Part shown: piece after piece, positions 1-64,000 of the stretch
How the letters are laid out: each line of letters opens with the position of its first letter
Numbering within the stretch: the stretch's first letter is position 1
Assembly (NCBI RefSeq): GCF_000330705.1
Contig: NZ_ANAM01000010.1
Location: 1-64,000, forward strand
Reading direction: 5' to 3'
Length of the DNA stretch: 64,000 nt
Source of the DNA: Salinicoccus carnicancri Crm
GTDB lineage: Bacteria; Bacillota; Bacilli; Staphylococcales; Salinicoccaceae
Position numbers and translations under genes: made by a program
Notes under the pieces: model-generated
What the model was told of the DNA's origin: nothing
The model's input: only the letters and a program-made list of their open reading frames with translations
Databases searched by the model: none

Positions 1-258
1 ATGGATCATATCATCAAATATATGCCCGTAATCGGGGCGGTCCACCCCCAGCATCTCCTGCATGGCTTTACTTGTAAGACCGATTTTTTTACCCTTCACG
101 ACAGCCCCGTCCGCAATACGCTTTTGTACATATTGGAGCTGTGCCCCGTAAGCCTCGTCCACAGAAATATCCGGAAAACATTCTGTGAATGGTTCAACAG
201 GTTTCATATTTTTTTCAGCATCGTATATATAATCTCCAAGATCACAAGTAATGGTCAT
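1..258 (-). CDS. 2-keto-4-pentenoate hydratase, N-terminal part (cut by window edge)
   Basis: The first 86 codons of a hydratase of the MhpD/DmpE family, which adds water to 2-hydroxypenta-2,4-dienoate (2-oxopent-4-enoate) after hydrolytic meta-cleavage of an aromatic ring. The visible part contains the family stretch around VKGKKIGLTSKAMQ followed by GVDRPDYGHIFDDM. The ATG at 258 has an excellent GGAGGGG ribosome binding site six bases upstream. It lies 11 bases after the FAD synthetase homologue and reads in the same direction, so it belongs to the flavin reductase operon. The rest of the gene, and probably the aldolase and acetaldehyde dehydrogenase of the pathway, lie beyond the left edge. 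A related 2-oxo-hepta-diene hydratase or 4-oxalocrotonate decarboxylase cannot be excluded from the N-terminus alone. Confidence 0.85.
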   Translation of the reverse strand, partial: MTITCDLGDYIYDAEKNMKPVEPFTECFPDISVDEAYGAQLQYVQKRIADGAVVKGKKIGLTSKAMQEMLGVDRPDYGHIFDDMIH

Positions 259-269
259 ACATACCCCTC

Positions 270-1097
270 CTATTGTGCCACCATCTGATACAGGGTATAG
301 GACGCTATCCTTCTCTCCCATGTAATGGCAATCTCAAACCTATTTATCTTATCCATCAGGCACTTTTGCGTAAACGAAATCTTCTGTGCATCGTTATCTA
401 CGTATATCTGCGCTTCATACCGTTTGAACCCCGCCTCAATCGTCACATTATATATTCCGTCCTGCGGAAGCATGTAGTAATCATTCAAAGACAGATAACC
501 ATCCGTCACACGGGCTTTTGTTGAATAATTCCTGCCCAGAAGCTCCCTCAACTCAGAAATTCTGCCTTCCAAAATCGCACTCCTGATACAGGTGGAACTT
601 ATCTTGCTGCCCATATGGGTCACTTTATCCACCTTTGTTGCTCCGATACTGAAACCTGAATCGGCCGCCAGCCTGTCCATGTTTCCCTCACCTTTGAACC
701 CATAGGAGAAATCATAACCAGCCACCGCTTGGATGGTCCCGAGCTTTTCCAGGTACTCTTCTACATATTCATGAGGTTCCATGGAAGCGAATGCCTTCGT
801 AAACTTTACGATATAGAAACGGTCGACACCCATCTTCTCAAGCACACGCGCCTTTTCCTCAAGCGGCATCAGATAGTCGACACGCTTTTTTCCATTTGAA
901 ATGACGGTCTTCGGATGCGGGAAGAAACTCATCACATCAAGTGAAGCATCATGTTTTTCTGCTTGCCGCTTTGCCTCTGCGATCACTTTCTGATGTCCCC
1001 GGTGCACCCCGTCAAAAAAACCGAGTGCCATCACGTTTTTACTGGATTTACGCTGCCATGCCTTCAAATTCATATCATCAACATAAATGATTTCCAT
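270..1097 (-). CDS. FAD synthetase (RibF-like) with degenerate riboflavin kinase domain
   Basis: About 275 residues. The N-terminal half is a nucleotidyltransferase of the RibF/FAD synthetase type: ALGFFDGVHRGHQKVI (GxFDGxHxGH signature), SFFPHPKTVI, and the closing KISSTCIRSAILEGR (family ISSTxIR). The C-terminal half sits where the flavokinase domain of RibF should be, but the usual GDKRGRxxGFPTAN ATP/flavin loop and the GVANIGxxPTF motif are missing. It should therefore adenylylate FMN to FAD but probably not phosphorylate riboflavin (inference). I chose the ATG at 1097 because GGGAGGCGG precedes it; an ATG 33 bases upstream has no ribosome binding site. It lies between a flavin reductase and a hydratase gene, suggesting it supplies FAD to the local two-component monooxygenase rather than serving as the housekeeping enzyme. 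Confidence 0.82.
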   Translation of the reverse strand: MEIIYVDDMNLKAWQRKSSKNVMALGFFDGVHRGHQKVIAEAKRQAEKHDASLDVMSFFPHPKTVISNGKKRVDYLMPLEEKARVLEKMGVDRFYIVKFTKAFASMEPHEYVEEYLEKLGTIQAVAGYDFSYGFKGEGNMDRLAADSGFSIGATKVDKVTHMGSKISSTCIRSAILEGRISELRELLGRNYSTKARVTDGYLSLNDYYMLPQDGIYNVTIEAGFKRYEAQIYVDNDAQKISFTQKCLMDKINRFEIAITWERRIASYTLYQMVAQ

Positions 1098-1138
1098 CTG
1101 ATCCGCCTCCCCTTTGAGGAATTCCTGCATATCCGGCG

Positions 1139-1618
1139 TTATTTCGCCACTGCTTCCAGCGCTTCGAGCCTTCTGTACTTGCCGCAGTTGAAGATGAGCG
1201 GCTCCCCCTCTTTCAGTACGAGATCGTTCACTTTGCCGATGAACAGCACATGATCCCCTTCCGTGTGCTCATTGTACACTTCGCATGACAGCTGGCACAG
1301 TGCATCTTTTATGACCGGCGCCTCACCCAGGCGGTCGAATTCAAATTGATCTTCAAACTCCTTCTGTCCGGCAAACCGCATGGATTCCTCCTGCTGCTCA
1401 CAGGACAGGACGTTGACCGAGAACCTTCCGCTCTGACGGATCCTGTCCAGCATTTTCGCCTGGTCCCCGATTGAAATGACGATAAGCTTCGGGTCCAGTG
1501 ACACCGACATGAATGCATTGGCAGTCATGCCATACACTTCACCTTCCACCTCTGCTGCGATAACGTTCACGCCTGTTGCGAATTTCCCCATTGCATTCCT
1601 GAACTGACGATCATCCAT
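1139..1618 (-). CDS. Flavin reductase of a two-component aromatic monooxygenase
   Basis: A 159-residue FMN-binding split-barrel protein of the HpaC/DIM6-NTAB family, using NAD(P)H to make reduced flavin for a partner oxygenase. Family stretches seen are GVNVIAAEVEG, YGMTANAFMSVSLDPKLIVI, RFSVNVLS and the C-terminal GDHVLFIGKV. The ATG at 1618 has an AGGGGG site upstream; an open frame continues 65 codons further but does not resemble the family, so it was not used. The partner is most likely the acyl-CoA-dehydrogenase-fold oxygenase at 5878-7083, which is on the same strand but separated by the divergently oriented regulator and the ring-cleavage genes. It heads the operon that continues into the FAD synthetase homologue and the hydratase. 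Confidence 0.88.
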   Translation of the reverse strand: MDDRQFRNAMGKFATGVNVIAAEVEGEVYGMTANAFMSVSLDPKLIVISIGDQAKMLDRIRQSGRFSVNVLSCEQQEESMRFAGQKEFEDQFEFDRLGEAPVIKDALCQLSCEVYNEHTEGDHVLFIGKVNDLVLKEGEPLIFNCGKYRRLEALEAVAK

Positions 1619-1735
1619 TATAATTTCCCCCTTACTATTGAGTGCCCGGTTTCCGGACGTCATATGAATCCATTCAGTTTCCGTGCTGCCAATCATGTAA
1701 TCCAACACCATTATTCTGAATTTCCAGATAATTGT

Positions 1736-1764
1736 TTGCAAAAAATGCGCTGAACTCTTATAAT
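1736..1764 (+). promoter_or_regulatory. Sigma-A-type promoter candidate for the aromatic regulator
   Basis: TTGCAA (1736-1741), a 17-base spacer and a perfect TATAAT (1759-1764). It points at the regulator gene at 1967 and would give a leader of about 195 bases. It is a sequence match only. Confidence 0.45.
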
Positions 1765-1818
1765 GAAATCGCTGCCAAAATGAATGATGTTTAAGGTACT
1801 GTGACTGAAGCACTTCTG

Positions 1819-1912
1819 AATAGGTTAACTAAATGCTATCATCCGGCTGCGTTATTTATAACCTATGATAAATAGCAAATTATGATAATTATTAGTATGA
1901 AATATGCTATTT
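1819..1912. promoter_or_regulatory. Cluster of repeated motifs between flavin reductase and regulator
   Basis: This divergent intergenic stretch holds ATAGGTTAA at 1820-1828, its inverted relative ATAACCTAT at 1858-1866, and an inverted pair AAATAGCA (1870-1877) / TGCTATTT (1905-1912), with another TGCTAT at about 1833. ATAGGTTAT recurs at 7142-7150, upstream of the monooxygenase operon. These are plausible operators for the XylR_N/PucR regulator encoded next door, but the match is short and the assignment is inference. Confidence 0.35.
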
Positions 1913-1966
1913 TTCCGAATTTTCGGATGATTCATGGACTATTTCAAACCTAAGGAGTGCATGGGG

Positions 1967-3802
1967 ATGAGTATGATACCGAAGAAAAACAGATTACGCG
2001 ATGTCTTTGAGATGCCGAAGGAACAGACAATGAAGATGTTCCACGACCGGATGGTCAGCATACCGGTCCCTGCCCTGTCAGATTTAAAGCGCGAATTGAT
2101 TGCAAGTATAGGGGAAGAACGCTCCAAAGGGGTGTTCATAAGATATGGCTGGCATACCGATGTCAGCGAAGGAGAAAAAGTCAGGAATTTTGAATGGCAG
2201 GATGAAACCGAATTGGTTGAAGCCGGCCCTAAATTCCATGTGATGCATGGACACGTCGAAAAAGTCGTTATCGATGATATACAGTTTGATGATGAGGGCC
2301 ACACCGATTTCATCAAGGCTCTATGGTACAGATCATACGAAGTGGAGAAGTATAAACAGAAAAACGTGGTTACGGATAAACCGGTCTGCCATACCTTATG
2401 TGGATATGCCAGTGGGTATCTTTCCACTGCCCTGCAGAGAACGATACTCGTAAAGGAGACCAAATGCGAAGCAATGGGCCATGACCATTGTGAAATCGTC
2501 TGTATGCCGCTTGAAAAATGGGGCGGGGAGGACAGGGATGAACACAAATATTACCAATCCTCCAGCATGATTGAAGAACTGGATGCAGTAACAGCAAAAC
2601 TCAAGGAGGAAAGGGATTATCTGAACAAAGCGCATGATGTCCATAAGCAATTGATTGAGGAACTTCTGTCAAAACAGGAATTACAGAAGATCATTGATCT
2701 GCTGTATGACACTACCGGTCTCCCAACTTTCATCGAAAATGACAAGCACCGGATCATGGCACAGTCTGCAGAAGTGGAAATCGATTTCGATTTGAGCTCG
2801 TTCGACACTGAAACGACCTCCTTTTGCAAAATTTCCGAGGACACCGCCATGCTGAGAACGCCCATACTTTTCGAAAATAAAATAAAAGGCTACTGTTCGT
2901 TCATCTATAGAGGAAGCATGCAGCCAAATGATTTGGAGTTCATGGTCATCGATCAGGCTTCCCTGACAGCTTCAATCGTCCTCCTGAATGAAAATATCAA
3001 AATTCAGACATCACAGAATATCAGACGCGGATTCCTCAATGATATTCTGGATAACAGATTGGATAAGGAAGAACTATATAAAGTGGCAAGCTATCTTGAA
3101 TTTGAACCGGAATCGGACTATTTGATGCTCACCTTTGAACGCGCCATCGATGAGGATGAATTGAGTTATGAAGTGGAGCTGAATGAAAAATTCCTGCGCT
3201 TCATCAATTTTTTCCTGCAGGAACGCAGGATCAATGGATTTGCTTCACAAAAGTCAGGACAGATCATTACAGTCATCGATCACTCAAGCCTCAAAGCCGT
3301 CTATCCCGATCAACGGGCATTTATCGAAAAGATTTTGAAAGACTGCAGTTCCCGCCTCAATAATCATACGTTTTTCGTCGGAGTAAGCTCTGTTTCAGAC
3401 ACAATCAATGAACTGCCCAATCTTTACAGAGAGACTTTGACTGCTTTAAACGTCAAAAGCGATGAGAAACACATATTATATTATAATGACCTTGGAGTGG
3501 AGAGCATCCTTTTCCAAATATCGGACAATCAGATACTGGACCGGTTTGTAGAGAACCAGCTCGGGGAGCTCCTTCAGGACGATAAAAGCCAGGAACTGAT
3601 ATCGACATTGAAAGATTATATTGAAAACGGCATGAATATCAATGCAACGGCAAAGGCGATTTCAATGTCGATCAGTGGTCTGAGATACAGGCTGACCAAA
3701 GTCAGTGACCTCCTTGGAGTCGAACTCGACGATACCAAGAGCCTGTTCTCGGTCTACATGGCTTTGAATGTTCTGAAAGCAAAGGGCAGGCATGATCTAT
3801 AA
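1967..3802 (+). CDS. Aromatic-responsive regulator: XylR_N + V4R + PucR-type HTH
   Basis: A 611-residue transcription factor. Residues about 20-125 resemble the XylR_N activator-of-aromatic-catabolism domain; residues about 135-180 form a V4R (4-vinyl reductase) domain with cysteines 167 and 175 spaced by eight, as in the zinc site of DmpR-type sensors. A coiled coil follows (about 200-240), then a central linker domain, and the C-terminus (about 540-605) is the PucR-type HTH_30 domain containing NINATAKAISMSISGLRYRL. There is no AAA+ domain, so unlike XylR/DmpR it does not act through sigma-54. It probably binds an aromatic ligand and activates the flanking meta-cleavage operons. The ATG at 1967 is nine bases after AAGGAG; ATGs at 1934 and 1961 fit worse. 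It is transcribed against both neighbouring operons. Confidence 0.85.
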   Translation: MSMIPKKNRLRDVFEMPKEQTMKMFHDRMVSIPVPALSDLKRELIASIGEERSKGVFIRYGWHTDVSEGEKVRNFEWQDETELVEAGPKFHVMHGHVEKVVIDDIQFDDEGHTDFIKALWYRSYEVEKYKQKNVVTDKPVCHTLCGYASGYLSTALQRTILVKETKCEAMGHDHCEIVCMPLEKWGGEDRDEHKYYQSSSMIEELDAVTAKLKEERDYLNKAHDVHKQLIEELLSKQELQKIIDLLYDTTGLPTFIENDKHRIMAQSAEVEIDFDLSSFDTETTSFCKISEDTAMLRTPILFENKIKGYCSFIYRGSMQPNDLEFMVIDQASLTASIVLLNENIKIQTSQNIRRGFLNDILDNRLDKEELYKVASYLEFEPESDYLMLTFERAIDEDELSYEVELNEKFLRFINFFLQERRINGFASQKSGQIITVIDHSSLKAVYPDQRAFIEKILKDCSSRLNNHTFFVGVSSVSDTINELPNLYRETLTALNVKSDEKHILYYNDLGVESILFQISDNQILDRFVENQLGELLQDDKSQELISTLKDYIENGMNINATAKAISMSISGLRYRLTKVSDLLGVELDDTKSLFSVYMALNVLKAKGRHDL

Positions 3803-3812
3803 TCCACAATGC

Positions 3813-3851
3813 AAAAGATGATCATTTTCAAATTGAAAATGATCATCTTTT
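3813..3851. terminator. Bidirectional rho-independent terminator
   Basis: A near-perfect inverted repeat: AAAAGATGATCATTTTCAA followed directly by its complement ending in CATCTTTT. It separates the convergent regulator gene and hydrolase gene, with an A run on one side and a T run on the other. Confidence 0.85.
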
Positions 3852-3866
3852 ATATGCTGTATTTTA

Positions 3867-4703
3867 TTATTCGATAAATGCAAGGATATGGTCGATGAAC
3901 GGGTTTGTCTTTTCGATCTGTGTCCAATGTCCGCATTCATTGAACAGGTGCAGTTCGGCATGAGGTAAAAGCTGCATCAGCTTGTAGCTCGTCTCTTCAA
4001 ATGGAATGACCTGATCCTCCAGACCATGGAAGAGCAGTGTTTCCGTTTCGATGTTCTTGAGTGTTTCATCCGGCAGTGCCAGCTCATCGAGACGCTTCTG
4101 ACGGTTATCATAGAACATTGCACGGAATGCCTCTTCTGATTCAGTTTCTGTGCTTGCTTCATAACGCAGCCTGACCAGTTCTTCATTCTTCGCTGCCCCT
4201 TCATCATGTGAGAAGAGCTGAATCAGTTCCCTCATGTTTTCAATGCCCGGATCATACCCCCACACTCTGTCAAGTCCATATGAAAGCTTATGCTCAACAC
4301 CAACGGTTCCCATGAGTATCAGTTTGTTGACGAGATCAGGTCTCCTGTGGGCGATATGGAGCGCCATTGCTCCGCCGAATGAATTTCCGACGAGATATAC
4401 GGGGCCGTCTGAGACTTCCTCGATGAAGCCGATCAGATGATCGACCCATTTATCCAGGGTGTACTCCTCTTTGCCGACCTTATCTGTTTTTCCGAAGCCG
4501 ACGACGTCCGGCGCGAAAACATGCAATGATTCACTCAGGCGCGGAATTACCAGACGCCAGTTGGCGTAAGCGGAGACTCCCGGACCGGAACCATGAATCA
4601 GAATCATGGTTTCCTTGCCGGAGCCCGCCTCAAGATAATTGGTCCCGATGCCATTGACTTTCATGCTTTTTTCAATCATTTCTTTGTTATCAGTTGCTGT
4701 CAA
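3867..4703 (-). CDS. Meta-cleavage product hydrolase (alpha/beta hydrolase)
   Basis: A 278-residue alpha/beta hydrolase of the DmpD/TodF/BphD group, which hydrolyses the C-C bond of ring-cleavage products (2-hydroxymuconic semialdehyde type) to a carboxylic acid and 2-hydroxypentadienoate. Visible features are the oxyanion loop HGSGPGVSAYANW, nucleophile elbow GNSFGG (Ser108), acid HGLEDQ (Asp230) and base CGHW (His259), a complete catalytic triad. The start is TTG at 4703, seven bases after AAGGAGG. It follows the extradiol dioxygenase gene by 54 bases and is the last gene of the monooxygenase-dioxygenase-hydrolase operon. Its product is the substrate for the hydratase at the left edge. A hydrolase rather than a dehydrogenase suggests the hydrolytic branch, fitting 3-substituted catechols. 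Confidence 0.87.
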   Translation of the reverse strand: MTATDNKEMIEKSMKVNGIGTNYLEAGSGKETMILIHGSGPGVSAYANWRLVIPRLSESLHVFAPDVVGFGKTDKVGKEEYTLDKWVDHLIGFIEEVSDGPVYLVGNSFGGAMALHIAHRRPDLVNKLILMGTVGVEHKLSYGLDRVWGYDPGIENMRELIQLFSHDEGAAKNEELVRLRYEASTETESEEAFRAMFYDNRQKRLDELALPDETLKNIETETLLFHGLEDQVIPFEETSYKLMQLLPHAELHLFNECGHWTQIEKTNPFIDHILAFIE

Positions 4704-4757
4704 GTGAAGTCCTCCTTCTATTCTTCTTGCGGTATCCCATTCTAAAAGAGGGCGATT

Positions 4758-5810
4758 TTATGCTTCCGTCTTTGCTTCCTTTACATTTTCAGCCCTGACT
4801 TCTTCCGTCTCTTCTTCAATCGGAGCCTGTTCCGCAATTTGCGGCACCTGTTCTTCACGGACAGGTGTACCATACTTGAAGAAGTCAGCCGGCAGTTCCT
4901 CGCCATGCCAGATGATCGCCTGCTGGATATCTTCGCCTTTCCACTCGACAGTTCTCCAGTCCGGATCAAAGATAAGATATCCTGCATCTCCGAACAGTTC
5001 CACACGGTTGCCGCCCGGTTCGAATACATACAGGCACGAAGCCTGAGAAACACCATGCTTCAATGGCCCCGCCTCGATTTCGTATCCACCTTCGACGAGC
5101 AGATCCGCTACATCCGTCAGGTGTTGCGGGTAGCCATACCAGTAGCAGATATGGTGCAGACGGCCTTTTTCACCAAGTGCATCACCCATTATTGCAATAT
5201 CGTGCGCCAGATTGCTCACACTTGTCCATACAGCGATATCATCGTTATCATCATCCAGTATACGCTCACGGACATTGAAACCGAGGTTGTCATCCAGGAA
5301 CTCAGCATTCTTCCTCACATTACTGGCAAGCAGGTTGACGTGATCCAGGCGCCTTACCGGCACACCCTTATTCGGACGCTTTTGTGGACGGTTCAGAAGA
5401 GCAGTTTTCTGGTCTTCCGGCGCCTGGTAATATTCAACTTCATAGAATACCTCCATATTATGGCCATCCGGTGTACGGAATCGGTATGCAGGACCATGGC
5501 CCACATCACCGTCGATCCAGCCGATGCCAAAACCATTCTTTTCAAGCTCGGACGCCCGGCGTTTCAGGGCATTTTGGGATGTGGCCCTGAGACCGATATG
5601 CGCAACCCCGGCTTCATGATGGTCTGTGATAATCAGTGTATTATGATAGTGGTCTTCATACGCGCGCATGTATACAGACTTCCCTTTGCGCTCAACTTCC
5701 GACATTCCCAGAATCTCTTTGAAGAATTCAACGGATTCCTCAAGTTTCGGGCTATAGATCTCAAGGTGCGCAAGCTGTCCTACATCGAATAGCGGTTCTT
5801 CTCTTTTCAT
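4758..5810 (-). CDS. Catechol 2,3-dioxygenase (extradiol ring cleavage)
   Basis: A 350-residue two-domain vicinal-oxygen-chelate dioxygenase. The Fe(II) ligands are apparent in the C-terminal domain: His157 (RLDHVNLLAS), His219/220 (GRLHHICYW) and Glu271 (GNRVELFG). The N-terminal domain (about 10-130) is the usual inactive VOC repeat. It opens a catechol adjacent to one hydroxyl to give a yellow meta-cleavage product, which the next gene's hydrolase processes. The last 30 or so residues form an acidic, low-complexity tail (EEETEEVRAENVKEAKTEA) not needed by the fold. The ATG at 5810 has GGGGGA upstream; an in-frame TTG five codons earlier overlaps that site and was rejected. It is the middle gene of a three-gene operon. 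Confidence 0.92.
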   Translation of the reverse strand: MKREEPLFDVGQLAHLEIYSPKLEESVEFFKEILGMSEVERKGKSVYMRAYEDHYHNTLIITDHHEAGVAHIGLRATSQNALKRRASELEKNGFGIGWIDGDVGHGPAYRFRTPDGHNMEVFYEVEYYQAPEDQKTALLNRPQKRPNKGVPVRRLDHVNLLASNVRKNAEFLDDNLGFNVRERILDDDNDDIAVWTSVSNLAHDIAIMGDALGEKGRLHHICYWYGYPQHLTDVADLLVEGGYEIEAGPLKHGVSQASCLYVFEPGGNRVELFGDAGYLIFDPDWRTVEWKGEDIQQAIIWHGEELPADFFKYGTPVREEQVPQIAEQAPIEEETEEVRAENVKEAKTEA

Positions 5811-5877
5811 TTTGTTTTCCCCCAATTGTTTATATGATTTGGTCTATATTTTTGACTATCTTCCCAAACGGTGTATC

Positions 5878-7083
5878 CTACCACATTGGGTGGCCGTCGA
5901 ATCCAAGTATGGATTTTCCATAACCGACCATCGCATCTTCATACAGATGTGTCGGATGGGCTGAAACTGCAATCAGGTCACGCACGAACCTTTCGGACTG
6001 TCCTTCCCTGTACAGTGCATTACCGCCGAGGTTGATGATGATGCGTGTCGCAAGTTCTGCTGAATTCTTTGCAACATAACCCCGCATTGCGAAAAGTTTT
6101 TCACGCTCTTCCTCTTCCAGCACCCTCACACCGTTATCAGCATACCCCTGCAGTTTCTCTAGAATCTGATCAGCAACATTCTTCAATGCATTGTATTCCA
6201 TTGTGATTTCCCCCAGTGTACGCTGGCCGCTGCTGCCGTCCTTTTCGTTCTTCTTGTTGTTGTAGATCCTCACACGACTTTTCGTCTTTTCCGTATAGTC
6301 GTCGACCAGCCGGTTCAGACCACCAATCGCAATCTGTGCGAATCCGGAGAGGAAGTATGCAAGGTAAGGAACATTGAACAGCAGATAATCCTCTTCATAA
6401 TTGCCGTCCGGCGCCGCATCACCCTGTACCACCCTGCTGATCGGGAATACATATTTCGTCGGCACATAGACCCTGTCCAGTTTAACCGCGTTACTGCCTG
6501 TACCCCTCAGCCCCATCGTGTCCCAGTTTTTGATGATTTCCGCATCATCCTTATGAACAATGAACAGGCTCAGTTCAGGCTCTTCCCCATCGCGCATCTT
6601 ATGGATGGCACCGAGGGCAATCCAGTCACACCAAAGGACCCCGCTGCAGAAGTTCCAGGTACCGCTGACGATGTATCCATCATCGTCATCTGCATCTTCC
6701 ACTTCACCGACCGGCGCAAAGACATCCGCCATCAGTTCACCGTCTCCGAAAAGATCTTCACGGCCTTCTTTTGGCAGGAATGCCGGCCACGTCTCATGAA
6801 TTATTCCAAAATAAGTGATCCAGGCTGCAGGTACGCTGTGATATGCAACAGTCCGAATGATATCCCCGAAAGTTTTGAAGTCAAGATCCTGACCTCCGAA
6901 TGCTTTAGGTCTGTGCAGTTTATGGAATTCAGCCGCTTTCATCTTTTCAATCACTTCATCCGGCAATTTCCCATCCTTGTCCGCCTGCAATGAGTGCTTT
7001 TCTGCGAGTTCCCCAAGCTCCTTCGCCCTTCTTAACAACTCTTCACGTTCTACTGGTTTTTGAAGCACATCCGTTTCTTTCAT
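5878..7083 (-). CDS. Flavin-dependent monooxygenase, acyl-CoA dehydrogenase fold
   Basis: A 401-residue protein of the acyl-CoA dehydrogenase superfamily, resembling oxygenase components such as HsaA and the C2 component of 4-hydroxyphenylacetate 3-hydroxylase. Visible landmarks are FGGQDLDFKTFGDII, SGTWNFCSGVLWCDWIALG in the beta-barrel region, MGLRGTGSNAVKLDRVYVP, and the C-terminal helices ending GGNALYREGQSERFVRDL. It would use reduced flavin from the reductase at 1139-1618 and oxygen to ortho-hydroxylate a phenol to a catechol for the dioxygenase downstream. True acyl-CoA dehydrogenase activity is unlikely given the operon. The start is ATG 7083 after AAAGGGG. The natural substrate cannot be read from sequence. 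Two cre-like sites lie upstream. Confidence 0.85.
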   Translation of the reverse strand: MKETDVLQKPVEREELLRRAKELGELAEKHSLQADKDGKLPDEVIEKMKAAEFHKLHRPKAFGGQDLDFKTFGDIIRTVAYHSVPAAWITYFGIIHETWPAFLPKEGREDLFGDGELMADVFAPVGEVEDADDDDGYIVSGTWNFCSGVLWCDWIALGAIHKMRDGEEPELSLFIVHKDDAEIIKNWDTMGLRGTGSNAVKLDRVYVPTKYVFPISRVVQGDAAPDGNYEEDYLLFNVPYLAYFLSGFAQIAIGGLNRLVDDYTEKTKSRVRIYNNKKNEKDGSSGQRTLGEITMEYNALKNVADQILEKLQGYADNGVRVLEEEEREKLFAMRGYVAKNSAELATRIIINLGGNALYREGQSERFVRDLIAVSAHPTHLYEDAMVGYGKSILGFDGHPMW

Positions 7084-7108
7084 GACTTACGATTCCCCTT
7101 TCCATATC

Positions 7109-7122
7109 TGTAAGCGCTATCA
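7109..7122. promoter_or_regulatory. cre-like catabolite control site
   Basis: On the minus strand TGATAGCGCTTACA, one mismatch to the CcpA consensus TGWAANCGNTNWCA, 26 bases upstream of the monooxygenase start codon. It suggests carbon catabolite repression of the aromatic operon. Confidence 0.5.
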
Positions 7123-7406
7123 AATGACTTCGATTGATTTGATAGGTTATGAATACAGTATATTCAGCAGCGCAGAACTTTGATACCTATAAATTATATG
7201 AAAATTCTTTCTTTTTTAAGATGATATATACTAAAACGCTTTCAAATGATGGTTGGAAACTCATCCACTATTATTATACGCAGCACATTCACAGGTGGTT
7301 GCGGGCATGGTACCTCAGCACCGGGACCTGATTACATCAACAGGATGCCTGCAGCTAGCAGATTTTCCAGCGGGAAATCAATGAATATTTGAAGAAACAC
7401 TGATAT
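7123..7406. other. Non-coding stretch upstream of the aromatic operon
   Basis: No convincing gene. It holds ATAGGTTAT at 7142-7150 (shared with the regulator's intergenic region) and a weaker cre-like sequence at 7231-7244 (TGAAAGCGTTTTAG on the minus strand, two mismatches to consensus). Short open frames here lack ribosome binding sites and family resemblance. Confidence 0.5.
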
Positions 7407-7440
7407 AAAAAAGGTGTGCAGAGCATTCTGCACACCTTTT
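7407..7440. terminator. Rho-independent terminator
   Basis: Inverted repeat AAAAGGTGTGCAGA / TCTGCACACCTTTT around a four-base loop. It terminates the minus-strand gene ending at 7474. Confidence 0.85.
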
Positions 7441-7473
7441 CAGGCTTCACCCATATACTTTGAAAGTTCAACT

Positions 7474-8346
7474 TTACTGCAACTCGAAATCATCCACCAC
7501 AATCGCAGGCACTGTTATTTGGCCTCCCAGCGTAGATTCATAATCAAGCAAACCGAACGAGACACCCATTACTGTTATATAGTCATCTTCCAGTATACGA
7601 CCATCTTCCATTAAATCCTTGGCTACCTCAATATATATAACTTTATTATAGTCATCATTCACAGCAAGCCGCATTTGACTGTAATCATCACCGTCCATAA
7701 CCTGTATGATTTTACCGCTGAATTTGACTTTTTCCCCTGTGAATTCATCTGGATTTCTGGCCAGATCTTCATAGGAAATCCCCGTTTCGTAGCCCTGTTC
7801 CAGTTTTTCTTTTTCTTCTTTTTCTTTCTGCTTTGCAGCCTCTTCCTCTGCTTTCTTACGTTCAGCTTCCTCCTGCGCCTTTTTCTCCTCTTCGGCTTTT
7901 TCTTCCTTTTCTTTCTGCTTTGCAGCCTCTTCCTCTGCCTTCTTACGTTCAGCTTCCTCCTGCGCCTTTTTCTCCTCTTCGGCTTTTTCTCTTTCTTCTT
8001 TTTCCAGCTGAGCTTCATGTTCTCTGTTCTCAGCTTCCGCTTCTTCCATATCTTCATAAGGTTTCATTTCTTCTTTATAAGATTCAAAAGCCTCTTCCAC
8101 TTCCTGCAGTTCCTGCTGTACATTTTCCAATTCGGTTTTGTTAGTTTCAAGTTCCTCTTTAATTTTTCCATTTTCCGACTCTAAACTGTAGGTTTCACTT
8201 TTGGCAGTTGCCAATTGGTTTGAATTTGAAATATTAAACAACAGGCTGACAATTAGAATTATCATAAATATGCCTGATGTAATAACTGCTATTCTTCCCC
8301 ATCTGCTTTTCCAAAAGCGGATTATGGCACCCAATTTTTCTTTCAT
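7474..8346 (-). CDS. Membrane-anchored coiled-coil protein with C-terminal OB-like domain
   Basis: 290 residues. A short basic cytoplasmic N-terminus is followed by one transmembrane helix (about 18-38, VITSGIFMIILIVSLLF), then a long coiled coil (about 50-185) rich in Glu, Lys and Ala, then a compact domain (about 190-290) beginning YEDLARNPDEFTGEKVKFSGKIIQV. That C-terminal pattern is common in exported Bacillota proteins with an OB-like fold. The coiled coil contains an exact in-frame duplication of a 29-residue unit. The topology suggests an extracytoplasmic coiled coil holding the domain away from the membrane. Function unknown; no partner gene is apparent. The start ATG at 8346 follows an AGAGAGGG-like site. 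Confidence 0.7.
   Translation of the reverse strand: MKEKLGAIIRFWKSRWGRIAVITSGIFMIILIVSLLFNISNSNQLATAKSETYSLESENGKIKEELETNKTELENVQQELQEVEEAFESYKEEMKPYEDMEEAEAENREHEAQLEKEEREKAEEEKKAQEEAERKKAEEEAAKQKEKEEKAEEEKKAQEEAERKKAEEEAAKQKEKEEKEKLEQGYETGISYEDLARNPDEFTGEKVKFSGKIIQVMDGDDYSQMRLAVNDDYNKVIYIEVAKDLMEDGRILEDDYITVMGVSFGLLDYESTLGGQITVPAIVVDDFELQ
7824..7990. repeat. Two tandem copies of an 87-base unit inside a coding region
   Basis: The stretch from 7824 recurs at 7911 with almost no change (for example GCTTTC versus GCCTTC). It encodes the 29-residue coiled-coil unit starting AEEEKKAQEEAERKK twice. The unit is a multiple of three, so copy-number change would keep the frame. Confidence 0.9.
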
Positions 8347-8564
8347 GAAACAACCCTCTCTAATATATTTTAGTAACCTATGTACTTTTATGTAATTATA
8401 CCATATATTGTTAAATTAACCAGTACAACTTTTCTAATGAAATTTCTGTTAAGCGGCATCAGTTAGTTTTTTCATATTCTAAAATTATTGAAGAGAATGC
8501 ATGACAATGAGGGTAACAGGTTATAGAGGGGAGTACATCATATTTTTCACAGGGAGGGCTCAAC

Positions 8565-9746
8565 ATGACTGCCAGAACGCTTGGCCTTATTACAGCGCCA
8601 GGATACGCAGAGGAAATCATAGAAAAACTCAAGCAAGAACTCCCTGAGCTCATGGATTATTATATCCATGAACATATTGACTGGGATATCGAATATTATG
8701 TGGACAGTCTTACAGGAGCTACGAACCGTTCAGACAAAGCGTTGAAATGGACGCATGATAAAAAGACGGAGAAAGGGTGGGACTATGCCATCGCTCTGAC
8801 CGATCTTCCCCTATTCCACAATAGAAAACCAGTCACTGCCGAGGTAAGGAGCGAGGATAATGTTGCATTCATCAGTCTGCCCGGGTTTGGGCTGGCGCCA
8901 ATGTACAAGCGGGTGCGTGAATCCATACTGCAGCTGATGAACGAGATGTATTTCGGGAGCTCAGAAACAGACCGTGAGGAAGCGGAAGAGAAAATACGCT
9001 CGAAAGAGGATCGGTATGACAGGCTGAAAAACAAGAACTCCAGACGTCTCATCGGCAAAAGACCCTTTGAAATACTTTTCCCGCTGAGCCGTGAAACTCC
9101 TGAGGACCGGGATACAGAGCTCCACGCGCGCTTCACCGTGAAGTCACACATCAGCGGGTACATCCGGATCATTTCCGGAATGGTCAATGCGAATCGTCCA
9201 TTGAAGCTTTTCAGGGCGTTTCTTAAAATCATCATCATCGCCTTCACCACCGGCTCATATGCTCTTGTGTTCCCCACACTCTGGGAAATCAGTACCAACT
9301 ACAGCATCGGCCGTGCTGCGCTGATGACAATGGTTTCTATTACGGCCCTTGTTGCCTGGATCATCATTTCCAACAACCTCTGGGAAAAGAGTATGGATGA
9401 AGATCAGCCGTTCATCCGCAGACTGTATAACACAGCGACATTTTCCACACTGCTTCTGACGGTACTGATGTACTATGTGCTGCTCTTCATCATGTTTACA
9501 ACAATCGCACTATTGCTCATACCTCCCACCCAGGTAGCGTCAAATATATCCGGGCAGTCCGCACATCTCACCGATTACCTCTTCACCACTTGGATAGGAA
9601 CAAGCCTCTCCATCATAATCGGTGCCCTCGGTACTGCATTTGATAAAGAAGACATCCTGCTAAACAGCACATATGGCTATCGGCAGCAGCAGCGCAGGGA
9701 AACGATACGCCAGATCGAGCGGGAAGCGGAATCGGATGATGGGTGA
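8565..9746 (+). CDS. Conserved membrane protein of unknown function
   Basis: 393 residues. A soluble N-terminal domain (1-210) starting TARTLGLITAPGYAEEI is followed by four predicted membrane helices at about 217-237, 251-271, 293-320 and 341-361, and a charged C-terminal tail rich in Arg and Glu. Homologues in Gram-positive genomes are sometimes labelled 5,10-methylene-tetrahydrofolate dehydrogenase, a name nothing in this sequence supports. The ATG at 8565 has AGGGAGGG six bases upstream. It appears to be a single-gene unit, with no operon partner on either side to hint at its role. Confidence 0.75.
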   Translation: MTARTLGLITAPGYAEEIIEKLKQELPELMDYYIHEHIDWDIEYYVDSLTGATNRSDKALKWTHDKKTEKGWDYAIALTDLPLFHNRKPVTAEVRSEDNVAFISLPGFGLAPMYKRVRESILQLMNEMYFGSSETDREEAEEKIRSKEDRYDRLKNKNSRRLIGKRPFEILFPLSRETPEDRDTELHARFTVKSHISGYIRIISGMVNANRPLKLFRAFLKIIIIAFTTGSYALVFPTLWEISTNYSIGRAALMTMVSITALVAWIIISNNLWEKSMDEDQPFIRRLYNTATFSTLLLTVLMYYVLLFIMFTTIALLLIPPTQVASNISGQSAHLTDYLFTTWIGTSLSIIIGALGTAFDKEDILLNSTYGYRQQQRRETIRQIEREAESDDG

Positions 9747-10088
9747 AAAGAGTGAAGAAATTAACGTAACTGTAAATATGTAATTGGAGTGGGCTATATC
9801 TGGCGGCACTTATTATGAAAAGAGTAATTAAAATCCAGGGGAAGTACCAAAGCAATCTCATGGCACCTCCATTTCATACAATTTAAAGACGAACTTTGGG
9901 ATGCTGAAGATGTTCGGCACCCTTGTTCTTTAACCATCAACTATCGATGTTTTACAGATTAGTGTTCAAACACTGTTCCAGCGGAATGTTACTGTGAAAT
10001 CATACGGAAAACTCAATAGGGACGAGTTGGTATCAGCTGAAGATGTTTATAATTCAATTATTATTACACGGCTTCCAAAAGACACGAA
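9747..10088. other. Intergenic stretch without a recognisable gene
   Basis: About 340 bases between two convergent units. I translated all frames by eye and found only short open frames lacking ribosome binding sites. A 60-codon plus-strand frame starting at 9994 runs into the terminator and the ABC permease gene and is not credible. Confidence 0.5.
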
Positions 10089-10115
10089 AAAACCCGGGAT
10101 CAAGTCCCGGGTTTT
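10089..10115. terminator. Rho-independent terminator of the ABC transporter operon
   Basis: AAAACCCGGGA, loop TCAAG, then the complement and TTTT. The stem is strong and symmetrical, so it can act in both directions; it ends the minus-strand transporter operon. Confidence 0.88.
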
Positions 10116-10127
10116 CCAATCATGTTC

Positions 10128-10823
10128 CTACACATATCCTCTTCTCATTCTGTTCTCCACTTTGTTCATCAGATAAGTCAGCAGTCCGCAGATTGCCCAG
10201 TACACGAGTGCGGCGGCGACAAAGGCTTCCAGATAGCTGAATGTCTGCGCCCCGACGAGCCTTGCCTGGGCGAAGATGTCGACCACGGTCACCAGGAATG
10301 CAAGTGACAATGCTTTGATGATGATCAGAAATGCGTTCATGGTGTCGGGCAAGGCCTCTGTCATCACCTGCGGCACGATGACTTTCCTCAAGGTCTGTGT
10401 CGTACTGTATCCGAGCGACTGTGCCGCTTCTATCTGGTCTTTATCCAGCGAGTGCAGGGCACCTCTGATAATCTCCGATTGGAATACTGAATAGCAGATG
10501 CTGAAGGTCACGATGACGACAGCGGCGGAGTTCAGAGATGCCGGGTCGAAAGGCACTCCGAATAAAGACAGGAAATATGAAATGGCAAGCGGCAGCGAAT
10601 AATACACCAGATATAGAAGCACCACATTCGGCGTTCCTCTCAGGAATGACTGCAGCACATCGAGGATCTGTTTGATGACAGGGATGTTCAGGCTCTGGAT
10701 ATAAGTGAGTACAGCACCCAGCATGAATGACAATAGGAGAATGATCAATGCCAGAAGCAGTGTTTTGGGTACGACCCTGATGATTTCAATCAGACTTTCA
10801 AAGACTGTCATGATATCAAACAT
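10128..10823 (-). CDS. Amino-acid ABC transporter permease (cystine type)
   Basis: A 231-residue inner-membrane permease of the polar amino acid (HisM/GlnP-like) family, resembling TcyM of Bacillus. It has about five hydrophobic helices and the EAA loop QIEAAQSLGYSTTQTLRKVIVPQ that contacts the ATPase. It is the last gene of a four-gene transporter operon and overlaps the preceding permease gene by eight bases, so the two are probably translationally coupled. Together they should form a heterodimeric channel. A cystine or other sulfur-containing amino acid substrate is an inference from overall similarity and from the divergently oriented acyl-CoA-dehydrogenase-like gene. Confidence 0.87.
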   Translation of the reverse strand: MFDIMTVFESLIEIIRVVPKTLLLALIILLLSFMLGAVLTYIQSLNIPVIKQILDVLQSFLRGTPNVVLLYLVYYSLPLAISYFLSLFGVPFDPASLNSAAVVIVTFSICYSVFQSEIIRGALHSLDKDQIEAAQSLGYSTTQTLRKVIVPQVMTEALPDTMNAFLIIIKALSLAFLVTVVDIFAQARLVGAQTFSYLEAFVAAALVYWAICGLLTYLMNKVENRMRRGYV

Positions 10824-11538
10824 TGTATCCTGCCTCCCTCGTCATATCATAACCTGTCCTTCTGAGCACTCGCCTCTTCCTTCTTTCCAAATATCTGATG
10901 AGCTGCTCTGATGCGAATGATATGCCCCAATAGACGAATGCCACTGTCAGAAAGACCTCCACCTGCTGCATGCCGAATGACCCGGAACTGATGATAGTTG
11001 CAAGTCCCATGATGTCCACGACACCGATGGCGAACACAAGGGAACTGTCATGGATCAGATGGATGAGTGCGTTACCCAGACCCGGCAGAGCAATGGGCGT
11101 CATCTGCGGAAGGATTATTCTCGTGAATTTCTGAAGTCCATTGTATCCAAGGCTGTCCGCCGCTTCATGCTGACCTTTTTCTATTGCCATGTATGCCGGC
11201 CTGATCACTTCCGACATATATGCGCCGTTATATATTATCAGGCAGACGATTGCAGCCGTCACCGCACTTATATTGCTTACATTGAATCCAAGCATCTGGA
11301 GGAACACCGGAATCCCGAAAAAGAACAGGAACAGCTGCAGCAGAATGGGGATGCTTCTTGTAAACGATATATACAGGTCGGTCATGAAATTAAGCACGGG
11401 CACTTTCTTTATCCTCACTGCCGCCACAAATATGCTCAATAAAAATCCGGCAACTGCTGAGACCACTACGATGAGCAGTGTCACCGGGATGACCGATAGA
11501 AATTCCGGCAGGATTCCGATCATATATTGAAGATCCAC
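10816..11538 (-). CDS. Amino-acid ABC transporter permease (cystine type)
   Basis: A 240-residue permease of the same family as its downstream partner, resembling TcyL. The EAA loop is EKGQHEAADSLGYNGLQKF, followed by RIILPQMTPIALPGLGNALI. The start is GTG at 11538, about seven bases after AGGAGGG. The hydrophobic N-terminal helix (PEFLSVIPVTLLIVVVSAVAG) matches the first membrane segment of such permeases. The spacing of 33 bases from the binding-protein gene, and the overlap with the next permease, place it in the middle of the operon. Confidence 0.87.
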   Translation of the reverse strand: MDLQYMIGILPEFLSVIPVTLLIVVVSAVAGFLLSIFVAAVRIKKVPVLNFMTDLYISFTRSIPILLQLFLFFFGIPVFLQMLGFNVSNISAVTAAIVCLIIYNGAYMSEVIRPAYMAIEKGQHEAADSLGYNGLQKFTRIILPQMTPIALPGLGNALIHLIHDSSLVFAIGVVDIMGLATIISSGSFGMQQVEVFLTVAFVYWGISFASEQLIRYLERRKRRVLRRTGYDMTREAGYNV

Positions 11539-11571
11539 TATTCACCCTCCTATCCATGCGCCGTCCATAAA

Positions 11572-12399
11572 TTATTCGTACTGGAAGATGTCCTCTCCGT
11601 AAAACTCATTGGAAATATCGGACAATATCCCATCACCTTTCAGTTCCGCCAGAGCTTCCCCGACCTGTTCGTTCAGTTCGGCATTTTCATCGGAATCGTG
11701 AATCATGAAATAGGTCGGATTCACTTCAACGGGTTCGGTTATATGTATGTCCAGTCCACCCTCCTCGATAATTTCACCCTGCCCGAGGTTGGAAGGATTG
11801 ACGAATGCATCATATGTACCCGTATCGACTTCCTTCAGCCGGTCGGAAGTCGGAATGCCGCCGTCGGACGTTTCGAAATCAATCTGATTATCCGGATGCG
11901 CCTCGTTGTAGGCTGTCAACAAGTTGAAGACCCCTCCCGTCGGTGTCACAGGTGCCACTTTTTTCCCTGCAAGATCATCAAGTGTTTCAATCTCACCGTC
12001 CATGTTACCGGTCGCATAGATTTTCATAAGGCTGAAGCCGTTATGTTCAGATGGAATCAGATAACTGTCTTCACGCTCTTCAGACAGGATCAGCCCCTGT
12101 GCAATCATGTCATATTGCCCGGTATCCAGACCGATTTCTGCTGCACTGTCACTCGTGCCCTGTATATTGAATTCATAGTCTTCCAGCTTCTCGTCGACTT
12201 CTTTTAAGATTTCAACTTCATAGCCGGTCAGTTCACCGTCTTCACCCGTATAGCTGAGTGGTTTCGATGACGAAGGCACAGCCACTTCCACTGTTCTTGT
12301 TCCATTTTCGTCGGCTGTGGCATTTTCTTCAGCCCCACTGCCGCAGCCGGCAAGAGCGGCTCCTGCGAATACTGTAAACAATAATAATTTTTTCATCAT
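11572..12399 (-). CDS. Amino-acid-binding lipoprotein of the ABC transporter
   Basis: A 275-residue extracellular solute-binding protein of family 3. The signal peptide LLLFTVFAGAALAGC ends in a lipobox with the modified cysteine near residue 19, so it is tethered to the outer face of the membrane. The mature part begins with an acidic linker and then the family motifs SKPLSYTGEDGELTGYEVEI and GQYDMIAQGLILSEER. It captures the substrate and hands it to the two permeases. It most resembles the TcyJ/TcyK cystine and sulfur-compound binders of Bacillus; glutamine-like ligands are the alternative. A GGGAG site precedes two consecutive ATG codons. Confidence 0.87.
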   Translation of the reverse strand: MMKKLLLFTVFAGAALAGCGSGAEENATADENGTRTVEVAVPSSSKPLSYTGEDGELTGYEVEILKEVDEKLEDYEFNIQGTSDSAAEIGLDTGQYDMIAQGLILSEEREDSYLIPSEHNGFSLMKIYATGNMDGEIETLDDLAGKKVAPVTPTGGVFNLLTAYNEAHPDNQIDFETSDGGIPTSDRLKEVDTGTYDAFVNPSNLGQGEIIEEGGLDIHITEPVEVNPTYFMIHDSDENAELNEQVGEALAELKGDGILSDISNEFYGEDIFQYE

Positions 12400-12413
12400 C
12401 TATTCTCCCGTCC

Positions 12414-13157
12414 TTAATGAACTGCTGTATAGAATTTATTCAAAAACTGCTGTGTCCTGGTGTTAGTCGATTGACTGAAGATTTCTTCCGGGGTGCCCGA
12501 TTCAGCAATCCGGCCCTTATCCATGAACACAATCTTGTCTGATATATCCCGTGCAAACGACATTTCATGCGTCACCAGCATTATGGTCATGCCTGATTTC
12601 GCCACTTCCTCGATGGATTTCAACACTTCGCCGACCAGTTCAGGGTCCAGCGCTGAAGTCGGTTCATCAAAAAGTATGACTTCAGGTTCCACTGCAAGCG
12701 CCCTGGCAATGCTGACACGCTGCTGCTGTCCACCGGACAGCTGGCTGGGATACGCATCCACTTTTGCTTCGAGTCCCACCCTCTTCAATTCTTGCATGCT
12801 TTTTTCATAGGCTTCCTTCCTGGATTTTTTCTGCACAACCATCTGGGCATCCATCACGTTTTCAATCGCCGTCTTATTTTTAAAAAGGTTGTATTGCTGG
12901 AATACCATCGCTGTTTTCCTTCTGAGGTTCAGCGCCTCCTTTTTACTGATCCTGCTGTAATCATAGTCCAGGCCACCAAGGGAGATAAATCCGCTGTCCG
13001 GCCTTTCAAGAAGGTTGATGCACCGGAGCAGACTCGTTTTCCCTGTGCCGCTGGGGCCGATCAGTGTAACGACTTCACCCTTTTTCACATCAAGATTGAT
13101 ATCATCCAGTACCTGACTGCCATCAAATGACAATTTCAGATTTCTTAAACTAAGCAT
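12414..13157 (-). CDS. Amino-acid ABC transporter ATP-binding protein
   Basis: A 247-residue ABC ATPase energising the transporter downstream. Visible motifs are Walker A GPSGTGKTS (about 34-42), the Q-loop FQQYNLF, signature LSGGQQQR, Walker B VILFDEPTSALD and the switch histidine in LVTHEMSF. It belongs to the GlnQ/TcyN group. It is first in the operon, and the 178-base gap to the divergent gene contains a perfect palindrome that may control both directions. Confidence 0.92.
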   Translation of the reverse strand: MLSLRNLKLSFDGSQVLDDINLDVKKGEVVTLIGPSGTGKTSLLRCINLLERPDSGFISLGGLDYDYSRISKKEALNLRRKTAMVFQQYNLFKNKTAIENVMDAQMVVQKKSRKEAYEKSMQELKRVGLEAKVDAYPSQLSGGQQQRVSIARALAVEPEVILFDEPTSALDPELVGEVLKSIEEVAKSGMTIMLVTHEMSFARDISDKIVFMDKGRIAESGTPEEIFSQSTNTRTQQFLNKFYTAVH

Positions 13158-13221
13158 AATGTCACCCGCTGTATATGTATTCTGAACAATTTAAATATAC
13201 GCTTCATTATAAACGCTATAA

Positions 13222-13238
13222 CCTACTTGTCAAGTAGG
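13222..13238. promoter_or_regulatory. Perfect palindrome in a divergent promoter region
   Basis: CCTACTTG, one T, then CAAGTAGG. It is nearly central between the ABC ATPase start (13157) and the acyl-CoA-dehydrogenase-like start (13336), a position expected for an operator serving both genes. The sequence does not match a CymR or cre site that I recognise. Confidence 0.5.
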
Positions 13239-13335
13239 GATTGATCAAGCCCCGTCTATTGAAATCATATGTCGAATAATGTAATAATAGAATAATTCAT
13301 AGTATAATTGTGGGTTTTTTGAGAGGAGTCATAAT

Positions 13336-14517
13336 GTGGGTACATTACAGGAAATTGATATGAAAGAACGGCTGGAACTCATGGAGGAGACAGCCAGCAG
13401 ATTCAGTGATACTTCGAGGGAGCATGATGAGAATGTCACCTTCCCCTTCGAGAATTTCGAAGCCTTGAAGAAAATCGGCTATCCGCAGGTGACCATCCCG
13501 AAAGAGTACGGCGGTGGCGGCATCTCTTTATGGGAAATGCTGAAACATCAGGAGATCATCGCCAAGTATGACGGGGCGACTGCCCTGTCGATCGGCTGGC
13601 ATATGGGCATCATCATGGACCTTGGAGAGAAAAAGTCCTGGGATGAGGAAAAATACCGGAAAGTTGCGGAGGATGTGATTGAAAACGGGGCACTCATCAA
13701 TAATCTTGCGACGGAACCCGCAACAGGGAGCCCGACCAGGGGGGGCAGACCTGAAACGTCCGCCCGGAAGGATGGCGGCAAATATATCCTCAATGGCAAA
13801 AAGACATTTGCCACACTGTCCCCCATCCTTAAATACGCTGTCGTCAGTGCCACCATCGAAGAGACGGGTGAAGTCGGAAATTTCGTCGTGGATACCGATC
13901 TCAAAGGCGTACATGTCGATGAAACATGGAACTCAGTCGCCATGCGGGCCTCCGGCAGCCATGATTTCATAATGGATGATGTCGAGGTGGAGGAAGAAGA
14001 CCTCGTCTCCTTCAGGACACCCGGTAGGAAATCACCGGCGGGGTGGCTGCTGCACATACCGGTATGCTACCTCGGCATTGCACGCGCAGCACAGGAAGCT
14101 GCTGTGAGGTTTGCATCAGTCTATTCCCCCAACAGCATCAAAGGGACCATTTCCGAACTGCCCAATGTACAGGAAAAGCTCGGACGCATCGAACTGATGC
14201 TCCTCGAGGCGGAACACTTCCTTTACTCCGTAGCAAGGAAATGGGACGAAAGTGACGAAGATGCAAGGCAGCAGATGGGCGGCGAACTCGGTGCCGTCAA
14301 GACATCCATCGTCAATAAGGCGGTCGAAGCCGTCGATCTATCCATGAGAGTCGTCGGAGCGAAAAGCCTCTCTGCAGACAATGAACTTCAGCGGCACTAC
14401 CGGAACGTCCGGGCAGGACTCCACAACCCGCCGATGGACGACATGGTCGTCATCGGCCTCGCCAAGGAGTCGATTGAGCGGATCAGGGACACGGAAAGAG
14501 AAGCGAGCGGTATATGA
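13336..14517 (+). CDS. Acyl-CoA dehydrogenase family protein (possibly sulfur-acquisition monooxygenase)
   Basis: 393 residues with the acyl-CoA dehydrogenase fold: GYPQVTIPKEYGGGGISLWEML in the N-terminal helical domain, TEPATGSPTRGG in the middle barrel, SVAMRASGSHDFIMDDVEV, and VVGAKSLSADNELQRHYRNVRAG at the C-terminus. Homologues include both true dehydrogenases and flavin-dependent oxygenases such as SfnB/DszC-type desulfurising enzymes. Its divergent position next to a cystine-type transporter favours the latter (inference). The start is GTG at 13336, after GAGAGGAG; an overlapping ATG two bases earlier is out of frame. Its natural terminator downstream has been split by an insertion sequence. 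Confidence 0.78.
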   Translation: MGTLQEIDMKERLELMEETASRFSDTSREHDENVTFPFENFEALKKIGYPQVTIPKEYGGGGISLWEMLKHQEIIAKYDGATALSIGWHMGIIMDLGEKKSWDEEKYRKVAEDVIENGALINNLATEPATGSPTRGGRPETSARKDGGKYILNGKKTFATLSPILKYAVVSATIEETGEVGNFVVDTDLKGVHVDETWNSVAMRASGSHDFIMDDVEVEEEDLVSFRTPGRKSPAGWLLHIPVCYLGIARAAQEAAVRFASVYSPNSIKGTISELPNVQEKLGRIELMLLEAEHFLYSVARKWDESDEDARQQMGGELGAVKTSIVNKAVEAVDLSMRVVGAKSLSADNELQRHYRNVRAGLHNPPMDDMVVIGLAKESIERIRDTEREASGI

Positions 14518-14524
14518 TGCACGT

Positions 14525-14541
14525 AAATAACCTGGAAACGG
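14525..14541. terminator. Left arm of a terminator split by the insertion sequence
   Basis: AAATAACCTGGAAACGG, perfectly complementary over 17 bases to 16044-16060 on the far side of the IS. Together, with a four-base AGAA loop, they form a bidirectional terminator between the convergent genes ending at 14517 and 16117. Confidence 0.85.
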
Positions 14542-14574
14542 AGATGAAGTGAACCCTAAAAGTTGAACTTTTGG

Positions 14575-15507
14575 TTAAGCCATTTTATTAAAGGTATGTC
14601 TTCTGTAATTCACAGGAGACATGCCTTTTAATTTTGTTTTAATTCTATCATGGTTATAAAAATCGATATATTGATGAATCGCAGACGCCAGTTCTGTATA
14701 GGTCGTGAACTGTTCGCCATAAAACATTTCCTGTTTAAGCAGCCCAAAGAAGTTCTCCATCGGTGAATTATCCAGACAATTTCCTTTTCTGGACATACTT
14801 TGGAAGGTCTTATTCCGCTTAAGGTATTTGACCCACTTTTTATGCTGATAGTGCCAGCCCTGATCCGAGTGGAGCGTCATTCGATAGTCCAATGCCGGTC
14901 GGTGTTCAATCAATTCTTTTAAAGGATCGATTGCGATGTCGAGCGTCGGGGAACGACTGATTTTATAAGTACATATCTCTCCGCTGAACGCATCCATGAA
15001 CGGTGACAAGTAAAGCTTTTCTCCAGAGGCTGAAATGTTGAATTGAGTGACATCCGTCAATACTTTTTGATACGGGCGATCTGTTTTAAACCGGCGGCTC
15101 AGTGTGTTCTTAGCCACTTTACCGACTTTGCCTTTATATGACTTATATTGACGGTTTCTATGTTTAAATTTGACGCAAAGCAATTGATATTTCCGCATCA
15201 AACGCAGTACTTTCTTGTGATTCACGACAAACCCTCTATTTTTCAAGGCCAAACAGACCCGACGGTAGCCGTATCTTTCCTTACTTTCAGTCACAATTTC
15301 CTTGATGGATTGGACGATTTCAGTTTCTTTATGATCTTCCTCAGGCAACCGATCATTCCAGTACTTAAATACACTTTTAGCGATCTTTGCGGCCTCAAGC
15401 AGCTCTTTAAGCTGATAGAGACCGGTTTCCCTTAACTCTATTATCGCTCTAACTATTTCTTTGTTCGTTTGTCTCGAGCTAAGGATTGTAACTTTTTCCC
15501 AGGGCAA
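14575..15507 (-). CDS. IS3-family transposase, catalytic subunit (OrfB)
   Basis: 310 residues with an rve integrase core and the DDE triad: Asp in LTDVTQFN, Asp in LHSDQGWHY, Glu in NSPMENFFGLLK. N-terminal HTH_21-like segment precedes (KERYGYRRVCLALKNRGF). It overlaps orfA by 29 bases and lies in the +1 frame relative to it, not the -1 frame usual for IS3 elements. A TTG at 15507 is preceded six bases earlier by GGAGG, so it may be translated by reinitiation. Confidence 0.92.
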   Translation of the reverse strand: MPWEKVTILSSRQTNKEIVRAIIELRETGLYQLKELLEAAKIAKSVFKYWNDRLPEEDHKETEIVQSIKEIVTESKERYGYRRVCLALKNRGFVVNHKKVLRLMRKYQLLCVKFKHRNRQYKSYKGKVGKVAKNTLSRRFKTDRPYQKVLTDVTQFNISASGEKLYLSPFMDAFSGEICTYKISRSPTLDIAIDPLKELIEHRPALDYRMTLHSDQGWHYQHKKWVKYLKRNKTFQSMSRKGNCLDNSPMENFFGLLKQEMFYGEQFTTYTELASAIHQYIDFYNHDRIKTKLKGMSPVNYRRHTFNKMA

Positions 15508-15985
15508 TGGCGACCTCCAACTGACGTTTTTCTACCCTTAAACACGCCAGTTCTTCCCGTTCCGTTTCGTTCAATGGTGCCTTCTCATCTTGTTTCTTCT
15601 TGGATTGTTTCTGATTCATCGGTTTAGACGACCTGCCTTTCGGTTTGGTTTCTAAACCCAGAATACCATATTGGTTATACTTGCTCTGCCACTGTGCAAT
15701 CAGTGAAGGATTGGGGATGTTAAATGCATTTGCCGTTTCCCTGTATGATAACTGGTGTTCTATACGGTACTGGAGGACATCGAGTTTAAATGATTTCGAA
15801 TAGGTTGACCTTGTCATCCCAACTGTCATCCCTTGCACACCGTTTTGGTTAAATTGATTAATCCACGTTCTGAGTAATTTAGTATCTATTTTATACTTTT
15901 CCGATAATTTATCGTAACCCAGATTCCCTTTTAAATATTCATGAATCATCTTCAGCTTAAAATCTATTGCATGTTTTCTGTACAT
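15479..15985 (-). CDS. IS3-family transposase, DNA-binding subunit (OrfA)
   Basis: 168 residues with two helix-turn-helix segments (about 15-50, YLKGNLGYDKLSEKYKID; about 70-105, LSYRETANAFNIPNPSL), a lysine-rich linker and a C-terminal leucine-zipper-like helix (ELACLRVEKRQLEVAIALG). This is the IS150-group OrfA layout. It recognises the terminal inverted repeats. Near its end it contains G GGA AAA, a classical -1 slippery heptamer, but the -1 frame closes after about a dozen codons here. Confidence 0.9.
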   Translation of the reverse strand: MYRKHAIDFKLKMIHEYLKGNLGYDKLSEKYKIDTKLLRTWINQFNQNGVQGMTVGMTRSTYSKSFKLDVLQYRIEHQLSYRETANAFNIPNPSLIAQWQSKYNQYGILGLETKPKGRSSKPMNQKQSKKKQDEKAPLNETEREELACLRVEKRQLEVAIALGKSYNP

Positions 15986-16043
15986 ATAAAAGCACCCCTA
16001 AAGTTGAATTTTGGAGTTCAACTTTAGGGGTGCACCTCAAGAA

Positions 16044-16060
16044 CCGTTTCCAGGTTATTT
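16044..16060. terminator. Right arm of the terminator split by the insertion sequence
   Basis: CCGTTTCCAGGTTATTT, the exact complement of 14525-14541. It lies downstream of the GntP-family permease gene ending at 16117. The insertion leaves each arm 1.5 kb from its partner, so neither convergent operon keeps its original hairpin. Confidence 0.85.
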
Positions 16061-16116
16061 TCCATCTCTCCATTGAATCATAAAGGCACCCGGAAGATCG
16101 GATGCCAGCATACGAA

Positions 16117-17400
16117 TTAGACAAGTCCGATCATGTTGAGCAGTATACATACTGCGATTGCGATGACGGGGATGACTATGGCCACAACGGCGATATCCGC
16201 GTAACTTTTCTTATGGGTCATCCCTGTAACTGCAAGCAGTGTCAGCACCGCACCGTTGTGGGGCAGAACATCCAGACCGCCAGATGACAGAGAGGCGATC
16301 CTGTGGAATGCCTCGACGCCGATTCCGCTGGTCTCCGCCGATTCCCTGAAATGTTCTCCCAGTGCTTCGAGCACAATCGCCATACCGCCTGAGGCGCTGC
16401 CGGTTGCCCCAGCAAGTATATTGACGGCGATGGCCTCGGAAATGAGCGGGCTGCCCTTGATGCCTGTCATGAGCTGCGTCAGGTCACCGAACCCTTCGAC
16501 ACTTTTGACGACAGTCCCGAAACCGACTGCCGCACAGGTGTTGATGATGGCGGTGATTGAACCGACCGCCCCTTCATTGATGGCATTAACGAATTTTTTG
16601 TATTTATGGATGTTGAATATAAGTATCAGCAGGATGCCGATGATCAGTGAAGTGATGATATGAAGGCCGAACACATTGAGCGCAACAAGCACTGCGATCA
16701 ACGGAATGATTGACAGTACAATGTTCGGCAGCTTTTCATCCTGCGTTTCATCGACCTTGTCTGTCGGTTCATCGAACACTTCCCCCGCCGCCTTCAGTTT
16801 CCTTTCCCTGTATATCAGATACCAGTAACCGCCGAAAAACATGACTACGGCCGCGACGATACCCATCACAGGAGCCGCCATCGGTGTGGTCCCGAAATAT
16901 TCCATCGGAATCAGGTTCTGTATCTGGGGTGTGCCCGGGATTGCGGTCATGGTGAATGTGAATGCACCCAGGGCCACCGTTGCCGGCATGAGCCGCCTCG
17001 GTATCTCCGCTTCCCTGAAGAGGGACAGAGCCAGTGGATAGATGGCGAATACGACGACGAAAAGGCTGACACCGCCGTAAGTCAGGACAGAGGCGGCGAT
17101 GACGACGCCCAGTATCGCACGCTTGGTCCCGATCAGTTTGGTGATATTGACCGCCACGGAATTCGCCATGCCGGTCGCATCCATAAGTTTACCGAACACC
17201 GCCCCCAGCATGAACACCGGGAACCATGTTTTCGCAAAGTCCACGAAGCCTTGCATATAAGGTCCCGTATAGGCTTCAAGCAGATCGAGCCCGCCGGTGA
17301 GTGCAACGATTCCGGCGGCAATCGGTGCCACCCAGATGATCGACCACCCGAGATAGGCAAGTACAATGATCGTTAAAAGTCCAAGAAAAATACCCAGCAA
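16117..17400 (-). CDS. GntP-family permease, likely 3-hydroxybutyrate
   Basis: A 427-residue, 11-13 helix membrane carrier of the GntP (gluconate:H+ symporter) family, with family stretches FVDFAKTWFPVFMLGAVFGKLMD, TAIPGTPQIQNLIPMEYFGT and a C-terminal ASGGMAIVLEALGEHF. The start is TTG at 17400, after GAGGGGG. It is the last gene of the ketone body operon, 15 bases after the 3-hydroxybutyrate dehydrogenase gene. Some GntP-family members are D-3-hydroxybutyrate permeases, and position makes that the best guess here; gluconate is the family alternative. Confidence 0.8.
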   Translation of the reverse strand: MLGIFLGLLTIIVLAYLGWSIIWVAPIAAGIVALTGGLDLLEAYTGPYMQGFVDFAKTWFPVFMLGAVFGKLMDATGMANSVAVNITKLIGTKRAILGVVIAASVLTYGGVSLFVVVFAIYPLALSLFREAEIPRRLMPATVALGAFTFTMTAIPGTPQIQNLIPMEYFGTTPMAAPVMGIVAAVVMFFGGYWYLIYRERKLKAAGEVFDEPTDKVDETQDEKLPNIVLSIIPLIAVLVALNVFGLHIITSLIIGILLILIFNIHKYKKFVNAINEGAVGSITAIINTCAAVGFGTVVKSVEGFGDLTQLMTGIKGSPLISEAIAVNILAGATGSASGGMAIVLEALGEHFRESAETSGIGVEAFHRIASLSSGGLDVLPHNGAVLTLLAVTGMTHKKSYADIAVVAIVIPVIAIAVCILLNMIGLV

Positions 17401-17415
17401 AAGAATACCCCCTCG

Positions 17416-18192
17416 TTATTGGACAGTATATCCGCCGTCGATCAGGACGGCCTGGCCAGTAACTCCTTTCGCACTGTCGCTCGTCAGGAACATCGCATAG
17501 TCGGCGATTTCCCCGATTTCAATCAGCCGTTTCTGTGGAATCAGAGGGAACAGCACTTCTTCGATCACCTTGTCCGCTGCCACGCCCCTTGACTGGGCCA
17601 GGTCTTCCATCTGGCCGCGGACAAGCGGCGTGTCCACATAGCCCGGACAGATTGCATTGACCGTGATGCCATGTTCGGCCGCTTCCAGGGCTGCCACCTT
17701 CGTCAGGCCGATGACACCGTGCTTGGCACTGTTATATGCCGCTTTCCCGGCAAAACCGATGACGCCGTTGATGGAAGCCATGTTGAGAATCGTCCCGCTG
17801 CCCTGCTCTTTCATGATTGGCATCACGTGCTTCGTTCCGATGAACGGCGCCACAAGCATGATATCGATCATCTGCCTGAATTTATCCGTCGGGAACTCCT
17901 CTATATCCGACACATGCTGCAACCCTGCGTTATTGAACAGCACATCGATGCGCCCGTACTCCTCTTTCGTCCTGTCAATCAGATTCTCTATATCATCCTC
18001 ACTGGTCACGTCAGCACGGATGCCCAGGCAGTCATACGCCTTTGCCTTCAGATCTTCGACGATTTCATCCAGCTTCTCCTGATTGATGTCGGACAGTACC
18101 ACTTTCGCGCCATTCTTCAAAAACACTTTGCTGATCTCGAGCCCGAGCCCGCTCGCAGCCCCTGTAATTATTGTCACTTTATCCTTCACCAT
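17416..18192 (-). CDS. bdhA: 3-hydroxybutyrate dehydrogenase (SDR)
   Basis: 258 residues, the normal length for this short-chain dehydrogenase. The NAD-binding motif TGAASGLG is at residues 10-17, NNAG near 88-91, and the catalytic YNSAK near 153-157. The segment GLQHVSDIEEFP directly after NNAG is characteristic of D-3-hydroxybutyrate dehydrogenases. It oxidises 3-hydroxybutyrate to acetoacetate, which the CoA transferase encoded upstream activates to acetoacetyl-CoA for thiolysis. ATG 18192 follows GGGAGA. It lies 14 bases after the CoA transferase B subunit gene in the same operon. Confidence 0.92.
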   Translation of the reverse strand: MVKDKVTIITGAASGLGLEISKVFLKNGAKVVLSDINQEKLDEIVEDLKAKAYDCLGIRADVTSEDDIENLIDRTKEEYGRIDVLFNNAGLQHVSDIEEFPTDKFRQMIDIMLVAPFIGTKHVMPIMKEQGSGTILNMASINGVIGFAGKAAYNSAKHGVIGLTKVAALEAAEHGITVNAICPGYVDTPLVRGQMEDLAQSRGVAADKVIEEVLFPLIPQKRLIEIGEIADYAMFLTSDSAKGVTGQAVLIDGGYTVQ

Positions 18193-18206
18193 GCATATCT
18201 CCCTTC

Positions 18207-18845
18207 CTATAGAGCCACTTCGAATTCAGCTTCTGTTTTCTCTTTGACTTCTTCGACTGTTACACCGTCCTGCAGCTCCACGAGTTTCATGGTACCGCCC
18301 TCGAAATCGAACACTGCGAGATCAGTGATGAGGCGGTCCACCACCTGTTCCCCTGTAAGAGGCAGTTCGCACTCCTTCTTGATCTTCGCATCTCCGTGCT
18401 TATTGACATGGTCCATGATGACAACGACCTTCTTGGCACCTGCCACGAGATCCATGGCACCGCCCATGCCTTTTACCAGCACGCCGGGAATCATATAGTT
18501 TGCGAGATCCCCCGTTTTGGACACTTCCATCCCGCCGAGGATCGCAAGATCGATATGGCCGCCGCGGATCATGCCGAACGAATCGGCTGTATCGAAGAAT
18601 GAAGCGCCCTTTGCCGCCGTCACCGTCTCCTTGCCGGCATTGATGAGATCCGGGTCCAGTTCATCTTCGGTGGGATAGGGACCGATGCCGAGCAGGCCGT
18701 TCTCCGACTGGAAATAAACATTTTCAACATCGTTCCGAATTTCATTGGCGACAAGTGTCGGCATGCCGATGCCCAGGTTGATGTTCATGTCACTTTTGAT
18801 CTCCTGGCCGGCCCTTTTGATGATCCTGACTCTGTGCTCCTTCAT
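18207..18845 (-). CDS. scoB: 3-oxoacid CoA-transferase subunit B
   Basis: 212 residues. The family signature around VYFQSENGLLGIGPYP contains the catalytic glutamate that forms the enzyme-CoA thioester, and NLGIGMPTLVANEI lies near the N-terminus. With the A subunit it transfers CoA from succinyl-CoA or acetyl-CoA to acetoacetate. The start ATG shares its first base with the stop of the A-subunit gene (TAATG), indicating translational coupling and equal stoichiometry. An acetate:acetoacetyl-CoA transferase (AtoA) specificity is equally possible. Confidence 0.92.
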   Translation of the reverse strand: MKEHRVRIIKRAGQEIKSDMNINLGIGMPTLVANEIRNDVENVYFQSENGLLGIGPYPTEDELDPDLINAGKETVTAAKGASFFDTADSFGMIRGGHIDLAILGGMEVSKTGDLANYMIPGVLVKGMGGAMDLVAGAKKVVVIMDHVNKHGDAKIKKECELPLTGEQVVDRLITDLAVFDFEGGTMKLVELQDGVTVEEVKEKTEAEFEVAL

Positions 18846-19543
18846 TATGATTCCTCCTTGACAGTTCTCTTTTCGATGCGTTTTTCAAAATGTTCACCGA
18901 CATATACATAATCGACATAGATGCCGGACAGATGGATGGCATCCGGATCCAGTTCCCCGACCTCAACGAGTTCTTCAACTTCGACAATCGTCGTCTTTGC
19001 CGCGGTTGCACACTGGGGATTGAAGTTCCTGGCCGTCTTATTGAAGATCAGGTTGCCGTATGTGTCAGCTTTCTGCGCCTTCACAAGGGCATAATCCCCG
19101 GTAATCGCCTCTTCCATGAGGTATTCCTCACCGCCGAACTCTTTCGTCTCCTTGCCTTCGGCCACTCTCGTGCCGACACCGGTCTTTGTATAGAATGCCG
19201 GAATCCCCGCACCGCCGGCCCTCATTTTTTCAGCCAGCGTACCCTGCGGCGTAAGGTCCACTTCCAGCTCCCCGTCGATGAACTGCTGCATGAAAGTCTT
19301 ATTCTCCCCTACATAGGAAGAGACCATCTTCTTAACCTGCTTATCCTTCAGCAGGACTCCGAGTCCGAAGTCATCCACACCACAGTTGTTACTGACCACT
19401 GTCAGATCCTTCGTCCCCTTCTTCCTGACTTCCTCGATGGAATGTTCCGGTATGCCGCTCAGCCCGAAGCCTCCGACCAGCAGTGTCATCCCATCTTCCA
19501 GGCTTTTCAGCCCTTCACTCAGATCCTGTATTACTTTCGACAT
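18845..19543 (-). CDS. scoA: 3-oxoacid CoA-transferase subunit A
   Basis: 232 residues. Family features are [36 protein letters not shown], and the [17 protein letters not shown] loop that binds CoA. Partner of the B subunit encoded immediately downstream. ATG at 19543 has AAAGGAGG eight bases upstream; an in-frame TTG directly before it is too close to that site. It lies 15 bases after the thiolase gene, in an operon order thiolase, subunit A, subunit B, dehydrogenase, permease that follows the catabolic logic from acetoacetate to acetyl-CoA. Confidence 0.92.
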
Positions 19544-19558
19544 CAAAAATTCCTCCTT

Positions 19559-20737
19559 TTATTTGCTTACTGAAATCGCAATCCCCTGGCCTCCGCCGAT
19601 GCACAGCGTGGCCAGTCCTTTTTGGCTGTCCCGCTTCTTCATCTCATGGAGCAGTGTCACGAGGATGCGTGCCCCCGAGGCACCTATCGGATGGCCGAGG
19701 GCGATTGCCCCGCCGTTCACATTGACGATATCCTGGTTGAAGCCAAGTTCCTGACCGACTGCGAGCGCCTGCGCGGCAAACGCTTCGTTCGCTTCGATGA
19801 GATCGTAATCCTCAAGCGGTGTCCCGACTTTTTTGATCATCGATTTCACCGCACCGACCGGGCCGATGCCCATGATGCTCGGATCGACACCGCTCGTGCC
19901 GAAACCGTCAATGTAGGCCATAATCCTGAGCCCCAGTTCCTTCGCCTTCTCCTCACTCATCACCAGCGTACATGCTGCACCGTCATTGATACCCGAGGAA
20001 TTCCCCGCGGTCACACTGCCATCTTTTTTGAAGGCGGGCTTCAGATTCCCCAGTTTCCCGGCCGTGACGCCCTCCCTCGGAAACTCATCCGTGTCGAAGA
20101 CGACAGGGTCTTTTTTATGCTGCGGAATTTCCACCGGCACGATCTCCTTTTCGAACCTTCCGGACCGGATGGCTTCAACCGCCTTGTTCTGGGACTGTGC
20201 CGACAGTTCATCCTGCGATTCACGGCCGATGTCATACCTGTCGCACAGGTTCTCGGCCGTAACCCCCATATGATACTGGTTGAATGTACAAGTAAGACCG
20301 TCGTAGAGCATGGAGTCCTTGAGGTTCTGGTCGCCCATCTTGAAACCGAAACGCCCGTTCTCAAGTAGCATCGGTGCCCGGGACATGTTCTCCATCCCGC
20401 CGGCCAGCACAATATCCGCATCCCCCAGCGCAATGGACTGGTAAGCCAGCTGGACACTCTTCAGGCCGGAACCGCAGACTTTATTGATGGTCGTTGCGGG
20501 GACAGAGGCCGGCAGGCCCGCACCTACCCCCGCAATCCTTGCCGGGTTCTGTCCGAGGCCGGCCTGGAGCACATTGCCCATGATGACCTCATCGACATCT
20601 TCCCCTTCTATCCCGTTCTCTTCGATAATGCTCCGTATCACCTTCGCTCCAAGATCGGTGGCCGAAATCCCCTTAAGACTTCCGCCAAACGCTCCTATTG
20701 CGGTACGACGTGCATCTGCAATCACTACTTTTTTCAT
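19559..20737 (-). CDS. atoB: Acetyl-CoA acetyltransferase (thiolase)
   Basis: 392 residues, the usual thiolase length. The acyl-accepting cysteine is Cys88 in [11 protein letters not shown], the histidine is in [13 protein letters not shown], and the second cysteine is in LCIGGGQG near the C-terminus. [11 protein letters not shown] is the other family box. In this operon it cleaves acetoacetyl-CoA into two acetyl-CoA. It lies 22 bases after the AtoE-like carrier gene. Confidence 0.94.
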
Positions 20738-20759
20738 GATTCTCCTCCTATTTGTAAAT

Positions 20760-22076
20760 TTAGAATATGATCAACATTATCATTCCTATGATGAAACCTG
20801 ATACGACAAGCGCCCAGACACAAAAGCCCATTATGTCCCTTGCCCTGAGCCCTGCGATCGCAAGCGCCGGCAGTGCCCAGAACGGCTGGATCATATTCGT
20901 CCAGGCATCTCCCCAGGCAATCGCCACCGCCATTTTGGACTGCTCGATCCCGAGCTCCATCGCAGCACCGATCATCACCGGTGCCTGGACCGCCCATTGT
21001 CCGCCGCCACTCGGCACGAAGAAGTTGACAACCCCGGCGCTCAGAAAAGCAAAGAGCGGGAACGTGACTTCATTGGACACGCTTACAAATATCTCTGTAA
21101 TCTGTGACGCAAATCCCGATTCCACCATCATGCCCATCAGCCCGGCATAGAACGGGAACTGGATGAGTATCGGACCCACACCCCTGACCGCCTCGAACAC
21201 CGCTTCGATGTAGTTTCTCGGCGTACCGTGCAGGATCAGTCCCGTGAACAGGAAGATAAAGTTCACGATGTTCAAATTGAGATCAAGGCCGTTCACAGAG
21301 AAATGGTAGATGACATAGACGATACCAATGGCACCGATAATATAATTCAGCACCCTGCTGTTTTCAAGCCGTTCGGCCGGCGTCATATTCTCAGGCTTCG
21401 GCTCCGGTCCCGGCTCGGCAAGCAGTTCGGGGTCGATTATGTACCTTTCCGATTTTTCCGGATGCATGAAATAGTTCAGGATCGGTATGGTCACGACCAG
21501 CAACGCCACGATCAGCAGGTTGCCGAAAGTGAACACCGTATCCGTTATCGGAATGATGCCGATCTGCTCCACAAACGGGTGGCCTTCAGTCGCCACAGTG
21601 AGAGGTATCGATCCAGAAAAACCTCCGTGCCATACCAGGAACCCCGAGTAGCCGCTGGCAATCAGCAGGCGGTAGTCCGTGTCATCCCTCTGGCGCGCAA
21701 CCTCCTTGGCAAAGAGTACCCCGAGCACAAGCCCGAATCCCCAGTTGATGAAACAGGCCAGCGCCGCCACGACAGAAACAAGCACAATCGCCTGACCGGC
21801 CGTATTCGGAACGGACCCAAGCCTGGACAGCAGATTCTTAAACGGCGTACTCTTCGCCATCACATGCCCGGTCAACAGCACCATTGACATCTGGACGGTG
21901 AATTCCATGAGACTCCAGAAGCCCTCACCGAAAAACGATGTCATCTGGAGCGGCGAACTGCCGGTCGTGATCATGCTGAGCACAAAAACGACCAGACTCA
22001 GCAGAATGACGAAAATGAACGGATCCGGCAAATACTTCTCCATCAGCCGCGTGGATAATTTAGTTAAAGTTTTCAT
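20760..22076 (-). CDS. atoE: Short-chain fatty acid / acetoacetate transporter (AtoE family)
   Basis: 438 residues with about ten or more membrane helices, of the short-chain fatty acid transporter family. Family stretches are [40 protein letters not shown] and [18 protein letters not shown]. It should import acetoacetate, butyrate or similar short acids. The ATG at 22076 follows AAGGGGG; an in-frame GTG nine codons upstream lacks a site. First gene of the six-gene operon running to 16117, with a cre-like site about 80 bases upstream. The operon carries two carriers (AtoE and GntP types), consistent with separate uptake of acetoacetate and 3-hydroxybutyrate. Confidence 0.92.
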
Positions 22077-22152
22077 CTCTTCCCCCTTGTTTGATTTAAG
22101 CACATCTAAAAAGATATAGTTCTATAATAAAGTTATCATATTATCCTGGCAT

Positions 22153-22166
22153 TGGAAACGATTACA
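22153..22166. promoter_or_regulatory. cre-like catabolite control site
   Basis: TGGAAACGATTACA, one mismatch to TGWAANCGNTNWCA. It lies between the divergent atoE operon and rpoN gene and could repress either one when preferred sugars are present. Confidence 0.5.
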
Positions 22167-22249
22167 ACAATTGAAGTGGCCCTTTATTTCTTATGCTCTT
22201 TTTTACAATATGTAACGTTTTGTATAATCTGTTTAATAATATAGAATGT

Positions 22250-22277
22250 TTGACATGCCTGTGCTACTATGTATAAA
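22250..22277 (+). promoter_or_regulatory. Promoter of the rpoN gene
   Basis: Perfect TTGACA (22250-22255), 16-base spacer, TATAAA (22272-22277), about 30 bases before the rpoN start codon. It indicates ordinary sigma-A expression of the sigma-54 gene. Confidence 0.6.
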
Positions 22278-22309
22278 ACACTTCATACAGCGCAAAGGGG
22301 GCATTCAAA

Positions 22310-23506
22310 ATGATAAATCTGGATACATTTGTTGCAAATGAACTCGGTATTTCATTGAATAATTTCATTTATAATTCCATCAGCGTTTTCAAGTACGACA
22401 GGCGTGAATTGAATGATTACATTATAAACAAATGTGATGAAAATCCGCTGGTCTACATAGATGAAGATAAACTTCCGCTCTCCGCCATCCCATCCAGAAG
22501 CGAAGACTCCCCGGGCATCCTCTCCGAACTGTCCACCCATTTCAACTGTACGCTCGATGACCGCAGGAGGGAAACAATGCAATTCATTCTGCATTCTCTG
22601 AGTCCATCCGGTTTTTTGGAAGCGCATCCAAATGAGGTTTCTGGCATCTCCGGTGCGCCTCCCGGAGAAGTAGATGAACTGCTGGAGCTGCTGAAAGCAT
22701 ACGAGGATAAGGGGATCGGATGCACAGATGTCTGTGATTTCCTGGCTTTTCAATTAAAAAATCAAGGTATATACGACAAAGGTCTATTCAGTTTATTCAT
22801 GTCGAACCTTGAAGACATTAACAGGGGCAATCTTGATTTCCTCGGGGAGGCCGCCAGAAATGAACTGCTGGGATATGTGAAGCTTATCACTGAATCCTGC
22901 ACCCTCTCTCCGATTGATGGAGGAGAAACCGAATATCTGGAACCGGATGCCACAATCTCCATCGACAGAAATACCTTCAATATCACCATCAACGATTACC
23001 TGTCTGACTGCATCACATTCGAACCCTTTGAAGTCCAGCCGGATGACAAGGATTTCAAAAAGAAGATGGAGAAATACAGGCAGGATTACGAGGAACTTTC
23101 TTCGATTCTGAATGCCAGAAAAATGTATCTGAGCAGTGTATTGACAATCATTGCGAACACACAGAAGTCATTTCTGCTGGGCGAGACAGATTTCCTCAAT
23201 CCATTGGACCAGAATGATCTGGCCGATGCAACTTCCCTCAGCCCTGCTACAATCAGCAGGCTGCTCGCCAACAAATTCATCGCCACACCGAAAGGGAGCC
23301 TGCCGGTCAAATCCCTGTTGTCGAAGAAATGCTGCAACGGTGCCTCCGTCAGCTATGCGATGCACCTGATCCAAAGCTTTTCAGGATTTGAAAAAATGCC
23401 GGACAGTAAAATTTCAAGCAAACTCGGAGAACTTGGCGTGAATCTCTCCAGAAGGACCGTAAACAAATATAAAAATCAGATATTAAGCCAAAAATTAAAG
23501 GATTAG
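22310..23506 (+). CDS. rpoN: RNA polymerase sigma-54 factor, divergent
   Basis: 398 residues, shorter than the usual 430-480. The C-terminal DNA-binding domain is clear: an HTH around ATSLSPATISRLLANKFIATPKG (about 305-330) and the RpoN box LSRRTVNKYKNQ (379-390), which reads the -24 element. The N-terminal region I (about 20-50, VFKYDRRELNDYIINKCDENPLVYI) aligns with the NPLLE-ending activator-interacting region but lacks its Gln/Leu richness. Such genes are absent from Staphylococcus and rare in its relatives. It is convergent with the hydroxyproline operon, whose other end carries a sigma-54 activator gene, suggesting a local regulatory module. AAAGGGGG precedes the ATG; the stop lies inside the terminator stem. 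Confidence 0.88.
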   Translation: MINLDTFVANELGISLNNFIYNSISVFKYDRRELNDYIINKCDENPLVYIDEDKLPLSAIPSRSEDSPGILSELSTHFNCTLDDRRRETMQFILHSLSPSGFLEAHPNEVSGISGAPPGEVDELLELLKAYEDKGIGCTDVCDFLAFQLKNQGIYDKGLFSLFMSNLEDINRGNLDFLGEAARNELLGYVKLITESCTLSPIDGGETEYLEPDATISIDRNTFNITINDYLSDCITFEPFEVQPDDKDFKKKMEKYRQDYEELSSILNARKMYLSSVLTIIANTQKSFLLGETDFLNPLDQNDLADATSLSPATISRLLANKFIATPKGSLPVKSLLSKKCCNGASVSYAMHLIQSFSGFEKMPDSKISSKLGELGVNLSRRTVNKYKNQILSQKLKD

Positions 23507-23530
23507 TCCAAGGGAACGGACTAATCCTTT
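23497..23530. terminator. Bidirectional terminator overlapping the 3' end of rpoN
   Basis: AAAGGATTAGTCC / GGACTAATCCTTT around an eight-base loop. The left arm includes the last codons and the TAG stop of rpoN; the hairpin also serves the convergent hydroxyproline operon ending at 23564. Confidence 0.88.
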
Positions 23531-23563
23531 CTCTATGTGATCGGGGATAAACAGCGTACATTG

Positions 23564-24445
23564 CTAATCCAGTTTTTCCATCAGGGACTTCAGCTGACTG
23601 ACCTCGTCATCGGTGAGCCCCAGTCTCGGTTTACGGGACGGCCCGCCGGCCAGCCCTTTCAGATCCATCGCCTTTTTGACGATCTGGACGTATTTGCCGG
23701 AGTCCTCGAGGAATTCACACAGCGGCAGCAGATCTTTGTTGAGCGTTTTGGCTTCATCATACTTGCCCGCCTTCACCAGTTCATACAGCTGTGCCGCGCT
23801 GTTCGGGGCGATGTTGGCCGCCACCGACACCCAGCCGGTTGCCCCCTGTACGAAGGACTCAAATGCCAGGTCATCGGAACCGCAGAACAATACGAGATCC
23901 GTATTGTCGGCGACCGCCCGCACTTTGCGGATGTCCCCGCTCGACTCCTTGATGTACTGCACCTTGTCCAGCTCCCTGTCAATCCGGCAGATGGTTGCAT
24001 CTTCCAGGTTCACGTTCGCAGTGAACGGGTTATTGTACATCATGAGCGGTTGGGTCACTACATCATTCACATCCTTGAACTGATGGAACGCCTCTTCCTC
24101 CGTCGGTGTCTGATAGAAGGAATTGATGAGCAGCAGCCCGTCCGCATGGTTGGCTTCGGCATGCCGGGCATACTCGATGACCTTGCTCGTCCGTTCGTCG
24201 GCAATGCCGACCAGAAGCGCGGTGTCCGTATCCTTCACCATCGGGCCGACCAGTTCCACGATCTTTTTCTTCTCCGCTTCATCCAGTGAGGCAAACTCAC
24301 CGGTGCTGCCCACGATGACGATCCCCGCCGCCTGCTGATCCAGATAATACTGGACGTTCGCTTTCATGCCTTCGTAGTTGACGCTGTAATCCCCATGCAT
24401 CGGTGTAATCAATACCGGGAACGCTCCTTCAAACTGTTTTTTCAT
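23564..24445 (-). CDS. DapA-family enzyme, probable 1-pyrroline-4-hydroxy-2-carboxylate deaminase
   Basis: 293 residues, the normal length for the dihydrodipicolinate synthase / N-acetylneuraminate lyase family. Visible: IVGSTGEFASLD (GxTGE), MMYNNPF with Tyr137, and the Schiff-base lysine Lys166 in YIKESSGD. With a hydroxyproline epimerase and D-amino-acid-type oxidase in the same operon, the best assignment is the deaminase that converts pyrroline-4-hydroxy-2-carboxylate to 2-oxoglutarate semialdehyde, a known family role in hydroxyproline catabolism. The ATG at 24445 follows GGAGG with an eleven-base spacer; it overlaps the end of the carrier gene by 17 bases. Lysine biosynthesis is an unlikely role in this context. 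Confidence 0.82.
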   Translation of the reverse strand: MKKQFEGAFPVLITPMHGDYSVNYEGMKANVQYYLDQQAAGIVIVGSTGEFASLDEAEKKKIVELVGPMVKDTDTALLVGIADERTSKVIEYARHAEANHADGLLLINSFYQTPTEEEAFHQFKDVNDVVTQPLMMYNNPFTANVNLEDATICRIDRELDKVQYIKESSGDIRKVRAVADNTDLVLFCGSDDLAFESFVQGATGWVSVAANIAPNSAAQLYELVKAGKYDEAKTLNKDLLPLCEFLEDSGKYVQIVKKAMDLKGLAGGPSRKPRLGLTDDEVSQLKSLMEKLD

Positions 24446-25889
24446 AGATTTTGTATCCTCCATTTTCTTCATTATTTTCGTCATCCTCTTTATCACGTGC
24501 TTTTTCATATTCGTCTTTCTCCATTATGAACAAACCAAAATAACCGTAGATCAGCGAAATGATCATGACCAGGAACCCGTACCAGAAGAACGGCAGATAG
24601 GCAAGTGTCGCAACCCCCAGTGTAGTCGCCATGAATACACCGCCGTCAGACCATGGCACCATCGGGGTCGTCACGGTCCCACCGGCTTCGACATTTCTCG
24701 AGAGCAGTGTGCGGCTCACATTTTTGCGGTCGTAGTTCTCTTCGGTGATCTTGGAACCCGTAAGCAGTGACACATATGCTGCACCACCGAAGAATACGCC
24801 GAAGAACGATGCAAGCATTGTTGTGAGTGTCAAATTGCCGGTGTTATTCGCCCATCCGGCAAACAGGTTGCCGATTACTGTAAATGCACCGATCGCCTGC
24901 AAAAGACCACCCACGCCAAGTGCCAGGATGATCAGCAGGATCACTTCAAGCATGAATGTGATGCCACCGCGGTTAAGCAGACTGTCGATGAATGCAATAC
25001 CGGTATTCTGCTCGCTTCCGGAATACAGCGTCTGTATCGCTTCAATGAAGGCATACCCCTGGAACCAGGCTGCCCACAGGCTGCCCAGCAGGGCACCGAA
25101 AAGTATCACAGGTACAGATGGCATCCTCAATATGAGCATTACTATGACTACGAGGGCAGGAATCAGCATCACCCATGATATTTCAAATGTTTCCTGGAGT
25201 CCCGCCATCGTATTCCGGGCAATGGAAAGATCCCCGCTGCCGTCATGGAATACGGCCCCGGCAATCCAGTACATGATTCCGGCGATTATAAAGGCAGGCA
25301 CCGATACATATGACATCGACCGTATATGCCTGAACAGTTCCACTTTGGATAAGGATGCCGTCATTACAGTCGTATCCGACAACGGCGACATCTTGTCGCC
25401 TGTGTAACAGCCGGAGATGACCGCCCCGGCAACAAGCGCAGTCGGCAGACCGAAACTTTCTCCAATCCCCATCATCGCAATCCCTGCAGTTCCTGCGGCA
25501 CCGAATGAAGTCCCCGTGGATATGGCAGTGATGGCGCATATGACCATTGCGGCCATCAGAAAGATGCTCGGACTGATGATGCTGAGTCCGTAGTAGATCA
25601 TGGTCGGCACCACGCCGCCCGCAATCCAGGACCCGATCAGGGCACCAACCGCTATAAGTATCAAAATCGCACCCATTCCTTCGTAAATCCCTTTCAGCAA
25701 TCCTTTCTCCATCTCAAGATAGCCATATCCCAGATACAGGCCAAATCCCATGATCATGAACCATACAGTGAGCAGTGCCAGCTGTATCGGCAATTCTAAA
25801 ATGACTATGAAACCAAACATTATCACAACGAACAATCCGAGTATCGTGAGCAGAACCCCAAGACCCGGAAGTCTTTTCTCCCTTGTCAT
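24429..25889 (-). CDS. NhaC-family carrier, possibly hydroxyproline uptake
   Basis: 486 residues with about twelve membrane helices, of the NhaC Na+/H+ antiporter family: GTSFGAAGTAGIAMMGIGESFG, ISGCYTGDKMSPLSDTT (the family signature GAxFGDKxSPLSDT) and GGTVTTPMVPWSDGG. NhaC-type proteins in amino-acid catabolic operons are often substrate carriers or exchangers rather than pure sodium exporters. Here, between the deaminase and racemase-like genes, transport of hydroxyproline or its epimer coupled to sodium is the best guess (inference). A polar C-terminal tail rich in Asp, Glu and Asn follows the last helix. Confidence 0.85.
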   Translation of the reverse strand: MTREKRLPGLGVLLTILGLFVVIMFGFIVILELPIQLALLTVWFMIMGFGLYLGYGYLEMEKGLLKGIYEGMGAILILIAVGALIGSWIAGGVVPTMIYYGLSIISPSIFLMAAMVICAITAISTGTSFGAAGTAGIAMMGIGESFGLPTALVAGAVISGCYTGDKMSPLSDTTVMTASLSKVELFRHIRSMSYVSVPAFIIAGIMYWIAGAVFHDGSGDLSIARNTMAGLQETFEISWVMLIPALVVIVMLILRMPSVPVILFGALLGSLWAAWFQGYAFIEAIQTLYSGSEQNTGIAFIDSLLNRGGITFMLEVILLIILALGVGGLLQAIGAFTVIGNLFAGWANNTGNLTLTTMLASFFGVFFGGAAYVSLLTGSKITEENYDRKNVSRTLLSRNVEAGGTVTTPMVPWSDGGVFMATTLGVATLAYLPFFWYGFLVMIISLIYGYFGLFIMEKDEYEKARDKEDDENNEENGGYKIYEKTV

Positions 25890-25904
25890 CTGAATCCCCC
25901 TTGC

Positions 25905-26651
25905 TTATTTAATGACAAAACCTTCCCTGTATATATCCGTGCTGTCGATGTAGAACTGTGAATTGGCAACCAGTTGATACCGATGTGGGAAGCTGCCATT
26001 TTGGATTTTGATATCCTCCCCGTTCAATGTCGTCATTCTTCCGCCGCAGGATATGCCATCCAGCAGCGAAACCACTTCAATTATCGGATAGGGCAGAATA
26101 TCATTGCTTTCATTCGCGACTGTGTGTTTCCCATCGTTGTGCAAAACCAGATAATCGTAAGTTCCATCGTTCAGATTTTCAATTTCCTCCTTCATTCCAG
26201 TGATGTTCTGAATCTCCAGAATCATCCCGGTTGCTGCCAGTTTCAACCTTTTTCCATTCACAATATACAGACCACGGTCGTCAGCGACATCATACAACGG
26301 TGTCTCTTCAAGACCCTCGTGGTCATAAACCACCACTTCACCTTCAATGTCTACGGAGTAGCTGCCACGGACAGCTATCCTGCCCCTGTCGACCAGGGAC
26401 GACAGGAAAGACTTCACCAGTATCCCCCGGTTCTCAATCCCGTTGGCCGAATCGATTGAAATTTCCAAGGAACCATTGTCATTCTCATGAAATGTCAACA
26501 GGTTCATGTATTTGCTCCCCCTCGGCTCATTCAACATCAGCTCCGCCACGTCAAAACCATCAGGCCCCGCCTCGAGTTCACTTCTTCCAACCACCCTCAG
26601 AACCTGACCGTATACGTGGATGTCATAACTGTTCACTGTTTTTACAATCAT
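25905..26651 (-). CDS. Truncated, cysteine-less proline racemase paralogue
   Basis: About 248 residues. The N-terminus follows the proline racemase pattern: DIHVYGQVLRVV (DxHxxGxxxRVV) and LMLNEPRGSKYMNLLTF (LMxEPRGHxxM). The C-terminus, ANSQFYIDSTDIYREGFVI, matches the family ending (GxAxxxGxxxFxxDxxDPFxxGF). Both catalytic cysteine boxes (MCGHGTIG and SPCGTGT in the active family) are absent; the only cysteine is in GISCGG and is out of place. It is about 90 residues shorter than the active epimerase next door, whose stop codon overlaps its start (ATGA). The frame is open and has a strong GGAGGTGG site, so it is likely expressed. A binding, regulatory or subunit role is possible; no function is known to me. 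Confidence 0.72.
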   Translation of the reverse strand: MIVKTVNSYDIHVYGQVLRVVGRSELEAGPDGFDVAELMLNEPRGSKYMNLLTFHENDNGSLEISIDSANGIENRGILVKSFLSSLVDRGRIAVRGSYSVDIEGEVVVYDHEGLEETPLYDVADDRGLYIVNGKRLKLAATGMILEIQNITGMKEEIENLNDGTYDYLVLHNDGKHTVANESNDILPYPIIEVVSLLDGISCGGRMTTLNGEDIKIQNGSFPHRYQLVANSQFYIDSTDIYREGFVIK

Positions 26652-27664
26652 ACTTCCACCTCCGCCAACTCCGGAATAAGAAGATAGCCTTCCTGCAGGG
26701 GATCGGAGCCGTTCATATAAAAGTCGTGCCGGGCCATGATCCATGCTGATCCGGTAATGGACACCTTGTTGAAAATGATGCCGTCCTCCTCCCTGGTGCT
26801 GAGGAGACGGGCCCTGAAAAGTGACCCTGTAATACTTTCATGGATAAAAGTCTCATCCCGGGAAATTCCCCCTTCTTTGTACAGAGTGGCGACTTTGGCA
26901 CATGTCCCTGTACCGCACGGCGAGCGATCGATGCCGCCCGGCGGGACAATTACAGTATTTTTGACAACATCCCCCGCTTCGTAAAGCTCCATATGCGTGA
27001 GCTTATTTATGAATGGATATTCAGGGTGCCTGACTTCATGACAGCCGTTGATTGCGTCACGCACTGCCATCGCAGTTGCGACAATCTCCTCAGAATTGTC
27101 CGTATCAAGGGTGAGCCCCAGGTCGTCCGCTTTGATGATGCCGTAGAAGTTCCCGCCATATGCAATGTCACACTGCACATCACGTCCTTCGAAATGGACA
27201 GTCACTGTCTTCAGATGGAAAGACTCCGTACTGACGAATGTCACTTCTGAAACTTTTCCACCTTCCACTCTGCATTCCGCTTCAACGATGCCGGCAGGTG
27301 TATCGAGCACGACTGAAGTGATGGGTTCAACCGGCTCTACATAACCCATCTCAACCAGAGCCGTACAAGTGCCGATGGTATCGTGCCCACACATCGGGAG
27401 ATAGCCCCCGGTCTCTATGAATATCACACTGTAGTCAGCCCCGGGGGCAAGCGGCGGAAGCAGGATTGTTCCACTCATGACATCATGGCCGCGCGGCGGA
27501 TTCACCAGGAACTTCCTGATGTGGTCATGGTTCTCTTTCATGTCGAGCATCTTTTCCTGGATCGTATCACCGGCGAGCGCCGGCATCCCCGACAACACAG
27601 TCCGGGTCGGGTTGCCGCCCGTATGCGTATCCAGCGTTACAAACTGTTTGCTGTTCTGGTTCAT
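26648..27664 (-). CDS. 4-hydroxyproline 2-epimerase (proline racemase family)
   Basis: 338 residues, full family length. Both catalytic cysteines are present: Cys92 in MCGHDTIG and Cys250 in GGIDRSPCGTGTCAKVA, which distinguishes an epimerase/racemase from the threonine-containing trans-3-hydroxyproline dehydratases. THTGGNPTRTV and PPRGHDVMSG are the other family boxes. It should convert trans-4-hydroxy-L-proline to cis-4-hydroxy-D-proline, the substrate of the dehydrogenase encoded around it. The start overlaps the stop of the preceding oxidase gene by four bases. Proline racemase activity is the alternative; the deaminase and multi-subunit dehydrogenase favour hydroxyproline. Confidence 0.88.
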   Translation of the reverse strand: MNQNSKQFVTLDTHTGGNPTRTVLSGMPALAGDTIQEKMLDMKENHDHIRKFLVNPPRGHDVMSGTILLPPLAPGADYSVIFIETGGYLPMCGHDTIGTCTALVEMGYVEPVEPITSVVLDTPAGIVEAECRVEGGKVSEVTFVSTESFHLKTVTVHFEGRDVQCDIAYGGNFYGIIKADDLGLTLDTDNSEEIVATAMAVRDAINGCHEVRHPEYPFINKLTHMELYEAGDVVKNTVIVPPGGIDRSPCGTGTCAKVATLYKEGGISRDETFIHESITGSLFRARLLSTREEDGIIFNKVSITGSAWIMARHDFYMNGSDPLQEGYLLIPELAEVEV

Positions 27665-28839
27665 GCGTGCACCTCCCTGAATCTGTTGATATCAAGCGGA
27701 CTGATGTCATCTTCAAGCGTATCCGTCATCATCTGGGAAACCCAGAGGCCGGTTATTGCCGACAACCCTATGCCATCCCCTTCATGCCCCGCTGCAATGT
27801 AGAAGCCCGGCACCTTTGTTTCGGACAGGATGGGCAGATGATCCGGCGTCCACGGCCGCAGGCCGGCATAGCTGCGGATGATGTCCATGTCCTTCATCTG
27901 CGGGAAATACTCGATCGCCCGCCGGGCAATGAGCCGGATGATTTTATGATCCACCTTGGTATCGAACCCGGTAAATTCGCGGCTGCTCCCCAGCAGGAAA
28001 TTCTGACTTTCGGTTGCCTCATGGACGAGTGCTATGCCGTAGTCGTTCATCTCCTCAGACGCTTCCCGCTCCCTGCCGAACTTCGTCATCAAGTATCCGA
28101 ATTCCTGTATTTTGCGCGTTCCCATGAGTTCAGATCGTGATGCTACAAGAATATGGCCTTTCCTCGGCTTGATCGGTACATACAGGCCGAGCATGTCCGC
28201 CACTGCCGGTGCCTGGACACCGGCAGCATTGATGACCTTGCCGGCTTTAAATACGTCGCCATGGGAAGACACTTTGAAGTATCCCCCTCCCGCCCGTTCG
28301 ACATCCGTCACCCGGGTGTGTTCGAATAGTGAAAAATCGTATTTCTTCGCCTGATGCACCAACGAAAAAGTGAGCATATACGGGTTAACCGTTGAATCGT
28401 TCGTACACTCGACCCCCCCGGTCAGATGCTCTGAAAAGTATCTGGAATCATTTTTCAAGTCTTCTTTCGTCAGTTTCCTGAAAAATTCCTGGCCCTCATT
28501 TTTGAAGTTGTGCAGGTCCGCCCATTCATATGCCTGTTCGAGCTCGTCCTCATTCGCACACAGGAAAATGCTGCCGGGATGGCGGAATTCGAATTTCATT
28601 TCCAGTTCATGGGAAAGCTCCTTGATCAGAGCCTGGCTTTTTATCGCCATCCGGCTGTCGAACCCCGGCTCTTTATCAATCAGCAGTACATTCCCGTCGC
28701 ATTTGGAACTCGTACCTGAGGCGAGGGTGCCGGATTCCAGCAGCGCAACTTTCAGCCCTGTTTTCGCAGTATAGTAAGCGATGCTTGCCCCGATGATTCC
28801 CCCGCCTATGACCAATACATCATAAATATCTCTGTTCAA
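27661..28839 (-). CDS. D-hydroxyproline dehydrogenase, DAO-type FAD subunit
   Basis: 392 residues of the DadA/glycine oxidase family: N-terminal FAD site DVLVIGGGIIGASIAYYTAKTG, central VINAAGVQAPAVADMLG, and C-terminal GLRPWTPDHLPILSETKVPGFYIAAGHEGDGIGLS. It matches the beta (HcnC-like) subunit of membrane-linked D-hydroxyproline dehydrogenases, which need a second FAD subunit and iron-sulfur subunits; those are encoded at 30397-32178. The likely start is TTG at 28839, after AAGGAGGTGG; an upstream TTG in frame overlaps that site. First gene of the minus-strand operon, just behind the TGGCAT element at 28869-28887. Confidence 0.82.
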   Translation of the reverse strand: MNRDIYDVLVIGGGIIGASIAYYTAKTGLKVALLESGTLASGTSSKCDGNVLLIDKEPGFDSRMAIKSQALIKELSHELEMKFEFRHPGSIFLCANEDELEQAYEWADLHNFKNEGQEFFRKLTKEDLKNDSRYFSEHLTGGVECTNDSTVNPYMLTFSLVHQAKKYDFSLFEHTRVTDVERAGGGYFKVSSHGDVFKAGKVINAAGVQAPAVADMLGLYVPIKPRKGHILVASRSELMGTRKIQEFGYLMTKFGREREASEEMNDYGIALVHEATESQNFLLGSSREFTGFDTKVDHKIIRLIARRAIEYFPQMKDMDIIRSYAGLRPWTPDHLPILSETKVPGFYIAAGHEGDGIGLSAITGLWVSQMMTDTLEDDISPLDINRFREVHA

Positions 28840-28868
28840 TGAACCAGACCACCTCCTTCTATAAATCC

Positions 28869-28887
28869 CCAAGAAAAAAGAATGCCA
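28869..28887 (-). promoter_or_regulatory. Sigma-54-like promoter of the hydroxyproline operon
   Basis: On the minus strand TGGCATTCTTTTTTCTTGG. Compared with TGGCAC-N5-TTGCW it gives TGGCAT-N5-TTTCT, with the -24 GG and the -12 C correctly spaced and one G changed to T. The same element, with two differences, precedes the other operon at 30346. Confidence 0.55.
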
Positions 28888-28903
28888 GCTCTGAATACCT
28901 AAA

Positions 28904-28934
28904 TTTTTAGAAAGTTTGCTTTACTTTGTAAAAA
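28904..28934. promoter_or_regulatory. Inverted repeat, possible activator binding site
   Basis: TTTTTAGAAAGT (28904-28915), seven bases, ACTTTGTAAAAA (28923-28934): 11 of 12 positions pair. It covers the -35 region of the activator's own promoter and lies just upstream of the sigma-54-like element on the other strand, so it may serve both as enhancer and for autoregulation (inference). Confidence 0.45.
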
Positions 28935-28944
28935 TCCATATAAT
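28916..28944 (+). promoter_or_regulatory. Sigma-A promoter of the sigma-54 activator gene
   Basis: TTGCTT (28916-28921), 17-base spacer, perfect TATAAT (28939-28944), 35 bases before the start codon at 28980. Confidence 0.55.
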
Positions 28945-28979
28945 ACTTATTAGTTATTTAACGAAAAGGGGACGTTAAA

Positions 28980-30344
28980 ATGTTGGAGAAAGCCATTATT
29001 AAAGAATTGATCAACTTCCACAACCATTCATTCACGATTATCGATAAACAGGAGAATGTCATCTACTGGAGCGACAGGGCGGCAGAAATTTTCGGCATGA
29101 GCAATGAATATGTAATCGGCAAAAAGATCACCGAAGTCTTTAAAGAAGAGCACCTGGTCATGCTTGCCTCACTCAGGGAAAATAGGACAATCGTCAAAAA
29201 GCAGCATAAGGCGACGAACGATATATATGTAGATATAAAGTCCATGCCCATACTGATTGATGGTGAAATCGCAGGCGCCATCGTCTCCGAAGTCAATGTC
29301 ACAGAACAGAAGCGGCAGCAGGAACAGATTGAAACGCTGAAGAATAAAGTAAGCGTGCTCTCCGACAACATGAAAAAGCTGAAAAGCAGCAATTTCAGGA
29401 ATATCATATATAAGAGCTCTGTCATGGAGCACGTCAAAACCCGGATTGAAAAAGCGGCAAAGACAAATGCAAATATACTCATTACCGGAGAAACCGGCGT
29501 AGGCAAGGAACTATTCGCCAAATCCATCCATGACACAAGCGATGTATCAGGGGAATTCATCCCGATCAACTGCGGTGCCATCCCAGGCCACCTGTTTGAA
29601 TCAGAGCTTTTCGGCTATGAAAAAGGGGCATTCACCGGTGCAAACCGGGAAGGCAACAGAGGAAAGATCGAACTTGCTGAGAACGGGACCCTGTTCCTGG
29701 ATGAGATGGGGGACATGCCGCTTGATATGCAGGTGAAATTCCTCAGGGTGCTTCAGGAAAAACGGTACTTCAAACTCGGCGGCAACAAGGAGAAGTCAGC
29801 CAACTTCAGGCTCGTCTCGGCCACCAACAGGAAGATTTCCGACCTTCTGGCATCCGACGATTTCAGGTCGGACCTGCTGTACAGGATCAATGTCGTCAAC
29901 ATCCACGTACCGCCTCTCAGAGAGCGGCCCGATGACATAGAATCACTGTTCTTCTACTACCTCTACAGCCTGTCTGAGAAGTATGGGACCAGTGTCAAAT
30001 ACGCCAACCAGCAGCTCATCAACCGTTTGAAGGCATATCATTGGCCGGGCAATGTCAGAGAACTCATCAACGTCATCGAAAGGCTGGTCATCTTCTCAAA
30101 CGATGAAGCGCTGAACAACGAAATTTTCGACCAGTATTTGACCGAGGTCGGCGAGGATGCAAAGCAGCCTTCCCTCCCCTCCATCGATGAAGAACTAGAA
30201 CTCAAGGATTATGTTGAGAAAGTGGAGGCGGATTATATCCGTCATGTCCTCGAGGACAATGGCCAGAACATCGAAAAGGCGAGCAGATCACTCGGCATCA
30301 GCCGCCCCACCCTCTATGCCAAAGTTAAGAGATTCGGTCTGTAG
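28980..30344 (+). CDS. Sigma-54-dependent activator (PAS, AAA+, Fis-type HTH)
   Basis: 454 residues. A PAS domain (about 10-108) is followed by a coiled coil (110-138) and an AAA+ ATPase domain (about 140-375) with Walker A GETGVGKE (170-177), the sigma-54-contacting loop GAFTGA (216-221) and Walker B TLFLDEMGD. The C-terminal Fis-type HTH is ENGQNIEKASRSLGISRPTLYAKVKRFGL in pieces at about 426-454. All features required to drive sigma-54 open-complex formation are present. The PAS domain probably senses a hydroxyproline-pathway metabolite. It is divergent from the oxidase-epimerase operon and directly upstream of the iron-sulfur/FAD subunit operon. AAAAGGGGA precedes the ATG. Confidence 0.92.
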   Translation: MLEKAIIKELINFHNHSFTIIDKQENVIYWSDRAAEIFGMSNEYVIGKKITEVFKEEHLVMLASLRENRTIVKKQHKATNDIYVDIKSMPILIDGEIAGAIVSEVNVTEQKRQQEQIETLKNKVSVLSDNMKKLKSSNFRNIIYKSSVMEHVKTRIEKAAKTNANILITGETGVGKELFAKSIHDTSDVSGEFIPINCGAIPGHLFESELFGYEKGAFTGANREGNRGKIELAENGTLFLDEMGDMPLDMQVKFLRVLQEKRYFKLGGNKEKSANFRLVSATNRKISDLLASDDFRSDLLYRINVVNIHVPPLRERPDDIESLFFYYLYSLSEKYGTSVKYANQQLINRLKAYHWPGNVRELINVIERLVIFSNDEALNNEIFDQYLTEVGEDAKQPSLPSIDEELELKDYVEKVEADYIRHVLEDNGQNIEKASRSLGISRPTLYAKVKRFGL

Positions 30345-30345
30345 C

Positions 30346-30364
30346 TGGCATCTTTTTTTCTTGG
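30346..30364 (+). promoter_or_regulatory. Sigma-54-like promoter of the second hydroxyproline operon
   Basis: TGGCATCTTTTTTTCTTGG, starting two bases after the activator's stop codon and about 30 bases before the next gene's start. It matches the element at 28869-28887 (minus strand) at 17 of 19 positions, including the flanking AGC upstream. Confidence 0.55.
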
Positions 30365-30396
30365 CTGTTGATAAAAGGGGAAAGGAGGGCTCCCAT

Positions 30397-30672
30397 ATGA
30401 AGCAGGAAGATGATTTCGTCGTGTGCCGATGTGAAAACGTCTATTATTCGGAGCTTTTGAATATAATGGAGAATGGAGCGAACAATTCCAGGGAACTCAA
30501 ATTGAAGTCGCGGGCAGGCATGGGGTTCTGCGCTTCCCGTACATGCGGGCCGCTGCTTGAAAGACTGACCGGCGACCAGCATGAAGATTCACCAGGTTAT
30601 ATCCATCTGAAATCACAGCCGCCGATCCGGACCATCTCGATGAAAGAACTCTCAGGGGAGGGCGACACATGA
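30397..30672 (+). CDS. BFD-like [2Fe-2S] subunit of D-hydroxyproline dehydrogenase
   Basis: 91 residues with the four-cysteine BFD-type pattern: VCRCENVYYSE near the N-terminus, then RAGMGFCASRTCGPLLERL. In most HcnB/OoxA-type dehydrogenases this domain is fused to the C-terminus of the large FAD subunit; here it is a separate gene, and the FAD subunit at 30994 lacks it. It should pass electrons between the FAD subunits. ATG 30397 has AAAGGAGGG seven bases upstream. The stop overlaps the next start by four bases. Confidence 0.82.
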   Translation: MKQEDDFVVCRCENVYYSELLNIMENGANNSRELKLKSRAGMGFCASRTCGPLLERLTGDQHEDSPGYIHLKSQPPIRTISMKELSGEGDT

Positions 30673-31001
30673 CTGACAGGATAATGAACCATAAAATACT
30701 CGGCACCATCCAGCCCGAACTCGTCCCTTTCAGGTGGAATGGGGAAATCATTCATGGCGCAGAAGGAGAAAGCCTCGCAGCCGCACTGCTCGCAAATGGC
30801 ATAAGGACACTCAGGAGACATGAAAAAGATGGGAAACCAAGGGGCATCTACTGCAACATCGGCCACTGCTCAGAGTGCCGCGTCACTGTAAATGGGGAAA
30901 GGAACCAGAGGGCATGCCTCACCCCCGTTGAAAAAGGGATGGATGTCGAACAGCAGACAGAACTTCCCCATCTGGTGAAAGGTGATGACGCACATGTTTG
31001 A
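30669..31001 (+). CDS. 2Fe-2S ferredoxin-like subunit of D-hydroxyproline dehydrogenase
   Basis: 110 residues, Fer2_4-type small subunit (HcnA/gamma-like). The cluster motif RGIYCNIGHCSECRVTVNG followed by RACLTPVEKGMDV matches the family pattern CxxxxCxxC...C. FRWNGEIIHGAEGESLAAALLANG is the typical N-terminal beta-grasp start. Translationally coupled to the BFD-like gene (ATGA) and overlapping the FAD subunit gene. Together the small subunits form the electron path to the respiratory chain. Confidence 0.88.
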   Translation: MTDRIMNHKILGTIQPELVPFRWNGEIIHGAEGESLAAALLANGIRTLRRHEKDGKPRGIYCNIGHCSECRVTVNGERNQRACLTPVEKGMDVEQQTELPHLVKGDDAHV

Positions 31002-32178
31002 TACGATAATCATCGGCGCGGGGCCGGCCGGACTCAGCGCCGCCGGAATACTGCAGGAAAAACAGAAGGTTCTGGTCCTCGATGAATACTTCCATGCAGG
31101 GGGCAGACTTCTCGGACAGCTCTACGAAGAGAAAAAGGGAAAATGGTGGAACGGGCTGGAGATTGCCCGGAAGCTGGTCAGCGACACTCAGGATAAGACT
31201 GAAATCCGCCTGAGTACATCCGTATATGATGTCGAGTTGGATGACACCTATACTGTCCATACGACATCAGGCACCTTCAGATCCAGACACCTGATCATCG
31301 CCACCGGATCCCGGGAAAAGTCCAACCCTCTTCCAGAGTGGGATCTTCCAGGCGTAATGACGGTCGGCGCCGCCCAGGTGCTCACCAATTTCAGCCGCGT
31401 CAGGCCGGGGGACAAGGGGGTCATCGTCGGCATCAATCCATTGTCCATGGTCATCGCGATGGAGCTCGGCTATGCAGACATCGATGTCGCTAAAATATGT
31501 CTTCCCCCGGAAAACCTGCTCAGCACCCAGAAGCCCGAAGACGCCTTCGAAACACTCGTGTCACTTGGACATTCAGCCCCTTCCAGGTTCATTTCAACCG
31601 GGGCAGGATTGGCAGGAAAAGCAAAACCCATTCACCCCGCAGCACTAAAGCTGTTCCCAAAGAATGGAATCAGGGCCATGGGGCTCCCGATTTCCATCAA
31701 GGAGAAGATCATACGGATAAACGGCACGGAAAAGGTAGAATCCGTCACCGTCCAGAAGACCGATTCCAAAGGAAAGCCATTGAACGGCAAGACCAGGGAA
31801 GTAAAGTGCGACTTCGTGTGCATATCAGACGGACTCGCGCCGCTCAGTGAGATCGGCTCCCTTTTGAACCTCAAACATGTGTATGCAGAAAGCCTTGGCG
31901 GCTACGTCCCTCTCCACAGCGAAATGATGGAGACCGAGCTTCCAAACCTCTACGTCGCCGGAAACGTCACCGGCATAGAAAATGCCAAAGTCGCAATGTA
32001 TCAGGGGCAGCTCGCCGCCCATAAAATACTCGGCGACGAAGATGCAGCCATGCGCTCATTATCAGCCATCACACATGAAAGGAAAAACGCAAAAGTGAAG
32101 TTCCACAAAGATCTTTTGCAGGGACGGGAAACAGTAGAGACAATGTGGAGGGAGATTGAAAAAAGAAAGGCGGAATGA
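30994..32178 (+). CDS. D-hydroxyproline dehydrogenase, FAD/NAD-binding subunit
   Basis: 394 residues of the pyridine nucleotide-disulfide oxidoreductase fold, HcnB/OoxA-like: FDTIIIGAGPAGLSAAGIL at the N-terminus, LIIATGSREKSNPLPEW, LPGVMTVGAAQVLTNF, and PNLYVAGNVTGIENAKVAMYQG near the end. It stops before the BFD-like domain that usually completes this subunit, and that domain is encoded two genes upstream. I favour the ATG at 30994, seven bases after GGTGAT; GTG 30982 and ATG 30985 are alternatives. It overlaps the ferredoxin gene. Confidence 0.85.
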   Translation: MFDTIIIGAGPAGLSAAGILQEKQKVLVLDEYFHAGGRLLGQLYEEKKGKWWNGLEIARKLVSDTQDKTEIRLSTSVYDVELDDTYTVHTTSGTFRSRHLIIATGSREKSNPLPEWDLPGVMTVGAAQVLTNFSRVRPGDKGVIVGINPLSMVIAMELGYADIDVAKICLPPENLLSTQKPEDAFETLVSLGHSAPSRFISTGAGLAGKAKPIHPAALKLFPKNGIRAMGLPISIKEKIIRINGTEKVESVTVQKTDSKGKPLNGKTREVKCDFVCISDGLAPLSEIGSLLNLKHVYAESLGGYVPLHSEMMETELPNLYVAGNVTGIENAKVAMYQGQLAAHKILGDEDAAMRSLSAITHERKNAKVKFHKDLLQGRETVETMWREIEKRKAE

Positions 32179-32187
32179 ATTGACCAT

Positions 32188-33306
32188 ATGTCTATCAATT
32201 ACTCTGAAAGAATCAAAGCATTGACCAACCATCCGAGTCTTGAAAATATAGAAGTTATTGTAATCACCGACCCCTCAAACATCTATTATATGACAGGGTT
32301 CTATGCAGATCCCCATGAGCGGTACATGTCACTTTTCATCGATACGGAAAATGAAGAGACTTACCTTTTCCTGCCGGCTCTGGACAAGGAAATTGCTGCA
32401 GATATCGCCAAAGTGGACAACATCATCCCCGTATCTGATGAACAGAATCCTTTCACAATCATCAGGGAAGCATTGAAAGGCATGCCGGATATAATAGGTA
32501 TTGAAATGAATACAGTGACTGTCTCACATCACAATGGATTAAAGGATATCTTCTTGGGTGCTGAATTCGCCGACATCCAGCCGGCTATCGATCACCTGAG
32601 GACTTTCAAGAGCCGGGAAGAGATAGATGGTTTGAAGGAAGCAGTGAATATCATCGAAACCGTACTCGAAGAAGGCCTCAAAACAATCAAAGAAGGAATG
32701 ACAGAAGCGGATCTCGTGGCTGAGTTCGAGTATCTGATGAAGAAACACGGTGCAGCCGGACCCTCGTTTTCTACCATGGTACTCGCCGGGGAGAAAGCAG
32801 CCCTGCCCCATGGCACACCCGGGGACAGGAAGCTTACGAACGGAGACTTCCTGCTCATCGATTTCGGTGTCATCACCCACGACAGATATTGTTCAGACAT
32901 CACACGGACATTCACTATCGGAGAACCATCCGAAAAACAAAAAGAGATATACAACATCGTCAGAGCATCCACGCAGGCAGGTGTCGATGCAGTCAGGGCC
33001 GGTGTGCCACTGAAAGAATTCGATATTGCTGCAAGGAATGTCATCGAAGAGAATTGCTACGGTGAATACTTCAACAACCGTGTCGGTCATGGGCTCGGCA
33101 TCGAAGTCCACGAATCACCATCCATCCATCATCTCAATGAAGACATCGCCCAAAAAGGCATGCTGTTCACCATAGAACCCGGCATCTATATACCCGGTTA
33201 TGGCGGTGTCCGCATCGAAGAGGAAGTCTATATCAACGAAGATGGTGAAGCTGAAGTACTGACCTCGTTCCCGAGGGAACTTAGGCACATAAACTTAAAA
33301 AACTAG
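32188..33306 (+). CDS. M24 family Xaa-Pro peptidase
   Basis: 372 residues, creatinase N-terminal domain (about 1-130) plus pita-bread M24 domain. Metal ligands: both Asp in LLIDFGVITHDRYCSDITRTF, His in NRVGHGLGIEVHE, Glu in FTIEPGIYIPG and Glu in GVRIEEEVYI. It cleaves X-Pro or X-Hyp peptides, so in this operon it probably releases hydroxyproline from collagen-derived dipeptides (inference from context). Nine bases after the FAD subunit gene; last gene of the plus-strand operon. Confidence 0.9.
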   Translation: MSINYSERIKALTNHPSLENIEVIVITDPSNIYYMTGFYADPHERYMSLFIDTENEETYLFLPALDKEIAADIAKVDNIIPVSDEQNPFTIIREALKGMPDIIGIEMNTVTVSHHNGLKDIFLGAEFADIQPAIDHLRTFKSREEIDGLKEAVNIIETVLEEGLKTIKEGMTEADLVAEFEYLMKKHGAAGPSFSTMVLAGEKAALPHGTPGDRKLTNGDFLLIDFGVITHDRYCSDITRTFTIGEPSEKQKEIYNIVRASTQAGVDAVRAGVPLKEFDIAARNVIEENCYGEYFNNRVGHGLGIEVHESPSIHHLNEDIAQKGMLFTIEPGIYIPGYGGVRIEEEVYINEDGEAEVLTSFPRELRHINLKN

Positions 33307-33331
33307 CGCTCATACAGAGCGCTAGTTTTTT
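33297..33331. terminator. Bidirectional rho-independent terminator
   Basis: AAAAAACTAGCGCT, seven-base loop, AGCGCTAGTTTTTT. It separates the convergent peptidase gene and XRE-cupin regulator gene. Confidence 0.92.
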
Positions 33332-33338
33332 ACTGTAA

Positions 33339-33869
33339 TTAATTTTGATTGGACGACACCAGCAGCAGCACTGTCACTTCATCGGTATCATTGTACCAAT
33401 GGTGGGCCAGCGACGAGTCTATGTGGATGGATTCATTTTCGTACAGTGTCTCTTTGACCCCTTCCAATTCAACTTCCAGCTGACCGGATAATACGTAGAC
33501 GAACTCCTGACCGCTGTGGGTATAGGGGACCTTCTGGGATTCTCCGGCATTCAGTTCAATGATTGCAGGGGTGAAATCCGGTTTTTTCATCCGTCCCACG
33601 AGACTCGTATAGGAAAAGTTGCCCGAATCTGACGTCGTCTTGTTGACTTGCTTTTTTATACTTGTACCGCCATTGTCAAAGAAGAAATTGATGTTGACTT
33701 CGAGAGATTCAGATATTTTCCGGAGGGAAGTGAAAGTCAGCGTCCGGAGCCCTCTTTCCACCTGTGACAGGAAACTGATTGATAGACCGCTCCTGTCGCT
33801 CAATTCCTGCAAAGTCATCTTCTTGCCTTTTCGTACCTTCTTCAGTTCACTGCCCAGCGAATCATCCAT
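33339..33869 (-). CDS. XRE-family regulator with cupin domain
   Basis: 176 residues: HTH_3 domain (about 8-62, LQELSDRSGLSISFLSQVERG), a short linker and a C-terminal cupin_2 domain (about 95-172) with THSGQEFVYVLSGQLEVEL and DSSLAHHWYNDTDEV. Such proteins repress or activate an adjacent catabolic gene and sense a small ligand in the cupin barrel. It lies 18 bases after the aldehyde dehydrogenase gene in the same direction, so it probably controls that gene and itself. AAGGTG precedes ATG 33869. Confidence 0.88.
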   Translation of the reverse strand: MDDSLGSELKKVRKGKKMTLQELSDRSGLSISFLSQVERGLRTLTFTSLRKISESLEVNINFFFDNGGTSIKKQVNKTTSDSGNFSYTSLVGRMKKPDFTPAIIELNAGESQKVPYTHSGQEFVYVLSGQLEVELEGVKETLYENESIHIDSSLAHHWYNDTDEVTVLLLVSSNQN

Positions 33870-33887
33870 ATTGCACCTTCTTAAGCT

Positions 33888-35381
33888 TTAGTCCTGTTTA
33901 ATATTGACAAACACACTCTTCACTTCGACATAGTTGGAGATTCCGTAATCTCCCCCCATCTCCCTGCCGATACCGGATTTCTTATATCCACCGAAAGGCA
34001 TCGTCTCCAGTTCCAGGCCGAAATCGTTCACCCACACAGTACCGGATTCCAGTTTTCCGGCGATGTAGTGACCTTTCTTGATGTTCTCCGTCCAGACACT
34101 GGCAGCAAGTCCATACTCGCTGTCATTCGCACGGCTGATCACTTCGTCGACTTCGTCAAATACGAATACCGACATTACCGGCCCGAAAATTTCCTCACGG
34201 GCAATCGTCATATCATCTTCAACGTCTGCAAAGATTGTCGGTTCGACGAAATACCCTTTATCACCCTTGCGCGAACCGCCGGTAATCAGCCTTGCACCTT
34301 CTTCCTTTCCCTTCTCAATGTAACCGAGTACGGTATCCAGCTGTTTTTCAGAAACAAGCGGTCCCATGTCCGTGGCCTCATCAAGGCCTGGTCCGACGAC
34401 AGCTTTTTCAGCCTTATCTTTTAATGCATCAAGCACTTTCTCATATAGATTTCTGTGGACATAGATACGCGTCGTCGCACTGCAGTTCTGACCTGTATTA
34501 TACATTGTTCCGTCGAAGATGCCATCAAGTGCCGTGTCAAGATCCGCATCCTCCAGAACGATGGCAGGAGATTTACCGCCAAGTTCCAGCGTCACACTCT
34601 TGATGTCATCCGCTGCCTTTTTCATGATGGAACCGCCGGTTCTAGTTGATCCCGTGAATGCCACCTTATCCACGCCCGGATGAGTGACCAGAGCATTACC
34701 TGCAACACTGCCGGCGCCCGGTACAACATTCACCACCCCATCAGGGAAGCCCGCTTCCTTGAACAGTTTCGCTGCATACAACAGCGACAGCGGCGTCTCA
34801 GAAGCCGGTTTGATCACAATCGTACACCCTGCGGCCAGGGCTGCACCAAGCTTCCACCCCGCCATCGCCAGCGGGTAGTTCCATGGGATGATCTGACCAA
34901 CCACGCCCACCGGTTCATGGACAGTATATGTCACATAATCCGGAGACACATTCGGCGTCTTGCCCGAAATCTTCGTCGCCCACCCGGCGTAGTAACGGAA
35001 ATGCTGCACCGTACCGTCCACATCATCCTCAAGTGCCTGCTGATATGCCTTGCCATTATCCAGTGCCTCAAGCTGGGCCAGCTCCTCCCTGTGCTCTTCA
35101 AGAAGGTCCGCAAATTTATAGATGAGACGGGAACGCTCAGCAGGTTCCATCTTCGTCCATTCACCCGCATCAAAAGCCTTGCGTGCAGCCTGAACCGCAT
35201 TATCGATATCAGACTCATCCGCTTCACTCACCTGCGCAATCACCTCTTCAGTTGCAGGATTCAAGACATCAAACATCTTGCCGCCATGAGCCTGCACATA
35301 CCCCCCATCTATATACAATCCCTTTTCACCATCAAGGAACTCATTCACACGCTGTTTCAGAACCATAATTGCCATCATCAT
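33888..35381 (-). CDS. NAD(P)-dependent aldehyde dehydrogenase
   Basis: 497 residues with a complete ALDH active site: IIPWNYPLAMAGWKLGAALAAG, catalytic Glu in VTLELGGKSPAIV, catalytic Cys in YNTGQNCSATTR, and PFGGYKKSGIGRE. It resembles the DhaS/betaine aldehyde dehydrogenase branch. Since the hydroxyproline pathway ends in oxidation of 2-oxoglutarate semialdehyde and no other dehydrogenase is present in the region, that is a reasonable role, but amine-derived aldehydes are equally possible. AAGGAG precedes three consecutive ATG codons, so the exact start among 35381, 35378 and 35375 is open. A cre-like site lies upstream. Confidence 0.88.
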   Translation of the reverse strand: MMMAIMVLKQRVNEFLDGEKGLYIDGGYVQAHGGKMFDVLNPATEEVIAQVSEADESDIDNAVQAARKAFDAGEWTKMEPAERSRLIYKFADLLEEHREELAQLEALDNGKAYQQALEDDVDGTVQHFRYYAGWATKISGKTPNVSPDYVTYTVHEPVGVVGQIIPWNYPLAMAGWKLGAALAAGCTIVIKPASETPLSLLYAAKLFKEAGFPDGVVNVVPGAGSVAGNALVTHPGVDKVAFTGSTRTGGSIMKKAADDIKSVTLELGGKSPAIVLEDADLDTALDGIFDGTMYNTGQNCSATTRIYVHRNLYEKVLDALKDKAEKAVVGPGLDEATDMGPLVSEKQLDTVLGYIEKGKEEGARLITGGSRKGDKGYFVEPTIFADVEDDMTIAREEIFGPVMSVFVFDEVDEVISRANDSEYGLAASVWTENIKKGHYIAGKLESGTVWVNDFGLELETMPFGGYKKSGIGREMGGDYGISNYVEVKSVFVNIKQD

Positions 35382-35413
35382 CCATCTCCTTCTGTATAAT
35401 TGGTAACCATTTT

Positions 35414-35427
35414 AGAAAGCGCTAACA
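35414..35427. promoter_or_regulatory. cre-like catabolite control site
   Basis: AGAAAGCGCTAACA, one mismatch to TGWAANCGNTNWCA, about 35 bases upstream of the aldehyde dehydrogenase start. Confidence 0.5.
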
Positions 35428-35488
35428 AATAGAGTTTTAAATATTCTGTTAAATATATTCTAGATGATGTCTCAAGATAAATCAATCA

Positions 35489-35511
35489 TTTTTTCACACT
35501 GTGTGAAAAAA
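35489..35511. promoter_or_regulatory. Perfect palindrome, operator candidate
   Basis: Arms TTTTTTCACAC and GTGTGAAAAAA around a single T, 108 bases upstream of the aldehyde dehydrogenase start. It is a candidate binding site for the XRE-cupin regulator, or a weak hairpin. Confidence 0.4.
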
Positions 35512-35540
35512 TATAGGGGGGATGAGCCAGTATATTACAA

Positions 35541-35588
35541 AGTTTAAAGCCATGGTCCCGCTTTAGATAGGACTCATGGCTTTAAACT
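35541..35588. terminator. Terminator of the hydantoinase operon
   Basis: Long stem AGTTTAAAGCCATG / CATGGCTTTAAACT, extended by an inner GTCC/GGAC pair, just downstream of the NCS1 permease stop at 35594. Confidence 0.75.
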
Positions 35589-35593
35589 CTCCA

Positions 35594-36910
35594 CTATTTT
35601 AACCACTTTTCTGGTGTGAAATCATCTGGTTTTATCCTTGCCTTTACCCACATCAACAAATAGTAGGCTATAAAGGCTGCAACTAATGACTGCACTGCCG
35701 GAAGCCCCCATGAATTTACATATTGAGTATAGTAACCCAGAATAATTCCAATTATCGCTGCTATGGTGGCCATATAATTCCAACTATCGATATTCTTCCA
35801 AGTTTGATTTCTGAGAAAGTAGAAATCTGCAAACATTACACCGGCAATTGCAGGATAGACAAGGGCGGTCATATAAAGAAAGTCTTCAAAGTAATCCAAT
35901 ATTCCAGCCAGTGCTACAGCTATGGCAATCAGTGTCCCAACCAAAGTCAAAATTTGTCTTCCTCTGTTACTGTTTACATTAACCAAGTTTGAAAATGCCA
36001 AACCCATGCTATAGTTATTAACCAATTGACTTGTCCATGTTGCTAACCATAAAATCAAGAATCCCCATACCGGGAAGCCCAGGTTGAGCATGACATTTAC
36101 AATATCTGCATCTCCGACTCCAACAGACATAATTGCTCCAACCATGAACAGCGGTATGCCTACTCCTACAATTCCCAAAGGGATGAGGATACTATCTTTC
36201 CAAGTCGGCTGTGCATAACGTGTATAATCTGAAGCGATCACCCATTGCGATACATTCGCTCCTATTATCAAACTTATTGCAGTGATGACCGACATAGTCG
36301 GCTCAGGGTTCCATTCCATCAACTGTGTCCAACCAGTACCTCTTAATGCAAGGTATATCCCCACTACTACAAGTAGCAGCCCGGCCGGCACAGCCAGATA
36401 ATCTGTCCATTTCATAGAGTTATAACCGATAATCGACGGGATGGCGAACAATAACCCTGCCACAATTGTAATTAAAGCCCAAATCCCCCATTGTGTCTCA
36501 TAATCTATACCCAGCATTGCAGAAATAGCATTGCCGGCAACAGCTGTCTGTAGCGCCCACCAGCCAAGGGATGCTAAAAAGATCGTTCCCCCGGCTATGA
36601 TTCTCGCTTGAAGATTGCCAAAACTATTTTTGGCAATCACAGATGACGGACGACCAGTCTTAGCACCTATATGACCTTGTACAGCATTACCTGCCCATTG
36701 GAGGACAAGCATACTAAACATGACAATCCAGAAAATGGTAGTCAGTCCAAAAGCACCTGCCAGAGTTGCACCTACCATCAGCACTGGTATAGTGAACTCC
36801 AACCCGCCAAATATGACAGCCGGAGTCGTCCAGTGCTGTCTTTTGCTTAAAGGGACACTTTCCAGAGGGTTGTCATTTCCCATACCGCTTGCTTCATTGT
36901 TTTTACCCAT
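35594..36910 (-). CDS. NCS1-family permease (cytosine/hydantoin type)
   Basis: 438 residues with about twelve membrane helices. Family landmarks: ESVPLSKRQHWTTPAVIFGGLEFTIPVLMVGATL at the N-terminus, QGHIGAKTGRPSSVIAKNSFG, IGANVSQWVIASDYTRYAQP and a C-terminal PAVQSLVAAFIAYYLLMW. The CodB-like NCS1 group carries cytosine, hydantoins and related nucleobase-like compounds with Na+ or H+. As last gene of an operon encoding hydantoinase/oxoprolinase subunits it probably imports their cyclic amide substrate. AGGAGG precedes ATG 36910. This operon is visibly AT-richer than its neighbours. Confidence 0.87.
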   Translation of the reverse strand: MGKNNEASGMGNDNPLESVPLSKRQHWTTPAVIFGGLEFTIPVLMVGATLAGAFGLTTIFWIVMFSMLVLQWAGNAVQGHIGAKTGRPSSVIAKNSFGNLQARIIAGGTIFLASLGWWALQTAVAGNAISAMLGIDYETQWGIWALITIVAGLLFAIPSIIGYNSMKWTDYLAVPAGLLLVVVGIYLALRGTGWTQLMEWNPEPTMSVITAISLIIGANVSQWVIASDYTRYAQPTWKDSILIPLGIVGVGIPLFMVGAIMSVGVGDADIVNVMLNLGFPVWGFLILWLATWTSQLVNNYSMGLAFSNLVNVNSNRGRQILTLVGTLIAIAVALAGILDYFEDFLYMTALVYPAIAGVMFADFYFLRNQTWKNIDSWNYMATIAAIIGIILGYYTQYVNSWGLPAVQSLVAAFIAYYLLMWVKARIKPDDFTPEKWLK

Positions 36911-36921
36911 CCCCGTACCTC

Positions 36922-37248
36922 CTATATAAGGAGACTAATGATCTTACATTTATCTTCTTCAAGGTTTTTAGATATATGTGGAACACCTTTACGAATCAAT
37001 GTATAATCTCCAGTCCTCACATTGTATATTTCGTCTTCGATCTCGACCGCCAGTCTACCTTCGATCACAAAAGAAAGTTCATCATAATCGTGTATGCTGA
37101 AACCCTGCTCAGGTACTACCATCCCACCATCAATTTCAACGTAATTGAATGAGGCATCAATATTCTTCTCTGCAAATAACTTTTCATACATTGGAAGTAT
37201 AAATATTGGTGATGTACCCGCATGATCTCTGATATTATTCTGATCCAT
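36922..37248 (-). CDS. Small cupin-domain protein
   Basis: 108 residues, a single cupin_2 barrel: FSIHDYDELSFVIEGRLAVEIEDEIYNV then GDYTLIRKGVPHISKN. Only one of the usual two histidine-rich cupin motifs has a clear metal-binding set, so catalysis is uncertain. It lies between the hydantoinase B and permease genes; an isomerase, decarboxylase or ligand-sensing role is possible. ATG 37248 has GGAG nine bases upstream, and begins three bases before the end of the preceding gene is cleared. An ATG ten codons upstream has no ribosome binding site. Confidence 0.75.
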   Translation of the reverse strand: MDQNNIRDHAGTSPIFILPMYEKLFAEKNIDASFNYVEIDGGMVVPEQGFSIHDYDELSFVIEGRLAVEIEDEIYNVRTGDYTLIRKGVPHISKNLEEDKCKIISLLI

Positions 37249-37249
37249 C

Positions 37250-38932
37250 TCATTCTGCTCCTGAATAATTATAGTCATTTTTCGCCTGTTCTAAGGTAAT
37301 ATATCCATTTTTAATATCCAATTCTATCTCTTCACGGTTTCTATCAGTTGGCTTACCATATCCGCCGCCAGTCGCTGTTTTTAACACCACCCTGTCACCT
37401 TTGTTCAGTTTATACTGATTATATTTACCGAATGGTCCATCTATTTGTCCATCATTCTTTTCAATGTAAAATTCATTATTTGAACCATCATGTCCGCCAT
37501 CTGCTCCCCATGCATTTGTTTTGTGGCGCCCAAAGCTTGCTGTGAAGAACTGATTATCAGTGAGAGACCTATAACTTCTGATTACACCTGGGCCTCCTCT
37601 GTGTTTCCCGGCACCTGCTCCATCTGTTCTCATGGAATATTCATCCACCATGATCCCATATGCTGTTTCTGCCACTTCAACAGGAACATTGAATGTTTCA
37701 CCATCCAGCACACAAAATTGACCGGTATCTCCATCTCTTTCATTCGTTGCTCCCCATCCCCCGACTGAAGGTTCGACAATCAGGAAATCTTCATCTTTAT
37801 CCGGATGCTTACCACCCATGATTACAGTACATACGGACATAAGATGTCCGGCCGACAGTTTATTTGGTAAAAGTGGCGCAAGCGCTTGCCATATCAGTTC
37901 ATTACCATATAACATCGATTCCCAATACATGGATACCGGCGCAGGCCTTTGTGCTGAGAAAACAGAGCGTTCATCTGTGATGATCTTCAATGGCCTGAAT
38001 GCACCATCATTTACATCTTGGTTTGAATTAGTAATGGCCAGAAAAATAGTTCTCACAGATGATACCAACCCAGTATAGGAACTGTTGATGGGACCTTGAA
38101 CCTGGGGGGAAGAGCCTCGGTAATCACATATAAATTCATCATCAGTAATCGTCAGTTTAAGTTTCACATTCAGTTGTTCCTCAGTGATTCCATCATCATC
38201 AATTAGATCTTCAACTTCAAATGTCCCTTTCGGAAGCTTTTTCAGTTCATTAAGCGTGAGCTTTTCACCCTGATCAAGGAACCTTTCCATACTTTCAATT
38301 ACCGACTGCCGACTATATTTGTCACACAGTTCTTTCAACCGTCCTCCTCCGGTCCTAAGAGAGGCAACCTGGGCCCATAGATCACCGATTGACAGTTCAG
38401 GGAACCGGACATTCGTTTCAATCAACTCAATGATCTGATCATTGGCTTCACCTTTATCAAAAAGCCTCAAGCATGGGAATTGCAGTCCTTCCTGGAAGAT
38501 ATCAGTCGAGTTCGTTGACATGGATCCAGTGTCTTTCCCGCCAACTTCTGTCCAGTGCGCTTTATTTGCAACGAATGAAATAAGTTCTCCCTGATGAAAA
38601 ACCGGCATCACAACACCCACATCACAAAGATGCGAGCCTCCACCTTTATATGGGTCGTTAATGAGAAATACATCTCCTTCATGGATATCCTCACCATATT
38701 TGTCTATTGTCTCTTTCACCATGAACGAAAGCATACCTATAAACCCTGTCACACCATTCCCCTGGGTCACGAGTTCTCCTTTCCTGTCTGTCAGGCCACA
38801 GGCGTAATCCAGGACTTCATAAATGATAGGGCTCATTGACGTTTTTGCCAGTGCGATAAACATTTCTTCCCCCGTGGAAATCAAGGAATCTTTAATCACT
38901 TCATACGTGAATGGATCAGTATCATATTTCAT
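37250..38932 (-). CDS. Hydantoinase B / oxoprolinase family subunit
   Basis: 560 residues of the HyuB family, starting DPFTYEVIKDSLISTGEEMFIALAKTSMSPIIYE. Further family boxes: GDVFLINDPYKGGGSHLCDVGVV, ICDYRGSSPQVQGPINSSYTGLVSSVRT, RTDGAGAGKHRGGPGVIRSY, and GGGYGKPTDR at the C-terminus. With HyuA it forms an ATP-dependent enzyme opening a cyclic amide (5-oxoproline or N-methylhydantoin type) or carboxylating a ketone. It overlaps the hyuA gene by eleven bases. Confidence 0.9.
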   Translation of the reverse strand: MKYDTDPFTYEVIKDSLISTGEEMFIALAKTSMSPIIYEVLDYACGLTDRKGELVTQGNGVTGFIGMLSFMVKETIDKYGEDIHEGDVFLINDPYKGGGSHLCDVGVVMPVFHQGELISFVANKAHWTEVGGKDTGSMSTNSTDIFQEGLQFPCLRLFDKGEANDQIIELIETNVRFPELSIGDLWAQVASLRTGGGRLKELCDKYSRQSVIESMERFLDQGEKLTLNELKKLPKGTFEVEDLIDDDGITEEQLNVKLKLTITDDEFICDYRGSSPQVQGPINSSYTGLVSSVRTIFLAITNSNQDVNDGAFRPLKIITDERSVFSAQRPAPVSMYWESMLYGNELIWQALAPLLPNKLSAGHLMSVCTVIMGGKHPDKDEDFLIVEPSVGGWGATNERDGDTGQFCVLDGETFNVPVEVAETAYGIMVDEYSMRTDGAGAGKHRGGPGVIRSYRSLTDNQFFTASFGRHKTNAWGADGGHDGSNNEFYIEKNDGQIDGPFGKYNQYKLNKGDRVVLKTATGGGYGKPTDRNREEIELDIKNGYITLEQAKNDYNYSGAE

Positions 38933-40970
38933 TGGAAAGTCCCCCTATTTCAATAATCATATTGCCATAGCTATCCTTGGTCAGTACATCACCTTTGTTG
39001 ATGACTGTAGAGGACGTCTGCTCTTCAATAATCGCAGGGCCGTTCACTCTATCTGTATCATCAAGGAAATCCTTAGCATAGACATCTACTTCAATCCACC
39101 CGGATTCTTCAAAAAACACAGATCGTCTGCCAAGGTGTTTTTCACCAACATCCCTTTTCTCTTTAGACATTTTCGGTTTCTCTATCTTCCCAAGAACTTT
39201 GACTTTGATATTAACTATTTCCGTTCCGTTTTCAGGTAATGTGTACGTATACAACCGTTCATGGTTTTCGTGGAAATTTTGTATAACCTCGTTTATATTA
39301 TTTACATTCATCTCATCAAAAGGAACTGTGACTTCCACGGTGTGTTCCTGACCAACATATCTCATGTCCAGACTTTTGGTGACTACGATGTTACTTTCAT
39401 CCATTCCTTCCTTGCTTAAAGTATTTTTAGCATCTTCAATAATCCGTTCATACTCATTATTAATTTTTTCAAAACTCAATTCTTCAGTTTTAGCAAGGAG
39501 TGTTTGCGAATAATCATGCCGCAAGTCCGACATCAACATCCCCCAAGAGGCGAAAACAGGAGATGTCGATGGTATTACCACCTTTTTCACACCAAGTTCC
39601 CTGGCTAGATCTTGTGAATGCATAGGGCCGCCCCCACCAATAGCCACCATGGTGAAGTCCCTGGGATCATATCCTTTTCGAATCGATACCAGCTTCAATG
39701 CGTTCAGCATATTGGAATTTGCGATTTTAACAATCCCCATCGCCAGATCATCTGTACCGGCATTCAATTCATCCCCCAGTTTGCTTTGGAATGATTTTTT
39801 GATTGACTCCAGATCAGTACTTGATTCAAAATTTTCCAATGACAGTCTTCCTAAAAGCACATTCGCATCTGTCGTAGTCGGACTCTCACCGCCCTGACCA
39901 TATGAAATCGGTCCAGGTTCCGCCCCGGCAGATTTTGGCCCAACCTTTACAGAGCCACTGTCATCAATCCAGGCAATTGAACCACCGCCATTTCCGATTT
40001 CGACTATATCTACCACCGGCACCTTTAAAGGATAGCCTGCATATTGCTGAGTCTGCTCAAGATTATAATCGGTCGATATCTTCACATTATTGTTTTCAAC
40101 CAAGGAACATTTCGCAGTAGTTCCACCTATATCCAACACGATAAGATTTTTCTCTCCCAGCATCTCTCCCAGAATAGACGCACCAAAAATACCTGCCACC
40201 GGTCCTGACTCAACCATATTGATAGGTGACATTTTGGCAACATCAAATGTGCTTGTACCACCATTTGACTGCATAATGTAATTATTCTTTCCTGCACCCT
40301 TGCCCTTCAGCTTCTCTTCCAAATTATTCAGGTAATCATTGGCAATGGGCTTGACATATGCATTTAAAGCCGCTGTCGAGGTCCTTTCATATTCTCTCCA
40401 TTCCTTACTCAATTCACTTGATGTAGTTACATGGACTTCCGGCCAATTTCTCTCTATGTGCTTTGCAATTTCTTTTTCATGGTCACTATTCTTGTAACTG
40501 TGAAGCAGAGAGATTGCGATGGCCTCCACACCTTCTGATCTGAAGTAGTCCAGAATTCCATCCACTTCTTTCAAATCCAGATTTTTTTCCACTTCTCCCT
40601 TGTAATTTAACCTTTCAGACACCTCTTTTCTCAAGTGACGTTCAATGATTGGAACTGGTTTTTTATATTTAACATTGAATAGATCCGGTCGGTTACCCCG
40701 TGCGATTTCCAATACATCCCTAAAACCTTCAGTAGTAATCAATCCTGTTTTAACACCCTGTTTTTCAGTCAATGCATTGATTACAACAGTCGTTCCATGA
40801 AAAAACATCTCAATATCATTAAAGCTTATATCCGCTTTTTCAATCACATCAAAAATGCCCTTTTCAAAATTAGAGGGTGTCGTATTTGACTTACCAACAG
40901 TAATCTTTCCCTCTTCATCAACTGCAACTAGATCAGTGAAAGTACCTCCGATATCTGTAGCAACTCTCAT
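38922..40970 (-). CDS. Hydantoinase A / oxoprolinase family subunit
   Basis: 682 residues of the HyuA family. The ATPase fold is shown by TDIGGTFTDLVAVDEEGK at the N-terminus and LIVLDIGGTTAKCSLVE in the middle; FFHGTTVVINALTEKQGVKTGLITTEGF and VVDIVEIGNGGGSIAWIDDSGSVKVGPKSAG are also typical. It hydrolyses ATP to activate the substrate shared with HyuB. Exact substrate cannot be set: 5-oxoproline, hydantoins and acetone/acetophenone carboxylases share this architecture. The adjacent NCS1 permease favours a hydantoin-like compound. AAGGGGAG precedes ATG 40970. Confidence 0.9.
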   Translation of the reverse strand: MRVATDIGGTFTDLVAVDEEGKITVGKSNTTPSNFEKGIFDVIEKADISFNDIEMFFHGTTVVINALTEKQGVKTGLITTEGFRDVLEIARGNRPDLFNVKYKKPVPIIERHLRKEVSERLNYKGEVEKNLDLKEVDGILDYFRSEGVEAIAISLLHSYKNSDHEKEIAKHIERNWPEVHVTTSSELSKEWREYERTSTAALNAYVKPIANDYLNNLEEKLKGKGAGKNNYIMQSNGGTSTFDVAKMSPINMVESGPVAGIFGASILGEMLGEKNLIVLDIGGTTAKCSLVENNNVKISTDYNLEQTQQYAGYPLKVPVVDIVEIGNGGGSIAWIDDSGSVKVGPKSAGAEPGPISYGQGGESPTTTDANVLLGRLSLENFESSTDLESIKKSFQSKLGDELNAGTDDLAMGIVKIANSNMLNALKLVSIRKGYDPRDFTMVAIGGGGPMHSQDLARELGVKKVVIPSTSPVFASWGMLMSDLRHDYSQTLLAKTEELSFEKINNEYERIIEDAKNTLSKEGMDESNIVVTKSLDMRYVGQEHTVEVTVPFDEMNVNNINEVIQNFHENHERLYTYTLPENGTEIVNIKVKVLGKIEKPKMSKEKRDVGEKHLGRRSVFFEESGWIEVDVYAKDFLDDTDRVNGPAIIEEQTSSTVINKGDVLTKDSYGNMIIEIGGLSNEI

Positions 40971-40982
40971 TTTTATCTCCCC

Positions 40983-41522
40983 TTAGAATAATTTTGGCGT
41001 TAGTACACAAAAAAGTCTGGCAGCTTCACCACCGGAATTTATATAATAATGATTTATAGAAGATGGATAATGAATCACTTCTCCCTTTTTTAAATTATAT
41101 TCCTTCTGATTCAAGTAAAATGTAATCTCACCTTCCAGCACATAATACATTTCCTCTCCCTCGTGGCTGGAAGACTCACTTTTATTGCCCGGATAAACAG
41201 TGATGATATAATTGTCCAGTTTCCTATCTTTAAATTCGCTCGAGGCCCTTAGAAACTCCTGGTCTGAATGCTCTAACGTAAAGGGTTCCATAGCATCCGG
41301 TGAAATTTTAAATGCCTCCGTATATTGGGGAGTGAAGAAAGATGTAATATGTACTCCCAAAGCTTCAGCAATCTTATTTAACGATGTTATGGCCAGCGAT
41401 GATTCCCCTCTTTCAACCTGCGACAGAAAACTGACTGAGAGCCCCGTGTCATCACTTAGCTGTTTCAATGTCTTCTTATTATCCGTCCTTAGGTTTTTAA
41501 TCTTCTCAGAGACTTCCTTCAT
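40983..41522 (-). CDS. XRE-cupin regulator of the hydantoinase operon
   Basis: About 179 residues: HTH_3 (TLKQLSDDTGLSVSFLSQVERGESSLAITSL) and C-terminal cupin (SHEGEEMYYVLEGEITFYLNQKEYNLKKGEVIHYPSSINHYYIN). It has the same architecture as the regulator at 33339 but is clearly diverged. It is first in the operon, 12 bases before hyuA, so it is probably autoregulated. ATG 41522 has AAGGTGG seven bases upstream; a GTG four codons earlier overlaps that site. Confidence 0.88.
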   Translation of the reverse strand: MKEVSEKIKNLRTDNKKTLKQLSDDTGLSVSFLSQVERGESSLAITSLNKIAEALGVHITSFFTPQYTEAFKISPDAMEPFTLEHSDQEFLRASSEFKDRKLDNYIITVYPGNKSESSSHEGEEMYYVLEGEITFYLNQKEYNLKKGEVIHYPSSINHYYINSGGEAARLFCVLTPKLF

Positions 41523-41538
41523 GAATGCATCCACCTTT

Positions 41539-41553
41539 TACAGTAATACTGTA
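41539..41553. promoter_or_regulatory. Short palindrome upstream of the XRE-cupin gene
   Basis: TACAGTAATACTGTA, symmetrical except for its centre, 17 bases upstream of the start codon. A likely operator for the regulator's own operon. Confidence 0.45.
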
Positions 41554-41725
41554 TTTTTTTACACTATAACATAACAAAATTATATTTGAAAGAATTTTCG
41601 GATAATTCATTTTTGTTTTATCACTGTTCGTAAATCCTTCTAAATAAAAGAATATTTTGACTATTATTTTTCCTCCATATATACTCTCTATATCAAACTA
41701 TCAATTTATAAAGGGGCCGTTAAAC

Positions 41726-42901
41726 ATGGAACAGTTATTTGCGAGAGTGGATGAGCTTTACGATGAGATCGTGGATATCAGGAGACATTTGCATAAGCAC
41801 CCTGAATTGTCTTTCGAGGAGGTCGAGACACCGAAATTCATCGCGGATTTCCACAATGATCTTGGTCATGAGGTGAAGACGGGTGTTGGGGGCAATGGTG
41901 TGGTTGCCTACCTGAAGGGTGCTCTGGATGGACCGACTGTTGCGCTGCGTGCGGATTTTGATGCGCTGCCGATCCAGGAGGAGACGGGTCTTCCTTTCCA
42001 ATCTATACATGACGGTGTGATGCATGCCTGCGGGCATGATGGCCATACTGCGACACTGCTTGGTGTGGCTAAGGTTCTGAACGGTATGAAAGCCGGGCTG
42101 AAGGGGAACGTTGTCTTCATCCACCAGCATGCTGAGGAGCTGCCACCGGGTGGTGCGAAGGCGATGATCGAGGACGGATGCCTTGATGGTGTGGATGTGA
42201 TTTTCGGCACGCATCTGCAGGCGCAGACGCCGTTCCGCGAGATCAACTACCGTACGGATGCGCTTCAGGCTGCGGCGGACAAATTTGAAATCACGATCAA
42301 GGGCAAGGGAGGTCATGGTGCGATGCCGCAGGATACGAAGGACAGCATCCTGATCGCCTCCCAGCTCGTCGACAATCTCCAGCAGATTGTCAGCCGTCGT
42401 GTGAACCCGCTCGATTCTGCAGTTCTGTCCGTCTGCAACTTCGAGGCGGCGGGACCGTATAACGTCATTGCAAACTCCGCAAAACTTTCCGGTACGGTGC
42501 GGACTCTGAAGGAGGATGTCCGCGACCATATGGACCGGGAGATCAGACGTGTTGTCGAAGGGACATGCCACCTGTCGGCTGCGGACTTTGAATATGAGTA
42601 CAAGAAAGGCTATCCGGTGCTGGTCAACCACAAGGAAGAGACGGAATTCGTCAGGGATATTGCGGAGACGGTACCGGGTGTCAATGAAGTGAAGGAAATT
42701 GATCCAATAATGGGCGGCGAGGATTATGCCTACTACCTCCAGGAGGTCAAGGGTACGTACTTCTTTACCGGAGCCCAGCCTGACGGTGTTAAGGATCCGT
42801 TCCCACACCACCATCCAAAGTTCGACATCAACGAGGAATCTCTTTTGATTGCAGCAAAGATACTGGCCAAAGCCACGGTTGAATATATGGAGAGCAACTG
42901 A
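41726..42901 (+). CDS. M20-family amidohydrolase (N-acyl amino acid / hippurate type)
   Basis: 391 residues of the M20D amidohydrolase group. Metal-binding features: HACGHDGHTATLLG, FIHQHAEELPPGGA, GTHLQAQTP, and HHHPKFDINEESLL near the C-terminus; the dimerisation domain contains GKGGHGAMPQDTKDSI. It deacylates N-acyl amino acids, hippurate or similar amides in the cytoplasm. ATG 41726 follows AAAGGGG; an in-frame ATG 23 codons earlier has no site and codes for an unrelated extension. No operon partner. Confidence 0.9.
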   Translation: MEQLFARVDELYDEIVDIRRHLHKHPELSFEEVETPKFIADFHNDLGHEVKTGVGGNGVVAYLKGALDGPTVALRADFDALPIQEETGLPFQSIHDGVMHACGHDGHTATLLGVAKVLNGMKAGLKGNVVFIHQHAEELPPGGAKAMIEDGCLDGVDVIFGTHLQAQTPFREINYRTDALQAAADKFEITIKGKGGHGAMPQDTKDSILIASQLVDNLQQIVSRRVNPLDSAVLSVCNFEAAGPYNVIANSAKLSGTVRTLKEDVRDHMDREIRRVVEGTCHLSAADFEYEYKKGYPVLVNHKEETEFVRDIAETVPGVNEVKEIDPIMGGEDYAYYLQEVKGTYFFTGAQPDGVKDPFPHHHPKFDINEESLLIAAKILAKATVEYMESN

Positions 42902-42912
42902 CGGCCATCGGC

Positions 42913-42990
42913 ATGCTGGTGCTCCTCGGGACATACCTCGGATCTGCAATCGTCTCCGAAATTATTCTCAGGATCCAGGGGATCGTATAA
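42913..42990 (+). pseudogene. Possible remnant of a membrane protein C-terminus
   Basis: A 25-codon stretch reading MLVLLGTYLGSAIVSEIILR and ending in TAA. It looks like the last membrane helix of a transporter, without the rest. It may be a decayed permease once downstream of the amidohydrolase, or a chance hydrophobic frame. Confidence 0.25.
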
Positions 42991-43006
42991 TGAAATTGAT
43001 GAATTT

Positions 43007-43045
43007 CCGCCCGGTCTGCCTGTTGACAGACCGGGCGGCTTTTAT
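43007..43045 (+). terminator. Rho-independent terminator after the M20 gene
   Basis: CCGCCCGGTCTG, eight-base loop, CAGACCGGGCGG followed by CTTTTATT. Confidence 0.9.
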
Positions 43046-43106
43046 TGTGCTCGGGAAGAATATCGTGACTTCAAAAGGGTATTCTGATTCTAAGAGGTGA
43101 ATTTTT

Positions 43107-44024
43107 ATGGGATTCTATACCGAATACAAGAATGAGATTACGACACTCCAGCTGATTTCCCAGATTCTCGGCAAGATCAGACTTGAATATGCACCGCAGG
43201 AACCCCAGTGGGCGCATGTAACACTGGATATTACACCACGTGGGTTCTCCACCGGCCTCCTCAGACGCGGGGATACCCACTTCGAAATCGAAGCGGACCT
43301 GTCGCGGGGACTCATCATCATCAAAACCGAAACCCATGATACGCACATCGAGATGGCAAGCGGTAAACCGATCAGCGAATATTATCAGGAGATCATCAAT
43401 ACTGCCGCTGCAGAGGGGCTGAAGCTCTACATCAATACGAAGCCCCAGGAAATGGATTTCAAGACACCTTTTGAAGATGACGTCGGCCATCACCACTATA
43501 ATGACCATGTCGCGAACATTGTCCTGAAATGGTTCCAGTTTGCACGGGATACTGAGATGCAGTTCCTCGCACCGCTCCGTCACCGGAAAGTGCACCCCGG
43601 CCTGTTCTGGGGGACGTTCGATGTATCCTGCATCCTCATCCACGATGAATTCGAACCCTTCCCGGACGACAGCAAAGTGATCGAGCGCGCCGCTTTCGAC
43701 GAGCATATGATCGAATTCGGCTTCTGGCTGGGGGACGACACTTTCGAATATCCGACATTCTTCACACTCCCCTACCCCTTCGTGGATAATGAAGAGCTTG
43801 CAACCGACGACAGCTTCCCTGAAGGCAGCTATTTTTCGGCTGATATGGCGGAGTATCTCTACGAAATGAAGAACGGCATGGACGGCGTGGAAGCTGAAAA
43901 TGTGCAGCAGTTCCTCGAAGCCTCCTTCAGGGGCGCATTCGATCACCTGAAGTGGCAAGGCTTCAATCACTGCACAGAGCCGCTGAAGATGGGGGACAAC
44001 CAGTACGGTGACGCCCAGGATTGA
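43107..44024 (+). CDS. DUF5996 family protein
   Basis: 305 residues, matching what I know of the DUF5996 family: WAHVTLDITPRGFSTGLL near the N-terminus, FEIEADLSRGLIIIKT, then RKVHPGLFWGTFDVSCI and PYPFVDNEEL in the second half. No signal peptide or membrane helix, so cytoplasmic. No catalytic function is established. Histidine-rich VGHHHYNDHV in the middle could bind metal (inference). ATG 43107 is preceded by GAGGTGA. It is followed after 33 bases by an antiporter gene in the same direction. Confidence 0.78.
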   Translation: MGFYTEYKNEITTLQLISQILGKIRLEYAPQEPQWAHVTLDITPRGFSTGLLRRGDTHFEIEADLSRGLIIIKTETHDTHIEMASGKPISEYYQEIINTAAAEGLKLYINTKPQEMDFKTPFEDDVGHHHYNDHVANIVLKWFQFARDTEMQFLAPLRHRKVHPGLFWGTFDVSCILIHDEFEPFPDDSKVIERAAFDEHMIEFGFWLGDDTFEYPTFFTLPYPFVDNEELATDDSFPEGSYFSADMAEYLYEMKNGMDGVEAENVQQFLEASFRGAFDHLKWQGFNHCTEPLKMGDNQYGDAQD

Positions 44025-44057
44025 TTTCAAGACTGACAGGAAAGGACGGGGAGGCAA

Positions 44058-45245
44058 TTGGAAACTTCACATATACTGATTTTGCTGCTGATCGGCTACA
44101 TCGTATTCACCATCGATCAGAAACAGGATGACTTCCCCGTGCCGACCGTCCTCGTACTCATTGGCATCGGGCTGTCCTTCATACCTTTCTTTTCATCGGT
44201 TGAAGTGACGGGCAACATGATCTATCATCTGTTCCTGCCTGCGCTGCTGTTCACTTCCGCCTATCAGATGCCGGCCGCCGGGTTGAAAAAGAATGCAGGC
44301 ATCATCAGCTTCCTGGGAGTTTTCGGCATCATGTTCACCGTGGCCGCCCTCGGGGCTGCCATTCATATGCTGAGCGGGCCGTTCATCCCGCTTTCACTGC
44401 TTGAATCCCTGGTCATCGCAGCTATCCTCACACCGACGGACCCGGTCTCTGTCGTTTCCATCATCAAGAAATCGGTCGGCAGTGAAAAGATCGCCGATGT
44501 GGTTGAAGGCGAGTCCCTGATCAATGACGGTACAAGCATCGTCATTTTCACGACCCTGGCCGGCATGCTGGCAGAAAGCCGGACTTTCAGCATCGGCACA
44601 TTCCTGGGTGAGTTCCTGCTCGTGTCGATCGGCGGCGCCGGCCTCGGCATACTTTTCGGCTGGCTGATGGGCAAGGTGGTCAATGTGACACATGACCGAA
44701 AATACCAGGTCATGCTGAGCATCATACTGGCATACGGGACCTTCAACATCACTGAATACGTCGGGGCTTCCGGCGTACTTGCGACCGTATTTGCCGGAAT
44801 CATGCTCTCCTTCAAGTATGAAAGCAGCGAAAAGGAGGCGCACTTCAGGGAGTCACTGGATGGTTTCTGGGAGATTGCGGAAGCGAGCATTCTGTCACTT
44901 CTGTTCCTCCTGATCGGCATCGAGTCGGCTGAATTCCTGATTTTTGACGGATGGACCTTCGTCATCATCATCTTCATCCTGTCGATGATCATCCGCTATA
45001 TACTGGTCGCCGGAACTACCCAGTCATTTCCAAAATGGCGCCACGAGATCAACCAGAAGGAGGCAGCCCTCATCGCATGGGCCGGTCTGAAAGGGACGAT
45101 GTCCGTCTTCCTGATACTGACGCTCTATTCGCAAAACACGGGTGATCTTGACATGATCATCTCACTGTCATTCGCCGCCGTGCTCATTTCACTCGTCGTC
45201 CAGAGCCTCGGTGTCAAACCGCTGGCAAAAAGAATTGTGAAATAG
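44058..45245 (+). CDS. CPA1-family Na+/H+ antiporter
   Basis: 395 residues with about eleven or twelve membrane helices. The family ion-binding motifs are ILTPTDPVSVVSI (about 123-135) and the helix with VEGESLINDGTSIVIF (about 149-164). It exchanges cytoplasmic Na+ for H+, fitting a halotolerant host. The apparent start is TTG at 44058 after GGGGAGG with only three bases between; no ATG is available nearby. Overall length is normal for the family. Confidence 0.88.
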   Translation: METSHILILLLIGYIVFTIDQKQDDFPVPTVLVLIGIGLSFIPFFSSVEVTGNMIYHLFLPALLFTSAYQMPAAGLKKNAGIISFLGVFGIMFTVAALGAAIHMLSGPFIPLSLLESLVIAAILTPTDPVSVVSIIKKSVGSEKIADVVEGESLINDGTSIVIFTTLAGMLAESRTFSIGTFLGEFLLVSIGGAGLGILFGWLMGKVVNVTHDRKYQVMLSIILAYGTFNITEYVGASGVLATVFAGIMLSFKYESSEKEAHFRESLDGFWEIAEASILSLLFLLIGIESAEFLIFDGWTFVIIIFILSMIIRYILVAGTTQSFPKWRHEINQKEAALIAWAGLKGTMSVFLILTLYSQNTGDLDMIISLSFAAVLISLVVQSLGVKPLAKRIVK

Positions 45246-45261
45246 CCAGGTTCACGACAGT

Positions 45262-45290
45262 GCCCCGGACCATTTGATCCGGGGCTTCCT
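45262..45290 (+). terminator. Rho-independent terminator after the antiporter gene
   Basis: GCCCCGGA, loop CCATTTGA, TCCGGGGC, then TTCCTCT. The T tail is imperfect. Confidence 0.75.
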
Positions 45291-45411
45291 CTATATCTTA
45301 CGACACCAATAGTGACCGTTCCGATGTAAAACGCCCGGACTTGCGCACTTTGACCGGAACCTGCCAGTATGCAACAATGTATATGAAATCACTCTGGTGA
45401 GGGGGCATCGC

Positions 45412-46794
45412 ATGGCAGAGGAAAAAGTGCAGAGCAAAGGCGTCGTTGTGGTAATCATTGCCGCAGCTTTTTTACTGACGTTCAACCAGTTCCTTCTCAT
45501 TACAGCATTCCCCACCATAATGGCGGAGTTCGATATCAATGCCACACAGGTACAGTGGCTGACGACTGCATTCATCCTGACGACGATTGTCTTCATCCCG
45601 ATGTCGGGCTACCTGTCGACCACCTATTCATCGAAAACACTTGTCATCATCGCCATCACATGCCTGCTCGCCGGTACAATCATCGGCGCCTGGTCGCCGA
45701 ACTTCGGTGTACTGATCCTGTCGAGGGTCATCCAGGCCATCGGGGCCGGGATCATACTGCCGCTCATCCAGACCATTCTGCTGATTGTATTTCCATACGA
45801 CAGACGTGGATTTGCGATGGGGCTGCTCGGCGCCGTGACAAATGTGGCACCCGCTTCCGCCCCGTCGATCTCCGGGATCATCATCGACTACCTCGACTGG
45901 CGGTCGCTCCACTGGGTGCTGCTGCCGTTCATCCTGATCACTTTCATCCTGGCCATTTTCTTCATGAAGAACGTACTCGAGCAGCAGCGGACAAAGCTTG
46001 ACATCCGTTCCGTCATGCTGTCTGCGGCCGGTTTCTCTTTATTCATATTCGGGCTCAGCAACATCAGCGTATACGGATTCCTCGATCCAATGTCGTATGT
46101 CCCGCTGACCGCCGGCATACTGGGTGTACTGCTTTTCACCCGCCGGCAGTTCAACATCGGCACACCGGTGCTTAACCTGACGCTGTTCCGCAACCGGACC
46201 TTCACTCTCGCAATCATCCTGATTTTCATCAACATGATGCTGCTTTTGTCGACGGAGACGATCCTGCCGATGTTCGCGCAGAGCGCACTCGGGACAAGCG
46301 CCTTCCTGTCCGGCTTCCTGCTCGTGCCGGGGACGGTCATCCTGTCCATCATCACTTTCATCTCCGGCAGCCTGTATGACTGCTACGGCGGCAGGACCAT
46401 CGCCATCATCGGCTTTTTGTGCACGACAGTCTCCCTCGTGCTGCTCAACACCGTCGGCATGGGTGACTCACCGTACTGGATCATGGTGCACTTCTGCCTG
46501 TTCATGACCGGTTTCGGCCTGACGCTCATGCCGCTCGTCACCGTCAGCATGTCAGAGCTCGATGATAGAGACATCCCGCACGGCTCGGCCATCGTAAACA
46601 CGGTACGGCAGTTCGCCATGGCTTTCGGCATCATCATCCTGACATCGATCATCAGTATCACAGTCGCCGTGATGGATGCGCCGCAGGCACAGAGCACATA
46701 CACCGGCACCAGCTATGCCCTGGCCGTCATGGCGGTGCTCGCATTTGCCGGCTTCCTGATGACAATGCTGATCAGGGAGGACAGATACGGATAG
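45412..46794 (+). CDS. MFS multidrug exporter, DHA2 (14-helix) type
   Basis: 460 residues with a 14-helix pattern. Family boxes: ITAFPTIMAEFDINATQVQWLTTAFILTTIVFIPMSGYLSTTYSSK at the start, LILSRVIQAIGAGIILPLIQTILL (motif C region follows), and GLLGAVTNVAPASAPSISGIIIDYLDWRSLHWV. It resembles LmrB/MdeA/QacA-type exporters of Gram-positive bacteria. ATG 45412 follows GAGGGGG; a GTG 15 bases upstream overlaps this site. No associated regulator gene. Confidence 0.88.
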   Translation: MAEEKVQSKGVVVVIIAAAFLLTFNQFLLITAFPTIMAEFDINATQVQWLTTAFILTTIVFIPMSGYLSTTYSSKTLVIIAITCLLAGTIIGAWSPNFGVLILSRVIQAIGAGIILPLIQTILLIVFPYDRRGFAMGLLGAVTNVAPASAPSISGIIIDYLDWRSLHWVLLPFILITFILAIFFMKNVLEQQRTKLDIRSVMLSAAGFSLFIFGLSNISVYGFLDPMSYVPLTAGILGVLLFTRRQFNIGTPVLNLTLFRNRTFTLAIILIFINMMLLLSTETILPMFAQSALGTSAFLSGFLLVPGTVILSIITFISGSLYDCYGGRTIAIIGFLCTTVSLVLLNTVGMGDSPYWIMVHFCLFMTGFGLTLMPLVTVSMSELDDRDIPHGSAIVNTVRQFAMAFGIIILTSIISITVAVMDAPQAQSTYTGTSYALAVMAVLAFAGFLMTMLIREDRYG

Positions 46795-46811
46795 AATCTG
46801 TTTTGTAAAAT

Positions 46812-46848
46812 GAACCGTCACCGGAAAATATCGATGACGGTTCTTTAT
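46812..46848 (+). terminator. Rho-independent terminator after the MFS gene
   Basis: GAACCGTCA / TGACGGTTC around a 14-base loop, followed by TTTAT. Confidence 0.8.
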
Positions 46849-46977
46849 AATCAGTTATACATAAATTCACCTTACTGAGCATTCTCATATTGCTATTCAC
46901 CATAAAAATAGAAACGAATAGATACAATCTGAAATAAATTTAAATTCACAATATAACTCCTCCTATTTCAAACCTTC

Positions 46978-48393
46978 TTATTTTTCTAAGTGACGGCTTA
47001 AAATCAACCGTTGTCCCTGATCAAAGAATACTTTACCAGGATTCATAATATTGTTTGGATCCCAGGCCTGTTTAATACGTTTCATCATATCCACTCCCAC
47101 GGTTCCCAGTTCTTTTTCTAGAAATGGTGCCTTCATCGTACCTATGCCGTGCTCACCGGAAAGTGTGCCTCCCAGCTCCAATGCTGAATTGAATATTTCT
47201 TCGATGGCCATCTCCACCCTTTCAAGTTCCTCCTGATCATTCTCATCACACAAAATGTTTGGGTGTAGATTACCATCTCCCAGATGACCGAACACAACGA
47301 GTGAGATATTATACTTATCCCGAATGTTTGACAAACTGGCCATCATTGCAGGAATTTGACTTCGTGGAACGGTGGCATCTTCCGATGCCTTCGTTGGCTT
47401 GATGACTGCAATCGCAGGTGAAACCAACTTTCTTGCTTTCCACATGTTAACCGCTTCTTCTTTTGTATGAGGGATAGAGACAAAGGTTCCACCGAGCTTC
47501 TCCATGATTGTGCTAAGAGCTATTGATTCTTCCTTGACTGTCGATGGGTGACCGTCCAATTCAGCTAATACAATTGCTTCCACATTTGTCGGAAGACCCT
47601 GAGGAGCATACTGTTCAACGGCCTGGGCGCATTCCTTATCAATAAATTCCATCTTTGCAGGCAGAATGCCTGATGTAAGGGTTGTTGATACCGCATTCCC
47701 CGCCATTTCCATTGTGGGAAATGCCGCCATAACTGTTTGAGAACTGGCAGGTTTTGGAATCAATTTTAAAGTGGCACTTGTGATTACACCAAGGATACCT
47801 TCAGATCCGACGATGAGTTTGGTTAAATCGATTCCTGTTACATTTTTAATCGTACTCCCCCCTGTACGCATCACCTCTCCCTCAGGTGTGACTACTTCAA
47901 GACCAAGTACATAGTCTTTGGTCACTCCGTACTTCAAGCCTCGAGGCCCTCCGGCATTTTCTGCTAAATTACCACCAATTGTGGAGATATTAGAACTACT
48001 CGGGTCCGGCGGGTACATAAGCCCATATCTTTCTGCTTCTGCGTGTACTTCAGACGTAAGGACACTTGGAGACACCGAAACTATTAAATCCTCGGGATTG
48101 ACAATGACTTCAGATGGCCATTGGCACATGTCGAGTATAATACCACCATGCACAGGAATATCTCCACCACTCAAGCCAGTTCCCATACCTCTTGGTGTTA
48201 CTGGTACTTTATAAAGATTGGCTATTTTTAATACTTTACTGACAGCTTCTGTATTTGTGACATAGACCACCGCTTCAGGCATATTACCACGAAATGCAGA
48301 ATTACTACTGTAATCTTGCATTTCAACATCACTAGTGTGAACCATTTTTTCACCTAGTTCTTCTTTCAATATTTCTGTCCACCGTGGTTCCAT
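46978..48393 (-). CDS. GlcD-type FAD-linked 2-hydroxy acid oxidase
   Basis: About 471 residues of the glycolate oxidase GlcD / D-lactate dehydrogenase family. FAD-binding domain: PVTPRGMGTGLSGGDIPVHGGIIL and PPDPSSSNISTIGGNLAENAGGPRGLKYG. The C-terminal cap has FGHLGDGNLHPNIL and LSGEHGIGTMKAPFL. It oxidises a 2-hydroxy acid to a 2-oxo acid. It is the last gene of an AT-rich five-gene operon with a GltS-like carrier; the substrate is unknown. ATG 48393 has AGGAAGGG upstream; an ATG eight codons earlier lacks a site. Confidence 0.88.
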   Translation of the reverse strand: MEPRWTEILKEELGEKMVHTSDVEMQDYSSNSAFRGNMPEAVVYVTNTEAVSKVLKIANLYKVPVTPRGMGTGLSGGDIPVHGGIILDMCQWPSEVIVNPEDLIVSVSPSVLTSEVHAEAERYGLMYPPDPSSSNISTIGGNLAENAGGPRGLKYGVTKDYVLGLEVVTPEGEVMRTGGSTIKNVTGIDLTKLIVGSEGILGVITSATLKLIPKPASSQTVMAAFPTMEMAGNAVSTTLTSGILPAKMEFIDKECAQAVEQYAPQGLPTNVEAIVLAELDGHPSTVKEESIALSTIMEKLGGTFVSIPHTKEEAVNMWKARKLVSPAIAVIKPTKASEDATVPRSQIPAMMASLSNIRDKYNISLVVFGHLGDGNLHPNILCDENDQEELERVEMAIEEIFNSALELGGTLSGEHGIGTMKAPFLEKELGTVGVDMMKRIKQAWDPNNIMNPGKVFFDQGQRLILSRHLEK

Positions 48394-48413
48394 AATCTTA
48401 ACCCTTCCTCTTT

Positions 48414-49292
48414 TCATTGTATAAGTGAATGAGGATTATCGACCACCATTTGTCGAATCTCCTCTTCACTAATATTTTCCTCTAACAATTCAACGATGAA
48501 TGACTCTAATGCCTCGACAACCGGAATATTATGGGCCTGTCCATAATCAGTCACTAAGGCACAATGCTCAGCCCCGATTTCTTCAATGGAACGCGCCATC
48601 TCTCTAACTGTTATATCCTGAAAATCCTGACTGCACGCAAGGTAACACTTTTCAATAATACAGCCTTTCCTTGCCAGCTGCTTTTGTTGTTCAAGACTGA
48701 GAGGGGCGATTCCGAGGTCTGCATGCTGTATCAAGATTCGTTTCACCCCTTGATTTCTGGCTTCATCCACAATCATCATCACCTCTTTTGCCTCCAAATG
48801 TCCAGTGGCTAGTACTGCATCTTTTTGGGCAATAAGAGTTAGAACCTTTTTCACCTCCTCTTTTATGACTCCATTTTCTGTGACAGTCAGACCACACTCA
48901 GGTTCGTCCAACTCTTCATCGCTATTAAAAATATTCTCTTTGTAGTGCTGAGCAAAATAACGCTTGTGTTGTGCTCCCGAAATGGTGGGCATCCAAATAA
49001 TTTTTGCCCCCATTCTCAGTGCCATATCGACAGGTGCTTTTTTAACCCCTCCTGTAAATAAATTACAAACAAGGCCGCCAACAATATTTAGATGCGGATA
49101 TTTTTCTTGTAAAAGGGTTGAGCGGTCAAATGTTGAGCCTTCATGGGCTTTCAATACAATCCCAGCCATTTTCGCACGCGAAACATCCTCAATTAGTTCC
49201 CAATCAGTTTGCTTCCTCGGGAAAATACTTGGTGAAGAATGCGCATGCAGATCTATTGCTCCTTCCAGTAAAGGGTGCCATTTTTTCACCAT
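48414..49292 (-). CDS. DUF6282 family metal-dependent hydrolase-like protein
   Basis: About 292 residues of the DUF6282 family with an amidohydrolase-like barrel. Candidate metal ligands: HxH in GAIDLHAHSSPS (residues 16 and 18), VLKAHEGS, ATGHLEAKE, LIQHADLG and Asp in LVTDYGQ. This ordered His/Lys/His/His/Asp set is that of a binuclear metallohydrolase. No reaction has been assigned to the family that I know of. The start ATG overlaps the hydrolase stop (TGATG), so the two are coupled. A GTG one codon upstream is the alternative. Confidence 0.78.
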   Translation of the reverse strand: MVKKWHPLLEGAIDLHAHSSPSIFPRKQTDWELIEDVSRAKMAGIVLKAHEGSTFDRSTLLQEKYPHLNIVGGLVCNLFTGGVKKAPVDMALRMGAKIIWMPTISGAQHKRYFAQHYKENIFNSDEELDEPECGLTVTENGVIKEEVKKVLTLIAQKDAVLATGHLEAKEVMMIVDEARNQGVKRILIQHADLGIAPLSLEQQKQLARKGCIIEKCYLACSQDFQDITVREMARSIEEIGAEHCALVTDYGQAHNIPVVEALESFIVELLEENISEEEIRQMVVDNPHSLIQ

Positions 49293-50212
49293 CACATATT
49301 TTCCTTTCTGATACGAGAATCCTCATGCTCAAAAGCTCTCTCAAAAAATGTTACTAAATGCTTGCAGAGAAGATTAAACTCAGGATGGTCACTATACATA
49401 AAATCATTATGTTTTCCTTTAATAGTAAAAAGGGTTTTTGGAGAGCAGGCTGAATCGTATAAAGCCAAGGCTTCTTCATAAGGGTGTAGTATATTCTCCT
49501 CGCCATGACCGATAAATAACGGTGTTGATTCAATTTCCTGTACACTTCTTTCTGCATTTAAGTTGATGATAGATTCTGTGAACTGCAGCCTCGTTTTATA
49601 TCCAAATCCATAAACAGAGGAAAGTTCCTTTTCCACATAATCTTTAGTTGCAGGATCCAATGGATAATGTATGAAGGGATCGACCAGTTGTGACTCTCCC
49701 TCGACTACTCTCTGAATACGATCCGCCTTCACCGTTTCGAGAATTTGAATCCATTCTTTATAAGAATGGATTGATTTGAGCCACCGTTCCCCGTTGTAAA
49801 ATCCATTCAATGAAGCAACGGCAGCTACATTCTCATTATTTTCAGTTACCAAAATGACATTCGCAGCTCCCATTCCCCATCCAATCAGACCTATTCGGTT
49901 ATGATCGACCTCTTCTTGGAACTGTAAAAAGGTTACTGCATTATTAATATCCTCTACTTGTTGTTCTATAAGCACCGTGCCCTTTTCACCTTCGCTATCG
50001 GCAAATCCACGGTAGTCAAAACCTAAGCAGATATATCCCGCTTCTGTCATTTTTTTGGCAAACATCCTTGGGTAAAATTCATTAAATCCCTGATACCCTG
50101 AGTTCGCAATAATTGCGGGAGAAGTACCTTTTTCATCAATATTTTCCGGATAATAGAGTGTTCCCCGCAGCTTGAGACCTTCACTATAAAAATGAATATT
50201 CTTTTCTATCAT
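49292..50212 (-). CDS. Alpha/beta hydrolase lacking the nucleophile serine
   Basis: 306 residues of the dienelactone-hydrolase/X-Pro-peptidase-like alpha/beta hydrolase group: LRGTLYYPENIDEKGTSPAI at the start, CLGFDYRGFADSEGEKG, late acid region TPLFIGHGEENILHP and a histidine in FTIKGKHNDFMYS. The nucleophile elbow reads IGLIGWGMGAANV, with Gly113 where serine is expected (GxSxG). It may be a lyase-like or non-hydrolytic member. ATG 50212 has AAAGGAG nine bases upstream and overlaps the end of the regulator gene by 29 bases. Partners: DUF6282 protein and GlcD-type oxidase. Confidence 0.82.
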   Translation of the reverse strand: MIEKNIHFYSEGLKLRGTLYYPENIDEKGTSPAIIANSGYQGFNEFYPRMFAKKMTEAGYICLGFDYRGFADSEGEKGTVLIEQQVEDINNAVTFLQFQEEVDHNRIGLIGWGMGAANVILVTENNENVAAVASLNGFYNGERWLKSIHSYKEWIQILETVKADRIQRVVEGESQLVDPFIHYPLDPATKDYVEKELSSVYGFGYKTRLQFTESIINLNAERSVQEIESTPLFIGHGEENILHPYEEALALYDSACSPKTLFTIKGKHNDFMYSDHPEFNLLCKHLVTFFERAFEHEDSRIRKENM

Positions 50213-50921
50213 ACTTTTTCTCTCCTTTATTGATATTCCTAACAAGTTTAGTTTTTGCGTTTTCCAGATGTTCAATCATTACCTGTCTGGCTCGAGTCGA
50301 ATCTTTTTGTTCAATCGCTTCGTAAATCTCGTTATGCTCTTGGAGTACCTGCTGCCTTTTTTCCTTCCATCCTATGTTTTTTGATAAAGAATATTTTACC
50401 GCTTTATCATATAACCCCGAGATACTCTCCATTGTCTGTATTAGAACAGGGTTATGTGATGCTTCGACAATGCGTTTATGAAAAAGAATGTCTTCTTCAT
50501 GCCCGATATTATCAACTGTTTGTGAGTACCTGATTTGTGAAAGGGCCTCATAGATACTTTCAAGGTCCGTCTGTGACCTTCGGAGTGATGCGTAATAAGC
50601 AGCTCCTGACTCAACAATCACCCGCGTTTCCAATAAATTCACTACTTCTTCCGGTTCTATAAACTCGAAGCGGGTCTTCTCCATCAGATTGGAAGCAGAG
50701 ATAGTCTGGATGACACTCCCACCCCCTTGAGTCGATGTAATCAGGCCACTCGCTTCCAATACACTGAGTGCTTCACGAATCGGTGTTCGGCTTACACCGA
50801 ATAGTTCAGTGAAATAACTCTCAGTGGGAAGCTTGTCCCCGGGTTTCAGATCCTTCTCATCTATCATTTTCTTGATATGATCAAACACCTGCATCGAAAC
50901 TTTCCTTCGTTCTATTTTCAT
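50184..50921 (-). CDS. GntR-family regulator (FadR subfamily)
   Basis: 245 residues: winged HTH (about 5-75, GDKLPTESYFTELFGVSRTPIREALSVLEASGLI) and an all-helical FCD ligand-binding domain (about 90-230) with HEEDILFHKRIVEASHN providing candidate metal-binding residues. It presumably senses the imported acid and controls the operon. It lies 16 bases after the carrier gene. A palindrome fitting the GntR pattern lies upstream of the operon at 52320. Confidence 0.9.
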   Translation of the reverse strand: MKIERRKVSMQVFDHIKKMIDEKDLKPGDKLPTESYFTELFGVSRTPIREALSVLEASGLITSTQGGGSVIQTISASNLMEKTRFEFIEPEEVVNLLETRVIVESGAAYYASLRRSQTDLESIYEALSQIRYSQTVDNIGHEEDILFHKRIVEASHNPVLIQTMESISGLYDKAVKYSLSKNIGWKEKRQQVLQEHNEIYEAIEQKDSTRARQVMIEHLENAKTKLVRNINKGEKKYDRKEYSFL

Positions 50922-50937
50922 AGTAATTCATCTCACC

Positions 50938-52290
50938 TTATTGTATCTTTCGTCGTTCTTTTACATATTTTTCGTTGACCAACCAGCCTGATTTGGCAGC
51001 TATAAAGATTAATATAGCCCCACTTCCGAAAAGGATTAGAACATATAAAAATCCAAATCCATTCATCAGCAATAATGGCCCAAATGTGATAATTAAAACC
51101 TCAATTGGTACCATTCCTACATAAGCAAGACCGTAATCATCGAGTGTTGTTGCCTGATTTTTCGGGTCTACTACCTTGAGCAGGGCGATCCCCATCGCTA
51201 CTGTACCTGTACTCCATCCCCAACCAAATATTCCATTTTCAAACCAATTTTGGTGAAAGGTGCGTGGGGAGATAAAATGGAATATCAGGTATGCCCAAAT
51301 TACACCAAAAGCAAATAGTGCAACTAGTGGAATAATATAGCTTGTGACCACAGCTATATTAATAGAAGCGATCCCGAAGACAACAGTTAAATCGGTTGCT
51401 GTACCACTGATACGGCTGATGGTTGGTTTATCTACATAGTTATGGGCTTTTAGTCTCCTCAATAACATCTGCATGAGTAGCCCTATAATAAATGCAATAC
51501 TTAGCAATGGTACACTGACTTGGGGGAAAAGACTCTGCAACCCCTCCTGTAAGTAGTAGCTAATAACCACAACAACACCAATAATTGCTATATGGAAGAA
51601 TAATGGATCGACAGAATTAGGTGAAATTGTTTCTGTTCCCGCGCATTCTCGGTTTTCCTCTTTCACTAGGCCAGTTCTTAAATCCTCTGGTAAATCTTTA
51701 AAATCTGAAATAAAAGAGGTTTGATTTTTCTTCGCTTGACGTTTGACAATCATCAAACCACCAACAATCGCACAAAGTAATCCAATTGTTGCAGAAGTAT
51801 ATCCAAGTGAAGTAGCTTCTTCCCAACCCATATTTGCGAATGCTTCACCAATAGCTGCTGCCGTTCCGTGACCTCCCAGGAACCCGGCACCAAGAACTAG
51901 ACCAAAACCAGCCGGAACTTCCCAGATGTTTATTATCACTAATAACGTAATCATAACGCCACCGCCCCACATAAAAACCGTCAACAGCATTGAATATAGC
52001 CACATGTTCCGAACTTGGTGAAATGCTTTTTTCCAATCTATTTGTGCGGCTCCAATCGGGATTGCTCCAAAAATGACAGCAATTAAGATGGTCGGGTAAT
52101 CAGCAATCGCTTCAGATAATGGTAACCAGCCGACCCCATTTGGTCCAAGGGCCAACCCAATGAAACCAGCAATCATACTTGCTGGAATAAAAAACCTCTG
52201 TATAAACCTAAACTTGGCTCTAAACAACACCCCGATAAGTAGTAAGACAGAGATTAAACCTATATCAACAGTCAAATCGAAAACAGACAA
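50938..52290 (-). CDS. GltS-like sodium/carboxylate symporter
   Basis: About 450 residues, glutamate:Na+ symporter (ESS) family, with about twelve helices. Family stretches: RFFIPASMIAGFIGLALGPNGVGWLP, GFGLVLGAGFLGGHGTAAAIGEAF, and ENGIFGWGWSTGTVAMGIALLKVVDP. The likely start is TTG at 52290, six bases after GAGAGGAGG; an open frame extends 17 codons further upstream but has no site. First gene of the operon. Together with the downstream hydrolase-like enzymes and the 2-hydroxy acid oxidase, it suggests uptake of an acidic compound. Confidence 0.85.
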   Translation of the reverse strand: MSVFDLTVDIGLISVLLLIGVLFRAKFRFIQRFFIPASMIAGFIGLALGPNGVGWLPLSEAIADYPTILIAVIFGAIPIGAAQIDWKKAFHQVRNMWLYSMLLTVFMWGGGVMITLLVIINIWEVPAGFGLVLGAGFLGGHGTAAAIGEAFANMGWEEATSLGYTSATIGLLCAIVGGLMIVKRQAKKNQTSFISDFKDLPEDLRTGLVKEENRECAGTETISPNSVDPLFFHIAIIGVVVVISYYLQEGLQSLFPQVSVPLLSIAFIIGLLMQMLLRRLKAHNYVDKPTISRISGTATDLTVVFGIASINIAVVTSYIIPLVALFAFGVIWAYLIFHFISPRTFHQNWFENGIFGWGWSTGTVAMGIALLKVVDPKNQATTLDDYGLAYVGMVPIEVLIITFGPLLLMNGFGFLYVLILFGSGAILIFIAAKSGWLVNEKYVKERRKIQ

Positions 52291-52319
52291 AATTGGCCTC
52301 CTCTCTTTAATATCAAAAT

Positions 52320-52330
52320 TTGTATTACAA
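52320..52330. promoter_or_regulatory. GntR-type operator candidate
   Basis: TTGTATTACAA, a perfect palindrome fitting the TNGTNNNACNA pattern of FadR-subfamily regulators, 30 bases upstream of the carrier start codon. Confidence 0.5.
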
Positions 52331-52344
52331 GCATATAACATTAT

Positions 52345-52376
52345 AAATCCTAATGTAAACCCTTACATTAGGATTT
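52345..52376. promoter_or_regulatory. Strong inverted repeat upstream of the GltS-like operon
   Basis: AAATCCTAATGTAA (52345-52358), ACCC, then the exact complement (52363-52376) and a T run on the plus strand. It could be a plus-strand terminator remnant, an insulator, or an operator. Confidence 0.45.
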
Positions 52377-52610
52377 TTTAGAAAGTTTTTATTTTTATAA
52401 CAACTGATATTTGTAAGAGAAAACGTAATGATAACCATTACTTTATAGTCTTCTAACCAACACACAACACGCTTCATTCATGCCATTCGATATAAATAGC
52501 TTATTATACTGCTCTATGGAGCATTCTTGTCTATCCATAATCTAGTCCAGTCCGACATTTCTCATGATAGAAAATATAGGTGATCCCAGATGAATAACTG
52601 GTGTGCATAC

Positions 52611-52645
52611 AAAAAAGGCAGTGAATCCATTCACGGGTTCACCAC
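52611..52645 (-). terminator. Terminator following the decayed metE-like fragment
   Basis: GTGAATCC / GGGTTCAC stem with a six-base loop and, on the minus strand, a six-T tail (complement of 52611-52616). It is positioned exactly after the fragment's former stop codon. Confidence 0.65.
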
Positions 52646-52664
52646 CTCTTTATTATCCGTCATC

Positions 52665-52902
52665 CTATTTTCTCCATGTTCCTTTTGCAGCTGCTTTTAC
52701 TAAACATAATTTATCCTACTGCAATTATTTCAAAAGGACGTTATCTCCTTCACTCGATACAAAACCACATTGTGGTCTGATACACAATTTTTTTGACACA
52801 TATTTGGGAACTTATTCAATACGTCCTTTGGTTTCTTTCTTATCTTTAAGCTCCAAAGACTTGAGTGAACACAGACTCAAGGCTGCCAGTTTCCATTATT
52901 CA
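52665..52902 (-). pseudogene. Decayed C-terminal fragment of a MetE-like methyltransferase
   Basis: The minus strand reads, with stops and a frameshift, SLELKDKKETKGRIE, stop, VPKYVSKKLCIRPQCGFVSS, then after a frame change LVKAAAKGTWRK and a stop. This lines up with the end of the intact methyltransferase at 54187-55323 (PELEDREEIKARI, KYIPIERLCISPQCGFAS, LVREVAEEVWGK). It includes the catalytic zinc-ligand cysteine region but cannot be translated. It is probably an older paralogue, not a recent duplicate, since identity is moderate. The rest of 52377-53008 contains nothing I recognise. Confidence 0.8.
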
Positions 52903-53008
52903 CATTAGATAAATAGCACAAGCTCGTCTATGCATTCTATATCATATTTTAGATAATATGCTCTGACGGTTTCCTCAGCGGATAGAACTTTCACCACTTT
53001 ATCTTAAT

Positions 53009-54049
53009 TCAATTCCGGATATATTCCATTACCAGTTCGAATGTATTTTTTAGCGCATCCGTATGTGTGCGTTCCATGCCGTGGCTTGCGGCCACCCCGG
53101 GCCCTATCAGCGCCGCTTTGATATTCGCACCGGCACGCAATGCCGCAGAAGCGTCACTGCCGTACATCGGATATATATCAACGGCATAACTTAAATCGTT
53201 GCGCTCTGCATGATTGATGAGCCCTGTTGTCATATCATAATCGTACGGACCTGATGAATCCTTGGCACAGATGGAAACGTCAAATTCCGTACATTCCAGG
53301 TCCATGCCGATGCACCCCATATCTACCGCAAGGAACTCCGTAATGTCCCCGGGGATCCACGCAGAACCGTGTCCCACTTCCTCATATGTCGAGAAGATGA
53401 ATTTCAGATTCGTCTCAGGGACGATGCCTTCCTCTTTCAGTGCCTTCAGTACACTGACCAGGATGGCGACGGATGCCTTGTCATCGAGGAACCTCGATTT
53501 GATGAAGCCTGAATCCGTGACCATGACCTTTGGGTCATAGGCAACAAAGTCACCATTGCGGATACCCAGGTCCCGCACATCCTCTTGGCTGCTCACGCGT
53601 TCATCAATCTTCACGACCAGGTTATCTATATCCCGCTCTTTCGATGATGCATCCTCGTATACATGGATCGACGGCGACTTCGACAGGATAGTGCCTGTAT
53701 AGGTTCCGTCATGCCGTGTAATGATATCGCAGTACTCACCATCAAGCGTCGGTGTCAGGGGACCGCCCAATTTCGTCAGCGACAGCGTACCGTCATCATT
53801 CACCGAGCGCACCATCAGCCCGAGCGTATCCACATGCGCACTCAGCCCGCGTGTCGTTGACTCATCTTTTCCCGCCACACTTACAACCAGATTGCCCTTC
53901 GGCGTCATTTCCGTTTCATAACCGATACCCCGGACCGTCCCTTCAAGCCAGGCCGCCGCGTTTTCCGTATACCCCGACGGACTGTTGATCTTGAGCAGCT
54001 CCGTCAGGGTTGAAACCGTTTCGTCAGTTTTGAACATATCGATATGCAT
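53009..54049 (-). CDS. M42-family metallopeptidase
   Basis: About 346 residues of the M42 glutamyl aminopeptidase/endoglucanase-like family. Metal-binding boxes: LSAHVDTLGLMV, FLDDKASVAILVSVLKAL, FSTYEEVGHGSAWIPG, VDMGCIGMDLECTEFD, and GVAASHGMERTHTDALKNT. It trims peptides from the N-terminus in the cytoplasm. The start is ATG 54049, after AGGA; an in-frame TTG two codons earlier is the alternative. A perfect inverted repeat spans this start, with the ribosome binding site in its loop. Confidence 0.9.
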   Translation of the reverse strand: MHIDMFKTDETVSTLTELLKINSPSGYTENAAAWLEGTVRGIGYETEMTPKGNLVVSVAGKDESTTRGLSAHVDTLGLMVRSVNDDGTLSLTKLGGPLTPTLDGEYCDIITRHDGTYTGTILSKSPSIHVYEDASSKERDIDNLVVKIDERVSSQEDVRDLGIRNGDFVAYDPKVMVTDSGFIKSRFLDDKASVAILVSVLKALKEEGIVPETNLKFIFSTYEEVGHGSAWIPGDITEFLAVDMGCIGMDLECTEFDVSICAKDSSGPYDYDMTTGLINHAERNDLSYAVDIYPMYGSDASAALRAGANIKAALIGPGVAASHGMERTHTDALKNTFELVMEYIRN

Positions 54050-54071
54050 GGACAAATTCCTATTTGTCCAT
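54048..54071. promoter_or_regulatory. Inverted repeat over the M42 start codon
   Basis: ATGGACAAAT / ATTTGTCCAT with a four-base loop (AGGA in the transcript). The loop contains the putative ribosome binding site and one arm reaches into the start codon, so the hairpin could tune translation. It could also be a DNA operator. Confidence 0.4.
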
Positions 54072-54141
54072 TCCCTCCCCTCTTTATCCTCTGATAATAA
54101 AATTCTACACCATAAAATATATCACAATCATCTGCATACTT

Positions 54142-54170
54142 AAAAAGTGACAGGCTTCCGCCCATCACTT
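54142..54170 (-). terminator. Terminator of the MetE-like gene
   Basis: Minus-strand stem AAGTGA / TCACTT with an inner GGC-GGAA-GCC hairpin, followed by TTT. It lies just after the stop at 54187. Confidence 0.65.
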
Positions 54171-54186
54171 CTGATCGATTGCCTTT

Positions 54187-55323
54187 CTATTTACCCCACA
54201 CTTCCTCAGCCACTTCCCGGACGAGTGCAAGTTTTTTCCACTGTTCTTCCTCTGTGAGGATATTGCCCTCTTCAGTCGAGGCAAAACCGCATTGCGGGCT
54301 GATGCACAGTCGTTCAATCGGAATATATTTCGATGCCTGCCCAATACGCGCTTTGATTTCCTCCCTGTCTTCAAGTTCAGGGAACTTGGAGGAAAAGAGG
54401 CCGAGCACGACCAATTTCCCGTCGCTCACTTTGGCCAGTGATTCGAATCCGCCGGCACGCTCTGTGTCAAACTCGAGGTAGTATGCCTTTACATTCTCCT
54501 CTCCGAACAGCACTTCTGCGACTTTGTCATATGCACCGGATGATGCCCATGTCGAGTGGTAGTTGCCGCGGCATACATGTGTAGTGATAGTGAGGTCTTC
54601 CGGATGGCCTTCAATCGCCTTGTTGTTGAGTGTGACAAACGCACGACTGAGGTCCTCCACCGAAATGTTGTCATTCCTGCTCTTCCAATAGTTCTCATCG
54701 ACAAGCATGCCCCACGTGCAGTCATCGAGCTGAAGGTTGCGGCAGCCCGCTTCGTACAGTTCTTTGATGAATGTCCGGTATGCTGCCGCAATATCCTCGA
54801 TCAGCTCGTCCTGATCGGGATAGAACTCATCCGTCGATGCCTTGTTCTCAGGACGCTGCAGCTCCGAGAGGAACTGTGCCGGCGCCGGTATCGTCTGCCG
54901 TGCAACCACGCCATCATCCTCGAACTGCTTCACGAACTGGAAGTGCCCGATGAATGGATGGCCATCGCCGCTGATCTTACCCGACAGCCGCGCCGTTTCC
55001 GCACGCGTTTCCTCATCTTTGAACTGATAACCGCTATCGATATCCTTTTTCTCTACACCATGAAGTCCCCACATGAAGTCAAGATGCCACCACGAACGTC
55101 TGAATTCACCGTCAGTAATCGCCCCGAGACCCACTTCCTTCTGTTTCGAAATCAGTTCTTCAATTGATGCATCCTCAACCGAATTCAGTTTTTCCCGGGA
55201 AATATCCCCGGCCGCAAAACGCTTCCGCGCATCCTTCAACTCTGCCGGACGCAGAAAACTCCCAACGTTATCAAACCTAAATGGCGTTTCAGTCCGCCTG
55301 CCTGCCCCGTAAGCTACTGTCAT
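54187..55323 (-). CDS. MetE-like (YxjG/YxjH) methyltransferase
   Basis: 378 residues, the C-terminal catalytic half of cobalamin-independent methionine synthase as a stand-alone protein. Features: FRFDNVGSFLRPAELKDAR at the start, ITDGEFRRSWWHLDF, LQLDDCTWGMLVD, THVCRGNYHSTW, AYYLEFDTERAGGF and LCISPQCGFASTEEGN. Zinc ligands are likely the His and Cys of HVCRGN, the Glu of LEFD and the Cys of PQCGF. It probably methylates homocysteine or a related thiol. ATG 55323 follows AAGGAG; the longer frame upstream lacks a site. A decayed relative lies 1.3 kb downstream. Confidence 0.9.
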   Translation of the reverse strand: MTVAYGAGRRTETPFRFDNVGSFLRPAELKDARKRFAAGDISREKLNSVEDASIEELISKQKEVGLGAITDGEFRRSWWHLDFMWGLHGVEKKDIDSGYQFKDEETRAETARLSGKISGDGHPFIGHFQFVKQFEDDGVVARQTIPAPAQFLSELQRPENKASTDEFYPDQDELIEDIAAAYRTFIKELYEAGCRNLQLDDCTWGMLVDENYWKSRNDNISVEDLSRAFVTLNNKAIEGHPEDLTITTHVCRGNYHSTWASSGAYDKVAEVLFGEENVKAYYLEFDTERAGGFESLAKVSDGKLVVLGLFSSKFPELEDREEIKARIGQASKYIPIERLCISPQCGFASTEEGNILTEEEQWKKLALVREVAEEVWGK

Positions 55324-55511
55324 AACCAACCACTCCTTCGGAAATTTGATATAGCTACAGACTAGCACAGAAGCGGAAGCATTAGATAACTGTTATTATT
55401 CATGGTCCGCTATAGCTTTTGGCTATGGCAAAAGTTCATCCACTGGCTGGACATCTTACTTTTTCTTTATCGTTGTCTAAACATGCATATTTTAAGAATG
55501 TTTCCCTGTTG

Positions 55512-56525
55512 TCACTTTCCACCCGATTCCTTTCTCAAATATTCAATAATGGAATCTGAAACCGGAATGCCGTTGGCTTTCCGGTCTTTGACGGTCATCA
55601 TTTCAATCTCCCCGGGCACATATATCCTTTCCACGTTTTCTGCAGGGGGCGCCTCCCTCAACTCTCTGATCATCTGATCCAGCCGTGAAGTGAATGTCTC
55701 AATTGCTACGAACTTATCTGGATCGATGGCCATGAAGAAATGTCCAAGCTCCCGGTTTTTATCGTAATCTCCATACATCCTGGAAATATGCGGGCCGAAT
55801 GCCGCACCAGTCAATAATGCGGTGAAGATCTCCACTACCATCGCAAGGCCGTAACCCTTCGGCCCCCCGAATGGCGTAAGCGCAGCGACCTCATCAGGAT
55901 TGTTCGTGTCATCACCATTCTCATCCACTCCCCAGCCGCCGGGTATACTCTTTCCCTTTTCTTTTGCATCAAGCACCTTTCCGAGCGCCACTGTACTTGT
56001 CGCAAAATCGAGAATCACCGGTTCTTCCCTATCTGCGGGAAAGCCGAAAGCGATGGGGTTTGTTCCAAAAAACGACTCCGAACCGCCAAAAGGCACTACT
56101 ATCTTGTCTGCGTGAGTCATTGCCACCCCTATCAGGTTCTCATCTGTCGCCTGCGAAACAAAATAAGACAGCGCACCGCAATGACTGCTGTTTTTGACAG
56201 CGACTGCCCCTATGCCTTCCGTTTTCGCTTTAGCTATTGCACTTTCCATTGCCTTTTTCGATATGTGATGGCCAAAGCCGTTATCCCCATCAAAGGTGCT
56301 GGTCGAGGCTGAACTGTCCGTCTCTTTCAAGTCGGGAGCAAGATTTATACCGCCTTCTTTCATCCTCTTGATGTAATGCTCAACCCTGAGTACCCCGTGG
56401 GAGTCCACCCCTCTTAAATTTGCATGCACCAGGACATCTGCTATTGTCTCAGAAATCTCCCTCGATAGGCCATGTCCCTCAAATACACTGCGGGTCATTT
56501 CCTGCAGTTCTTCAGCTTTGATCAT
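55512..56525 (-). CDS. Malate/L-lactate (LDH2) family dehydrogenase, YjmC-like
   Basis: 337 residues of the LDH2/MDH2 oxidoreductase family, which has its own NAD(P) fold: LRGVDSHGVLRVEHYIKRM, VKNSSHCGALSYFVSQATDENLIGVAMTHAD, GTNPIAFGFPADREEPVILDFATS, and TPFGGPKGYGLAMVVEI. It resembles YjmC, which accompanies the uxuA/yjmD/yjmF uronate genes in Bacillus. It is divergent from the GntR-TRAP-uxuA operon here, supporting a role in reducing or oxidising an aldonate or uronate. A cre-like site overlaps its ribosome binding region. Confidence 0.87.
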   Translation of the reverse strand: MIKAEELQEMTRSVFEGHGLSREISETIADVLVHANLRGVDSHGVLRVEHYIKRMKEGGINLAPDLKETDSSASTSTFDGDNGFGHHISKKAMESAIAKAKTEGIGAVAVKNSSHCGALSYFVSQATDENLIGVAMTHADKIVVPFGGSESFFGTNPIAFGFPADREEPVILDFATSTVALGKVLDAKEKGKSIPGGWGVDENGDDTNNPDEVAALTPFGGPKGYGLAMVVEIFTALLTGAAFGPHISRMYGDYDKNRELGHFFMAIDPDKFVAIETFTSRLDQMIRELREAPPAENVERIYVPGEIEMMTVKDRKANGIPVSDSIIEYLRKESGGK

Positions 56526-56537
56526 AATCGTGCCTCC

Positions 56538-56551
56538 TGTAAGCGTTTTAA
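56538..56551. promoter_or_regulatory. cre-like catabolite control site
   Basis: TGTAAGCGTTTTAA, one mismatch to TGWAANCGNTNWCA, immediately upstream of the CAGGAGG site of the minus-strand dehydrogenase gene, in the divergent uronate promoter region. Confidence 0.5.
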
Positions 56552-56556
56552 TTTAT

Positions 56557-56578
56557 ACTAGCATACTTGTATGGTAGT
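56557..56578. promoter_or_regulatory. Inverted repeat, GntR operator candidate
   Basis: ACTAGCATAC, TT, GTATGGTAGT: nine of ten positions pair. It lies between the divergent dehydrogenase and GntR genes, 35 bases before the GntR start. Confidence 0.5.
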
Positions 56579-56612
56579 GTGGTAGAATGAATTTTCAGAA
56601 AGGGGCAACGCC

Positions 56613-57287
56613 ATGTTAAATCGGAACAAACATAAAAATTCTACACGGGATTTTGTATATGAAGCATTGCGGGAAGCTATTGTATCCCTTGAACTTCCTC
56701 CCGGGGCGACTATTTCTGAAAAAGAGATCTCAGAAGAACTGGAGGTAAGCAGAACACCTGTAAGGGAAGCTTTTCTTAGATTGACTGAGGATGAATTGCT
56801 GACTGTTCTCCCACAGAGAGGCTCATATATATCTTTGATCGATCTGGATCATGTTGAAGATGCACGCTTTCTGAGAGAACAGGCGGAAGCGGGCATAATC
56901 CGTCTCGCATGTGAATCTTTCTCTGAGGCATACATATCAAAACTTGAAAAAAACGTGAAGTACCAGAAATTTGCAAGAGACAACGATGATGAAAACGAAT
57001 TATTCATACTGGACAAGGAATTTCACCGTCTGATTGCTGAAGGTGCCGGAAAGACGAGGGTATGGGAAGTGATTCAGAAAATGGATACTCACTCCAATCG
57101 TCTGAGAAAACTCAGCCTGGCAATGAAACTTAACTGGAAGAAACTTGTCAATCAGCATGAAGAGATGGTTACAGCCATCAAAGCAAAAGATCCTGATCAG
57201 GCTGAACAGCTCATGAGAGAACACCTTGCTCTTTTGATATACGACCAGCAAGCACTGAAGGAATCATATCCTGATTATTTCAATTAA
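56613..57287 (+). CDS. GntR-family regulator of the uronate cluster
   Basis: 224 residues: winged HTH (about 8-75, LPPGATISEKEISEELEVSRTPVREAFLRLTEDELL) and helical FCD domain (about 85-215) with LDKEFHRLIAEGAG. Probably binds a hexuronate-pathway intermediate and represses the divergent dehydrogenase gene and the TRAP-uxuA operon. AAAGGGG precedes the ATG. It is followed after 22 bases by the TRAP binding protein gene, so it may be part of that operon. Confidence 0.9.
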   Translation: MLNRNKHKNSTRDFVYEALREAIVSLELPPGATISEKEISEELEVSRTPVREAFLRLTEDELLTVLPQRGSYISLIDLDHVEDARFLREQAEAGIIRLACESFSEAYISKLEKNVKYQKFARDNDDENELFILDKEFHRLIAEGAGKTRVWEVIQKMDTHSNRLRKLSLAMKLNWKKLVNQHEEMVTAIKAKDPDQAEQLMREHLALLIYDQQALKESYPDYFN

Positions 57288-57309
57288 TAGGAACTGGAGG
57301 TTTAGATGA

Positions 57310-58320
57310 ATGGTTAAAAAATGGTCTTTATTCGTTCTGCTATGTCTCATTTTTGTAAGCGGTTGCTCACAAGACGATGCCACAGCAGATGAAGAGGATG
57401 TCACCACCTGGAAAATGACGCATATTTCCGATTCCAACCATCTGTGGCACAGAACAGCAGTCGAGTTCGCAGAACGTGTTGAAGAGAAGACAGACGGTAA
57501 AGTGAAAATTGAAATTTATCCCAACAGCCAGTTGGGCAGTGAAGTCGATAACATCAATTCCATACGTTATGGCGCGACGGATCTTACCATCACAGGTGAA
57601 TCCATGGAAGTATGGTCACCGAATGCCGTCATGCTGGCTGTTCCTTACGCTTTTGACAACCAGCAACATATGAGGGAAGTGATTGAGGGACCCATAGGCA
57701 AACAGATTGAGCAGGAAATAGATGAAGATATCGGCCTGACACCGTTGTTTTATATGGAACGGGAGCCCCGTAATCTCACATCAAATACCCCTATTTCTTC
57801 ACCAGAAGACCTGAACGGTTTCGGTATGCGCATACCAAACGTTCCCCTCTTCCTGGAATCCTGGTCACAGGCAGGTGCCCAGCCACAGGTTATGAGCTTA
57901 AGTGAAGTATTCACAGGTCTGCAACAGGGTGTAATTGACGGTCAGGAGAACCCGAATGACCTGATAATGAGTAATGGCTTTTATGAAGTGCAGAATTACA
58001 TCAATGAAACCGAGCACGTCCGTTCCTGGATCTATGTAGTTGTCGGCTCAGAACAATTGGAAGCCCTTCCCAAAGACCAGCAGGAAGCAGTCAAAGAAGC
58101 AGCAGGTGAAGCCGAGGCCTATTCCCGGGATCTGATGGAAGAGGAAGGTAGAGCAGTACGCGCCCAGCTTGAAGAAACAGGTGTCGAATTCAACAGTGAT
58201 GTTGATCAGGAAGCTTTCCGTGAAGCTATGCAGCCGGCCCTTGAAGAGTACTTCAGTGAAGAACAGCTGGAACTCTATCAGGAGATTGTAGAAAGTGGAA
58301 AAGGGGGTAGTGACGAATGA
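57310..58320 (+). CDS. TRAP transporter solute-binding lipoprotein (DctP)
   Basis: 336 residues. Lipoprotein signal FVLLCLIFVSGC with Cys19, then a DctP-fold binding domain: TWKMTHISDSNHLWHRTAVEFAERVEEKTDGKVKIEIYPNSQLGSE, AVPYAF, GFGMRIPNVPLFLESWSQAGAQPQVMSLSEVFTGLQQGVIDGQENP. The conserved arginine in MRIPN contacts the ligand carboxylate in this family. It binds an acidic sugar such as a hexuronate or aldonate (inference from context). GGAGG precedes ATG 57310. Confidence 0.92.
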   Translation: MVKKWSLFVLLCLIFVSGCSQDDATADEEDVTTWKMTHISDSNHLWHRTAVEFAERVEEKTDGKVKIEIYPNSQLGSEVDNINSIRYGATDLTITGESMEVWSPNAVMLAVPYAFDNQQHMREVIEGPIGKQIEQEIDEDIGLTPLFYMEREPRNLTSNTPISSPEDLNGFGMRIPNVPLFLESWSQAGAQPQVMSLSEVFTGLQQGVIDGQENPNDLIMSNGFYEVQNYINETEHVRSWIYVVVGSEQLEALPKDQQEAVKEAAGEAEAYSRDLMEEEGRAVRAQLEETGVEFNSDVDQEAFREAMQPALEEYFSEEQLELYQEIVESGKGGSDE

Positions 58321-58802
58321 AAATGATGAACCGCGTCGATAAAATTCTGGGAATCATTTCCATGATATTTTTTGCTGCTCTGCTCATCGTGGTGGTTACT
58401 CAGATCCTGAGTAGATATTTCCCCTACCAGTTCACCTGGACAGAAGAACTTTCAAGATATTTGTTCGTCTATTCAATGGTGACAGCAGCACCTGTAGCTC
58501 TGAGGAGGGGCGAGTTCATCACTGTTGACCTGGTGCCGTCATCATTATCCAAAAACGCCCGGCGGATATATGAAAGTATCGTATCAGTGTTCATCATGAT
58601 ATTTTCAATATTCCTCTTCATATATGGTGTACAGTTCACCGGGCTTGGCGTGGATTTCTATGCGCCCACCCTCGGGGCAGATATGGTATATATATATGCT
58701 TCGATCCCAATACTCGCATTATTGCTTTTCGTATATTCAATCGTTTATATAATTGACCGTTGCCAGAAGAACGAACCAAGAAATGAGGTGGACGACATAT
58801 GA
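58317..58802 (+). CDS. TRAP transporter small membrane subunit (DctQ)
   Basis: 161 residues with four membrane helices: about 12-34, 45-65, 85-107 and 125-147. RYFPYQFTWTEELSRYLFVYSMVTAAPVALRRGEFITVDLV is the family's conserved region. It pairs with the large subunit downstream and overlaps both neighbours by four bases, typical of TRAP operons. Confidence 0.9.
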   Translation: MKMMNRVDKILGIISMIFFAALLIVVVTQILSRYFPYQFTWTEELSRYLFVYSMVTAAPVALRRGEFITVDLVPSSLSKNARRIYESIVSVFIMIFSIFLFIYGVQFTGLGVDFYAPTLGADMVYIYASIPILALLLFVYSIVYIIDRCQKNEPRNEVDDI

Positions 58803-60073
58803 TGGCGTTACTTTTAGTAGGCATATTCTTATTCTGTATCGCAGCAGGGGTACCCATCGCTTTCAGTTTAGGCCTATCAGCGTTGGCTTACCTCCTGGTT
58901 GCCGGCGTGCCGGTCACTGTCATCCCTCAAACGATGTTTGCCGGCCTGGATTCATTTGTAATGTTAGCCATCCCAGCCTTCATTCTGGCGGGTAACCTGA
59001 TGAATGCCGGTGGCATTACAAACCGGATCATCGATTTTGCAAACGCTCTCGTAGGACATATTCGAGGCGGTCTGGCGTTGACAAACGTTGCATCATCCCT
59101 GGGATTCGGAGGCATTTCCGGAACTGCGTTATCAGATACAGCCAGTATCGGTTCTGTCATGATACCGGCAATGAAAAAGCAAGGCTACGGTTCCGGATTT
59201 TCAGCGGCCGTCACTTCTATTTCATCCACGGTCGGACCGATGCTTCCGCCTTCCCTGCCGATGATCATCATCGGTACGCTCGCCAGCATTTCCATAGGCG
59301 ACTTGTTTGTAGCCGGTGCAATCCCGGGTGTGGTTCTTGGACTCGGATTCTTGCTTGTTACATACATGATTGCTGTAAAACGACAATACCCCAAAGGACG
59401 CAGACATTCAGTTTCCGAAGTCGGCAAAAGCTTTTTCGGCGCTTTTTGGGCACTGCTCATGGTCGTCATCATTTTGTGGGGAATCCTCGGCGGGTACTTC
59501 ACACCGACTGAAGCGGCAGTCGTTGTCGTTTTCTATGCATTTATCGTCGGTAAATTTGTTTATAAGGAACTGGATCTGAAAGAAGTACCGGGCATCATAA
59601 TGGACACTCTGAGAACTACTGCTTCCATCTTGATCCTTGTAGCTCTTGCCAATACATTCGGATGGATCCTGGTTGCAGAAGGTGTTCCTGTCCTGGTTGC
59701 TGACGGCATCCTATCCATTACGGACAACCCGGTACTCATCACTCTGTTGATGATGCTTCTGCTGCTCATAGTCGGAATGTTCATGGAAACAATCGCAGCA
59801 ATCGTCATTCTGTTCCCTGTGCTGCTGCCAATTGCTGACAGCATCGGTATGGATCCAATCCACTTCAGTATTGTCATGGTACTGGCATTGATGATTGGCC
59901 TGTCAACACCACCTGTCGGTGTGTGCCTGTTCGTCGCCTCTCAATTTGCCAACGTCAAGATCATGACTACTGTCAAAGAGCTTGTTCCATATTTCGTCAT
60001 TGCCATCATCGTACTGATCATTGTCGCTTTTGTACCATCATTATCACTATTCCTGCCAGGACTGTTCGAATAA
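58799..60073 (+). CDS. TRAP transporter large membrane subunit (DctM)
   Basis: 424 residues with about twelve helices. Family boxes: AGLDSFVMLAIPAFILAGNLMNAGGIT, GISGTALSDTASIGSVMIPAMKKQGYGSGFSAAVTSISSTVGPMLPPSLPMIIIG, and LSTPPVGVCLFVASQFANVKI. It is the Na+-driven carrier of the tripartite system, working with DctP and DctQ encoded directly upstream. Two adjacent ATG codons (58799, 58802) are possible starts. Confidence 0.92.
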   Translation: MMALLLVGIFLFCIAAGVPIAFSLGLSALAYLLVAGVPVTVIPQTMFAGLDSFVMLAIPAFILAGNLMNAGGITNRIIDFANALVGHIRGGLALTNVASSLGFGGISGTALSDTASIGSVMIPAMKKQGYGSGFSAAVTSISSTVGPMLPPSLPMIIIGTLASISIGDLFVAGAIPGVVLGLGFLLVTYMIAVKRQYPKGRRHSVSEVGKSFFGAFWALLMVVIILWGILGGYFTPTEAAVVVVFYAFIVGKFVYKELDLKEVPGIIMDTLRTTASILILVALANTFGWILVAEGVPVLVADGILSITDNPVLITLLMMLLLLIVGMFMETIAAIVILFPVLLPIADSIGMDPIHFSIVMVLALMIGLSTPPVGVCLFVASQFANVKIMTTVKELVPYFVIAIIVLIIVAFVPSLSLFLPGLFE

Positions 60074-60091
60074 AGATAAGGAGTGTCAAGA

Positions 60092-61108
60092 ATGAAAGCA
60101 ATACAAGTAGAAAAACCAGGTCAACTGAATATTGTTGAACTTGAAAAGCCCGTTATTGAAAATGGTGACGAAGTCATAGTGAAAATAAAAAATGTAGGCA
60201 TATGCGGCTCTGATGTCCACATATACCATGGCAGCAACCCATTCACCTCATATCCAAGGGTCATCGGACATGAAGTTTCCGGCATTGTTGAGCAAGTCGG
60301 AGAAGCGGTCACTTCCCTTGCACCCGGGGATCTTGTAGCATTGGAGCCCATCACATACTGCGGCGAATGCTACGCCTGTAGAAATGGCCAGCCTAACGTA
60401 TGTGATTCCCTTGAAGTATTCGGTGTGCACAGAGACGGGGGAATGGCTGAATATCTGAAAGCAGATGAGAATAATTGGCATAAAGTGCCCGGGAACGTCT
60501 CTGAAGAAGCAGCCGCCTTGATGGAACCGATGACCATCGGCGCGCAGGCAACTTACAGAGGAGATGTAAGGGAAGGTGATACCGTATTCGTAATCGGTGC
60601 CGGCCCAACCGGGATTGCCTGTCTCCTGCAGGCCAAACAACGCGGCGCCAAAGTTTTCATCTCTGATTTCAATCAGAACCGGCTGGATTACGCCAAATCC
60701 ATCGGTGCCGACGCAACCATCCAACCTGATGGAGTCCATGTTGAAGAAGAAATCAACAGATTGACGAATGGAGAACTTGCAAATGTAGTCATCGATGCTG
60801 TTGGATTGCCCCAAACTTTCCAACAGGCCGTTGAACTTGCATCCATAGCCGGCAGAGTCGTTACCCTGGGATTCAATGAGCAGCCTTCATCCATTCCTTC
60901 ATTACTATTGACCAAAAAAGAATTGAAAGTGGCCGGGTCACGATTGCAGACTCATCAATTCCCGAAAGTGATAGATCAGGTCGGACGTGGCGAAATCGAT
61001 CCGACACAGATCATTTCCCAAAGATATTCCATGGATCAGATTCATGATGCCTTTGAATTACTTGAAAACAACCCTGAAGCAGCAAGAAAAATAGTACTCA
61101 CATTTTAG
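60092..61108 (+). CDS. Zinc-dependent alcohol dehydrogenase, YjmD-like
   Basis: 338 residues, medium-chain dehydrogenase. Catalytic zinc ligands in GICGSDVHIYHG and GHEVSG; structural zinc cysteines in YCGECYACRNGQPNVC; NAD fold VFVIGAGPTGIACLLQAKQRGAKVFISD. It resembles YjmD/RspB and L-gulonate or L-galactonate 5-dehydrogenases. In this operon it likely oxidises an L-aldonate to a ketouronate that joins the mannonate route. ATG 60092 has AAGGAG eight bases upstream; a GTG nine bases earlier overlaps that site. Confidence 0.88.
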   Translation: MKAIQVEKPGQLNIVELEKPVIENGDEVIVKIKNVGICGSDVHIYHGSNPFTSYPRVIGHEVSGIVEQVGEAVTSLAPGDLVALEPITYCGECYACRNGQPNVCDSLEVFGVHRDGGMAEYLKADENNWHKVPGNVSEEAAALMEPMTIGAQATYRGDVREGDTVFVIGAGPTGIACLLQAKQRGAKVFISDFNQNRLDYAKSIGADATIQPDGVHVEEEINRLTNGELANVVIDAVGLPQTFQQAVELASIAGRVVTLGFNEQPSSIPSLLLTKKELKVAGSRLQTHQFPKVIDQVGRGEIDPTQIISQRYSMDQIHDAFELLENNPEAARKIVLTF

Positions 61109-61126
61109 AAAAGGAAATGATAAGAC

Positions 61127-62200
61127 ATGCATATGACCTTTAGATGGTATGGGGAAGGAAACGACTCTGTAACATTAGATCAGATCAAGCAAATTCCGGG
61201 GGTTGAAGGGGTGGTATGGGCATTGCATCACCGCCAGGCCGGTGAGGTCTGGCCTGAAGAGGAAGTGATGGAAGTCAAGAAGCAGGCGGATGCCCACGGC
61301 TTCCATCTGGATGTCGTGGAAAGCATCAATGTCCACGAAGACATAAAGCTCGGAAAAGCCTCAAGAGATGAATATATTGAAAACTACAAGATCAGTCTGC
61401 GGAATGTGGCAAAAGCAGGAGCCAGGGTAGTATGCTTTAACTTCATGCCAGTCTTCGACTGGACAAGAACAGATTTATTCAAAGAACTGGGAGATGGCTC
61501 CACTGCCCTGTTCTATGAAAAATCCAAAGTGGAAAATATGGACCCGGACGAACTCATCAAACAGACAACCGACTCCGGCTACACGATGCCCGGATGGGAA
61601 CCTGAAAGGCTCAAAACTATTGAAGATTCGTTCAAGGCATACGAAACTGTTGATGAAGAGCAACTGTGGAAAAACATGGAGCATTTCCTGCTTGAAGTCC
61701 TGCCGGTGGCTGAAGAGGAAGGCATCAAAATGGCCATCCACCCCGACGATCCACCATGGTCGGTATTCAACCTGCCGAGAATCATAAACAGTGAAAGTGC
61801 GATTGAAAGATATCTTTCAATTTCAGATAGCCCATCCCATTGCCTGACACTGTGCAGCGGCTCTCTGGGGGCAAATCCCGAAAACGATATCCCTCATATT
61901 ATCAGACGATTTGCAGACCGGATCGCTTTTGCACACATCAGGAATGTAAAAACCTATGATAACGGGGACTTCATCGAGACGTCCCATCGCTCCCGGGACG
62001 GATCAGTGCCGATTGACGATGTCGTGAGAGCATATCATGAAGCAGGTTTTAAAGGGTATGTACGCCCTGACCACGGACGTCATCTGTGGGATGAAGACTG
62101 CCGCCCCGGATATGGACTGTATGACCGTGCACTGGGCATCATGTACCTGTGGGGGCTGTGGGACGCATATGAATTGGAAAAACGGAAAGGAGTTGGATGA
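61127..62200 (+). CDS. uxuA: D-mannonate dehydratase
   Basis: 357 residues of the UxuA family, starting [41 protein letters not shown]. Further family segments: [60 protein letters not shown], and [38 protein letters not shown]. It dehydrates D-mannonate to 2-keto-3-deoxygluconate. It overlaps the following reductase gene by four bases, so the two enzymes of fructuronate degradation are coupled. Confidence 0.95.
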
Positions 62201-63048
62201 TTTTGCTGCCTGAATTTGAAGGTCTTATGGGTAAGAATGCTGTAGTTACAGGAGGAAGCGGAGTTCTTTGCCAGGAAATGGCGAAAGAACTTGCACGCCA
62301 GGGGATGAATGTAGCCATCTTGAACAGAAACCAGAAGAACGGCCAGGAAATTGCAGATGAAATTACAGATGGAGGGGGCAGGGCAATCGCAGTTGCATGC
62401 GATGTTCTGGATGAAGAAAGTGTCCAAAAAGCATATGCAACAGTAAAAGAGCAGCTCGGGGAATGCGACCTCCTGATCAACGGTGCCGGAGGAAATCATC
62501 CCGATGCCATAACAGACAAGGAAACTTTTGAAAATGGTGATGCTGAGAATGACACTTTAAAATCATTCTTTGATCTTGAACTTAAAGGTTTCGACCATGT
62601 CTTCAGGTTGAATCTGACAGGGTCACTGATTCCGACACAGGTGTTTGGCAAAGAGATGACAAATCGTGGTGGAACAGTCATCAATATCTCTTCCATGTCT
62701 GCCCCGTCACCTATGACAAAAGTCCCCGCTTATAGTGCCGCTAAAGCTGGGATAGATAACCTGACACAATGGCTCGCAGTCCATTTTGCAGAAGCAGGAA
62801 TCCGGGTAAATGCAATCGCTCCAGGATTTTTCCTCACCAAGCAAAACAGGGACTTATTATTGAAGGAGGACGGTTCATTATCTGAGCGAGCTGAAAAAAT
62901 AGTTTCCCATACCCCCCAGCGACGCTTCGGAGAACCTGAAGATTTGCTTGGCACTCTTCTGTGGTTGGCCGATGAAAATACTTCGAAGTTTGTCACAGGT
63001 ATTACAGTGCCTGTTGACGGTGGATTCATGGCGTACTCAGGAGTATAG
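62197..63048 (+). CDS. uxuB: D-mannonate oxidoreductase, SDR type (YjmF-like)
   Basis: 283 residues, short-chain dehydrogenase: [20 protein letters not shown] near the N-terminus, [11 protein letters not shown], catalytic [11 protein letters not shown], and [16 protein letters not shown] at the end. It resembles Bacillus YjmF (UxuB), which reduces D-fructuronate to D-mannonate, the substrate of the dehydratase encoded just upstream. It is the final gene of the uronate operon. Confidence 0.9.
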
Positions 63049-63085
63049 AGGTGTAACCAAAACCCGGTAACCGTTTCATGAATTA

Positions 63086-63119
63086 AGGCCGCAGAATTAT
63101 TACTGCGGCCTGTTTTTTG
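63086..63119. terminator. Terminator between the uronate operon and the M24 gene
   Basis: AGGCCGCAG, eight-base loop, CTGCGGCCT, then GTTTTTTG. Convergent genes flank it. Confidence 0.92.
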
Positions 63120-63164
63120 TTCCCCAGACAATTAAAACTGTAGCTTAACCGATCTGTACATTAC

Positions 63165-64000
63165 CTATCTCCCAACCACCAGTTTTGAATGCTCCTTGGT
63201 GAACGGGGTCAGAAATTCAAAACCGTTTTCCGTGATGAGTATGCTGTCGCCGACCTGCGCGCGATAGTTCTTGCCATCGGCGCCGCCGTCGACTGCGAAT
63301 GTCATCCCTCTCTCAAGTTTCGTCTTGTCCCCATATGCAAGCTGGGGCGCTTCGTTGACTGAGAAGCCGATCGACCGGCCTGCCCGAAATGGTATCGGGT
63401 AGCCCGCACTCTGGATGACCTCCGCATATGCATGATAGACATCTTCGGCCACGGCGCCTGGTTTCACTTCATTGAGAGCGGCTGCCTGGGCTTTCTCTGC
63501 GGTTTCAAGCAGTTTTTGGGCTTCTTTGTTTACCTCTCCGACAAAAAGGGTCCTGTCAAACCCCGGATAGAAACTTTTGAACCGGGCCGTGCCGCAGTGG
63601 CAGATGAAAAACGGTTCGCCATATTCCAGCCGCGTCATCCCGTTCCGATGATGGCACATTGTGGTCAGGCCGCCGGTTGCCATGATCTGCTGATTGCCTA
63701 TGACCGGAAAATTGAACGGCTCGTCATCCGGATAGCACTGCTCCATCAGGAAAGCCGCCTTTTTCGTTCCGGCCTCAATAGCCGCCAGGGCCACTTCATA
63801 TTCGAAGACTCCCGTTCCGGCCCGGTCCATCGCCCCTTCGAGCATCGCAACGGCCACTTCTCCAGCATGCCGGGCAACCCGGACTTCATCGGCATCTTTG
63901 ATCATGCGCATCCTGTCGATGGCCGGACTGATATCGGCAACTTTATCCCGTCCCGACCGACCGGTGATGAAATCCCATATCACCCGGGGCATCTTTGGAT
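63165..64000 (-). CDS. M24-family peptidase, C-terminal part (cut by window edge)
   Basis: At least 278 residues of a creatinase/aminopeptidase P-like protein; the frame stays open to the right edge, so the N-terminal creatinase domain is outside the window. The visible part covers most of the M24 barrel: SPAIDRMRMIKDADEVRVARHAGEVAVAML, ECHCGT-like FICHCGTARFKSFYPGFDRTLFVG, GRSIGFSVNEAPQLAYGD and FAVDGGADGKNYRAQVGDSILITENG. The metal ligands of ordinary Xaa-Pro peptidases (D, D, H, E, E) are not all in their usual form: CHCGTA replaces the first Asp region and VDGG the Glu of EPG. It may be a non-peptidase M24 member such as a creatinase- or ectoine hydrolase-like enzyme. Confidence 0.72.
   Translation of the reverse strand, partial: PKMPRVIWDFITGRSGRDKVADISPAIDRMRMIKDADEVRVARHAGEVAVAMLEGAMDRAGTGVFEYEVALAAIEAGTKKAAFLMEQCYPDDEPFNFPVIGNQQIMATGGLTTMCHHRNGMTRLEYGEPFFICHCGTARFKSFYPGFDRTLFVGEVNKEAQKLLETAEKAQAAALNEVKPGAVAEDVYHAYAEVIQSAGYPIPFRAGRSIGFSVNEAPQLAYGDKTKLERGMTFAVDGGADGKNYRAQVGDSILITENGFEFLTPFTKEHSKLVVGR

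Follow-up and report, generated by a model that had tools for sequence, protein, structure and literature searches.

The window, that is, the whole 64,000-nucleotide stretch of Salinicoccus carnicancri Crm DNA that was analysed, carries on its reverse strand an operon in which a protein of 248 amino acids (P0001; 25905–26651; ATG start) is encoded directly behind a probable epimerase. The first operon gene (27661–28872, an open reading frame taken from its first TTG) encodes an FAD-dependent oxidoreductase (Pfam DAO, E = 4.2e-64) that, from the operon map, is probably a cis-4-hydroxy-D-proline oxidase subunit. Next comes a 338-residue, two-cysteine enzyme of the proline racemase family (26648–27664; Pfam PF05544, E = 5.9e-98), in which the EPRGH motif reads PPRGH and which the operon suggests to be a 4-hydroxyproline 2-epimerase. 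P0001, here called the partner, has no catalytic pair and a predicted proline racemase/DapF fold. Behind it lie the genes for an NhaC-type Na+/H+ antiporter-family transporter (24429–25889; NCBIfam TIGR00931 over cut-off) and for a DHDPS-family lyase (23564–24508; Pfam DHDPS, E = 6.3e-53), probably a pyrroline-4-hydroxy-2-carboxylate deaminase judging by the pathway. On the forward strand, divergent to the operon, are a PrdR/SoxR-like sigma-54-dependent activator (28980–30344) and, by operon comparison, soxC/soxD/soxA-like 2Fe–2S and FAD oxidase subunits (30211–32178, comprising 30211–30672, 30669–31001 and 30982–32178; the soxC start falls inside the first of these frames). The same strand encodes a small sigma-54 RpoN of 398 amino acids (22310–23506). 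The order soxA–soxD–soxC, divergent sigma-54 activator, then DAO, epimerase, partner, transporter, DHDPS and (ALDH) is common to Salinicoccus, Jeotgalicoccus, Lacicoccus, Oceanobacillus, family f6, Priestia and Bacillus badius, apart from genes lost or rearranged locally; two Oceanobacillus carry this operon with the short, window-type partner. The enzymes fit the trans-4-hydroxyproline route of B. cereus and others, as far as it is set out in PMC4113996.

A −24/−12-like promoter, TGGCATTCTTTTTTC, lies upstream of the operon (28873–28887, reverse strand), and a second −24/−12 site is found at 30346–30360 on the forward strand. The pattern is not enriched across the whole window (11 matches against 10.0 expected); it is where the sites lie, and their conservation, that gives them meaning. 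Before soxC it reads TGGCA[CT]-N5-TTTC, and not the usual TTGC, at 19 of 19 loci (17 in the window's family, two in Oceanobacillus), and the same TTTC pattern precedes the DAO gene at 16 of the 19; all five operons with the intermediate partner described below have TTGC. A shift in −12 preference may have occurred in the linked small RpoN, whose RpoN box contains RRTVNKYKN. Of the 33 genomes of the window's family, exactly the 19 with the operon give a Sigma54_DBD match and the remaining 14 give none, and sigma-54 seems to be private to the epimerase–partner operon there. Operon and partner are also plasmid-borne together in Priestia megaterium (plasmid typed as mobilizable) and in Bacillus badius (typed as non-mobilizable; loci L120 and L121), and may therefore move as a unit.

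Partner and epimerase genes share 4 bp, the ATG of the former overlapping the TGA of the latter. As an earlier note on this DNA had remarked, its ribosome-binding site is strong: GGAGGTGG, 5–12 nt upstream of the ATG and within the end of the epimerase coding sequence (26656–26663, reverse strand). That note had described a shortened, cysteine-less proline racemase paralogue, retaining the N-terminal motifs, EPRG and the C-terminal ending of the family and lacking the two catalytic boxes and about 90 residues. The sequence bears this anatomy out: Asp10, Gly15, Arg19, EPRG (42–45) and the C-terminal ending are kept, the CGHD and DRSPCGTGT boxes are absent and some 90 residues are missing. The word cysteine-less is not literally right, as the window protein has a single cysteine, Cys202, and its 18 aligned orthologues have from none to two.

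We looked at the two helix starts for any of the catalytic pairs of the superfamily, Cys/Cys, Ser/Cys, Ser/Thr or Cys/Thr, and the window partner has none of these. Among all 21 short partners collected, which range from 241 to 249 amino acids, Val or Ile stands at the second catalytic position throughout, and at the first 20 lack Cys; the exception, at locus L020, has a cysteine aligned there but lacks the accompanying His and Asp. These two residues, which coordinate the prolyl nitrogen according to the residue roles given in PMC4113996, are both absent from all 21 short partners and likewise from the 28 rows of the intermediate family. The earlier note had left the choice between a structural or regulatory partner, a substrate sensor and a new activity. 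With the catalytic pair and the prolyl-nitrogen ligands gone in 21 of 21, the evidence is against a sensor that uses the normal pocket; the first of these suggestions is the best-supported candidate.

Direct sequence comparison says little about the origin of the partner. None of 19 partner sequences matches PF05544 at E <= 1, let alone at the curated cut-off, and no family model in Pfam or NCBIfam claims the short form. BLASTP against the neighbouring epimerase aligns 21 residues with E = 0.033, a profile comparison (hhalign) of short partners with epimerases is in register with a probability of 0.9% and E = 0.059, and sequence searches of the PDB with the partner gave chance matches only. 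The pairwise and direct profile comparisons being unconvincing, homology rested on the predicted fold and on the intermediate family. The partner, predicted alone as a single chain, as the earlier note had proposed, takes a racemase fold in the model (pLDDT 86.2, pTM 0.87); Foldseek relates the model to hydroxyproline epimerases with E = 2e-12, and the structural match runs over the whole chain (Z = 17.1, 240 residues, 4.1 Å). The intermediate family, profiled from eight proteins of 290–318 amino acids without the catalytic pair, is matched by PF05544 in all eight tested, and its profile aligns end to end with that of the short partners (E = 8.5e-10) and with that of the epimerases (E = 3.9e-24). 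Judged by its model, the partner is a diverged member of the proline racemase fold, of the two-lobed DapF type, and the profiles of the intermediate family indicate common descent with the superfamily. The kinship claimed in the earlier note thus stands by way of fold and intermediates; the partner–epimerase pair alone is insufficient for it, and the partner probably did not arise by duplication of its neighbour. The C-terminal tail of the partner model has low predicted confidence, which we considered as a sign of a missing binding partner and dropped, the control model of the epimerase (pLDDT 75.5 only, from a shallow alignment) being equally poor there.

Orthologues of the partner are present in 19 of the 100 genomes searched, its own included, the other 18 being 36–75% identical to it; with the two from Oceanobacillus they make up the 21 short partners. 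The closest named matches are from Salinicoccus, then Jeotgalicoccus, Lacicoccus and the two Oceanobacillus (18 loci, at least four genera); Oceanobacillus we take to belong to a different family from that of the window. By the NG86 method dN/dS was 0.108–0.279 for the partner in all ten pairs and 0.050–0.122 for the epimerase in nine of ten, the epimerase pair L004/L005 being left out because at a dS of 0.009 the ratio is unusable (NG86 0.72, ML 1.48). Other estimators placed the partner higher in some pairs, up to 0.45 with YN00, which gave no value for three comparisons, and up to 0.50 with maximum likelihood (L004/L005); a maximum-likelihood value of 1.01 for the partner pair L019/L020, against 0.14 by NG86, comes from a fit that looks unsound. 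The partner is under purifying selection, less tight than that on the epimerase.

A decaying duplicate on its way to being lost was the outcome that, in the earlier note, missing orthologues or relaxed selection would have revealed; neither was found, and its remark that the gene shows no stops and is not decaying proved sound. The partner has a dN/dS 1.2 to 4.6 times that of the epimerase (NG86, nine usable pairs) and has lost about 90 residues, as decay would have it, and the intermediate forms resemble steps of erosion. Set against this are NG86 values below 0.3 in ten of ten pairs, the absence of internal stops from 19 of 19 sequences, 34 invariant columns and the occurrence in at least four genera. 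We regard decay as largely refuted and very improbable. Since the partner is kept by selection and stands beside a working enzyme in each genome in which we met it, it is probably a non-catalytic partner subunit.

The survey of co-occurrence with two-cysteine epimerases that had been suggested from the sequence gave the same answer in two groups: all 21 short partners lie directly behind an epimerase gene, as do all 22 intermediate partners of family f6 (22 of 151 genomes), where the spacing is −4 to +15 nt by the first start codon of the open reading frame. In the window's family each of the 19 genomes with a partner has the adjoining epimerase, and two others (G002 and G022) hold a full-length racemase of another type, outside this operon and without a partner. 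At the loci examined, every short or intermediate copy had an epimerase next to it. The reverse, an epimerase always with a partner, does not hold in all lineages. Genome G197 (locus L085) has the same operon, with activator and oxidase and no partner; in genus g40 (75 genomes searched, 14 matching) six have a second copy and eight the epimerase alone. The same epimerase type also occurs elsewhere with an intact second racemase. Taken together, these cases show that a partner is not generally required.

The shared operon and the selection would also fit an independent function of the partner. In one rival reading it would regulate the sigma-54 activator or the oxidase rather than the epimerase. 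Genes for activator and oxidase are present in nearly all mapped operons with a partner, and the E. coli RppH–DapF complex (6d13 and 6vck, both encountered in the fold search) provides a case of a DapF fold bound to an unrelated enzyme. Yet it is the upstream gene that is constant, an epimerase at all 21 short, 22 f6 and six Ser/Gly loci, whereas the gene downstream may be NhaC, DHDPS or APC in the mapped operons, and the operon of G197 has its activator and oxidase without the partner; we consider such a regulator improbable. Much the same small chance is given to a folding helper that assists the epimerase and stays outside the finished enzyme. Coupled translation would suit such a helper, and proteins of the superfamily cluster that includes an epimerase of B. 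cereus ATCC 14579, which we infer to be BC2835, were too insoluble to purify according to PMC4113996; the neighbouring BC2834 (soxF) may, by its synteny, be a homologue of the partner. Insolubility has many causes, however, and the pattern of conservation singles out the dimer surface.

That pattern is uneven. The best conserved stretches of the partner are residues 1–19, 41–50 and 230–247. A dimerization domain and a mobile jaw have been described in a homologue (see PMC9309405). Of the 34 invariant columns of the partner, 31 fall among the 136 positions of the dimerization lobe and C-terminal strand and three among the 112 of the jaw. The odds ratio for invariance, lobe against jaw, is 10.7 in the partner and 1.9 in the epimerase (109/184 versus 66/154); the lobe limits are of our choosing, and alternative limits gave the same picture. 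DapF-fold enzymes dimerize through a strand, as reported in PMC11602996, to which residues 230–247 of the partner would correspond in our own assignment from the sequence alignment; a conserved C-terminal tail is a feature of the superfamily and not confined to the partner. We also tried the entropy contrast between the lobes as a sign peculiar to the partner and rejected it, the jaw/lobe contrast in mean column entropy being 1.37 in the partner and stronger, 1.74, in the epimerase.

The same alignment bears on whether the partner has been remodelled for a new activity or ligand, with residues fixed in its family handling a non-proline compound in the old cleft. Asn74, directly before the first cysteine position, and Glu192, two residues after the second, are invariant in 19 of 19 orthologues and in both Oceanobacillus proteins, Glu192 being one of only three invariant positions in the jaw, and superfamily members with Ser/Cys or Ser/Thr in place of Cys/Cys are active enzymes by the account in PMC4113996. 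With these two residues fixed next to the old cysteine sites, the partner may bind a new ligand. The jaw, though, forms half of the cleft and is poorly conserved and shorter than that of the epimerase (112 against 154 positions within our lobe limits), the prolyl-nitrogen His and Asp have been lost from short and intermediate forms alike, and every copy seen adjoins an epimerase. A new activity is, on balance, rather unlikely.

The window partner belongs to a wider series in the Bacilli that occupies mostly one operon slot. One genome has an intact Cys/Cys second racemase in this slot (L079). Genus g40 has a 340-residue copy with Ser and Gly for the cysteines and with His and Asp kept, beside an epimerase in six of six. 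Proteins of 282–318 amino acids without the catalytic pair follow, the intermediate forms having Lys or His at the first position and Gly, Ser or Asn at the second in all 28 rows, and the 241–249-residue short form is the last. A profile search with the orthologues matched four of 398 genomes of the class: the window's own, two of its genus, and G336, where a 304-residue protein without the catalytic pair is encoded by a gene overlapping that of a two-cysteine epimerase by 4 bp. Matches to the intermediate profile outside the class, where retrieved as loci, are Cys/Cys except at L127, L129, L137 and L155, where the second site is Thr. Two further variants were met. Behind soxA at L084 (10312–11331, forward strand) is a second racemase copy with Glu for the first cysteine (MEGHD) and the second kept (SPCSSA); a 336-residue protein at L190 (genome G944) keeps the first cysteine and has Gly for the second (DRSPGGT), with no second racemase found within the stretch examined.

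A tree was built from 77 of 139 distinct sequences, including 12 short and eight intermediate forms; L048, a copy of the second racemase type with an in-frame TGA, is among the 139 and was left out of the tree. The short forms make one clade (100/100) and the intermediate forms another (99/100), and the two group together with one Glu/Cys copy (99/97) beside the second racemase type, apart from the epimerases that adjoin them. Descent of the partner from that type is our moderately confident reading, and the tree led us to reject the alternative, duplication of the adjacent epimerase, again with moderate confidence given the long branches. The stem of the short partners is very long (4.04), with a warning of long-branch joining from the tree program, so that the exact join may be false. 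The link between short and intermediate forms is supported independently of the tree by their profile comparison.

In the 197 distinct superfamily sequences collected, PPRGH is found in all 21 epimerases with a short partner and nowhere else; the other 176, including the 21 short partners and 28 intermediate partner rows themselves, have EPRG, as did 118 of 139 in an earlier set. Both sets include a few cut-off copies (e.g. L067, L123 and L124). The most plausible history is a single loss of this glutamate, on one stem, and not 21 losses. That loss fell in the lineage with the most strongly shortened partner, which is what one would expect of an enzyme and a partner that depend on one another, and since the epimerase has lost a Glu kept by the partner and by all others collected, the enzyme may depend on its partner here. 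A stronger form of this idea is an obligate two-gene epimerase, the end point of the stepwise series, in which a catalytic subunit without the EPRGH Glu works only as a heterodimer and the dead paralogue supplies the Glu. We think this rather unlikely.

Our preferred reading, whose chance of being right we put at about even, is that the partner is a pseudoenzyme subunit dimerizing with the adjacent hydroxyproline 2-epimerase, a putative heterodimer with a putative effect. A pseudoenzyme of the racemase superfamily would have become an accessory subunit of its neighbour, descending, less certainly in view of the long branches, from the second racemase type of which an intact copy still occupies the same slot in one genome. 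Coupled translation would make the two proteins together; they would pair through the C-terminal β-strand surface used by DapF-fold enzymes for homodimerization, and the partner would stabilize or tune the active subunit. Two features of a prozyme-type, dead-enzyme partner are present: catalytic residues lost under purifying selection, and co-occurrence with the epimerase at 19/19 and 22/22.

A literature search found no paper describing such an epimerase partner, in keeping with the earlier note, which knew of none; superfamily clusters lacking one or both cysteines have been noted in general terms in a study in eLife (2014), and the plasmid relatives are annotated as 'proline racemase family protein'. 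A possible counterpart is soxF (HD73_3144) of B. thuringiensis, likened to the partner by its synteny, since its gene too lies between one for a proline racemase and one for DHDPS; PMC4428206 and PMC4941409 list it as a hypothetical protein in the sigma-54/SoxR-controlled sox locus. With the proline racemase superfamily (PF05544; 4-hydroxyproline 2-epimerase, proline racemase and trans-3-hydroxyproline dehydratase) the partner shares the DapF-type fold over the full chain, the D...G...R residues, EPRG, the C-terminal strand, the GF ending and an operon with a two-Cys member, but it differs in having lost the catalytic pair with the His and Asp, in being about 90 residues shorter and in going unrecognized by Pfam and NCBIfam. 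The 282–318-residue proteins without the catalytic pair, which bear that annotation on the Priestia megaterium and Bacillus badius plasmids (L120 and L121) and occur in f6 and f14 too, resemble the short partner in their slot behind the epimerase and in end-to-end homology; they are longer, are matched by PF05544 and mostly keep RSP at the second box, and their epimerases, unlike that of the window, keep EPRGH. Annotation would be corrected accordingly, as the Pfam and NCBIfam models miss the short form and the intermediate form carries a racemase-family name without the catalytic pair.

Dead paralogues acting as partners are a familiar phenomenon, best known from eukaryotes. To our knowledge, stepwise series from paralogue to partner with living intermediates are few, and we know of no heteromeric member of the proline racemase superfamily; an obligate pair would be the first, if true. 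Here one kind of operon shows intact copies, full-length ones devoid of the catalytic cysteines, shortened ones and minimal ones beside the same type of active enzyme, which makes the change from paralogue to subunit testable by exchanging partners between stages. The nearest parallel is with the prozymes, whose fold is different from that of the partner. These are dead paralogues that activate their enzyme as heteromers, as described for trypanosome AdoMetDC and deoxyhypusine synthase in PMC5201418 and PMC3663545. Heteromer and activation are reported there and would be expected here, where the pair is bacterial and encoded in one operon; as in the trypanosome systems, a dead paralogue has been kept with its active enzyme.
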